Shown one piece after another: positions 1-30,767 of a stretch of 30,767 bases of DNA (position 1 is its first letter; each line of letters opens with the position of its first letter). The position numbers and the translations under genes were made by a program. The notes beneath the pieces are model-generated. The model was not told the origin of the DNA and made no database searches. It saw only the letters and a program-made list of their open reading frames with translations. The stretch comes from a virus: positions 1-30,767 of the IMG/VR virus record IMGVR_UViG_3300032304_000722; one strand, 5' to 3'.

Positions 1-123
1 ACAAATACGCACCGCAGTCGATACCTTTGTGAACTACCAAGAACTCGAAAGCAAAATCTACCACTTTAAAGCCGATTCATTCAAACACTTTGCGCACTGG
101 ATAAAACGCATTGACCTGAACAA
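1..123. repeat. Terminal direct repeat, left copy
   Basis: These 123 bases are identical to the last 123 bases of the window. The initiator reading frame continues in phase through the repeat, so joining the ends restores one intact gene. This is what an assembler yields for a circular or circularly permuted molecule. A true short terminal repeat of a linear genome cannot be excluded from sequence alone. Confidence 0.95.
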
Positions 124-223
124 GATCAACAAATCAAAAGAACAAAAGCTTGACTCACGAAACATGACCGCAGACGAAATCGCTCAATGGGTCGTAGAAA
201 GAAAATTTGGAAAACAACCTTAA
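1..223 (+). CDS. Replication initiator-like protein, C-terminal part (wraps from 30100)
   Basis: This is the last part of the gene that starts at 30100. Base 1 is the third base of a Glu codon, and the frame then runs to TAA at 221-223. Read alone it has an internal ATG at 29, but the start at 30100 is the natural one because the frame is open across the joined ends. The part seen here is a helical C-terminal domain (residues around Thr-Ala-Asp-Glu-Ile-Ala near its end). The wrapped protein is about 260 aa. See the entry at 30100 for its function. Confidence 0.85.
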   Translation, partial: QIRTAVDTFVNYQELESKIYHFKADSFKHFAHWIKRIDLNKINKSKEQKLDSRNMTADEIAQWVVERKFGKQP

Positions 224-234
224 AAAAAAACTAT

Positions 235-990
235 ATGAACATCAAACAAATGAAACCCCAAGCACGTGCGGAATATCTAACCAAACAACTACTTAAACTG
301 TACGACTACTTCGGTAATAACGTAGGGATGGATGAAGGAATCATGCGACAGGTTGAAGCGTTAGAGGAAGACCTTGAAACGTACAACAACTTAACCACCG
401 ATCAATTTGAGCAGGCATTAAGGAACGGACGTAAAGAAAGTACCGATGCTTTCAAACCATCCATTAGACTGATCGTGCAATGGGTAAGTAACTACGTTGT
501 GCGCTTCAACAAATCCGAGCAAAAGATTACGCACTCAGGAACAACGCTCACACGTAACTACCCAATCGAACAACGCAAAGCGTGGATCATTTCAAGCTAC
601 CGTCAATACCACGAAGAAAAAAAGGACATGACCAAGTTTTACGATTTCGGTGCGCCAACGTACGAAGCAATCTACAAGTACTGCGGTTACAACCTTTCAA
701 ACGAACAGCGTGAATGGTGTTTTGAAATGAGCAAACGACTTTCACTTTCGCAAATGTTCAACGCATTTCTAAGCCGTGACGAAAGCGATGAGTTCAGAAA
801 CAACGCAACCGCCTGCGCTTACGCTTGTAAATTGTTTTTTGATCAGTTCCCAACGGAAACCGATTTGAGAACGCAGTTAGGGTATTTCGATAACGTTTCC
901 AAAGATCACTTTGTAGCCAGTTACGAAAAGACTCCATCACTTGTAGCGTACATGAGAAAGAAGAACGAAAATAATCACGGACTTTCTTAA
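235..990 (+). CDS. Hypothetical protein next to the replication initiator
   Basis: This 251-aa protein is not recognised. It begins 12 bases after the initiator gene and probably shares its transcript. It is largely helical, with a motif around Leu-Thr-Thr-Asp-Gln-Phe-Glu-Gln-Ala-Leu and a Trp-containing segment after it, a pattern often seen in replication-associated proteins of Bacteroidota phages. A helicase-loader-like role is only a guess from position. An in-frame ATG at 187 would add 16 residues but would overlap the initiator gene by 37 bases, so 235 is preferred. No ATPase, polymerase or helicase motif is present. Confidence 0.75.
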   Translation: MNIKQMKPQARAEYLTKQLLKLYDYFGNNVGMDEGIMRQVEALEEDLETYNNLTTDQFEQALRNGRKESTDAFKPSIRLIVQWVSNYVVRFNKSEQKITHSGTTLTRNYPIEQRKAWIISSYRQYHEEKKDMTKFYDFGAPTYEAIYKYCGYNLSNEQREWCFEMSKRLSLSQMFNAFLSRDESDEFRNNATACAYACKLFFDQFPTETDLRTQLGYFDNVSKDHFVASYEKTPSLVAYMRKKNENNHGLS

Positions 991-998
991 AAAAAAAC

Positions 999-1029
999 TT
1001 GCACAATTCAATTTCATTGATTTACTTTG
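999..1029 (+). promoter_or_regulatory. Host-type promoter P1 (one of three near-identical copies)
   Basis: An A-tract is followed by TTGCACAATT at 999-1008 and a TTACTTTG box at 1022-1029, close to the Bacteroidota TTG ... TAnnTTTG layout. The distance from the first T of TTG to the end of the box is 31 bp. The same sequence recurs at 23982 and 25217, including the downstream GTGATACCAAA-like part. It would drive the gene at 1052 and the tRNA behind it. Confidence 0.75.
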
Positions 1030-1051
1030 TGATACCAAAAAAAAACAAGCT

Positions 1052-1309
1052 ATGACACACGATTTAGAATTTGATGACTTCATCGTTTACTTCGAGAACC
1101 CACACGGAAAGGTTATCGAAATTACCAAGATAACTGATTACGAAGATAACGTAATCGAAAAGAGCGATCGAGAACTTGACCGCATCCACAAAGAGATTTA
1201 CAGCCATTGCGAGTACAACGACTGGTTTGGCGAGTCAGAAAAGTTTACCTACGTGGACGAATGGTTTGAACAAAACATCGACTTCGACAAAGCGAGGGGA
1301 ATCATTTAA
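1052..1309 (+). CDS. Small acidic hypothetical protein
   Basis: An 85-aa acidic protein that is not recognised, rich in Asp, Glu and aromatic residues. It has no membrane segment and no metal-binding motif. It is the first gene behind promoter P1, with an A-rich leader containing a long A-run just before the ATG, typical of Bacteroidota translation starts. The tRNA-like gene begins 6 bases after its stop, so the two are probably co-transcribed. Small acidic first genes in phage early operons often act on host proteins, but nothing here shows that directly. Confidence 0.7.
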   Translation: MTHDLEFDDFIVYFENPHGKVIEITKITDYEDNVIEKSDRELDRIHKEIYSHCEYNDWFGESEKFTYVDEWFEQNIDFDKARGII

Positions 1310-1315
1310 AACAAT

Positions 1316-1389
1316 AGTCAGGTGATGTAATTGGTAAACGTGTACACGATTGGAGTGTAATTTTACAGGTTCGAATCCTGTCCTGACTA
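1316..1389 (+). tRNA. tRNA-like gene with non-canonical anticodon loop
   Basis: The cloverleaf is complete. The acceptor stem is a perfect 7 bp (1316-1322 with 1382-1388). The D stem ATGT/ACGT closes a loop containing GG, the anticodon stem TACAC/GTGTA is a perfect 5 bp, and the T arm ACAGG/CCTGT has the canonical TTCGAAT loop. A 5-nt variable loop is present and no CCA is encoded. The anticodon loop reads GATTGGA (1348-1354). By position the anticodon is TTG (Gln, reading CAA), but position 33 is A instead of the nearly universal T. Isotype and function are therefore uncertain. Confidence 0.8.
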
Positions 1390-1401
1390 CAAAACAAAAG
1401 C

Positions 1402-1722
1402 ATGATTAAACGCTCAAAATACAACAATAAAAAAACTAAGGTCGACGGTATTACCTTCGATAGCAAGAAGGAAGCCGATAGATACGTTTTTCTGACGCTT
1501 AGAGCGACGAACGGGGACGTGTTAGACCTACACCTTCAAGTGCCTTTCGTTTTCGCCTTAGAAGGCAAAAAAATGTTCACGTACAAAGCCGACTTCGTTT
1601 ACTACGACAAAACGCTAAGCAAGACGATAATCGAGGACGTGAAGGGTATGCGAACTCCGTTGTACAAACTGAAAAAGAAACTAATCGAAAACCAACACCA
1701 AATTACAATTACGGAAACATGA
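1402..1722 (+). CDS. DUF1064 family putative nuclease
   Basis: A 106-aa protein matching the DUF1064 pattern by eye. It has an N-terminal SKYNNKKTKVDGITFDSKKEA segment, a middle YKADFVYYD, and IIEDVKG near residue 78. The Asp of the KADF motif and the Glu-x-x-Lys of EDVKG fit a PD-(D/E)xK-type nuclease fold, which the family is thought to have. A role in phage DNA recombination or resolution is inferred. It starts just after the tRNA and its end overlaps the next ATG by 4 bases, which suggests coupled translation. Confidence 0.8.
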   Translation: MIKRSKYNNKKTKVDGITFDSKKEADRYVFLTLRATNGDVLDLHLQVPFVFALEGKKMFTYKADFVYYDKTLSKTIIEDVKGMRTPLYKLKKKLIENQHQITITET

Positions 1723-2093
1723 CCCATCCATTTGACAAATACAAGTACAATCGGTTCGGCTTTGAAGTAGGGCAGGAACTGGAATGGTTTGAATGGTTGC
1801 ACAACTACCGTGCATCGCTGAAAGAATACCGAAACAAACTGAAAAACGAACGCTTTGAGAATGAGGAAGTAATGAAGCGGTTTATTGCAGTCAAGGAAGA
1901 GTTAATTCAAATATCGCAAACAATCCACACCTTTGCAGCCAAGGTTTCATTTCGACCTTACCACAAAGCTTTCTTAAAATCCACAAAAATAGACAGGGTG
2001 GAACTATTCAAGTTCAAAAGTATCCTAATAAAAAACTATGAAGAGAGCGAAAGTAAAGACGCAAAGTATTATCTTTCAATCATCAAAGCATAA
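1719..2093 (+). CDS. Hypothetical helical protein
   Basis: A 124-aa protein, not recognised. It is rich in Lys, Glu and aromatic residues, with predicted long helices between about residues 25 and 75. It has no Cys pairs, signal peptide or membrane segment. It overlaps the end of the DUF1064 gene by 4 bases (ATGA), so it is in the same operon and probably translated by re-initiation. An 80-bp gap with repeated CGATAA sites follows it. Confidence 0.7.
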   Translation: MTHPFDKYKYNRFGFEVGQELEWFEWLHNYRASLKEYRNKLKNERFENEEVMKRFIAVKEELIQISQTIHTFAAKVSFRPYHKAFLKSTKIDRVELFKFKSILIKNYEESESKDAKYYLSIIKA

Positions 2094-2109
2094 CAATCAC
2101 AAAAACAAA

Positions 2110-2143
2110 CGATAATTTAAGTTATCGCATACCTGAACGATAA
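2110..2143. promoter_or_regulatory. CGATAA inverted repeat plus third half-site (candidate operator)
   Basis: In an 80-bp intergenic gap, CGATAA (2110-2115) faces TTATCG (2122-2127) across 6 bases, and a further CGATAA lies at 2138-2143, exactly 28 bp from the first. The same CGATAA core occurs in the repeats inside the initiator gene (30372 onwards). It could be an operator for the gene at 2174, but no regulator can be assigned. Confidence 0.35.
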
Positions 2144-2173
2144 ACAATTCATTAACCCATAAAAACCAAAATT

Positions 2174-2371
2174 ATGAACGAAAACAACAGCATCACAATC
2201 ACATTTAAAGTTCAACTGGATGAAGTTACTCAAATCATTGAATCGGTATTGCCGTATAATGGTGATTTTGAAACACTTGAAAAAATTGTATCCGAAGCAA
2301 ACCTATCTTTGTATCGATTAGGGTGGACTTCTGAAACCGTTGATCAAGCCATTGAAAAAGTAATACTCTAA
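2174..2371 (+). CDS. Small hypothetical protein
   Basis: A 65-aa acidic protein that is not recognised. It has a short beta-like start (Ser-Ile-Thr-Ile-Thr-Phe-Lys-Val) followed by helices, which looks like a small alpha/beta fold. It follows an 80-bp gap with candidate operator repeats and an A-rich leader ending AAAATT before the ATG. It ends 2 bases before the phosphoesterase gene, so the two are probably co-expressed. Confidence 0.6.
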   Translation: MNENNSITITFKVQLDEVTQIIESVLPYNGDFETLEKIVSEANLSLYRLGWTSETVDQAIEKVIL

Positions 2372-2373
2372 CC

Positions 2374-3252
2374 ATGGAAACAACCAAGCACGGACGTAAC
2401 ATCGTTTCAATCCGATGTAAAGATGGCGATCAATTTTTGATGCTATCAGACCTTCACTTCGATCACCCGAAATGTCGACGTGACATTCTGCAAGAACACA
2501 TCGAGAAAGCCATTAACCTGGGAGCGAAAATCCTAATCAATGGTGACTTCTTTTGTATCATGCAAGGAAAGTACGACAAGCGTGCGAGCAAAGACGATAT
2601 TCGCCCCGAGCATCAAGGCGGGAATTACTTTGACTTGGTTGTTAACGAGGCAGTTGAATGGTGGGCAAAATATGCCGACCATTTAATTTTTGTAGGGTAC
2701 GGTAACCACGAAACCGCAGTGAGCAAGCGACACGAAATAGACCTAACCGAGCGGTTCGTTTCTTTGCTGAATTACAAAACGGGTTCAAAGGTTCTGAATG
2801 GTGGGTATGCTGGATGGATTGTTTTTAACGTGTATCGAAGAGACGATGCCAAAACATACCTCAACTTCAAAGTGAAATACCACCACGGCCACGGAGGCGG
2901 TGGAGTAGTTACAAAGGGAGTAATCCAGCATCAACGGATGGGTGCGCAAGTAGACGGTGCCGATGTTCTTTGGATGGGTCACGTTCACGAATTGTACCAC
3001 CACATCAATATCAAAGAAACTTTGCAAGTGGTAACACCTTACGAAATTAAGCAACGCATCCAGCACGATATTAGAACGTCAACCTACAAAGACGAGTTTA
3101 CGGACGGAGCTTTTGGTTGGCACATCGAACGGGGTGCGTATGGTAAACCAATCGGAGGGTATTTAATGCGATTGAATTACGTTAGAGATAGGAAAGAAAA
3201 AGAGCGTAATTACATCAACCCTGATTTTCAAGCAATTTATTCAAACATTTAA
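2374..3252 (+). CDS. Calcineurin-like metallophosphoesterase
   Basis: A 292-aa protein with all the metal-binding motifs of the calcineurin-like phosphoesterase superfamily in order: Asp26-x-His28 (SDLHFDH), Gly-Asp58 (NGDF), Gly110-Asn-His-Glu113 (GNHE), His170-His171 with His173 (HHGHGG), and Gly-His203-x-His205 (GHVHE). The enzyme should hydrolyse phosphodiesters or phosphomonoesters with two metal ions. Relatives in phages include nucleases and cyclic-nucleotide hydrolases. The substrate cannot be told from sequence. A role in DNA metabolism fits its place beside a nuclease and an SSB-like gene, while defence-signal hydrolysis is another possibility. It has full length and no signal peptide, so it should be cytoplasmic. 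Confidence 0.85.
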   Translation: METTKHGRNIVSIRCKDGDQFLMLSDLHFDHPKCRRDILQEHIEKAINLGAKILINGDFFCIMQGKYDKRASKDDIRPEHQGGNYFDLVVNEAVEWWAKYADHLIFVGYGNHETAVSKRHEIDLTERFVSLLNYKTGSKVLNGGYAGWIVFNVYRRDDAKTYLNFKVKYHHGHGGGGVVTKGVIQHQRMGAQVDGADVLWMGHVHELYHHINIKETLQVVTPYEIKQRIQHDIRTSTYKDEFTDGAFGWHIERGAYGKPIGGYLMRLNYVRDRKEKERNYINPDFQAIYSNI

Positions 3253-3256
3253 AAAT

Positions 3257-3532
3257 ATGGAAAACGAAAAGTATGTAGGCAAAGGATGGTCGAACCAATA
3301 CGGGGTAAAGGTTCAACTTAAAAAACAAGATTTACTCGATTTACCCACCAACCAATACGGGGACATCGAAGTATTTGTAGGTCAGCGCAAAGAGGTTGAC
3401 CAAAAGAGCAAAGCAACCCATTGGGTAAAATGGAAGGCAAAGGATGCACCGATGCAACAAGCACCGAGCGAAATCCACCCCGCACTAACCAAGGCAGGAT
3501 TCGTACCCGAAGACGACGGGTTACCTTTTTAA
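3257..3532 (+). CDS. SSB-like small protein with acidic tail
   Basis: A 91-aa protein with a beta-rich first half (Lys-Tyr-Val-Gly-Lys-Gly ... Val-Gln-Leu) and a C-terminal tail ending Glu-Asp-Asp-Gly-Leu-Pro-Phe. That tail closely resembles the acidic tip of bacterial SSB proteins (DDDIPF), which binds partner enzymes. A single-strand-binding or SSB-mimicking role is inferred, but the core is shorter than a standard OB-fold SSB. It starts 4 bases after the phosphoesterase gene. The late-type motif at 3520-3554 overlaps its last codons. Confidence 0.55.
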   Translation: MENEKYVGKGWSNQYGVKVQLKKQDLLDLPTNQYGDIEVFVGQRKEVDQKSKATHWVKWKAKDAPMQQAPSEIHPALTKAGFVPEDDGLPF

Positions 3533-3554
3533 GAATTCCCATTCAATAAGTATG
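3520..3554 (+). promoter_or_regulatory. Phage-specific promoter-like motif, copy 1 (sigma-like gene)
   Basis: GTTAC (3520-3524), 13 bases, then CCCATT (3538-3543), followed by ATAAGTATG. The final ATG (3552) is the start codon of the sigma-like gene. The same arrangement with the same 14-base distance from CCC to ATG is found at 9078, 15771 and 17990. The spacing would suit a promoter whose transcript begins at or next to the start codon. Confidence 0.6.
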
Positions 3555-4064
3555 CACCCACTAATCGCAGACGTACTCCAACATCAAAGTTATCGCAAAT
3601 CCTGCTATGATATTGTGAGGGGTACGCACTTCGATGGTGAAGACCTTTACCAAGAAATGCTTTTAGCGTTACTCGAAAAGGAGGATGTGAAGCTTTGGGA
3701 GGTTTGGCATTCGGGTGGGCATCGGTGGTACGTGCTTTCGTTAATCTACCGTTTGTTTTTGGGTAAGGGTTCTTTGTGGGATCAGAAATACCGTGATCGG
3801 TTGTTACGTGTGGACGTTGACTGGACCCGTGTTGAAGTGATCGCAGAAATCTACGACCACGAAAGCGAGGTTCAAACATCGAAGCAGATGGAAGCGATTG
3901 AGGATGCAATAGCCAAACTGCAGTGGTACGAACGTAACCTGTTCATGGTTTACGTAGAAGCCAAAAATATGCGACGTATTAGCACATCGACTACGATACC
4001 ATACAACAGCATAAGATTGACCATTAACACGGTTAAGGACAAATTAAAAAAGAAACTGAAATGA
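3552..4064 (+). CDS. RNA polymerase sigma factor-like protein
   Basis: A 170-aa protein built like a small sigma-70 family factor. Residues 29-40 (Gly-Glu-Asp-Leu-Tyr-Gln-Glu-Met-Leu) resemble region 2. Residues 115-170 look like region 4: helices around AIAKLQWYERNLF, followed by a helix-turn-helix-like segment and a basic end (KDKLKKKLK). It would direct host RNA polymerase to phage promoters. Its own start codon is the last element of motif copy 1, so it may drive its own transcription and that of the late genes. The match is by pattern only, and region 2 is weak. Confidence 0.6.
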   Translation: MHPLIADVLQHQSYRKSCYDIVRGTHFDGEDLYQEMLLALLEKEDVKLWEVWHSGGHRWYVLSLIYRLFLGKGSLWDQKYRDRLLRVDVDWTRVEVIAEIYDHESEVQTSKQMEAIEDAIAKLQWYERNLFMVYVEAKNMRRISTSTTIPYNSIRLTINTVKDKLKKKLK

Positions 4065-4300
4065 AATACCAAATTAAACAATACAGTGAAAATCAATTTA
4101 GCGCACAAGTAAAAATCGATTGGTTTGGAAGTTGGGAGTCAATAGATAGAGATAATCCAGTATTTACTTGGGCACTCAGCGAATATGTTAAAAAACACAC
4201 CATCGTTGAAACATTTATAGAAGCTGAAAATATAGTTAAAAGACATAAGGATTGGATAGAAAGCAAAAAGAAATATCCTAAATTTTTTAAATTGAAATGA
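4061..4300 (+). CDS. Small AT-rich hypothetical protein
   Basis: A 79-aa protein, not recognised, with a Trp-rich middle (IDWFGSWESIDRDNP) and a basic end. Its start overlaps the stop of the sigma-like gene by 4 bases. The coding sequence is visibly richer in A and T than its neighbours, as is common for recently acquired accessory genes. No domain, membrane segment or metal motif was found. Confidence 0.65.
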   Translation: MKYQIKQYSENQFSAQVKIDWFGSWESIDRDNPVFTWALSEYVKKHTIVETFIEAENIVKRHKDWIESKKKYPKFFKLK

Positions 4301-4554
4301 TTTACTTACAAATTTTATTCATTGCGTTTTTCTCTGCGTGTGCAGGGGTAACGATTACCAAGCTAACGGGCATTGGTGATAAGATCGGATTCAAGCCATT
4401 TAACTGCTTTGTGTGCCTTTCGTTTTGGACTGCGGTAGCTTCGTTCTTTGCAACGGTAGAACTGCCCGTGTTGAGCCTGTTTGCTTACTCTATTGGGTGC
4501 GGTTTTATCGCTTGTATTATTGCGTACTTTTTAATTGATAGGATTTACCGATGA
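4297..4554 (+). CDS. Small integral membrane protein with CxxCxSFW motif
   Basis: An 85-aa protein with three hydrophobic stretches: roughly residues 2-20, 40-57 and 60-80. Between the first two it has Phe-Asn-Cys-Phe-Val-Cys-Leu-Ser-Phe-Trp, a Cys-x-x-Cys-x-Ser-Phe-Trp motif seen in DUF1360-like small phage and bacterial membrane proteins. The function is unknown. It overlaps both neighbours by 4 bases and so belongs to the middle operon, away from the lysis genes. That makes a holin role less likely than for the genes at 23329 and 23600. Confidence 0.65.
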   Translation: MIYLQILFIAFFSACAGVTITKLTGIGDKIGFKPFNCFVCLSFWTAVASFFATVELPVLSLFAYSIGCGFIACIIAYFLIDRIYR

Positions 4555-4754
4555 AACAAACAGCAGTAGAATGGTTATTGGAAAATTTAATTTCAGAACC
4601 ACATTTCGAAAAGGATTTTGAACACAATAAAAAGTGTTGGGACAAAGCTGAGTTAATGTTTGAAGAACAAATTAGAAGGGCTTTCTGTCATGGTGAAGTT
4701 GCCCGTGATCGAATTGACTCTATGGAATACTACAACGAAACTTACGGCAAATGA
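4551..4754 (+). CDS. Small 'VEWL' hypothetical protein
   Basis: A 67-aa protein starting MKQTAVEWLLENL, with a Phe-Glu-Glu-Gln-Ile-Arg-Arg-Ala-Phe helix and a C-terminal Tyr-Tyr-Asn-Glu-Thr-Tyr-Gly. The N-terminal Ala-Val-Glu-Trp-Leu pattern is shared with the gene at 29525, so the genome carries two members of this small family. Such proteins are frequent in Bacteroidota phages, but I know of no function. It overlaps both neighbours by 4 bases. Confidence 0.65.
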   Translation: MKQTAVEWLLENLISEPHFEKDFEHNKKCWDKAELMFEEQIRRAFCHGEVARDRIDSMEYYNETYGK

Positions 4755-4942
4755 CCACACCAAACCACTACAAACAAAAGGTACAACCGATTGACCTGAT
4801 TGAAGCGTTTGACTTAAACTTCAACCTCGGCAACGTGGTTAAATATGTAAGCCGTGCAGGTCGCAAAGGAGATACATTAGAGGATTTAGAAAAAGCGTTT
4901 TATTACCTTAAAAGAGAAATGCAAAAATATGAAATTAGCTAA
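4751..4942 (+). CDS. DUF3310 family protein
   Basis: A 63-aa protein that matches DUF3310 along its whole length: Asn-His-Tyr near the start, Pro-Ile-Asp-Leu-Ile-Glu-Ala-Phe-Asp-Leu, then FNLGNVVKYVSRAGRKG, then DLEKAFYYLKREM. The family is common in tailed phages, often as a stand-alone small protein or fused to nucleotide kinases, and is presumed to act in nucleotide metabolism. It is linked to its neighbours by a 4-base overlap before and a 14-base overlap after. Confidence 0.85.
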   Translation: MTTPNHYKQKVQPIDLIEAFDLNFNLGNVVKYVSRAGRKGDTLEDLEKAFYYLKREMQKYEIS

Positions 4943-5237
4943 CAAAATGACCGACGAACAGTTGAAGCGGTTAGAACCACTTTACCCTAAATGGGTTCAG
5001 TTCCAAAATGAAAAGACCTTGCGCCTAAGTGCAGAGCAGGTCGCAATCATGGGTAAGGTGTGGGCCGAAGTAATGGGTAAACGATGGATGGGTGGATGTC
5101 AAGCCTGCACCGTTAACGCATTCTCTACGATCATGAACCATTACGATGCTGAATTAGACCTAAGACACAAAGCCATTCACGAACAAATCATTCAAGATGC
5201 CACTACCGAAAAGAAACCAAGACGAAACAAAAAGTGA
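4929..5237 (+). CDS. Hypothetical protein with Cys-x-x-Cys
   Basis: A 102-aa protein, not recognised. It has helices in its first half (DEQLKRLEPLYPKWVQF), then Gly-Gly-Cys-Gln-Ala-Cys-Thr-Val at about residues 56-63, and a basic end (KKPRRNKK) that could bind DNA or RNA. The single CxxC pair might bind metal only as a dimer. It overlaps the DUF3310 gene by 14 bases and the following gene by 41 bases. Confidence 0.65.
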   Translation: MKLANKMTDEQLKRLEPLYPKWVQFQNEKTLRLSAEQVAIMGKVWAEVMGKRWMGGCQACTVNAFSTIMNHYDAELDLRHKAIHEQIIQDATTEKKPRRNKK

Positions 5238-5649
5238 GTTCATGGATCGTTGCATGACCAACACGGTTATGAAAACGGAGTATGAAGACCCAATCCAACG
5301 GTTAGCGGTGTGTAATGCTTTGAGCCGTAAAGAAAGCTACGCAAAGTTTGAAAGCCATTCCGACTACCCCGAAGCGGTGAAGAACAATGCCAAACGGGGT
5401 ATTGAACTGAACGAAAAGAACGGTAATCAGTGCGCCACGCAGGTGGGAAAAATTCGTGCAACGCAGTTGCGTGACGGTGAGCCTCTAAGTGTATCAACGA
5501 TTAAACGAATGTACTCCTATTTGAGCCGTGCAAAGACGTATTACGAAACGGGTAAGCCTACCGATTGCGGTTATATTTCCTACCTTCTTTGGGGCGGTTT
5601 AGCTGGCCTTCGTTGGAGTGAAGCAAAGTTGAAGGAGATCGAGAAATGA
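5197..5649 (+). CDS. Conserved phage protein of unknown function
   Basis: A 150-aa protein with two parts. Residues 1-50 (MPLPKRNQDETKSEFMDRC ... AVCNAL) resemble a short N-terminal module of many phage structural proteins. Residues 55-148 form a conserved module: YPEAVKNNAKRGIELNEKNG, CATQVGKIRATQL, IKRMYSYLSRA, then Cys-Gly-Tyr-Ile-Ser-Tyr-Leu-Leu-Trp-Gly-Gly, ending RWSEAKLKEIEK. I have seen this type of module in phage proteins, sometimes attached to head proteins, but cannot assign a reaction. It sits just upstream of the terminase genes. The start at 5197 is chosen because MPLPK is the usual beginning. Confidence 0.7.
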   Translation: MPLPKRNQDETKSEFMDRCMTNTVMKTEYEDPIQRLAVCNALSRKESYAKFESHSDYPEAVKNNAKRGIELNEKNGNQCATQVGKIRATQLRDGEPLSVSTIKRMYSYLSRAKTYYETGKPTDCGYISYLLWGGLAGLRWSEAKLKEIEK

Positions 5650-5840
5650 CCACGACCAAAGAAAACGACGTAATTGAACAGGCGATCGGAGCGGTTGAGT
5701 TGTACGCAACCATTGCGCACTTATTGATGGATATAGCTGAAACAGTTGATCATGTGAGCGTGGGCGGTGCTACCGATTACGAATTAAAGCTTATGTGTAT
5801 GCAGAAGCTAAAAGAGATCGTTAACAAAATTGAAATCTGA
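5646..5840 (+). CDS. Small helical hypothetical protein
   Basis: A 64-aa acidic, mostly helical protein, not recognised. It overlaps the preceding gene by 4 bases and the small terminase gene by 1 base, so it is translated as part of the packaging operon. There is no membrane segment, although the middle (AVELYATIAHLLMDIAETVDHV) is amphipathic. Confidence 0.6.
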   Translation: MTTTKENDVIEQAIGAVELYATIAHLLMDIAETVDHVSVGGATDYELKLMCMQKLKEIVNKIEI

Positions 5841-6280
5841 TGCCAAGCGGTGAACATTTAAAGGGCAAAAGTCCACACGGATTTGGAAGCCACCCCGAAA
5901 ACATCAATCGGAATGGACGCCCGAAGGCTTTGCGCAACGTGATCAAGGACTTATTCATTGAAGAGTTTAATGTTCAGCTATCTAGTAGCCAAGCCAACGA
6001 AATGATTATGGCAATGCTTTGCATGACTGAGCGACAAATCAGTGAACTTGGAGAACGTGACGATGTACCCTTTTGGTTGAAAATGATTAGCAAAAAGATG
6101 GAGCGTGATTTGAGCCGAGGTTCTATCCACTTGATGGAAGTTCTTTTTGACCGTGTTTATGGAAAGCCAAAGGAAACGATTGACAGTACGATATCGATGC
6201 CGAAAGCAGAAATCCACGTGGCCACGATTTCAAGTCCTATCGACCTTTCAAATAGTGAGGATGCAATTATTCTCGATTGA
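5840..6280 (+). CDS. terS: Terminase small subunit-like protein
   Basis: A 146-aa protein. It opens with a Gly/Asn/Pro-rich segment (GKSPHGFGSHPENINRNGRPK), typical of DUF5681-like and small-terminase-like phage proteins. A helical domain with MAMLCMTERQISEL and FWLKMISKKMERD follows. It lies directly upstream of the large terminase subunit (TGATG overlap), the standard place for the DNA-recognition subunit. It would bind the packaging site and load the large subunit. The assignment rests on position and on the N-terminal pattern. Confidence 0.65.
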   Translation: MPSGEHLKGKSPHGFGSHPENINRNGRPKALRNVIKDLFIEEFNVQLSSSQANEMIMAMLCMTERQISELGERDDVPFWLKMISKKMERDLSRGSIHLMEVLFDRVYGKPKETIDSTISMPKAEIHVATISSPIDLSNSEDAIILD

Positions 6281-6645
6281 TGTTTCAAACGTCTGTCATA
6301 TTCGATCGCAACTATAATTCCACTGCCGAGGTTATAGTTAACCAAGGCGGGACCAGTTGCTTCCATCGTGATACTCTTGTTGTTACCATTGATGGCAATA
6401 AGCCGATATCTGAAATTAAAGAAGGAGATGTTGTTTTATCTTTTAATGAAGTAACTAAAACAAAAGAGTGGAAGTTAGTTACTGAAAAATTTGAATATAA
6501 AAACACCAAGCCAACAATTAAAATAAAGTTGAGAAATGGAAGTGAAATAATTTGCACTGATGATCATTTATTTTATTTCAAGGGGGGTTGGATTTCTGCA
6601 AAACATTTAGTATCTTTAATACATGAAACAGATACCAAATTATAG
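6280..6645 (+). CDS. terL: Terminase large subunit N-extein fused to split-intein N-half
   Basis: A 121-aa protein. Residues 1-26 are the start of the terminase ATPase and end Asn-Gln-Gly-Gly-Thr-Ser, the first half of a Walker A loop. Residue 27 is Cys and begins an intein. Block A is CFHRDTLV ... GDVVLSFN, and block B has Thr-Asp-Asp-His (TDDH) followed by LFYFKGGWISAKHL. The frame then stops at TAG, giving an N-half of 95 residues, a normal size for a split intein. It cannot bind ATP by itself and must splice in trans with the product at 7123. The DNA from 6358 on is clearly richer in A and T than the extein. The ATG at 6280 overlaps the terS stop. Confidence 0.88.
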   Translation: MFQTSVIFDRNYNSTAEVIVNQGGTSCFHRDTLVVTIDGNKPISEIKEGDVVLSFNEVTKTKEWKLVTEKFEYKNTKPTIKIKLRNGSEIICTDDHLFYFKGGWISAKHLVSLIHETDTKL

Positions 6646-7254
6646 TCGCTATGTTCTTGATGAACAAGGAAACATTTACTCTACTAATTACAAAAATAGT
6701 GGTAAAACAAAAATTCTAAAACCAGCATTTCAAAAAGATGGTTATTTAAAAACCATGATTTTAGGAGATGATGGTAAATATTTAAGTAAATCAATTCATA
6801 AATTGATGGCATTAACATATTTCGGTAAGCATGATGGTTTACAGGTTAATCATAAGAATGGAATTAAGCATGATAATAGGCTTTGTAATCTTGAAATTGT
6901 TACCCGTGGCGAAAATATAAAACATGCTTATTTGAACGGATTGATTATACCTAAGCGTGGAGAGTTAAATGGAAATTCTAAATTAACTCAAAATGATGTA
7001 AAAGAGATCAGAGAATATGTAGCTAATTTCAAAGGAAGGTATTACGGAAGAAAAGAATTAGCTAAAAAATATGGCATTAGTGAGGCTCATTTAAAAGATA
7101 TTGTAAACGGACGCAGGGATATATGGATGGATTCATAAATATAGATGATATTGAAAGTTTTGAATATGTTGATTGTGAATTTGTTTACGATTTTACAGTT
7201 CAAGATAATCATTGCTATTTTATACATCCAAATAAAGATATATTAGTACATAAC
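6358..7254 (+). mobile_element. Split-intein/HNH homing element inside terL
   Basis: The insertion runs from the Cys codon of the intein N-half (6358) to the Asn codon at the end of the C-half (7252-7254), 897 bp in all. Removing it joins Gly-Gly-Thr-Ser to Ser-Gly-Lys-Thr, an intact Walker A motif. The element contains three overlapping frames: intein N-half, HNH endonuclease, intein C-half. It is AT-rich compared with both flanks, consistent with horizontal arrival by homing. Confidence 0.88.
6623..7138 (+). CDS. HNH homing endonuclease (NUMOD4-HNH type)
   Basis: A 171-aa protein in its own reading frame between the two intein halves. Residues 1-25 (KQIPNYSRYVLDEQGNIYS) match a NUMOD4-like DNA-binding start. 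Residues 58-105 carry the HNH core, with His in IHKLMA, Asn-His in QVNHKNGIKHDNR and Asn in CNLEIVT. The C-terminal part has a helix-turn-helix-like segment (RKELAKKYGISEAHLKDI). It should cut intein-less terL alleles and so spread the element. It overlaps the N-half gene by 23 bases and the C-half gene by 16, which allows coupled translation. Homing endonucleases usually lie in frame within inteins; here the gene is free-standing. Confidence 0.88.
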   Translation: MKQIPNYSRYVLDEQGNIYSTNYKNSGKTKILKPAFQKDGYLKTMILGDDGKYLSKSIHKLMALTYFGKHDGLQVNHKNGIKHDNRLCNLEIVTRGENIKHAYLNGLIIPKRGELNGNSKLTQNDVKEIREYVANFKGRYYGRKELAKKYGISEAHLKDIVNGRRDIWMDS

Positions 7255-8334
7255 TCGGGGAAAACTTACTCCATTCTCCAAGTGCTATGTTTAAAAGCGA
7301 TTGCTGAAAGTGATCAAGTTATTTCGGTTGTAGGTCAGGACGTGCCAAACCTTAAAAGCGGTGCGCTCAGGGATATGCAAACCATTGTAGCAAGTTCACC
7401 TGATATTCAAAGTTGGATTAAAGGATACAATGCGAGTGACCGTATTTATACATTTCACAACGGTTCAATTATAGAGTTCAAAAGCTATCAAGACCCGCAA
7501 GATGCAAAGAGCGGAAAACGTCATTACCTGTTTATGAATGAGGCGAACGGAATCAATTATTGGATATATTGGGAATTAGCACGAAGAACTAATAAACAGG
7601 TTTTTATTGACTACAACCCTAACGCTCGTTTTTGGGTACATGAAAAGTTGATAGGCAAAGAAGGAGTTGAGTTGATCATTAGCGACCACCGACACAACCC
7701 GTTTTTAAGTGACAAAACAAGGCGGGATATTGAAGGTATCAGAAATGAGGATGAGGAACTTTGGAAGGTGTACGCCCGTGGGATGACGGGTAAAATTGAA
7801 GGGTTAATCTACCGTAATTGGGGAACGATTGGAACAATACCAAGCGATGCTCAGTTGATTGGGTACGGGATGGACTTCGGATTTACGAACGACCCGACCG
7901 CAGTTGTTGGGGTGTACCGTTACAATGGTGAATTAATCATTGACGAAGTAATGTACCATAAAGGACTCACAAACCAAGATATTAGCCTTTTTATGACCAG
8001 TTGTTCAGTTGATAGAAGTGTGACGATTGTAGCGGATTCTGCAGAACCGAAATCAATCGAAGAACTTAGGCGCATGGGGTGGCGGATTGAAGGTGCCAAT
8101 AAAGGGAAAGACAGCATACTAAACGGGATTGATATATTAAAACGTTTCAGGTTTAACGTAACAAACCGATCGATTAACCTACTCAAAGAATTGAACGCCT
8201 ACAAATGGAAGGAAAAGGATGGTAACGCTACCAACGTACCCATTGATTCCTTCAACCACGGCATGGATGCTTTAAGGTATTTAGCGTTAAATAAATTAGC
8301 AGAAAAGAACAGGGGAAAATATGCAATACAATAA
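7123..8334 (+). CDS. terL: Split-intein C-half fused to terminase large subunit C-extein
   Basis: A 403-aa protein. Residues 1-44 are the intein C-half, with block F around VYDFTVQDNHCYF and block G ILVHN ending His43-Asn44. Ser45 is the +1 nucleophile and starts Ser-Gly-Lys-Thr, the second half of Walker A. The rest is a typical phage terminase motor and nuclease. It has a Walker B-like YLFMNEAN (Asn139-Glu140), a YNPNARFW motif, and nuclease acidic residues Asp251 (GMDFG), Asp305 (VADSAEP) and Asp382 (HGMDALRYL). The spliced enzyme would be about 385 aa. It pumps DNA into procapsids and cuts it. It overlaps the HNH gene by 16 bases and the next gene by 14. Confidence 0.9.
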   Translation: MDGFINIDDIESFEYVDCEFVYDFTVQDNHCYFIHPNKDILVHNSGKTYSILQVLCLKAIAESDQVISVVGQDVPNLKSGALRDMQTIVASSPDIQSWIKGYNASDRIYTFHNGSIIEFKSYQDPQDAKSGKRHYLFMNEANGINYWIYWELARRTNKQVFIDYNPNARFWVHEKLIGKEGVELIISDHRHNPFLSDKTRRDIEGIRNEDEELWKVYARGMTGKIEGLIYRNWGTIGTIPSDAQLIGYGMDFGFTNDPTAVVGVYRYNGELIIDEVMYHKGLTNQDISLFMTSCSVDRSVTIVADSAEPKSIEELRRMGWRIEGANKGKDSILNGIDILKRFRFNVTNRSINLLKELNAYKWKEKDGNATNVPIDSFNHGMDALRYLALNKLAEKNRGKYAIQ

Positions 8335-8938
8335 CATTTGGAAAAAATTAACGGTTGGGCAGTACCAACTTTTAGCCGACCTCAACCACTTGGAAGGGTG
8401 GGAGTATATGCGCTCGGTTGTAGCAATCGTGGAAGGTAACGGATTCGATGAGGTTGACAATTACCCGTTGATCGACTTACGCAAGCGATACGAAGCCATT
8501 GCCAAGCAGTTGGAGAAAGAACCGTTCAAACCTTTCAAATCGTTCGTAAAGATTGACGGAAAGCGATACTACGTTACACGATTCTTTGACGAAATAAACA
8601 CGGCTCAATTTGTGGAAATAAGTGAGTGGAATAAGACGAAAGAGGACGGAGTAAAGAACTTGCATTTGTGCGTTGCATCGTTACTGCGTGAAACGAAGTT
8701 CGGTTGGTTTCCTAAAAAGTACAACGGGAAGGACCATTCAAAACGTGCGACATTGGTGAAGGAAAAGATGTTAGCGGTTGAAGCGTTGGGGTTGTCCGCT
8801 TTTTTTTTGGCCAGTTGGGTGAAGTTGCTCGAAGATTTACCAACCTATTTGGACAAGGAAATGCAGACGTTGAAGGCGGAGATGGACGCCCTGACCTCGG
8901 AACAGGATTCACAGAGCGTTACGGGTGGATCGTTGTAA
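8321..8938 (+). CDS. Tail assembly chaperone-like protein (short form)
   Basis: A 205-aa protein whose middle (FVKIDGKRYYVTRFFDEINTAQFVEI ... NLHLCVASLL) resembles tail assembly chaperones of Bacteroidota phages by eye. Such proteins coat the tape measure before tail polymerisation. Near codon 160 the gene has nine T in a row (8800-8808) that fit the -1 slippery pattern T TTT TTT in the correct phase. The -1 frame is open from 8782 and continues to 9081, so a longer form is expected, as with the lambda G/GT pair. It overlaps the terminase gene by 14 bases. Its distance from the tape measure (three genes) is unusual. Confidence 0.65.
   Translation: MQYNNIWKKLTVGQYQLLADLNHLEGWEYMRSVVAIVEGNGFDEVDNYPLIDLRKRYEAIAKQLEKEPFKPFKSFVKIDGKRYYVTRFFDEINTAQFVEISEWNKTKEDGVKNLHLCVASLLRETKFGWFPKKYNGKDHSKRATLVKEKMLAVEALGLSAFFLASWVKLLEDLPTYLDKEMQTLKAEMDALTSEQDSQSVTGGSL
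8800..8806 (+). promoter_or_regulatory. Candidate -1 ribosomal slippery site
   Basis: The heptamer T TTT TTT is placed as required: the zero-frame codons are GCT TTT TTT TTG. Slipping back by one base enters a frame open to 9081. The T-run is 9 bases long (8800-8808), so a length error in sequencing is an alternative explanation. Confidence 0.5.
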
Positions 8939-9081
8939 TTGATAGGTTAGCGGGTAGCGATGTTCTTAAATGGAGTGAAGTCTTTGAATTGCCAGCGATT
9001 GAGTTTTTGAACTATGCGAGTTACCAAGTTGAGAAAAGTAAACATGAAGCCTTTGAAATAAAGCGTCGAGCGAATGGGTAA
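8806..9081 (+). CDS. -1 frame extension of the tail chaperone (T-like domain)
   Basis: About 91 residues that would be added after the slip at 8800-8806, giving a protein near 253 aa. The part beyond the end of the short form looks like genuine coding sequence: GWIVVIDRLAGSDVLKWSEV, then Leu-Pro-Ala-Ile-Glu-Phe-Leu-Asn-Tyr. No in-frame ATG lies near the start of this domain (only a TTG at 8815), which favours expression by frameshift. The first 40 residues lie opposite the short form in another frame and look less protein-like. Phage-type motif copy 2 overlaps its end. Confidence 0.5.
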   Translation, partial: FGQLGEVARRFTNLFGQGNADVEGGDGRPDLGTGFTERYGWIVVIDRLAGSDVLKWSEVFELPAIEFLNYASYQVEKSKHEAFEIKRRANG

Positions 9082-9111
9082 CTTTTCAGGATTTCCCATT
9101 TAATAAGTATG
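9078..9111 (+). promoter_or_regulatory. Phage-specific promoter-like motif, copy 2 (tail genes)
   Basis: GTAAC (9078-9082), 12 bases, CCCATT (9095-9100), then ATAAGTATG. Its final ATG (9109) is the start codon of the tail completion-like gene. The sequence is almost identical to copy 1 at 3520 from the CCC onwards. Confidence 0.6.
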
Positions 9112-9675
9112 GCATTTATCGAGTTCAACGATGTGAGTGGTGCGTTCAATCCTGCGGTTAGTGGGTTTGGCACTACCGACGTTGATCAAGCTTTTGAAGG
9201 TGTTGAAAAGGAAATAGTTGATTGGTGTCACGAGCAAATCGCCCTATTCCGCAAACAGATTAAAGACAATGGAAGCCAAGTGACGGGTAACCTTCAAGCG
9301 GGCACCGTGCCTTTACCTATGAAGCGTTTTGGTAAAGAGTACGTTGTTGAAATCGAAGCCCCTGCGTACTGGAAGACGTTGGAGTACGGGCAACGTGGAA
9401 CGGAAAGCAGTTCAAAAGCCCCTAACTCACCATTTACCGTTAAGGAATACCCACGATTAGACGATATGGTTAAATGGGTACAATTCAAAAATATGGCGAG
9501 CGGTAAAAAGGATGTTTATTCTTTGGCTTCCCGAGTACGTCGAAGCATTTACAAAACGGGAACGTATGCACACCCATTCGTCCAACCTACGCTTACCGAA
9601 AACAGATTAAATGATTTAGCGCAAAGGGTTGCAGAATTTACAGCCCAAGCGATGACCGCAGTGATTTTTAAATGA
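9109..9675 (+). CDS. Tail completion / HK97 gp10-like protein
   Basis: A 188-aa protein with the layout of HK97-gp10-like head-tail or tail completion proteins. It has an N-terminal helix, then Ser-Gln-Val-Thr-Gly-Asn-Leu followed by beta strands (YVVEIEAPAYWKTLEYGQRGT), and a C-terminal Thr-Tyr-Ala-His-Pro-Phe-Val-Gln-Pro-Thr with a final long helix. These proteins sit at the tail tip or neck joint. It starts at the ATG of motif copy 2 and is followed by the next tail gene after 1 base. Confidence 0.65.
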   Translation: MAFIEFNDVSGAFNPAVSGFGTTDVDQAFEGVEKEIVDWCHEQIALFRKQIKDNGSQVTGNLQAGTVPLPMKRFGKEYVVEIEAPAYWKTLEYGQRGTESSSKAPNSPFTVKEYPRLDDMVKWVQFKNMASGKKDVYSLASRVRRSIYKTGTYAHPFVQPTLTENRLNDLAQRVAEFTAQAMTAVIFK

Positions 9676-9676
9676 T

Positions 9677-10987
9677 ATGGCAATAACAATAATAACCCAA
9701 GTAGCTGAACCAAGGTATTCGCCTGCGGGCAATCCGTTGGTATATGTGGTTGATAGTGATAATAGCACCGAGCCTAACTTCCGATACGTGGCAAATGTTT
9801 CTATCAATGGAAACTTGGTGGCAAAGTTAAAGACGGTTCCGAGCGTTACGAATAGCAACCTTGGAAGGTTCAATTTTCAAGAAATAGTGCGAGGTTATTT
9901 CGATATTATTCCACGAATATCGAACCCAGGATTTGTAGAGGCTGAAAGCTTTGGTTGTCCTACTCAGTACATTGATTTTGATGTTGAATTTGACGAAGAG
10001 TACACGGGTGGAGAACCAGCCGCAATTCAGGCTGAACCTGCAATTATTTACAACGGGGCGTGGACTGTTTTCGACTTTGTTCAATTTCCTTCTGAAAAAG
10101 GGAAATATTGGATTGATAGCGATGCGGTTAACACTCGATTACCATTGACCAATCGCCCACAATCAACCAAGGCTTACGCTAACTTTGGCCTATACCTTCA
10201 AAGTGGAAACCTTTATTTCCTTTGTAGTAAGGAAACATCGCCTAATATTGATTACATCCGTTACCGTTATTACGATTCAACAAACACGTTAGGTCGTGAG
10301 TACTTTATTCCAACGGTTAACCACACGTCGCACGCTTCGAGTGAGCAAAATGACTTTAATCTTATTGCAGTTCCATTTATGCCTTTTGATGTTTCAAACA
10401 TTAGCGGTACAATTACTTCGGATGGGGATAACGGGATTGATGTATTGAATGAAAGTTCTTACTATACCGTTACAGCTTTTCAGGATGAAGGAACAAACCA
10501 AGCATCGATCGAGTACACGGTTAGAATGACTAATGAGTGTTCACGTTTTGACTTTACCGAAATTCATTTTGAGAACCAGTTGGGTGGTGTGGATTCTTAC
10601 GTGTTCACCAAGCCAAACCGAGAAAGGCAAAGCATTACAAGAGTTGAAGCGAGCCGACCTTATTTGGCCGATTCTTTTCAAAACCGAGGTATTTACGGAG
10701 ATTACACTAACTTTTCCAAGTACAACGCCCAAGTTGATTACTCCAAGGAGTTTACCGTTTCTTCCGATTGGTTAACCGATGAGGAATTTGAATGGTTAGC
10801 GCAAATGGTACGTTCCCCACGTCTTTGGTTACGCAAAGCATTTGAAACGGGTGACGGTGTGTTGGATTACTTAGTTCCTATTTTGGTAACCGATACAAGC
10901 TACAATGTTTGGAAGCGTGACTTCGATCAACTTCACACGCTCACCATGACCTACAAATTCACCTTTGACGAATCTACTCCGTTATGA
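9677..10987 (+). CDS. Putative minor tail / tail tip protein
   Basis: A 436-aa protein of beta-rich appearance with many aromatic and Asn residues and no enzymatic motif. The N-terminus (ITIITQVAEPRYSPAGNPLVYVVDS) and the end (VWKRDFDQLHTLTMTYKFTFDE) look like those of tail-associated proteins in Bacteroidota phages. It lies between the tail completion-like gene and the next large tail protein, and its stop overlaps the next start by 4 bases. The role is inferred from position and composition. Confidence 0.6.
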   Translation: MAITIITQVAEPRYSPAGNPLVYVVDSDNSTEPNFRYVANVSINGNLVAKLKTVPSVTNSNLGRFNFQEIVRGYFDIIPRISNPGFVEAESFGCPTQYIDFDVEFDEEYTGGEPAAIQAEPAIIYNGAWTVFDFVQFPSEKGKYWIDSDAVNTRLPLTNRPQSTKAYANFGLYLQSGNLYFLCSKETSPNIDYIRYRYYDSTNTLGREYFIPTVNHTSHASSEQNDFNLIAVPFMPFDVSNISGTITSDGDNGIDVLNESSYYTVTAFQDEGTNQASIEYTVRMTNECSRFDFTEIHFENQLGGVDSYVFTKPNRERQSITRVEASRPYLADSFQNRGIYGDYTNFSKYNAQVDYSKEFTVSSDWLTDEEFEWLAQMVRSPRLWLRKAFETGDGVLDYLVPILVTDTSYNVWKRDFDQLHTLTMTYKFTFDESTPL

Positions 10988-13185
10988 TAACAGAACTTTA
11001 CATAGACGGCCAAAGATTGGATTTAAGCGACGATATTGATATTCGCTTAACGTATTCCATTACGGACATAGAAAACCCCGTAGAGCGCAAAGGAACGGTT
11101 AGCAGAACCATTGAAGTGCCGGGAACACCGCACAACGATAACGTGTTTGGTTCAATTTACCGATTTGATCAGTGGGTAATCGGATTCGACCCGAGCGTAC
11201 GGGTAAATGCTTACGTGTTGCAGAATAGTGTTGAGGTATTTAACGGTATTGCTCAGTTGTTAGCGGTTAAAAGTGACGGTCAATTTAAGACTTACGAAGT
11301 CGGTTTGTATGGTGAGAATGTGAACTTGTTTAAGCAGTTAGGGGATAGCGAATTGACTGATTTAGATTTCAGCGAGTTGAATCACGAATGGGATGCGAGT
11401 AATATCGTGAATGCTTGGACTAATTCCGTAGGTAGTACGGGTAACGATTACTATTACCCTGCTATTGATTACGGACAAGCGAGTTTCACACGTACACAAG
11501 CCCCAATTCCTTACGCTGACGTGTTTACCACGGAAGATTTTTACCCTGCGATTTCCGTTAAGAAGTACGTTGATAAGATTGTGAGCGGTGCGGGATTTAC
11601 TTATGAAAGTGACTTCCTTACCTCACAATGGTTTAAGCAGTTGATAGTACCGTATGGCGTTAGTGGTGTGCCTTATTTGACGCAAGAACAAATGCAGTTA
11701 AACTTGTTTTTTATTCGTTTGAATAATGACTTTTCAGTAACAACACCTTCTGCTGGCACGCTATTTCAATTTGGCACTTCAACACCTGCACCATATTTCA
11801 ACGGTGGAAACTACAATACAAGCACAAAGAAATTTATTGCCCCTGCCGATCGCACATACAATTTTCAAGTACGGGTAACCGCTACATTGGTTGAAGGAAC
11901 GGGTCCTGCTTCACAAGTTGCTTTCGATATTGGATTCAGGAAAAACGGTACACCCGTTGGGGCAGGTCCGTATCAAATAGTATGGCCATTTAATACCCCA
12001 CCAAACACAACTATTACCCAAGATTTTTTCATTCAAGATACAGCGAGTGTTGGTGATCAGTACGAAGTTGTACATTTTGGAGGTACACTTTTGTACACGA
12101 TCAACGTTGAAGCAGATAATACGTATTGGCTTAACCAAGTTACCAACCCTGTTATGTCTATTGGGGATACTTGGGACATGAACCAAACGATCGTGCCAAA
12201 GGTAAAGCAATCCGATTTTCTTATGTACTTGGTGCGTATGTTCAACTTGTTTATCATGCCTGACAAGTACGACCCAAAGAAACTATACATTGAACCGTTT
12301 TCCGACTTTTACGATACTTCAACTTACCTTGATTGGACGGGATTATGGGACGTTGAGAAAGGTTACGAAGTCGTGCCATGTGGGTACATGAACCCAAAGA
12401 CGTACAAGTTTAATTACAAGGATGCAGGCGGTTACTTTGAGAAGCGTTACCAAAGTGCGTATCAATCAAGTTATGGTTCACGGACCTACATTAGTTCAAA
12501 TGAGTTCAGCAATGGTGAGCAATCCGAGGACGTTGGATTTGGCAATAGCGTAATGGTTGGATTTTCTCCAAGCCCACGTATTTACGCACGCTATTACGAC
12601 ATGGATAACAAAGGAACTGCAAGCGGTGGCGATGTTGAATTGAACGTGAAACCCGTTACCCCCAACCTTCGTATTCTTTACCATGAGTACATTGAATTTC
12701 CGAGCGATACCGAGTTTGTTTTCGAGGGTAATGAATACACGAGTTATCCGTACGCAGGTAATTTAGACAATCCGTACAACCCAACTTACGATTTGTGTTT
12801 TGGTATTCCACGTGAGTTGTACTATCAAAGTGACGAAACAAGCGGAGCGATTTATAGGTACACCAACAACAACTTATTCAATCGCTTTTGGTTGGATTAC
12901 GTCAACCTATACACCGACAAAGACGCAAAGAAAGTCAAGTTATTTGTACAACTTTCAGCGGTTGACGTGTTGAACCTTGACTTCCGTAAACCGATTTACA
13001 TTAACGGTACTTTGTTTTACTTGCTATCGGTAAACGATTACGATGCAAACAGCGACGAAAGTACTTCAATCGAACTTTTAAAAGTTTTAGATTTAGCACC
13101 ATTTGAGCCTACCGTTTTCCAATTAACGGGCGGTACAGGTGCTTTCATTTCAGACGAACCCAAACCCAAATTAATAACTGAATAA
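10984..13185 (+). CDS. Large tail / baseplate-like structural protein
   Basis: A 733-aa protein, beta-rich. Its N-terminal segment (LDLSDDIDIRLTYSITDIENPVERKGTVSRTIEVPGT) is a pattern shared by tail proteins of Bacteroidota phages and prophages. The C-terminal 250 residues have alternating Tyr/Phe and Asn/Asp typical of virion surface proteins. A distal tail or baseplate hub role is likely. No peptidase or glycosidase motif was noticed. It overlaps the previous gene by 4 bases and the tape measure gene by 1. Confidence 0.65.
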   Translation: MITELYIDGQRLDLSDDIDIRLTYSITDIENPVERKGTVSRTIEVPGTPHNDNVFGSIYRFDQWVIGFDPSVRVNAYVLQNSVEVFNGIAQLLAVKSDGQFKTYEVGLYGENVNLFKQLGDSELTDLDFSELNHEWDASNIVNAWTNSVGSTGNDYYYPAIDYGQASFTRTQAPIPYADVFTTEDFYPAISVKKYVDKIVSGAGFTYESDFLTSQWFKQLIVPYGVSGVPYLTQEQMQLNLFFIRLNNDFSVTTPSAGTLFQFGTSTPAPYFNGGNYNTSTKKFIAPADRTYNFQVRVTATLVEGTGPASQVAFDIGFRKNGTPVGAGPYQIVWPFNTPPNTTITQDFFIQDTASVGDQYEVVHFGGTLLYTINVEADNTYWLNQVTNPVMSIGDTWDMNQTIVPKVKQSDFLMYLVRMFNLFIMPDKYDPKKLYIEPFSDFYDTSTYLDWTGLWDVEKGYEVVPCGYMNPKTYKFNYKDAGGYFEKRYQSAYQSSYGSRTYISSNEFSNGEQSEDVGFGNSVMVGFSPSPRIYARYYDMDNKGTASGGDVELNVKPVTPNLRILYHEYIEFPSDTEFVFEGNEYTSYPYAGNLDNPYNPTYDLCFGIPRELYYQSDETSGAIYRYTNNNLFNRFWLDYVNLYTDKDAKKVKLFVQLSAVDVLNLDFRKPIYINGTLFYLLSVNDYDANSDESTSIELLKVLDLAPFEPTVFQLTGGTGAFISDEPKPKLITE

Positions 13186-15176
13186 TGGCAGACGTAGAAA
13201 AGGATATAGTATTACGAGTTAAGAGTGAAACCGATCAAGCCACGGGTCAATTCAAGAACCTCAAACAAGAATTAAAATCGATTGAGGGTGAACTTAACAA
13301 AATGGCAACCGCAGGGCAGACGGGAACGGATGCTTTCAAAAAGTTGCAACAAAGAGCGGGCCAAGTTAAAGACCAAATCGGGGATACCAAAAACGCTATT
13401 AAGGCTTTGTCATCCGATACATTCAAGTTGGATGCGTTTGCTCAGGGTGCTCAGGGTATTGCGGGTGGTTTCGCAGCTGCACAGGGTGCGATGGCTCTGT
13501 TTGGCAGTGAGAATAAAGCGGTTGAGGAAGCGATAAAAAAGACGCAGGGTGCGATGGCTTTGCTTCAAGGTGTGACGGCTATCACAAACATCCTTCAAAA
13601 AGACAGTGCGTTTTCTTTGAACTTTTTAGGAAAAGCACAAAAGGCGAATGCAGTTGCAACGGATGTAGGCACGAAAGCAACAAAAGGATTTTCAAAAGCA
13701 TTGATTGCTACGGGAGTAGGTGCGTTGGTTATTGCATTAGGTTTCCTTATTGCAAACTTTGAAGATGTTAAAAAGGTTGTAATGAACCTTATGAAACCGT
13801 TTGACGGAATCATAGCAAAGGTTCGTGACTTTTTACACACCATTTCTTTTGGATTGATTGACGATGCCAGCACCGCAAAGACAAAAGAGAATGCCGAGGA
13901 ATCTTTGAAGGCTATTGAAAAGGTCGCAAAGTACAACCAAAGCATGGAAAAGCAAATGCAACGGAGTATCGACCTTGCAAAAGCTAAGGGTAAAAGCGAT
14001 AAGGAAATACTAAAACTTGAAAAAGAACTGCTTGATTTTCGTTTAAAAAATAACTATGCAGAACAGGATGCTATTAAAAATAAAATGGCGTTAGGAATTG
14101 CAACGGATGACGAAAAAAAGAAACTGTTTGAACTTGTTGAAAGCGCACGTGACTTGGTGAAGGATCGCGAATTACTTGACATCAATTACAAAAATGGTGT
14201 TAAAAAGCGGAATGAGGAAGCACAAAAAGAGAAAGAAAAAAATGATGAATTAGCGCAAAAGGAAAGGGAGAAAAACGCAAAAGAACAACGTGATTTTGAG
14301 GACTCTGAAAGGGAAAAATCTAACGAAGCAGATCGTGTTTATTTTGAGGGGGTAATTGCATCCGAAACAATCGCAAAAGATAAAAAGTTAGAAATCGCAA
14401 AAGACCTTTATTTGCAAGGTGTGATTAACGAAAAAGAATACAACGATACAATTAACAAATTAAACGAAGAAGAAAAGAAATTAGAAGAAGAGGAAAGATT
14501 AAAATCACTTGAAGCGGATAAGGTTTATTTCGATGGTGTAATTGAATCGGAAAGGGTTAAACTTCAACAAAAATTAGACCTTGCAAAAGAGTATTATGAA
14601 AAAGGAATAATTAGCGAAACGGAATATAATGAAACAGTTAATAAGCTAAACAGTGAGGCTTTTAATAAACGATTACAAACGTTTAATGAATGGTCAAAGG
14701 TTGCTATTGATGGACTAAATGCCCTTTCTGATTTAAACGAAGCATTTACAAAAAAAGATGCAGATAGCCAAAGACGTGCATTTGAAAGGGATAAGAAATT
14801 TAAAATAGCTTCTGCTTTAATTTCAACGGCTCAGGGTATTACAGGTCAATTAGCAGTTCCACAAGACCAACTGAGTGGAATGAATTTTGTTAAGGCGGGA
14901 ATTATACTTGCAACGGGTATCGCACAAATCAAAAAGATTTCCAGTACAACATTCCAAGGGGGTGGAAGTGCAAGTGGTGGCGGTGGCGTTGGTTCAGTAC
15001 CTCAACCTTCCGCAATGGCTACAACTACACCAACGATTGGAAGCACACAACTGCAATTAGATGCTCAGGGTAACCTTCAACAACAATCGGTTAGAACCTA
15101 CGTACTTGAAACCGATATTTCAGACAAACAAAAACGCTCACAAAGATTACAAAGAACCGCAACATTAGGAAAATAA
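13185..15176 (+). CDS. Tape measure protein
   Basis: A 663-aa protein. The N-terminal coiled coil (residues 1-60) starts with VKSETDQATGQFKNLKQEL, a usual tape measure opening. Ala/Gly-rich hydrophobic helices follow at about 85-130, and a clear membrane-like stretch near 172-192 (ALIATGVGALVIALGFLIANF). Long Lys/Glu coiled coils run from 240 to 500, and a Gly/Ser-rich end with GGGSASGGGGVG comes near 590. It sets tail length and may help DNA pass the membrane. By the usual rule of about 0.15 nm per residue the tail would be near 100 nm. Two 47-residue repeats lie at residues 381-427 and 443-489. Confidence 0.8.
   Translation: MADVEKDIVLRVKSETDQATGQFKNLKQELKSIEGELNKMATAGQTGTDAFKKLQQRAGQVKDQIGDTKNAIKALSSDTFKLDAFAQGAQGIAGGFAAAQGAMALFGSENKAVEEAIKKTQGAMALLQGVTAITNILQKDSAFSLNFLGKAQKANAVATDVGTKATKGFSKALIATGVGALVIALGFLIANFEDVKKVVMNLMKPFDGIIAKVRDFLHTISFGLIDDASTAKTKENAEESLKAIEKVAKYNQSMEKQMQRSIDLAKAKGKSDKEILKLEKELLDFRLKNNYAEQDAIKNKMALGIATDDEKKKLFELVESARDLVKDRELLDINYKNGVKKRNEEAQKEKEKNDELAQKEREKNAKEQRDFEDSEREKSNEADRVYFEGVIASETIAKDKKLEIAKDLYLQGVINEKEYNDTINKLNEEEKKLEEEERLKSLEADKVYFDGVIESERVKLQQKLDLAKEYYEKGIISETEYNETVNKLNSEAFNKRLQTFNEWSKVAIDGLNALSDLNEAFTKKDADSQRRAFERDKKFKIASALISTAQGITGQLAVPQDQLSGMNFVKAGIILATGIAQIKKISSTTFQGGGSASGGGGVGSVPQPSAMATTTPTIGSTQLQLDAQGNLQQQSVRTYVLETDISDKQKRSQRLQRTATLGK
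14325..14465 (+). repeat. Tape measure internal repeat, unit 1
   Basis: This unit encodes 47 residues beginning Glu-Ala-Asp-Arg-Val-Tyr-Phe-Glu-Gly-Val-Ile and ending Asn-Lys-Leu-Asn. It matches unit 2 at 14511 in the same frame, with a period of 62 residues. Confidence 0.8.
14511..14651 (+). repeat. Tape measure internal repeat, unit 2
   Basis: This unit encodes 47 residues beginning Glu-Ala-Asp-Lys-Val-Tyr-Phe-Asp-Gly-Val-Ile and ending Asn-Lys-Leu-Asn. Shared features with unit 1 include the YFxGVI start, an AK(D/E) turn and a Glu-Tyr-Asn motif near the end. Confidence 0.8.
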
Positions 15177-15177
15177 T

Positions 15178-15762
15178 ATGAATACTTACAATGATTTACC
15201 CGTTTATTCGCTTGTAGTAAACGATGAAGAAGGAACAGGCGTTGACTTCGTCGCACTTGTTAACGCTCCCGCAATCGAGCGCAACTTCCAAGCCTTCAAC
15301 AACCGTGTGAAGTTCACCGCTAACGAAGACAAAAGGTTGGTTACAGGGCCGTTAATGATTCCCGATTCCATGATTTTTAGACGTGATGAAAAGTTTGGTG
15401 AGTATTACGTAACCTACACCGCAGAAACGATTAAAAAGATAGCGGAAAAGTTTATGCAAAACCAATACATTTCCAACGTCAACACTGAGCACAAAACACC
15501 AGTAAAGGACGTGTTCATGATCGAGTCATTTATTACCGACGTTGATCGTGGTATAGGTTCGCCCAAAGGCTTCGAGGATTGCCCCGAAGGTACTTGGTTT
15601 GGTACGTACAAAGTGAACAACGAAGACGTATGGAATCAAGTTAAAGACGGAACGTTCAAAGGGTTCAGCGTTGAAGGTGATTTTATTCACGCACCTTTCC
15701 AAGCCTCAAAACAACTACCGTTGGAAGTGATTTTGATTGACGAAATTCTTTCAATGCTATAA
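15178..15762 (+). CDS. XkdF-like prohead maturation protease
   Basis: A 194-aa protein with the order of conserved segments of XkdF-type putative phage serine proteases: VTGPLMIPDSMIFRRD, then YYVTYTAETIKKIAEKFM, Asn-Val-Asn-Thr-Glu-His at about residues 99-104, FMIESFITD, a GTWFGTYKV strand, and FKGFSVEGDF. His104 and the Ser of GFSVEG are candidates for the catalytic pair. It should process scaffold and capsid during head maturation, which fits its place before the scaffold and capsid genes. It begins 1 base after the tape measure stop. Confidence 0.8.
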   Translation: MNTYNDLPVYSLVVNDEEGTGVDFVALVNAPAIERNFQAFNNRVKFTANEDKRLVTGPLMIPDSMIFRRDEKFGEYYVTYTAETIKKIAEKFMQNQYISNVNTEHKTPVKDVFMIESFITDVDRGIGSPKGFEDCPEGTWFGTYKVNNEDVWNQVKDGTFKGFSVEGDFIHAPFQASKQLPLEVILIDEILSML

Positions 15763-15770
15763 TTTTTTTT

Positions 15771-15805
15771 GTCACTTTTTTTTGCCTTCCCATTTCATAA
15801 GTATA
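15771..15805 (+). promoter_or_regulatory. Phage-specific promoter-like motif, copy 3 (head genes)
   Basis: GTCAC (15771-15775), 13 bases, CCCATT (15789-15794), then ATAAGTATA. The last triplet is ATA, not ATG, and the gene begins 16 bases further on at 15819, so this copy would give a short leader. It lies in the only intergenic gap before the scaffold-capsid pair, downstream of two T-runs. Confidence 0.6.
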
Positions 15806-15818
15806 AAACTTTTATCAC

Positions 15819-16388
15819 ATGGATATTAAAGCTGAATTGCTAAAAATTAAAAGCTATCTGATGTCGACCGAAGTTACCCCAACCGCACAAGAGTTCGCCA
15901 TGTACGACCTTGCAAGTGGTGGTCAAGTATCAATCAACGGTGAAATCGTTGTTGGTGCGGAGGTAATGGTAATCGACGGGGATGGTAACGCAGTTCCTGC
16001 TCCCGACGGAGAGCATGAATTGGTTGGTGTTGCTAAGATCAAAACCGAAGGCGGAAAGATCGTTGAAATCATGCCTATCGAAGAAGAGTCTACGGTTGAA
16101 GTAGAAATCGAAGCAGGTGAGAAAATGGCCGAAGCCGAAATGATGCCAGACCACGCAAAGGAAATGGAGTCAATGACCGAGCGCATTACCAAGTTGGAGG
16201 GTATGATTGCTGACATGATGACCCGAATGGATGGAATGGGTAAAGCTACCGAAGCTATGTCCGCAGTTGTTGAAGAGGTAGCAAGCCGTCCGACTGCCGA
16301 AGTTTCAAAGCCCGTTGCATTCACCTATTTGAATCCAAAGGAAAAGCAAAACGATAAATTTTCAAATCTTTTAAACGCATTAAAATAA
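15819..16388 (+). CDS. Capsid scaffold-like protein
   Basis: A 189-aa strongly acidic protein. The first half contains a small beta domain (VGAEVMVIDGDGNAVPAPDGEHEL). The second half is a Met/Glu-rich coiled coil (about residues 110-155: EMESMTERITKLEGMIADMM), and the end is short and basic (PKEKQNDKFSNLL). Size, acidity, coiled coil and place between protease and major capsid gene all fit a head scaffold. It is preceded by motif copy 3. Confidence 0.7.
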   Translation: MDIKAELLKIKSYLMSTEVTPTAQEFAMYDLASGGQVSINGEIVVGAEVMVIDGDGNAVPAPDGEHELVGVAKIKTEGGKIVEIMPIEEESTVEVEIEAGEKMAEAEMMPDHAKEMESMTERITKLEGMIADMMTRMDGMGKATEAMSAVVEEVASRPTAEVSKPVAFTYLNPKEKQNDKFSNLLNALK

Positions 16389-16394
16389 ACAAAA

Positions 16395-17363
16395 ATGAGT
16401 TACACTTTTACAGGGTTAAGTACTTATACTAATCAACAGACCCTACCCCTAATTACCAAGTCGTTATTCAACGCACGCACCATTTCCTTGATCAACAAGC
16501 AAGTTGGTGTTAAGTATGTTTCTGCTTTGAACTTGTTAGACACTACAACTACTTTTGCTTATGGCAATACTTGTGGTTTTGACGGTTCAGGAAACACTAC
16601 CGATTTTACACAGCGCAACTTGACTGCGGTTCATACCAAAGTACACGAAGCAATGTGTCCAAAATCTTTGGAACAGTATTGGATGCAAACCCAATTAACT
16701 GCGGGGTCAATGCCTACAACTATTCCTTTCGAGCAAGTTTACGCTGAGCAAAAAGTTGCTTCTATTCAGAAGACCTTGGAAACTGCGGTATGGCAAGGTG
16801 CAGGAACGTCAGGTTCAATCACTGGTTTTGCTAAGATTTTTGCTGATGCTGCAACTGCTAATCCTTCTACCGATTGTATCGACTTGAACGATTCTGCTTT
16901 CAACTGGTCAACTGACCTTACTTTCGCTACGTTGCAATCAACACCTGCAAACGCTATCAAGTTGTTGAACACTTTTGAAACTTATCTTCCTGCTGACATC
17001 AAAGGTTACGACGACGTTGCTATTTTCTGCGGTATCGACGTATTCACTGCAATTAAGCAAGGTTTGGTTGCTCAAAATTACTTCAACATTTCTTACTTAA
17101 ATGGAGTTGAAAATTACGAATTGACTTTGCCAGGTTCTAACATCAAGTTGTACGGAGTTAACGGATTGAACGGAACTTACGATTTGTACGCAGGTCGCAC
17201 TTCTCACTTCGTTTTCGGTACTGACTTGTTGAATGAAGAAGAGCGTTTCGAAATCTTCTATGCTAAGGAAGCTGACCAAGTTCGTTTCGTTGCTGAATTC
17301 AAGGCAGGCGTTCAAATCGCTTTCCCTGATCAGACCCGTCGTTTCATGATGGCCGCATCTTAA
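16395..17363 (+). CDS. Major capsid protein
   Basis: A 322-aa protein following the scaffold by 6 bases and closed by a strong terminator, as expected for the most highly expressed gene. It has a mixed alpha/beta composition, with a long central helix-forming segment (FEQVYAEQKVASIQKTLETAVWQG) and an end with QVRFVAEFKAGVQIAFPD. The general pattern fits HK97-fold capsids of Bacteroidota phages. I assign it from size, composition and neighbours, not from a diagnostic motif. Confidence 0.8.
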   Translation: MSYTFTGLSTYTNQQTLPLITKSLFNARTISLINKQVGVKYVSALNLLDTTTTFAYGNTCGFDGSGNTTDFTQRNLTAVHTKVHEAMCPKSLEQYWMQTQLTAGSMPTTIPFEQVYAEQKVASIQKTLETAVWQGAGTSGSITGFAKIFADAATANPSTDCIDLNDSAFNWSTDLTFATLQSTPANAIKLLNTFETYLPADIKGYDDVAIFCGIDVFTAIKQGLVAQNYFNISYLNGVENYELTLPGSNIKLYGVNGLNGTYDLYAGRTSHFVFGTDLLNEEERFEIFYAKEADQVRFVAEFKAGVQIAFPDQTRRFMMAAS

Positions 17364-17387
17364 TCGATCATTGAACTATTAACCGAG

Positions 17388-17417
17388 GGGTGGGTGAAAT
17401 CGCCCACCCTTTTTTTT
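17388..17417 (+). terminator. Rho-independent terminator after the capsid gene
   Basis: A perfect 7-bp stem GGGTGGG/CCCACCC (17388-17394 with 17403-17409), an 8-base loop and a run of eight T. It closes the scaffold-capsid transcript. Confidence 0.92.
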
Positions 17418-17441
17418 AAACAAAAATAAAAAAATAAAGAT

Positions 17442-17933
17442 ATGAGTTGCGCATTAACCGCAGGATACACTCTCGCTTGTAAGGATAGCGTTGGTGGATT
17501 AAAACAAGTTTACATCGACAACTTTGAAGATGTCGATTACGGTGCTGTTACAAACGGTGCTATTTCAACCGCTACGGGTGGTTTCTTTTCGTTTGAGTTG
17601 CCAATGAATACGGCACAATTCACCGAAACAGTTACATCAAGTGTTGAAAACGGCACTACTTTTTACCAAACCGAGCTTTCAATCGTATTGCCTAAATTGA
17701 CCGCTGAACTTCGTAATCAATTGAAGCTATTAGCTCAGGCTAAATTAGCCGTAATTGCTACCGATAGAAACGGTGCGCAGTGGGTTATGGGATTGGAAAA
17801 CGGAGTTTATTTGACTACTGGAACGTCTGCAACTGGAACTGCCATGGGTGACTTGAACGGCATGACATTGACGTTTACTTCTATGGAGAAAGACCCGATT
17901 GTAGTATTTACGGGCACTGTACCTTTGGATTAA
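17442..17933 (+). CDS. Major tail (tube) protein
   Basis: A 163-aa protein. Its opening (MSCALTAGYTLACKDSVGG) and the segment FTETVTSSVENGTTFYQTELSI are typical of tail tube proteins of Bacteroidota siphoviruses. They are followed by RNQLKLLAQAKLAVIATDRNG and GDLNGMTLTFTSMEKD. It would polymerise around the tape measure. The gene stands alone between two terminators (17388 and 17960), which suggests separately tuned high expression. It lies between capsid and portal genes, far from the tape measure. Confidence 0.75.
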   Translation: MSCALTAGYTLACKDSVGGLKQVYIDNFEDVDYGAVTNGAISTATGGFFSFELPMNTAQFTETVTSSVENGTTFYQTELSIVLPKLTAELRNQLKLLAQAKLAVIATDRNGAQWVMGLENGVYLTTGTSATGTAMGDLNGMTLTFTSMEKDPIVVFTGTVPLD

Positions 17934-17959
17934 CCCTACACACTTTCCATATTTTGAAG

Positions 17960-17985
17960 GGTGGCATTCGTGCCACCTTTTTTTT
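17960..17985 (+). terminator. Rho-independent terminator with TTCG loop
   Basis: A perfect 7-bp stem GGTGGCA/TGCCACC closed by the stable TTCG tetraloop and followed by eight T. It lies directly behind the tail tube gene and immediately before motif copy 4. Confidence 0.93.
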
Positions 17986-17989
17986 ATTC

Positions 17990-18024
17990 GTTACATTTTG
18001 AGTTTTGCCCATTATATAATTATG
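17990..18024 (+). promoter_or_regulatory. Phage-specific promoter-like motif, copy 4 (portal group)
   Basis: GTTAC (17990-17994), 13 bases, CCCATT (18008-18013), then ATAATTATG, whose ATG (18022) begins the next gene. It sits 4 bases behind a strong terminator, exactly where a fresh promoter is needed, which is the best single piece of support for a promoter role. Confidence 0.65.
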
Positions 18025-18390
18025 CAGTTGATCACAACGAACGCAGTTAACCGCCTATACTTTACCGCTACCGAGAATATGGTGAGCGGTGCATGGGTAT
18101 ATTTGAACATTCACCACATCGCAACCAATGAAGACTACTTTTTCAGTTTTGAAAAGGTTCAAAACCTTAGCGTATTTACTGGCCGTTTTGATGCTTGGGA
18201 TTGCAATGTTGGGAATTTACCCGTTGGTCAGTGTTTATATACATTGTACGAGGGTAATGAGGGAGCGGTCAATCCTGAAAGCGAAGAAATTTTAAACGTG
18301 TTGGAGGTTGGATTATACGAAGTTTTGGCGAATGAAAACACCGACATCGTATTTGAAAACAATACAACTTATATCGAGCCAAATTTATGA
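18022..18390 (+). CDS. Hypothetical structural-region protein
   Basis: A 122-aa beta-rich, acidic protein that is not recognised. It contains ENMVSGAWVYLNIHHIATNEDYFF and a Trp-Asp-Cys-Asn motif. It begins with the ATG of motif copy 4; an upstream in-frame TTG (17998) is rejected because it would lie inside the motif. It overlaps the portal gene by 4 bases, so a role in the virion neck or as an accessory virion protein is plausible. Confidence 0.65.
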   Translation: MQLITTNAVNRLYFTATENMVSGAWVYLNIHHIATNEDYFFSFEKVQNLSVFTGRFDAWDCNVGNLPVGQCLYTLYEGNEGAVNPESEEILNVLEVGLYEVLANENTDIVFENNTTYIEPNL

Positions 18391-20237
18391 GTTCAAGAAG
18401 AGTAAAAAATGCGTATGGTATGCCTACCAGTTCGCCTATTGTACGACAGGACTTTGAAACAAAGTTACCTGAGTACAAGGTAGTCAACGGGAAGGATTAC
18501 GTTATGTACGGTGAGCATAACCGTTACCCCGATTACTTGTTGGAAATGTACCAACGTAGCGCAAAGCATAACGCTATTGTAAACGGGAAGGTAAACTACA
18601 TTACGGGTAATGGGTGGACTTACGAAGCCGACAAAGTACCGAGCGAAATGCTTGGTGAGTTGAACCGATTGTTAGAGAACCCAAACCCATACGACGACTT
18701 AAACGATATTCTATATAAGACCGCACTTGACTTCGAGATTTTTAACGGGTTTGCGTTAGAAATCGTGTGGAATATGCACGGCAAGATCAGCCAAATTGCA
18801 CACAAAAACTTTGGTAACCTACGTCGCAACGTGGATGGTAGTAAGTTTTACTATGCTGATGAGTGGAAAGAGTTTGGAGAACCCGAAGGACTTACCGAGT
18901 ATATGCCATTCGACCCCGAAAAGCGTTTAGGTAAGCAACTATTTTACTACTGTTCATACGCTCCAAGCGTGCGTTATTACCCCATTCCTGAGTACCTTGG
19001 TGCGCTTGCTTACATCGAAACGGATGCAAGGATTGCAAACTACCACGTAAACAACTTACGTAACGGTTTCCTTGGTGGTTTTCTTTTCAATTTCAACAAT
19101 GGAGTGCCTTCGAATGAAGAACAAAGAGAAATCAAACGTCAATTACAAAAGCAATTAAAAGGCGACGATGGGGAGCGTATCGTGGTGAACTTCAACGATA
19201 GTGCCGACACTGGATTAAAGATTGAACCATTAAACGCTAACGACCTCGATAAGCAGTTCAATATTCTAAACGAAACCATCCAAACTGAAATCTTTGTTGC
19301 TCATCGTGTGACCTCCCCGATGCTGTTTGGTGTACGTGTTTCAGGGCAACTTGGTGGACGTTCTGAATTGGTTGAAGCATACGAACTATTTAAAGCGGTT
19401 TATGTAAACGATCGAGTTCAAAAGTTGGAAAAGGTATTTAATTACATTTTTTCCTTCAATGGTTTGGGTGTTTTGGAAATCGAACCTACCGAGCCAATTA
19501 CTGAAAGACTAACCGAACAATCTTTGCTTCAAATCATGACCAAAGACGAACTGCGAGAAAAAGCAGGTTTACCACCTTTGGCCGAAGTAACCGTTACCGA
19601 GCAACCGCAATCATTTACGCACCAAGATTTCCGTAAGGAGAAAGAAGAGTTAGCGTTGTTTCAAAAGTTTGGCCGTGATGCGTCCGAGTTTGAGGAAATT
19701 ACACGTAGGCCAATGCGCTACGGGTTTGAGTTGTTAGAACAAGAATTTGCCAGTGAGTACGCAGAATTAGACGCTGATATTTTAAAGTTAATCGAGAAAG
19801 ACCCTGCAATTACTTCGGATAAATTAGCCGAAAAGTTAGGAAAGTCAATAGAGCTAATTTCAGACCGTATCAGCGCACTTATTGAGGCAAAGGCTATCAA
19901 TATTCGTGGAGCATTAAAAGAGCTTGGAGAGTCTGCAAAGGACTTTATTAAGCCACGTAACCCCGAAGGTGAACCATTGGTGCAAGTGATGTACAAATAC
20001 GACGTACTTCCTGAGTTTGGCCCTCAAAAGTTGATCGCTGGAAGTCGTGAATTTTGCTCAAAAATGATTGACCTTGGAAGGTACTATACCCGTCAAGACA
20101 TTAACCAAATTTCAGACATTATGGGGTACTCGGTTTGGGAGCGAAAAGGCGGTTGGTACACAAAGCCCGGAACGAACCAACACTACCCTACGTGCCGTCA
20201 CACTTGGATGCAAACATTAGTAAAACCGAAAGCATGA
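18387..20237 (+). CDS. Portal protein fused to winged-helix and MuF-like C-terminal domains
   Basis: A 616-aa protein. Residues 1-400 look like a portal: an Arg/Tyr-rich start, repeated long helices, DLDKQFNILNETIQTEIFVAHRVTSPMLFGV and an ELVEAYELFKAVYVNDRVQKLEKVFN stem-like helix. Residues 466-505 (LIEKDPAITSDKLAEKLGK ... LIEAKAI) read as a winged helix. Residues 552-616 (SREFCSKMIDLGRYYTRQDI ... GGWYTKPGT ... CRHTWMQTLV) match the end of Mu gpF-like minor head proteins. The portal forms the packaging ring. Portal-MuF fusions are known, but the winged helix between the two parts is less usual. It overlaps the genes on both sides by 4 bases. Confidence 0.75.
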   Translation: MSSRRVKNAYGMPTSSPIVRQDFETKLPEYKVVNGKDYVMYGEHNRYPDYLLEMYQRSAKHNAIVNGKVNYITGNGWTYEADKVPSEMLGELNRLLENPNPYDDLNDILYKTALDFEIFNGFALEIVWNMHGKISQIAHKNFGNLRRNVDGSKFYYADEWKEFGEPEGLTEYMPFDPEKRLGKQLFYYCSYAPSVRYYPIPEYLGALAYIETDARIANYHVNNLRNGFLGGFLFNFNNGVPSNEEQREIKRQLQKQLKGDDGERIVVNFNDSADTGLKIEPLNANDLDKQFNILNETIQTEIFVAHRVTSPMLFGVRVSGQLGGRSELVEAYELFKAVYVNDRVQKLEKVFNYIFSFNGLGVLEIEPTEPITERLTEQSLLQIMTKDELREKAGLPPLAEVTVTEQPQSFTHQDFRKEKEELALFQKFGRDASEFEEITRRPMRYGFELLEQEFASEYAELDADILKLIEKDPAITSDKLAEKLGKSIELISDRISALIEAKAINIRGALKELGESAKDFIKPRNPEGEPLVQVMYKYDVLPEFGPQKLIAGSREFCSKMIDLGRYYTRQDINQISDIMGYSVWERKGGWYTKPGTNQHYPTCRHTWMQTLVKPKA

Positions 20238-20815
20238 GCCAAAAAGCCCTATTCATAACCGAGAAGCAATTAAAAGATGCTTCATTGATTAACGAAAACG
20301 TAAGCATGGTGAAGTTGCGCCCGACGTTGATCATGTGTCAAGAAATGCACATTCAACCGATTTTAGGTAGCGATCTTTACAAAGAAATTGCGAACCAAAT
20401 TATTGGTAACACGTTAACCCAAGAGAATGAAGACCTGCTTATTGACTACATTCAGCCATGTTTACAAATGTTTGTACAAATGGAGTTTCCAATGGCCTTC
20501 GGCTTCCAGTTACGCAATAAGAACGTGGAGCGTGGTACTGATCAAAACAGCACTCAGGCCTCCATGAGTGAACTTCAAAGATTGATTGATTACTACAAAT
20601 CAAAAGCCGAATGGTACGCTGAAAGAATTACCCGTTATATCTTAACCAATATCACCGACTTCCCTGCGTATCAATCCCCAAGCGGACAAATCGATACCAT
20701 TTTGCCTAACCGACGTAATTATACCGCAGGTTTGGTGTTGAATAACTACGGTTGTTGTGGTGATTACGCAAGTCGTTACCAAGCTAACTTCAATCGGGAT
20801 TGTGACTGTTATTGA
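20234..20815 (+). CDS. Head-tail connector-like protein
   Basis: A 193-aa protein with the helical layout of Bacteroidota phage connector proteins (DUF6712-like): FITEKQLKDASLINENVSM, KLRPTLIMCQEMHIQPILGSD and YIQPCLQMFVQMEFP. It ends in an unusual Cys-rich tail (GCCGDY ... NRDCDCY). It would bind beneath the portal. The ATG at 20234 overlaps the portal stop and is preferred over an upstream in-frame ATG. Confidence 0.65.
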   Translation: MSQKALFITEKQLKDASLINENVSMVKLRPTLIMCQEMHIQPILGSDLYKEIANQIIGNTLTQENEDLLIDYIQPCLQMFVQMEFPMAFGFQLRNKNVERGTDQNSTQASMSELQRLIDYYKSKAEWYAERITRYILTNITDFPAYQSPSGQIDTILPNRRNYTAGLVLNNYGCCGDYASRYQANFNRDCDCY

Positions 20816-20820
20816 AACTT

Positions 20821-20943
20821 ATGAGTTACCACAAAAAGAACGTAGAAAAGTTAAGGGTTTACCTATCAAAAGACAAAGATGCAAAGTTGGAACACGATAA
20901 AAAGAAGCTTAAAGGAGTTCAGCGAGAGCCATCCGCTCGTTAA
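20821..20943 (+). CDS. Small basic protein
   Basis: A 40-aa Lys-rich protein (MSYHKKNVEKLRVYLSKDKD ... REPSAR), not recognised. It begins 5 bases after the connector gene, and its last 65 bases overlap the start of the next gene in another frame. Spacing supports it as a real gene. Without homologues it could still be an accidental frame. Confidence 0.4.
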   Translation: MSYHKKNVEKLRVYLSKDKDAKLEHDKKKLKGVQREPSAR

Positions 20944-21694
20944 TTCGTTCGGTACGGGTAACATCCTCGACCCTGATAGCGCACAGATTACCAACTTTGT
21001 TACTCCCGAAATCGATAGGATTTATTACCCTTTGGTTTTTGCGACGTTGGATTCTTCGAGGTTTGGAAGCAACTCGGTTACGTTTACCGTTGGTTTGGTT
21101 TTCATGGACAAGATTGAGGAAAGCCAAAAGGTAGCAGACCGCCCTACTGGTTCAAATGCTTTGAACTTCCAAACGCTCCAACCCGACGAGGTAATGAGCG
21201 ATATGACTCAACTCGCAGGGGATTTCATGATTAAGTATCAACGGACGTTTGGCAATGACTTCGATATTTCGGTGGATGCTAACGTTGATTACTTTGTAGA
21301 TCGTTTTGGTGATCGTGTTGCGGGATGCAGAGCGGTGCTATCTTTCAACGTTCCACTTGCTTTGAGCGTGTGTACCATTCCAACGGAAATGGACCCCGAT
21401 ACGTGTTACTATGGTGGTGTTGAAGCTACCAACTTAATCGACTTTTACGACGGTAGTACGTTGGCCGTTGCGATTGATAAACCGATAAACATTACCTTTG
21501 ATGGTGGAGCGGTTAGTAACTTATTCCTTTGGTTTGCCGTACCTTCAAATTATTCATTCTCGCATTGGTTTAGAAGTTCATTCGATCAAGGGGCGTTCGA
21601 TCAGTTGTTTGAGGTGTACGATACCGAGGATGATTACACAATTTACGTTACAATGTGGCAAACGGAAGCAACCGTACAAATGACTATACAATGA
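20879..21694 (+). CDS. Neck / tail terminator-like structural protein
   Basis: A 271-aa protein. Its first 30 residues (SLKEFSESHPLVNSFGTGN) followed by Tyr-Pro-Leu-Val-Phe-Ala resemble tail terminator or neck proteins found downstream of connector genes in Bacteroidota phages. The later half adds beta-rich segments with DGSTLAVAIDKPINITF, possibly an Ig-like decoration. It overlaps the fibre gene by 4 bases. Confidence 0.6.
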   Translation: MQSWNTIKRSLKEFSESHPLVNSFGTGNILDPDSAQITNFVTPEIDRIYYPLVFATLDSSRFGSNSVTFTVGLVFMDKIEESQKVADRPTGSNALNFQTLQPDEVMSDMTQLAGDFMIKYQRTFGNDFDISVDANVDYFVDRFGDRVAGCRAVLSFNVPLALSVCTIPTEMDPDTCYYGGVEATNLIDFYDGSTLAVAIDKPINITFDGGAVSNLFLWFAVPSNYSFSHWFRSSFDQGAFDQLFEVYDTEDDYTIYVTMWQTEATVQMTIQ

Positions 21695-23214
21695 TAAGAT
21701 TAAGCGATAATTTAGAAATCAACAAACCTGCACCCGTAGATGATCGTTTGGGCGTGTTTGTTTCCACGGCTTCGGCATTGACATCCGTTCCCGAAGACCG
21801 ACGTTATATTGGTTTAACCGTTATTGTGGACGATGGAAGCGGTGCTACTGAGTATTGGTTCAAAGACGGTGTGACCGATGCTGACCTTGAAGCAAAGTCA
21901 ACGGGTGGCGGTGGTAGTTCTATATGGGGTTCGATTACGGGAACGTTAAGCAATCAAACCGATTTGCAGAACGCCTTGGATGCGAAAGTTCCTTACACGG
22001 GTGCAACACAAAACGTCAACCTCGGCACGTACAATTTAACCGCTGATCAATTAGCGTTGAACGTAAACCCAACGGGTACGCTTGGAGTTGGAATGACTGA
22101 ATGGAACGATACACTCGGAAGTTCACAAACACTTTTGAAAGGTGGCTCGGTTACGTTGAAGAACGGCGTTGATTTGGTCGCACGTGTAGTGAACAAGGTA
22201 AACCCAAACACTACACTAACAAAAGCGAATTACCAAGTTGTAAAGGTTACGGGAGCGCAAGGCCAAAGGTTAGCGGTTAATTTAGCGCAAGCAAATACCG
22301 ACCTTAATTCAGCCGATACGCTCGGAGTTGTAACGGAAACCATTGCACCAAACCAAGAAGGATTTATTCTAACGGTAGGGCAAATTGAAGGTATTAACAC
22401 TACGGGAAGTTTGCAGGGTGAATCATGGGCCGATGGCGATGTGTTATATTTAAGCCCGACCACTGCCGGGCGCATGACTAACATTAAACCAAACGCTTCT
22501 ACGGGTCACATCGTGGTACTTGGTTACGTGGAATATTCGCACGCTAACAACGGGAAAATCTATGTAAAGATCATGAACGGTTGGGAGTTAGACGAACTTC
22601 ACAACGTTTACATCAACCCTGCAACGTTAGCAAATGACGATGCTTTGATTTACGAAAGTTCAACCGACCTATGGAAGAACAAACAAGTAACCAAATCAAT
22701 GGTTGGACTTGGAAACGTAGATAATACGAGCGATGCAAATAAGCCAATAAGCACGGCTACACAAACCGCACTTAACCGCATTACAGGCCTTTTCCAAGAC
22801 GTTAGCCAATTAAGTACTACATCAACCACTGCGGTAACTTTAACTACGTTTACGGTGGCTTCTGCAAACATTCCAGTCGGTGGTGTTATTCGTATTTCGG
22901 GGTTGATCGAGCGAACCGCAGGGAGTGGAAATACAACGGTAGGAATGAACGTTAATTCAGGCGGTGCAAGGTATTTGCAATCGGCAGGCACTAACTCGCA
23001 ATTTGAAATGCTTATTTGTAAAACAACGTCTACAAACGTTCGCTATGGTTTGGGTGCATCCAATACAACGGGAAACTCATTTACAGGTCACAATTCAGCA
23101 ACCATTACCGTTGCGCAAGATGGAAGCGGTAATTTTAATATTGCTTTCCTTGGATTAGTTGGAACTGCGGGAGCTACGTTAACCGTTCAATTTGTTAAAG
23201 GCAATTTGTTATGA
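21691..23214 (+). CDS. Tail fibre / receptor-binding protein
   Basis: A 507-aa protein. It has a short N-terminal attachment part, a Gly-rich hinge (STGGGGSS near residue 79), then repeated fibre segments with SNQTDLQNALDAKVPYTGAT. A characteristic MVGLGNVDNTSDANKPIS motif near residue 350 is common in phage tail fibres. The C-terminal 130 residues are Thr/Ser/Gly-rich beta structure, likely a receptor-binding or C1q/TNF-like tip. It is the last structural gene before lysis. The ATG at 21691 overlaps the previous stop. Confidence 0.75.
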   Translation: MIRLSDNLEINKPAPVDDRLGVFVSTASALTSVPEDRRYIGLTVIVDDGSGATEYWFKDGVTDADLEAKSTGGGGSSIWGSITGTLSNQTDLQNALDAKVPYTGATQNVNLGTYNLTADQLALNVNPTGTLGVGMTEWNDTLGSSQTLLKGGSVTLKNGVDLVARVVNKVNPNTTLTKANYQVVKVTGAQGQRLAVNLAQANTDLNSADTLGVVTETIAPNQEGFILTVGQIEGINTTGSLQGESWADGDVLYLSPTTAGRMTNIKPNASTGHIVVLGYVEYSHANNGKIYVKIMNGWELDELHNVYINPATLANDDALIYESSTDLWKNKQVTKSMVGLGNVDNTSDANKPISTATQTALNRITGLFQDVSQLSTTSTTAVTLTTFTVASANIPVGGVIRISGLIERTAGSGNTTVGMNVNSGGARYLQSAGTNSQFEMLICKTTSTNVRYGLGASNTTGNSFTGHNSATITVAQDGSGNFNIAFLGLVGTAGATLTVQFVKGNLL

Positions 23215-23348
23215 AGTACTTAGTTATTTATGATAACACCAACCATTTCTTTGAGGACTTTGAAACCGCAAAAGCGGAGTTCGAAGCGAATGGGGGTTTA
23301 TTTTTAGAAGAAAAAGCACCAAACGTTTATGAAGCAGTTACTACATGA
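23211..23348 (+). CDS. Small protein between fibre and lysis genes
   Basis: A 45-aa acidic protein (MKYLVIYDNTNHFFEDFET ... YEAVTT), not recognised. Its ATG overlaps the fibre stop (ATGA) and its end overlaps the holin-like gene by 20 bases, so tight packing supports it as a true gene. It could be a fibre assembly helper, but nothing shows this. Confidence 0.55.
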   Translation: MKYLVIYDNTNHFFEDFETAKAEFEANGGLFLEEKAPNVYEAVTT

Positions 23349-23628
23349 TTTAGGTATTAACCTGGGCTTATCCTTCGCTGGGTTCGCAGGTTCGCTCGTA
23401 ATGATCGGAAAGAAAGAATTTTCGTGGAAGAAAGCGTTGGTGAGTATCCCGAGCGGTGTGTTTTCTGCAAACTACCTTACCCCGATTGTGGTGGATGCGT
23501 TAGGAATGCAACAAGGGTCAGCGGAGTACGGTATTGCTTTTATCATGGGCTACCTTGGATTGAAAGGAACTGAAATTTTTGCAACTAAATTTATCAATAA
23601 TGAAAAATCTCAAAAACCTAATGCCTAA
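23329..23628 (+). CDS. Holin-like membrane protein
   Basis: A 99-aa protein with three hydrophobic stretches, roughly residues 7-27 (GINLGLSFAGFAGSLVMIG), 38-58 (VSIPSGVFSANYLTPIVVDALG) and 66-84 (YGIAFIMGYLGLKGTEIF), and a Lys-rich end. Size, membrane layout and place directly behind the fibre gene fit a holin, which forms holes for endolysin release. It overlaps the second membrane protein by 29 bases. The endolysin is four genes away. Confidence 0.6.
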   Translation: MKQLLHDLGINLGLSFAGFAGSLVMIGKKEFSWKKALVSIPSGVFSANYLTPIVVDALGMQQGSAEYGIAFIMGYLGLKGTEIFATKFINNEKSQKPNA

Positions 23629-23851
23629 GAAGGCAAACGAAATGACTGTATATGAGAGAGCGACGGCAGAAACCCCTCCATTTTTTAAGAAACTGCGCAC
23701 TATTGGTATTGTGGTTGGTGTGGTCGGGGGTGCTTTGGCTACTGCACCAGTTTCGCTACCCGCCTCGATTGTAGCTTTGAGCGGTTATTTGATCACGGCA
23801 GGAACAATTATTACAACTGTTTCGCAAATAACTGTTGACGAAGGAAAATAA
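23600..23851 (+). CDS. Second small membrane protein of the lysis region
   Basis: An 83-aa protein with a soluble basic start (MKNLKNLMPKKANEM) and two hydrophobic stretches: TIGIVVGVVGGALATAPVSL and SIVALSGYLITAGTIITTVS. Similar short proteins occur beside holins in Bacteroidota phages. It could be a second holin or antiholin. The ATG at 23600 is chosen by spacing; an upstream in-frame start at 23579 would extend the overlap. Confidence 0.6.
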   Translation: MKNLKNLMPKKANEMTVYERATAETPPFFKKLRTIGIVVGVVGGALATAPVSLPASIVALSGYLITAGTIITTVSQITVDEGK

Positions 23852-23864
23852 AGTTGTATCTTTG
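23835..23864 (+). promoter_or_regulatory. Host-type promoter of the putative small RNA
   Basis: TTG at 23835-23837 and TATCTTTG, a perfect TAnnTTTG box, at 23857-23864, 30 bp in all. This equals the spacing of the promoter at 25217. It overlaps the end of the preceding gene. No ATG-started gene lies between this promoter and the terminator 50 bases on. Confidence 0.7.
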
Positions 23865-23870
23865 TAGCGC

Positions 23871-23941
23871 AAGCCACGTTTTTTGCGTTGTTTTCGTAGT
23901 TTAATTTTTGGTTGAACCCCTGAGAAATCGGGGGTTTTTTT
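23871..23941 (+). ncRNA. Putative ~70-nt small RNA
   Basis: A stand-alone transcription unit: a perfect host-type promoter just upstream, about 70 bases, then a strong terminator. The predicted start is about 7 bases after the promoter box. Two hairpins are visible: AGCGCAA (from about 23866) facing TTGCGTT (near 23883-23889), though its left arm begins at or just before the predicted start, and the GAAA-loop terminator. No reading frame fits. It lies between the membrane proteins and the endolysin operon, so a regulatory role in lysis timing or against a host RNA is a guess. Confidence 0.5.
23915..23941 (+). terminator. Rho-independent terminator with GAAA tetraloop
   Basis: AACCCCTGA pairs with TCGGGGGTT (9 bp, one T-G wobble) across a GAAA tetraloop, followed by a T-run. 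It ends the putative small RNA and probably the structural transcript too. Confidence 0.92.
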
Positions 23942-23981
23942 ATGCCTTCAAAAAAAAGTTTCATTTTTTTTCGTAAAAAGT

Positions 23982-24012
23982 TTGCACAATTAAATTTCAT
24001 GTTGTTACTTTG
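23982..24012 (+). promoter_or_regulatory. Host-type promoter P2 (one of three near-identical copies)
   Basis: TTGCACAATT at 23982-23991 and TTACTTTG at 24005-24012, 31 bp in all, followed by GTAGAACCAAAG. The sequence is nearly the same as P1 (999) and P3 (25217). It drives the small membrane gene at 24033 and probably the endolysin behind it. Confidence 0.78.
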
Positions 24013-24032
24013 TAGAACCAAAGAGAAAAACA

Positions 24033-24173
24033 ATGAACAAAACGCAAACAACCATTTGGGGAATCGTAACGCTTTACGTTTTCCTTCTAACAAAAAACCC
24101 ATTCACACTTATTTACATGGTGTTTATCGGGGCTTACATTTCAAAAAGAATTCAAACCAAAAAATCAAAATAA
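24033..24173 (+). CDS. Very small membrane protein
   Basis: A 46-aa protein (MNKTQTTIWGIVTLYVFLLT ... QTKKSK) with one or two hydrophobic segments at residues 9-20 and 24-36 and a positively charged end. It starts 21 bases after promoter P2 with an A-rich leader, which fixes its frame against an overlapping longer but unlikely frame. The next gene starts 1 base after its stop. It is not recognised; a lysis helper is plausible from position. Confidence 0.6.
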   Translation: MNKTQTTIWGIVTLYVFLLTKNPFTLIYMVFIGAYISKRIQTKKSK

Positions 24174-24174
24174 T

Positions 24175-24549
24175 ATGAAAACAATGAATGACAAACAATT
24201 TCCAGCTGATGCATTGCGCTTTTGGAAGTTAGCACCCGACACAATTTCCTGCGGTTGGGACATCTTTATTGGCCACGCACATTCTGAGAATATGTGCGAC
24301 CCCGTAAGCCATTACATTTTCAACGATGTAATTACAATCTTCAAACACCTGAGAGGGTACATTGACCACGAAGATAGGCACGTTGGGGAACTGCTTAACG
24401 AGGTAATCCGATGGGACTTAAAAAACTCAGAGTTGTGCGTTACCGATGCAAGTTTCAGCGAGCAAATTGGAATCGGTGTAGCGATCAGTTTTAAAATGAA
24501 TTTCAACACGGTAGAAAACTATTCAGTCATATTTAGTTATTTCAAATAA
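24175..24549 (+). CDS. Hypothetical protein
   Basis: A 124-aa protein, not recognised. It is rich in His, Cys and acidic residues (Gly-His-Ala-His-Ser-Glu near residue 34, YIDHEDRHVGELLNEV near 62-77). The His/Asp/Glu clusters could bind metal, but no known family motif is complete. It lies in the endolysin operon, and its stop overlaps the next ATG by 1 base. A second in-frame ATG (24184) is possible. Confidence 0.6.
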   Translation: MKTMNDKQFPADALRFWKLAPDTISCGWDIFIGHAHSENMCDPVSHYIFNDVITIFKHLRGYIDHEDRHVGELLNEVIRWDLKNSELCVTDASFSEQIGIGVAISFKMNFNTVENYSVIFSYFK

Positions 24550-24758
24550 TGCGAGAAATTAAACAAATCAAACGGGGGCGAAAACCTGCTCGCCCCTTGG
24601 TTTCCACAGCCTTAGCGCAACGATGGGAGCAAGTAAGAAATGAACGGAAAATATCCGTACATCGATTGCCAGTATCACCACCAACTTACCGAAAGGTAAT
24701 TAACACGGGGTACTGTGATCAACAAACATTGGTAAAACTAACAAAATTCTTTTTATGA
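24549..24758 (+). CDS. Small basic protein, possible HTH regulator
   Basis: A 69-aa very basic protein with KRGRKPARP near the start. Residues 30-66 can be read as a helix-turn-helix of the XRE kind (KISVHRLPVSPPTYRKVINTG, then a final helix TLVKLTKFF). It might regulate the early operons. The match is weak because the first helix contains prolines. It overlaps the endolysin gene by 4 bases. Confidence 0.45.
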   Translation: MREIKQIKRGRKPARPLVSTALAQRWEQVRNERKISVHRLPVSPPTYRKVINTGYCDQQTLVKLTKFFL

Positions 24759-25207
24759 TTAGCAAACACATTACACTAACCGAGGCCACAAAGAGCAACA
24801 CGGCCACACGTTTAGGAATCAACAACACACCAAACGAAGCAACCATTGAAACCATGAAGCTAACCGCTGAAAAGGTATTTGAACCATTACGGGAAATCCT
24901 TGGTGCAATCCGAGTAAGTTCCTTCTACCGTTCCCCCGACCTTAACAGAGCCATTGGTGGGAGCAAAAGTTCACAGCACTGCAAAGGTGAAGCGATCGAT
25001 ATGGAAGCGTTGAACACATCCAACTTTCACCTATTTGAGGAAGCCTGCAAGCTACCTGAGTTCGATCAAATCATTTGGGAGTTTGGAACGAAGCAAGAGC
25101 CTGACTGGGTGCATATCAGTTACGCAAAGACGGGAAACCGTAAGCAAATCTTACGTGCAACAAAGATCGGAAACCGCACCGCCTACGTTCCATACCGCAA
25201 AGACTAA
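24755..25207 (+). CDS. Peptidase M15-type endolysin
   Basis: A 150-aa protein of the M15A/VanY-like peptidase family. It contains RVSSFYRSPDLNRAIGG, the zinc motif Ser-x-His75 ... Gly-x-Ala-x-Asp82 (SQHCKGEAID), and Trp-Val-His120-Ile-Ser, which gives the three zinc ligands His75, Asp82 and His120. A catalytic Glu is expected between them (the EFDQIIWE region). It should cut peptide cross-links in the cell wall. There is no signal peptide, so release needs a holin, for which 23329 is the candidate. It is the last gene of the P2 operon. Confidence 0.85.
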   Translation: MISKHITLTEATKSNTATRLGINNTPNEATIETMKLTAEKVFEPLREILGAIRVSSFYRSPDLNRAIGGSKSSQHCKGEAIDMEALNTSNFHLFEEACKLPEFDQIIWEFGTKQEPDWVHISYAKTGNRKQILRATKIGNRTAYVPYRKD

Positions 25208-25216
25208 AAAAATAGT

Positions 25217-25246
25217 TTGCACAATTAACTTTCATTTGTATATTTG
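25217..25246 (+). promoter_or_regulatory. Host-type promoter P3 (one of three near-identical copies)
   Basis: TTGCACAATT at 25217-25226 and a perfect TATATTTG box at 25239-25246, 30 bp in all, followed by GTGAACCAAA. It drives the ERF recombination operon. Confidence 0.82.
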
Positions 25247-25263
25247 TGAACCAAAACAAAATT

Positions 25264-25869
25264 ATGGAAACAATCAAAAACTTGGCGAAAGCTTTGGTTA
25301 AAGCAACCGCCCAAATCGAAGGTGCTTCAAAAGACAGTACCAACCCACACTTCCGAAATAAGTACGCAGACCTTGCGAGCGTTACGGATGCAATCAAGAA
25401 ACCGCTTAACGATCACGGTTTAACCTACTCACAAATCATTCACCGCCTGGAAGGTGGAGTTGGTGTAGAAACGCTTATCATTCACGAATCAGGTGAAACT
25501 ATGAGCAACGGTATTACGTTCGTTCCTGCGCCTAAAAACGATCCACACGGGTACGGTAGTGCGTTGACCTATGCACGTCGATACTCGCTTTCCGCTTGCT
25601 TCGGTGTAATCCAAGAAGACGACGACGCTAACGGGGCTACCAACCTACGTACAACGGGAGATATTAACAAGGTCCAGAGCAAAAAGGAAGCTGCCCCAAA
25701 GTTTGCAAAGGCTGACGAACTGCAACCATTCACGGCTGAAAAGTACGCAAAGCTATTGGAACTTCACGAAACCGACCCTGAGTTATGCAAGAAGTTAGAA
25801 GCGCATTACCGCATTACTTCCGAGGTTAAGGCACAATTCAAAAAAGATACTGGAAAGGATTGGAAATGA
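25264..25869 (+). CDS. erf: ERF family single-strand annealing protein
   Basis: A 201-aa protein with the ERF pattern: an N-terminal helix, Asn-Pro-His-Phe-Arg-Asn-Lys-Tyr-Ala-Asp-Leu at about residues 27-37, then VTDAIKKPLNDHGLTYSQ, and the GSALTYARRYSLSACFGV segment followed by Glu-Asp-Asp-Asp-Ala-Asn. ERF proteins anneal complementary single strands during phage recombination. The C-terminal 70 residues are a Lys/Glu linker and a small helical domain. It is the first gene behind P3; the ATG at 25264 follows the promoter, while an in-frame GTG inside the promoter is rejected. Confidence 0.88.
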   Translation: METIKNLAKALVKATAQIEGASKDSTNPHFRNKYADLASVTDAIKKPLNDHGLTYSQIIHRLEGGVGVETLIIHESGETMSNGITFVPAPKNDPHGYGSALTYARRYSLSACFGVIQEDDDANGATNLRTTGDINKVQSKKEAAPKFAKADELQPFTAEKYAKLLELHETDPELCKKLEAHYRITSEVKAQFKKDTGKDWK

Positions 25870-26207
25870 CAAAGGAAGATAAAATCAAAGTAATAAGGGA
25901 ACTTTACTCAAAGATTAAAAACTGCGACCTTGCAAAGATGCTCGATATGACTCCCGCATTAATTCTTTACTATGCTCGAAAATACAACCTAAAAAAAGAA
26001 GGTGAGTTTTTGGAAGATCAAATGAGACGAAGCGTTGCTAAAATGAGAGAAGTAAAAAGATTGCAAAATGAACAATTTAACATTTTGAGAGAAAAAGAAT
26101 TGACATATTGGGAGCGTGTGAAGGAATTTAGAAAACAACAATTTGAAACCCACGGACGTTTCCACCCATTCTACAAACTTCAAATTAAAACGCAAGCCAA
26201 TGGATAA
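25866..26207 (+). CDS. Helix-turn-helix-containing hypothetical protein
   Basis: A 113-aa protein. Residues 10-40 (LYSKIKNCDLAKMLDMTPALILYYARKYNLKK) form a likely helix-turn-helix of the type that precedes HNH domains or acts alone in small DNA-binding proteins. The same style of start is seen in the gene at 27554 (DIADHLGFNVSTVYNFAHRMDL). The rest is a basic helical tail. It overlaps the ERF stop (ATGA). It could be a relic of an HNH endonuclease that has lost its catalytic part. Confidence 0.6.
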   Translation: MTKEDKIKVIRELYSKIKNCDLAKMLDMTPALILYYARKYNLKKEGEFLEDQMRRSVAKMREVKRLQNEQFNILREKELTYWERVKEFRKQQFETHGRFHPFYKLQIKTQANG

Positions 26208-26673
26208 TATCATAACGCAATCAAACAACCTGCTTTCGTCCGTAACTGGACGGGAGCAGGTGGAGTTGATGCATCAAGAATTTCGCATTCAAATCGAAGA
26301 GGGTAATATCAACCCGTTGGAGTTTGCAATCAAAGCACGCATGATCATTAAGGCCTTAGAGCAAACTTTAACCGATACCCAATATCTTGCAATCAACGAG
26401 CAGGAAAAACACGGGAAAACGGCCGAAATGTTTGGAGCGGTGGCCACGACTTCCGAAATGGGTGTTAAGTACGACTACGAAAGTTGCAATGACATCGAGT
26501 GGATTATTTTGAAGGAGAACGTAGAACGTACAACCGAAATGCTGAAAGCCCGTGAAAAGTGGTTACGATCACTGACCAAGCCCGAAAACATTGTGGATGC
26601 AAACGGGGAAATAATTACCATTACCCCACCAATCAAAAGAAGTACTACAACCTTAAAAGTAACAATGAAATGA
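26200..26673 (+). CDS. Hypothetical protein of the recombination operon
   Basis: A 157-aa helical, acidic protein. The end (REKWLRSLTKPENIVDANGE, then a Pro-Pro-Ile-Lys-Arg-Ser-Thr-Thr-Thr-Leu-Lys-Val motif) is shared by proteins downstream of recombination genes in many phages as I recall, but no function is known to me. It overlaps its neighbours on both sides by a few bases. Confidence 0.65.
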   Translation: MDNIITQSNNLLSSVTGREQVELMHQEFRIQIEEGNINPLEFAIKARMIIKALEQTLTDTQYLAINEQEKHGKTAEMFGAVATTSEMGVKYDYESCNDIEWIILKENVERTTEMLKAREKWLRSLTKPENIVDANGEIITITPPIKRSTTTLKVTMK

Positions 26674-26942
26674 GAACAAGCCCACAACAACTAATCGACT
26701 TCATTCAAGGTATTAAACTAAAAGCCATGGAAGTACACGTTAACGCTGAATACACCGCAAAGAAAATCGACCTTTCAAGGGTTAGCCGTTTTGATATTTT
26801 AAACCAACGGATGCAACGGTTGTATCGGTTGCGTTCCCAGTGCATCGAGCACAAGGACTTTTTTAAGGCACTACAAGCCATGCACCTGATCAACCGTGTT
26901 GGGTTTGAACTTTCCAAAACTTACAACTACACTGCACTATGA
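26670..26942 (+). CDS. Hypothetical helical protein
   Basis: A 90-aa basic protein, mostly two long helices (residues 5-30 and 40-80, with Arg-rich QRMQRLYRLRSQC). It is not recognised. The ATG at 26670 overlaps the previous stop (ATGA), and the next gene overlaps by 4 bases. A role in DNA binding or as an accessory to ERF is only suggested by charge and place. Confidence 0.6.
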   Translation: MRTSPQQLIDFIQGIKLKAMEVHVNAEYTAKKIDLSRVSRFDILNQRMQRLYRLRSQCIEHKDFFKALQAMHLINRVGFELSKTYNYTAL

Positions 26943-27235
26943 AAAAACTAATATTTAGCGTTTACAAGTTTGGGGAGGCTTATCAATTTGTTTTTGATAA
27001 TGCTAATGAAAGTCACATTGAAATTATACAAGAAGGAATAAGTAGTTTAGTTTTAGGTGAAGTTCCTTATGTATATTTAAGTCAAGGAGACGATTCATTT
27101 TTATTAACAAAAGAATCTTTAAAAGATGGTATCGTACAATTTAATTTTGTTGATTCAGACCTTTATAATTCTTTAAGTGATTCTGTAACTTCACCAAACA
27201 CTTTGTTAAAACCAAAAAAGAATAGAAGCAACTAA
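26939..27235 (+). CDS. AT-rich hypothetical protein
   Basis: A 98-aa protein, not recognised, beta-rich with an acidic middle and a basic tail (LLKPKKNRSN). Its codons are much richer in A/T than the genes on either side (many TTT, TTA, AAT), pointing to recent gain. It is inserted neatly with 4-base and 1-base overlaps, so it does not disturb the operon. Confidence 0.65.
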   Translation: MKKLIFSVYKFGEAYQFVFDNANESHIEIIQEGISSLVLGEVPYVYLSQGDDSFLLTKESLKDGIVQFNFVDSDLYNSLSDSVTSPNTLLKPKKNRSN

Positions 27236-27603
27236 TGAATTACCCCGACCCAACCAAAGAACAGTTAGCGATTACCCGTGCCGTGGTGTTGATGCAAGCC
27301 CTTGCGGAAACTTTGGATGACCTCAAAAGAACCAAGGCCTACCGTCAATCCTTAAAGAACCGATTGAACCTTTTAGAGCAGGACCTATCAATTTACCTCA
27401 ACACGCTTTCCGTAGCGTTTTGGGGTGAGGATGAAGAGTTAATGATGCAAATAAGTCGAGGCATTGATGCCGTTACGGGTGCGCTCGCTACGTGGCATCC
27501 TGCACAAATGGCGGTCATTGAAGACGTGTTAAACCAAATTGAAACCCAATTCAATGAAGCAACGCAGATTGACGGAGGAACAAAAGAAGTACATTCTGAA
27601 TAA
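27235..27603 (+). CDS. Hypothetical helical protein
   Basis: A 122-aa helical protein, not recognised. It has a coiled-coil stretch at residues 25-60 (LDDLKRTKAYRQSLKNRLN) and an acidic end. It overlaps the next gene by 50 bases in another frame, a longer overlap than usual here. Confidence 0.6.
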   Translation: MNYPDPTKEQLAITRAVVLMQALAETLDDLKRTKAYRQSLKNRLNLLEQDLSIYLNTLSVAFWGEDEELMMQISRGIDAVTGALATWHPAQMAVIEDVLNQIETQFNEATQIDGGTKEVHSE

Positions 27604-28171
27604 TTACCCATTTCAATACTCCAAAGATATTGCAGATCACCTCGGCTTTAATGTTTCAACTGTTTACAATTTTGCTCACCGAATGGACCTAAACAAAGAT
27701 GCAAAATTTAGAAGTGGAGAATTAAAAAAGCAAGGGGATAGATTAAGAGAAATTGGAAAGGTTGGAAGATTTGCCAAAGGACGAAAGCCACACAACTACG
27801 GTAAAAAGATGGATGCAGAAACTTACGAAAAAGTTAAAGCAACCATGTTTAAAAAAGGCTCGAAGCCACCGAACTGGAAGCCTGACGGATCGGAGAGAGT
27901 TGATGTAGAAGGTTACACAATGATCAAGGTAAATGGCAAGTATATTCAAAAACACGTGTACCTTTGGAATCAAAAGCACGGGGAAGTACCCAAAGGATAT
28001 GCGGTAATTTTCAAAGATAGAAACAACAAGAACCTAACTATTGAAAACCTTGAATTGGTTAGTCGTAAAGATTTGATGCTACGCAATACCATTCAACGAT
28101 ACGACCCCGAATTACAATTCACAATGAAAGTTTTATCAAAACTAAAAAAACAAATAGATGCCAAAAAATAA
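27554..28171 (+). CDS. HTH-HNH-like endonuclease
   Basis: A 205-aa protein. The N-terminal part has a helix-turn-helix (residues 8-40: EEQKKYILNNYPFQYSKDI then HLGFNVSTVYNFAHRMDL). A basic linker follows, then an HNH_3-like domain: HVYLWNQKHGEVPKGYAVIF, FKDRNNKNLTIENLELVSRKDL. The first catalytic His of the canonical VHH position is Phe in VIFKD, a variant I have seen in other phage members, so nuclease activity is uncertain. It may cut DNA near packaging or act as a homing nuclease. The ATG at 27554 is chosen; an in-frame TTG lies at 27539. Confidence 0.7.
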   Translation: MKQRRLTEEQKKYILNNYPFQYSKDIADHLGFNVSTVYNFAHRMDLNKDAKFRSGELKKQGDRLREIGKVGRFAKGRKPHNYGKKMDAETYEKVKATMFKKGSKPPNWKPDGSERVDVEGYTMIKVNGKYIQKHVYLWNQKHGEVPKGYAVIFKDRNNKNLTIENLELVSRKDLMLRNTIQRYDPELQFTMKVLSKLKKQIDAKK

Positions 28172-28394
28172 AATCGAAGATTTGAGAAATCATTTATTCT
28201 CAACACTGGAAGCTTTGTTAGACGAGGACAAACCGCTTGAATTAGATCGTGCCAAAGCTATTGCAGACGTGGCCCAGGTCATTGTAAATTCTGCAAAGGT
28301 AGAAGTTGACTATGTTAAGGCTACCGAAAGGAGCAGAGGAACTAGCGGTTTCTTCCCGGATAGCCCAAATGGAAGTTTATACTTAAATGAATAG
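28158..28394 (+). CDS. Conserved small phage protein (HNH neighbour)
   Basis: A 78-aa acidic helical protein with IEDLRNHLFSTLEALLDEDKP, then LDRAKAIADVAQVIVNSAKVEVDY. This pattern recurs, as I recall, in small proteins encoded beside HNH genes in phages of several phyla. The function is unknown; a partner of the HNH-like protein is suggested by the 14-base overlap with its gene. It ends 3 bases before the next gene. Confidence 0.65.
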   Translation: MPKNKIEDLRNHLFSTLEALLDEDKPLELDRAKAIADVAQVIVNSAKVEVDYVKATERSRGTSGFFPDSPNGSLYLNE

Positions 28395-28397
28395 AAT

Positions 28398-28607
28398 ATG
28401 AAATATCAGAAACCACAGAACAAACAGGATATTGAAGCCTTAAAATGGAAAATGAGTTACTTGGAGAACCAATTAACGGGGCAGTTGTGCGACGAAGAAA
28501 TGATGCTACGTCAAGAAATCAGCGAAATTAAGCAACTGCTTCGCTCGGTTGAATACCCTGAACGCCCGACCGATTCAAACTTTGACTGTTTTGGTTGTGG
28601 GTCGTAA
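28398..28607 (+). CDS. Small coiled-coil protein
   Basis: A 69-aa protein with one long amphipathic helix (residues 10-50: DIEALKWKMSYLENQLTG, then EEMMLRQEISEIKQLL) and a short tail with Cys-Phe-Gly-Cys-Gly. Not recognised. It is the last gene of the recombination operon before the AT-rich accessory block, with a 33-bp gap after it. Confidence 0.6.
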   Translation: MKYQKPQNKQDIEALKWKMSYLENQLTGQLCDEEMMLRQEISEIKQLLRSVEYPERPTDSNFDCFGCGS

Positions 28608-28640
28608 GGTTTAAACTGACAAGACAAATACAAAAAAAAC

Positions 28641-28892
28641 ATGAAAACATCAATTTACCACAGAACCTTTGCTTTTGCTTATGTGTTGTTAGTAGCTGTT
28701 ATTTTTTGCGGTTGTGGAAACGGAAAAACTGCTAAAGAACAACCTATTGAACAAAAAAAATATTATCATGGTTACAAATTAATTGTGATAGATAGTTGCG
28801 AGTATTTAGAAGCAGGTGGAGTGCCAAGAGATTGGACTGTATTAACGCATAAGGGAAACTGTAAATTTTGTGCAGAACGTAGCAAAAAATAA
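28641..28892 (+). CDS. Putative lipoprotein
   Basis: An 83-aa protein with a signal peptide (basic start, hydrophobic residues 9-22) ending at IFCGCGN. Cys23 or Cys25 can serve as the lipidated residue. The mature part is short, with four further polar segments and a Cys-x-x-Cys (NCKFCAE) near the end. A small phage lipoprotein of this kind could protect the infected cell from superinfection, as known small phage lipoproteins do, but this is inference. It has an A-rich leader, and the palindrome at 28899 begins 6 bases after its stop. Confidence 0.65.
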   Translation: MKTSIYHRTFAFAYVLLVAVIFCGCGNGKTAKEQPIEQKKYYHGYKLIVIDSCEYLEAGGVPRDWTVLTHKGNCKFCAERSKK

Positions 28893-28898
28893 TTGCTT

Positions 28899-28987
28899 AT
28901 AACGGTATCGGGCTTGGCGAAGGTGGGCTTGTAGGATGCTCAATTTTAGCAGAATGTTTCTGCCCACTTTTGCCAAACCCGTGTTAT
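28899..28987. repeat. Long imperfect palindrome, cassette-boundary-like
   Basis: ATAAC (28899-28903) pairs with GTTAT (28983-28987), CGGG with CCCG, TTGGC with GCCAA, GAAG with TTTT through wobbles, and GTGGGC (28923-28928) with GCCCAC (28962-28967). Small mismatches separate the blocks, and the loop is 33 bases. The pattern of short outer arms AAC ... GTT around inner arms is like an integron attC site, although the outer sequence does not fit the classical consensus exactly. The 166-bp gap 28893-29058 holds this palindrome and an A-rich leader but no credible gene. Confidence 0.65.
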
Positions 28988-29058
28988 ATGAAGTGCCGAC
29001 TTATTTACGATAAACCCCAATTGGAACACTAAACAGAAAAACAAAAAGAAAAAAAGCG

Positions 29059-29292
29059 ATGGCAAAAAAAGAATTAACACCAAAACAAAAAGCTACTCAA
29101 TTAGTAGCACTATTTGAAAGCATTGCACACCATACAATTGATTGTGATAGACAATTTGCAAAAGAGTGTGCAAGGAGATGTTGGAATGAAATAGAAAAGG
29201 AAATTTATAATTATTTTCATAAATTAGGTTATGGCTTTAAAACAATTGAAAATTATATTCAAGAAGTAAAAATAGAAATTGATAAGCTATGA
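29059..29292 (+). CDS. AT-rich small helical protein
   Basis: A 77-aa protein, not recognised, with Cys residues (IDCDRQFAKECARRCWNEIE) and helices throughout. The A/T-rich codons resemble those of the two following genes and differ from the core genome. It begins after an A-rich leader and ends in a 4-base overlap with the next gene, so the three genes form one unit between two palindromes. Confidence 0.65.
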   Translation: MAKKELTPKQKATQLVALFESIAHHTIDCDRQFAKECARRCWNEIEKEIYNYFHKLGYGFKTIENYIQEVKIEIDKL

Positions 29293-29528
29293 AAAATAAA
29301 GCAAAAATGTATGTAGAGCCATTTGGCGAAAATAAATTACCACTTCACAAAATTGCAAATATTGATGAATGTATGAAATCTTATAATAAAGTATATGGCA
29401 TATTACTTTCTGAACAAGATTTGAAAACTTTATTTATTGCTGGTTTTATGCTTGGTAATGGTTCTTACCAATTAAAAAAAGAAGTTGATATTGATTTAGA
29501 ATTTGAAAAACAAATACAGAAACTATGA
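29289..29528 (+). CDS. AT-rich small hypothetical protein
   Basis: A 79-aa protein, not recognised, with a short alpha/beta look: YVEPFGENKLPLHKIANID, then SEQDLKTLFIAGFMLGNGSY. It is translationally coupled to both neighbours by 4-base overlaps and shares their A/T-rich codons. No catalytic motif was found. Confidence 0.65.
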   Translation: MKNKAKMYVEPFGENKLPLHKIANIDECMKSYNKVYGILLSEQDLKTLFIAGFMLGNGSYQLKKEVDIDLEFEKQIQKL

Positions 29529-29866
29529 AAAGTCCAGTAGAATGGTTAATTAATGAATTAACAAAAGAAGGTAATGAATTTTTATTTTTATGCGACAAAC
29601 CAGATTATATGGAAAGTTTGAGTTCTATTATTGAACAAGCTAAGGAATTGGAAAATAACCTACTGCAATCTTTTATAAAAAGTAGGGAGCAAACAAGATG
29701 GAGTGCTACGCAAATTGGATTTGCAAAAGGTTTTGATTATGCCTTAAAAGGCAGTGAAGATTATTATGAGAAACTTGAAAAAACACAAGAAAGTGATGAA
29801 TATTTTACAAGGGATTATTTACAGGATAAGTGTGATGAGATTTGTAATATTAAATATCCATCTTAA
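29525..29866 (+). CDS. 'VEWL' family hypothetical protein
   Basis: A 113-aa protein beginning MKSPVEWLINELTKEG, related in its start to the 67-aa protein at 4551 (AVEWLLENL), with a similar following helix (IIEQAKELENNLLQSFI) and TQIGFAKGFDYALKGSEDYY. Two copies of such a family in one phage, one of them in the AT-rich accessory block, suggest separate acquisition. The function is unknown. It is the last gene before the second palindrome. Confidence 0.65.
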   Translation: MKSPVEWLINELTKEGNEFLFLCDKPDYMESLSSIIEQAKELENNLLQSFIKSREQTRWSATQIGFAKGFDYALKGSEDYYEKLEKTQESDEYFTRDYLQDKCDEICNIKYPS

Positions 29867-29938
29867 AAGTGCGGTGGCTTTTTTCTTTTTGTTTTTCCTT
29901 CACGGAACTTCAATTGGAAACGGTCAGCAAGGCATTTC

Positions 29939-29995
29939 ATATAACTCATTTATTGGCGCACATTTATTTCGCTTATTCAATAAATTGTGTTATAT
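29939..29995. repeat. Bipartite palindrome, cassette-boundary-like
   Basis: ATATAAC (29939-29945) pairs with GTTATAT (29989-29995), and TTTATTG (29949-29955) with CAATAAA (29978-29984). The two stems are separated by a 3/4-base bulge, and the loop is 22 bases. The right end GTGTTATAT is identical to the right end of the first palindrome. Its outer arm overlaps a TATATTTG promoter box at 29991. Confidence 0.6.
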
Positions 29996-29998
29996 TTG
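29991..29998 (+). promoter_or_regulatory. Candidate TAnnTTTG promoter box for the replication gene
   Basis: TATATTTG is a perfect match to the Bacteroidota -7 element. A TTTC lies about 24 bases upstream where TTTG or TTG is expected, so the -33 element is weak. Transcription would start near 30005 and read 30011 and the initiator. Confidence 0.5.
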
Positions 29999-30010
29999 AA
30001 GCAGAAAACA

Positions 30011-30103
30011 ATGCGAGTTGGCGGACTTGCTTTTGCAAATAATAACAACCCTGCTTGGAACGTGTACCGCCATACCGTTTTGAGTGGGGTTTGTCTTTTA
30101 TGA
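30011..30103 (+). CDS. Possible 30-aa leader peptide
   Basis: An ATG-started frame of 30 codons (MRVGGLAFANNNNPAWNVYR and ten more residues) whose stop TGA overlaps the initiator ATG (ATGA). It has an A-rich leader and a promoter box just upstream. The overlap would couple initiator translation to this peptide. It could also be a chance frame; there is no other evidence. Confidence 0.3.
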   Translation: MRVGGLAFANNNNPAWNVYRHTVLSGVCLL

Positions 30104-30767
30104 ACCTAATAGATTACAATTTTCGCCTTAATTCGATCATAAAGGAAGGGATGTTAACGACAAACGAAATAGCTTTGATGTTTGTTATTATCAACCTACA
30201 AAACACGCTTAGATCGGATTTATTTGGTTTACCAACTCGTACAACCTCGGCACATTTGAACCTATCCAATCCAACGTATTATCGTACATTGGAAGGCCTG
30301 CAAGCAAAGGGATTGATAGCAATTTTAGAGCAGGGAAAGAAGAACCAAGCACCCATTATTCGAATCACATTCGATAAAAAAATTTTAGCGAATCCGTTTA
30401 GCATTTCAGATTTCGAAACGAATGCGATAAAAGAAAAAGAACAAATGCTATCAAAAAATTTTATCGAATCCGTGCACATAGATAATAAAGAAGAAAGAAG
30501 AAAGAATAAAAACACTAATAATATTAGTAGTAGTATTAAAGAGCCATTTCAAAATTTAAAACCTACCGACTGCAAAGAGTACATTAACAAGCAATTGGAA
30601 TTACATCTTCACAACATCAAACAAGCAACAAACTACACGGTGGAACAAATACGCACCGCAGTCGATACCTTTGTGAACTACCAAGAACTCGAAAGCAAAA
30701 TCTACCACTTTAAAGCCGATTCATTCAAACACTTTGCGCACTGGATAAAACGCATTGACCTGAACAA
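30100..30767 (+). CDS. Winged-helix replication initiator-like protein, N-terminal part (continues at base 1)
   Basis: This frame is open to the end of the window and continues at base 1 to 223, about 260 aa in all. Residues 1-85 form a winged helix of the type seen at the start of phage replication proteins (lambda O, DnaD-like): LTTNEIALMFVIINLQN, then TSAHLNLSNPTYYRTLEGLQAKGLI. A low-complexity Lys/Asn/Ser linker follows (about residues 125-150), then a C-terminal helical domain. It should bind the origin and recruit the host replisome, since no phage polymerase or helicase is present. DNA repeats inside this gene may be the origin itself. Confidence 0.75.
   Translation, partial: MNLIDYNFRLNSIIKEGMLTTNEIALMFVIINLQNTLRSDLFGLPTRTTSAHLNLSNPTYYRTLEGLQAKGLIAILEQGKKNQAPIIRITFDKKILANPFSISDFETNAIKEKEQMLSKNFIESVHIDNKEERRKNKNTNNISSSIKEPFQNLKPTDCKEYINKQLELHLHNIKQATNYTVEQIRTAVDTFVNYQELESKIYHFKADSFKHFAHWIKRIDLN
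30372..30397 (+). repeat. Iteron-like repeat A inside the initiator gene
   Basis: A 26-base repeat unit, 23 of 26 bases identical to unit B at 30448, with central A-run and T-run and ending GCGAATCCGT. The unit is itself an imperfect palindrome with ATTCGATAAAA against TTTTAGCGAAT. The two copies are 76 bases apart and read in different frames, so the likeness is at the DNA level. Confidence 0.6.
30448..30473 (+). repeat. Iteron-like repeat B inside the initiator gene
   Basis: The second unit of the repeat at 30372, ending TCGAATCCGT. A weaker, inverted relative (ACGAATGCGATAAAA) lies between the two at 30418-30432. Confidence 0.6.
30476..30545. other. AT-rich purine tract and palindrome, candidate unwinding region
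   Basis: Directly after the iteron-like repeats there is a strongly purine-rich, AT-rich stretch followed by the 15-base palindrome ACTAATAATATTAGT. It codes for the linker of the initiator protein. Lambda has its origin in the matching place within gene O. Confidence 0.4.
30645..30767. repeat. Terminal direct repeat, right copy
   Basis: Identical to bases 1-123. Removing one copy leaves a circle of 30,644 bp with an intact initiator gene. Confidence 0.95.

What the first reader, a model, noticed from the sequence alone, without database searches (positions are those of the whole stretch)
6280..8334. Terminase large subunit broken into two genes by a split intein with a free-standing HNH endonuclease between the halves
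Seen: three overlapping frames. The first ends the N-extein at Gly-Gly-Thr-Ser and starts an intein with Cys, with block A and block B (TDDH). The second is a NUMOD4-HNH endonuclease. The third ends an intein with His-Asn and resumes with Ser-Gly-Lys-Thr. Removing the element restores a perfect Walker A. Known: metagenomic 'fractured genes' have split inteins with a homing endonuclease gene between the halves, and the gp41-1 type split inteins come from that class. Inference: packaging depends on protein trans-splicing, since neither half has a complete ATP site. The overlaps (23 and 16 bases) suggest coupled translation of all three. The intein halves (95 and 44 aa) could be a new natural split pair.
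Basis: partly seen in the sequence, partly recalled or inferred. Interest (0 to 1): 0.92.

Follow-up and report, generated by a model that had tools for sequence, protein, structure and literature searches.

The report
Split-intein terminase with nested homing nuclease
In this virus of bacteria the gene for the DNA-packaging motor is cut in two exactly inside its ATP site by a self-removing protein whose two halves sit on separate genes with a DNA-cutting (homing) enzyme gene between them, so the motor should work only after the halves find each other and join; relatives show the same enzyme gene hidden in another reading frame inside an uncut version, which suggests how such split proteins arise.

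Summary
ORF1 (6280-6645) ends an N-extein at ...VNQGGTS and starts a class 1 intein. ORF2 (6623-7138) is a NUMOD4-HNH homing endonuclease (I-HmuI family). ORF3 (7123-8334) ends the intein at HN and resumes SGKT of the terminase large subunit. Of 54 related terminases scored, 53 have an empty site; the exception, L045, carries the same 897-bp element. Ten split records (about eight lineages, one in a Bacteroidetes MAG) keep the three-gene order, with junctions overlapping or abutting but in varying relative frames, which argues against sequencing error and frameshift fusion. All parts are under purifying selection. Best reading: a split intein spread by the HNH enzyme, with trans-splicing restoring the ATP site (inferred, not shown): a 'fractured gene' of the known kind in a new setting. 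Across 19 records, T is never used where it would create an intein-frame stop (0/732), against 194/461 in split relatives. Split and nested forms look like alternative ways of housing one out-of-frame enzyme gene. A 2025 preprint I could not read may already report overlapping-frame inteins.

The parts
6280..6357 (+). N-extein of terminase large subunit (26 aa, MFQTSVIF...VNQGGTS), first half of Walker A; ATG overlaps the stop of the upstream gene (TGATG)
   Evidence: identical frame and sequence continue into SGKT in empty-site relatives
6358..6645 (+). intein N half (95 aa: Cys1, block A, block B TDDH) plus stop codon
   Evidence: Pfam PT-HINT 5e-11, Intein_splicing 2.7e-7; gp41-1 intein E 5e-11 with the family profile
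6623..7138 (+). free-standing NUMOD4-HNH homing endonuclease gene (171 aa), frame +1 to the intein halves
   Evidence: HNH_3 3.5e-8; I-HmuI 1u3e E 2.4e-23 by profile; AF2 pLDDT 90, Foldseek best hit I-HmuI 2.3e-8; dN/dS 0.08
7123..7254 (+). intein C half (44 aa, block F and terminal His-Asn)
   Evidence: last HN invariant in all split relatives
7255..8334 (+). C-extein: rest of terminase large subunit from Ser+1 GKT (359 aa plus stop)
   Evidence: Terminase_3 3e-10, Terminase_3C 8e-16; pN/pS 0.05 against nearest empty relative
6623..6645 (+). 23-nt overlap of N-half gene and HNH gene
   Evidence: overlap or abutment (0-32 nt) kept in all 10 split records
7123..7138 (+). 16-nt overlap of HNH gene and C-half gene
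   Evidence: 8 or 16 nt in all 10 split records
6358..7254 (+). whole mobile element (897 bp) as defined by empty sites
   Evidence: L045 element also 897 bp

Best explanation
A mobile, naturally split class 1 intein sits in the Walker A loop of the phage terminase large subunit. Three overlapping genes are translated separately: N-extein plus intein N half, the HNH homing endonuclease, and intein C half plus C-extein. The two intein halves associate, fold into one Hint domain and splice in trans, joining GGTS to SGKT and so restoring the ATP site of a 385-aa motor. The HNH enzyme cuts the empty Walker A allele of co-infecting relatives, and repair copies the element in. Shown: anatomy, empty sites, conserved catalytic residues, selection on every part, replicated gene order. 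Inferred: trans-splicing, cutting of the empty site, translational coupling. The split form and the continuous form, which carries a homologous gene hidden in frame +1, are alternative states of one intein family.
For: Anatomy and families. Exact empty site in 53 of 54 scored relatives of 60-98% identity, including one 97.8% identical to the window. Ten split records share gene order with varying relative frames. C1, block B His, terminal HN and Ser+1 are conserved. dN/dS: N-extein 0.04, intN 0.24, HNH 0.08, TerL 0.075; read in the wrong frames the HNH region gives 1.1 and 3.8. HNH is an I-HmuI homologue by sequence and fold. Hint/gp41-1 homology. The window shows excess differences in the first 120 nt 3' of the site against its nearest empty relative, rank 2 of 37, as co-conversion would leave.
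Against: No expression, splicing or cutting data. The co-conversion signal is weak and is not clear for L045. AlphaFold could not be run on the two halves together. Nothing shows that the HNH target is the Walker A sequence.
Confidence: 0.86

Rival explanations
1. Genes-in-pieces: an HNH gene broke the terminase and the two polypeptides work together without splicing, as reported for a phage ribonucleotide reductase (Friedrich et al., cited in PMC10448857).
For: HNH insertion between two coding pieces is a known outcome. TerL remains under purifying selection.
Against: Both sides carry complete intein halves with intact catalytic residues under purifying selection. The break lies inside the ATP-binding loop. 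Continuous mini-inteins without HNH occupy the same site.
Confidence: 0.05
2. A single continuous intein-HNH protein made by programmed frameshifts (or by sequencing errors) across the two overlaps.
For: In the window the N and C halves are in one frame and the HNH gene in +1, so two compensating shifts would join them.
Against: Relative frames differ among relatives (HNH +1, +2 or 0; C half 0, 1 or 2 relative to N). In L111 the HNH ATG follows the N-half stop directly. The overlaps differ in length and sequence. Several independent metagenomes show the split.
Confidence: 0.03
3. A group I intron carrying an HNH gene sits inside an intein or gene, with RNA splicing.
For: The best solved relative of the HNH protein, I-HmuI, is encoded by a group I intron (for the match; intron origin from general knowledge).
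Against: No Rfam match with E up to 1 in 5800-8400. There is no room for intron RNA: the HNH ORF overlaps the coding sequence on both sides. The C half has its own conserved ATG.
Confidence: 0.02
4. A decayed element: the terminase is a pseudogene in this contig.
For: The gene is broken into two ORFs in a metagenomic contig.
Against: Strong purifying selection on extein, intein halves and HNH; replicated architecture.
Confidence: 0.02

Closest known systems
Fractured genes with split inteins and an intervening homing endonuclease gene (Dassa et al. 2009; source of gp41-1, NrdJ-1, IMPDH-1)
   Same: Gene cut by two intein halves with a separate homing endonuclease gene between them; nearest solved structure of the N half is gp41-1.
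   Different: Host gene is terminase at the Walker A; the endonuclease is I-HmuI-like NUMOD4-HNH. From memory, the family in the 2009 paper was Vsr-like; that paper was not readable here. Relatives here also carry the nuclease in an overlapping frame.
AceL-TerL, GOS-TerL, Cat-TerL natural split inteins (review PMC11766414)
   Same: Natural split inteins in terminase large subunits from metagenomes.
   Different: Those are split atypically early (N part 25-37 aa, C part 104-115 aa) with Cys at +1; here 95/44 aa with Ser at +1. Whether their insertion site is the same was not checked.
Mycobacteriophage TerL1-a/-b P-loop inteins (PMC5050341)
   Same: Inteins inserted within the terminase Walker A; TerL1-b was shown there to splice and to cut an inteinless allele.
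   Different: Continuous inteins with a nuclease domain, in Terminase_1 of actinobacteriophages; here Terminase_3 and split.
ShiLan domain: HNH gene hidden in another frame of a phage methylase (PMC11855218)
   Same: HNH gene in an overlapping frame while the host frame stays open, as in the continuous relatives found here.
   Different: ShiLan has no intein and no detected splicing; here the host frame is a canonical intein, and the split form has dropped the open-frame constraint.
I-HmuI (PDB 1u3e)
   Same: HNH homing endonuclease with the same fold and nearly full-length profile match.
   Different: I-HmuI is encoded in a group I intron; no intron was found here.

Membership tests
Class 1 intein | N-terminal Cys/Ser, block B TxxH, penultimate His, terminal Asn, nucleophilic +1 residue | tested here: met
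   C1, TDDH, HN, Ser+1 in the window; C1, block B His and HN/Ser invariant in split relatives
Class 1 intein | Hint fold | tested here: met
   Pfam and PDB profile matches of the window's N half; the continuous sister intein L141 models as Hint at both ends, Foldseek best hits inteins. The window's own two halves could not be modelled together.
Class 1 intein | protein splicing activity | not testable with these tools
   needs expression
Naturally split intein | halves on separate ORFs that cannot be read as one | tested here: met
   26 frame-0 stops across the HNH gene; junction table
Naturally split intein | trans-splicing | not testable with these tools
   needs co-expression
Fractured gene (Dassa type) | split-intein halves flanking a free-standing homing endonuclease gene | tested here: met
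   ten records
Fractured gene (Dassa type) | same endonuclease family as described in 2009 | not tested
   paper not held; here I-HmuI-like HNH
NUMOD4-HNH homing endonuclease (I-HmuI family) | HNH_3 domain with NUMOD4 N-terminus and I-HmuI fold | tested here: met
   HNH_3 3.5e-8 met; NUMOD4 sub-threshold in the window but above it in L141; I-HmuI 2.4e-23 and Foldseek 2.3e-8
NUMOD4-HNH homing endonuclease (I-HmuI family) | cuts the empty allele | not testable with these tools
   target site unknown; presence/absence pattern only
Group I intron | conserved intron RNA flanking the ORF | tested here: not met
   no Rfam match, E up to 1
Genes-in-pieces without splicing | no intein halves at the break | tested here: not met
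   intein halves present on both sides

The most novel reading that the evidence does not exclude
Out-of-frame nuclease genes are one route by which natural split inteins arise and revert. An HNH gene enters the intein loop out of frame. Either the intein frame is kept open as a disordered tether (dual coding), or it is abandoned, fracturing the gene into three overlapping cistrons. Precise loss of the nuclease then restores a continuous mini-intein, as the sister pair L130 (split) and L135 (continuous) would suggest.
Probability: 0.4. Interest if true: 0.82.

Novelty: new variant of a known kind. Interest (0 to 1): 0.68.

Why it matters
It adds a family of natural 95/44-type split inteins, with close continuous and empty relatives as controls. 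If trans-splicing is required, an essential phage motor is assembled from two polypeptides. It also makes the origin of natural split inteins testable: one site shows empty, mini, dual-coding, split-with-nuclease and split-without-nuclease states. The dual-coding inteins (a nuclease gene read out of frame inside a splicing protein) are easily missed by annotation, because their linkers look like junk in the intein frame.

Tried and rejected
Group I intron (Rfam): rejected. Frameshift fusion or sequencing error: rejected by varying frames and replicated records. One search's stop-avoidance test used the wrong frame for nested loci and was redone correctly. In some searches the upstream flank comparison was misaligned or offset by one codon (the 'up75' numbers); one search uses the right coordinates. 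Protein-only searches for the intein N half found almost nothing beyond L045; DNA patterns over the splice junctions and the C-half alignment found the family. Campylobacter phage CPt10 looked like a cultured split-plus-nuclease example, but the two genes between its intein halves have no Pfam match, so it is only a lead. A search of cultured phages with the dual-coding intein L141 gave only a distant helicase intein-like match in Corynebacterium phage phi673. Dassa 2009, Gorbalenya 1998 and the Gosselin 2025 preprint could not be read.

Full report
WHAT IS THERE. The window is a 30,767-bp IMG/VR virus record. ORF1 starts at ATG 6280, overlapping the stop of the upstream gene (TGATG). It encodes 26 residues of terminase ending VNQGGTS and then an intein beginning CFHRDT, with block B TDDH, ending at stop 6645. 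ORF2, 6623-7138, is a 171-aa HNH protein. ORF3, 7123-8334, begins with 44 residues ending ILVHN, followed by SGKTYSIL, the rest of the terminase. Pfam gives PT-HINT 5e-11 and Intein_splicing 2.7e-7 for ORF1, HNH_3 3.5e-8 (NUMOD4 0.013, below cut-off) for ORF2, and Terminase_3 3e-10 and Terminase_3C 8e-16 for ORF3. The nearest solved relative of the N half is the gp41-1 intein (4.7e-6 single sequence; 5e-11 with a 10-sequence profile).

EMPTY SITES. A search with the C-extein found 61 related viral loci. Of 54 whose junction could be read, 53 are uninterrupted at this point, most reading VNQGGTS-SGKT (four have Walker A variants GGSN/GGSG-AGKT), and one, L045, is interrupted. The nearest relative, L002, is 97.8% identical in TerL and empty; L045's near relative L037 is 99.2% identical and empty. 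The element is therefore exactly 6358-7254 (897 bp), present or absent between near-identical alleles.

THE SAME ELEMENT ELSEWHERE. L045 has the same three ORFs, collinear without a gap over 1,061 bp, with the same 897-bp element; protein identities are 68% (N half), 81% (HNH) and 82% (ORF3). DNA patterns over the two splice junctions, a C-half alignment and one genome-collection scan extended the family. Ten split-plus-HNH records representing about eight distinct lineages were read in detail (window, L045, L095, L097, L104, L105/L122, L108/L121, L111, L130, L181). L181 is from an uncultured Bacteroidetes MAG. All keep the order N half, HNH, C half. The HNH start overlaps the end of the N-half gene by up to 32 nt or abuts it, and the C-half ATG opens an 8- or 16-nt overlap with the HNH gene. 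The relative frames vary (HNH +1, +2 or 0; C half 0, 1 or 2), and in L111 the HNH ATG follows the N-half stop directly. Frameshift fusion or sequencing error cannot explain this; separately initiated, probably coupled genes can. Coupling itself is inferred.

SELECTION. Window against L045: dN/dS 0.04 for the N-extein, 0.24 intein N half, 0.08 HNH, 0.075 C-extein; intein C half dN 0.13 with saturated dS. The HNH region read in the other two frames gives 1.1 and 3.8. TerL against near empty relatives gives pN/pS 0.05 (window, L002) and 0.02 (L045, L037). So the spliced protein, both intein halves and the nuclease are all maintained. The HNH family is I-HmuI-like: profile match to 1u3e at 2.4e-23, AlphaFold2 model pLDDT 90, Foldseek best hit I-HmuI 2.3e-8. 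No Rfam family, introns included, matches 5800-8400.

MECHANISM. Shown: a canonical class 1 intein divided between two genes, a homing-endonuclease gene between them, exact empty alleles, and conserved catalytic residues. Inferred from intein biochemistry: the halves assemble, splice in trans and restore GGTSSGKT. Inferred from homing: the HNH enzyme cuts the empty allele. In support of homing, the window differs from L002 by 23 of 120 nt just 3' of the site against 64 of 837 further on, the second highest excess among 37 terminases tested; L045 ranks only eighth, so this is suggestive. For P-loop TerL inteins of mycobacteriophages, splicing and cutting of an inteinless allele have been shown experimentally (PMC5050341).

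THE UNEXPECTED PART. At the same Walker A site other phages carry continuous inteins of about 300 residues, whose middle 165-173 residues resemble nothing. That middle is the out-of-frame reading of an intact NUMOD4-HNH gene in frame +1 (Pfam HNH_3 5e-9 and NUMOD4 1.7e-8 for L141). In 19 such records the third base of an HNH codon is never T where that would create a frame-0 stop (0/732 codons where T is synonymous), against 677/1,410 elsewhere; in the ten split records it is 194/461 against 345/659. Synonymous recoding predicts 16-20 frame-0 stops per element; continuous ones have 0, split ones 11-26, with no intermediates. The zero count follows in part from calling these records continuous, and several of the 19 are near-copies; the expected counts and the gap between the classes do not depend on that. 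Pairwise pN/pS in the middle is 0.06-0.32 in the HNH frame and about 1.2-2.1 in the intein frame: the nuclease is conserved, while the intein frame is kept open but free in sequence. AlphaFold2 of L141 gives confident Hint segments at residues 1-96 and 257-301 and disorder between (pLDDT mostly 24-46), with intein structures as best Foldseek hits.

RELATION OF THE STATES. In a tree of the Hint segments the window falls in a 13-row group (99/99) with all ten split-plus-HNH rows, one split row without HNH (L112) and two continuous mini-inteins. The mini-intein L135 is sister to the split L130 (96/89; 99/100 in the terminase tree). Sixteen of the dual-coding inteins form a separate group (98/97), with L136 loosely placed. 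The tree needs three changes between split and continuous states, and the HNH genes of both groups are homologous. The direction of change is not settled. In the window, L045 and L181 the halves keep one frame and the HNH gene sits in +1, the geometry of the dual-coding form, which would fit descent from it but does not prove it.

COMPARISON AND NOVELTY. The arrangement is that of 'fractured genes' (Dassa et al. 2009, known here only through citations and general knowledge). Terminase split inteins are known (AceL-TerL, GOS-TerL, Cat-TerL) but split at 25-37 residues with Cys+1 (PMC11766414). A hidden out-of-frame HNH without an intein is known (ShiLan domain, PMC11855218); that paper cites a 2025 preprint on actinobacteriophage inteins of non-canonical architecture that could not be read and that may already describe overlapping-frame inteins. 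I therefore rate the finding a new variant of a known kind.

Noticed in passing
L154:5111-5920; also L158:1107-1916; L137:5453-6436 and L138:3019-4002: Further inteins with an out-of-frame HNH gene (frame +2). In L154/L158 the intein interrupts what looks like a terminase at ...C-DALRYSI, and the L154 record also carries the Walker A intein with an HNH in frame +1. No stops in the intein frame (P about 0.001-0.014 by recoding).
   Followed up: partly
L112:1927-2540; L150:1158-1799: Split inteins at Walker A sites whose halves are separated by a small ORF without a recognised nuclease (66 aa in a terminase; 88 aa, cysteine-rich, in another P-loop protein).
   Followed up: partly
L182 (Campylobacter phage CPt10) 2187-6254: Ribonucleotide reductase gene annotated as disrupted carries an intein N half like the window's and two unrecognised genes within the interruption: a possible cultured split-intein example.
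   Followed up: partly
window 27539-28171 +: A second HNH_3 protein (2.2e-13) with a helix-turn-helix-like N-terminus, possibly another homing endonuclease.
   Followed up: no
L002:2928-4473: The nearest empty-site relative carries a ParB-like gene and a C5-methylase-like gene just upstream of the small gene before TerL, absent from the window (assigned by eye from the sequences).
   Followed up: no
L014, L039, L040, L041 at the empty site: Walker A variants GGSN/GGSG-AGKT right at the insertion point among otherwise close relatives; could be alleles resistant to the HNH enzyme (speculation).
   Followed up: no
L110:4870-5841; L113 (minus strand): Continuous inteins before [ST]GKT in other P-loop proteins that seem by eye to carry an HNH-like motif in frame, the conventional arrangement.
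   Followed up: no
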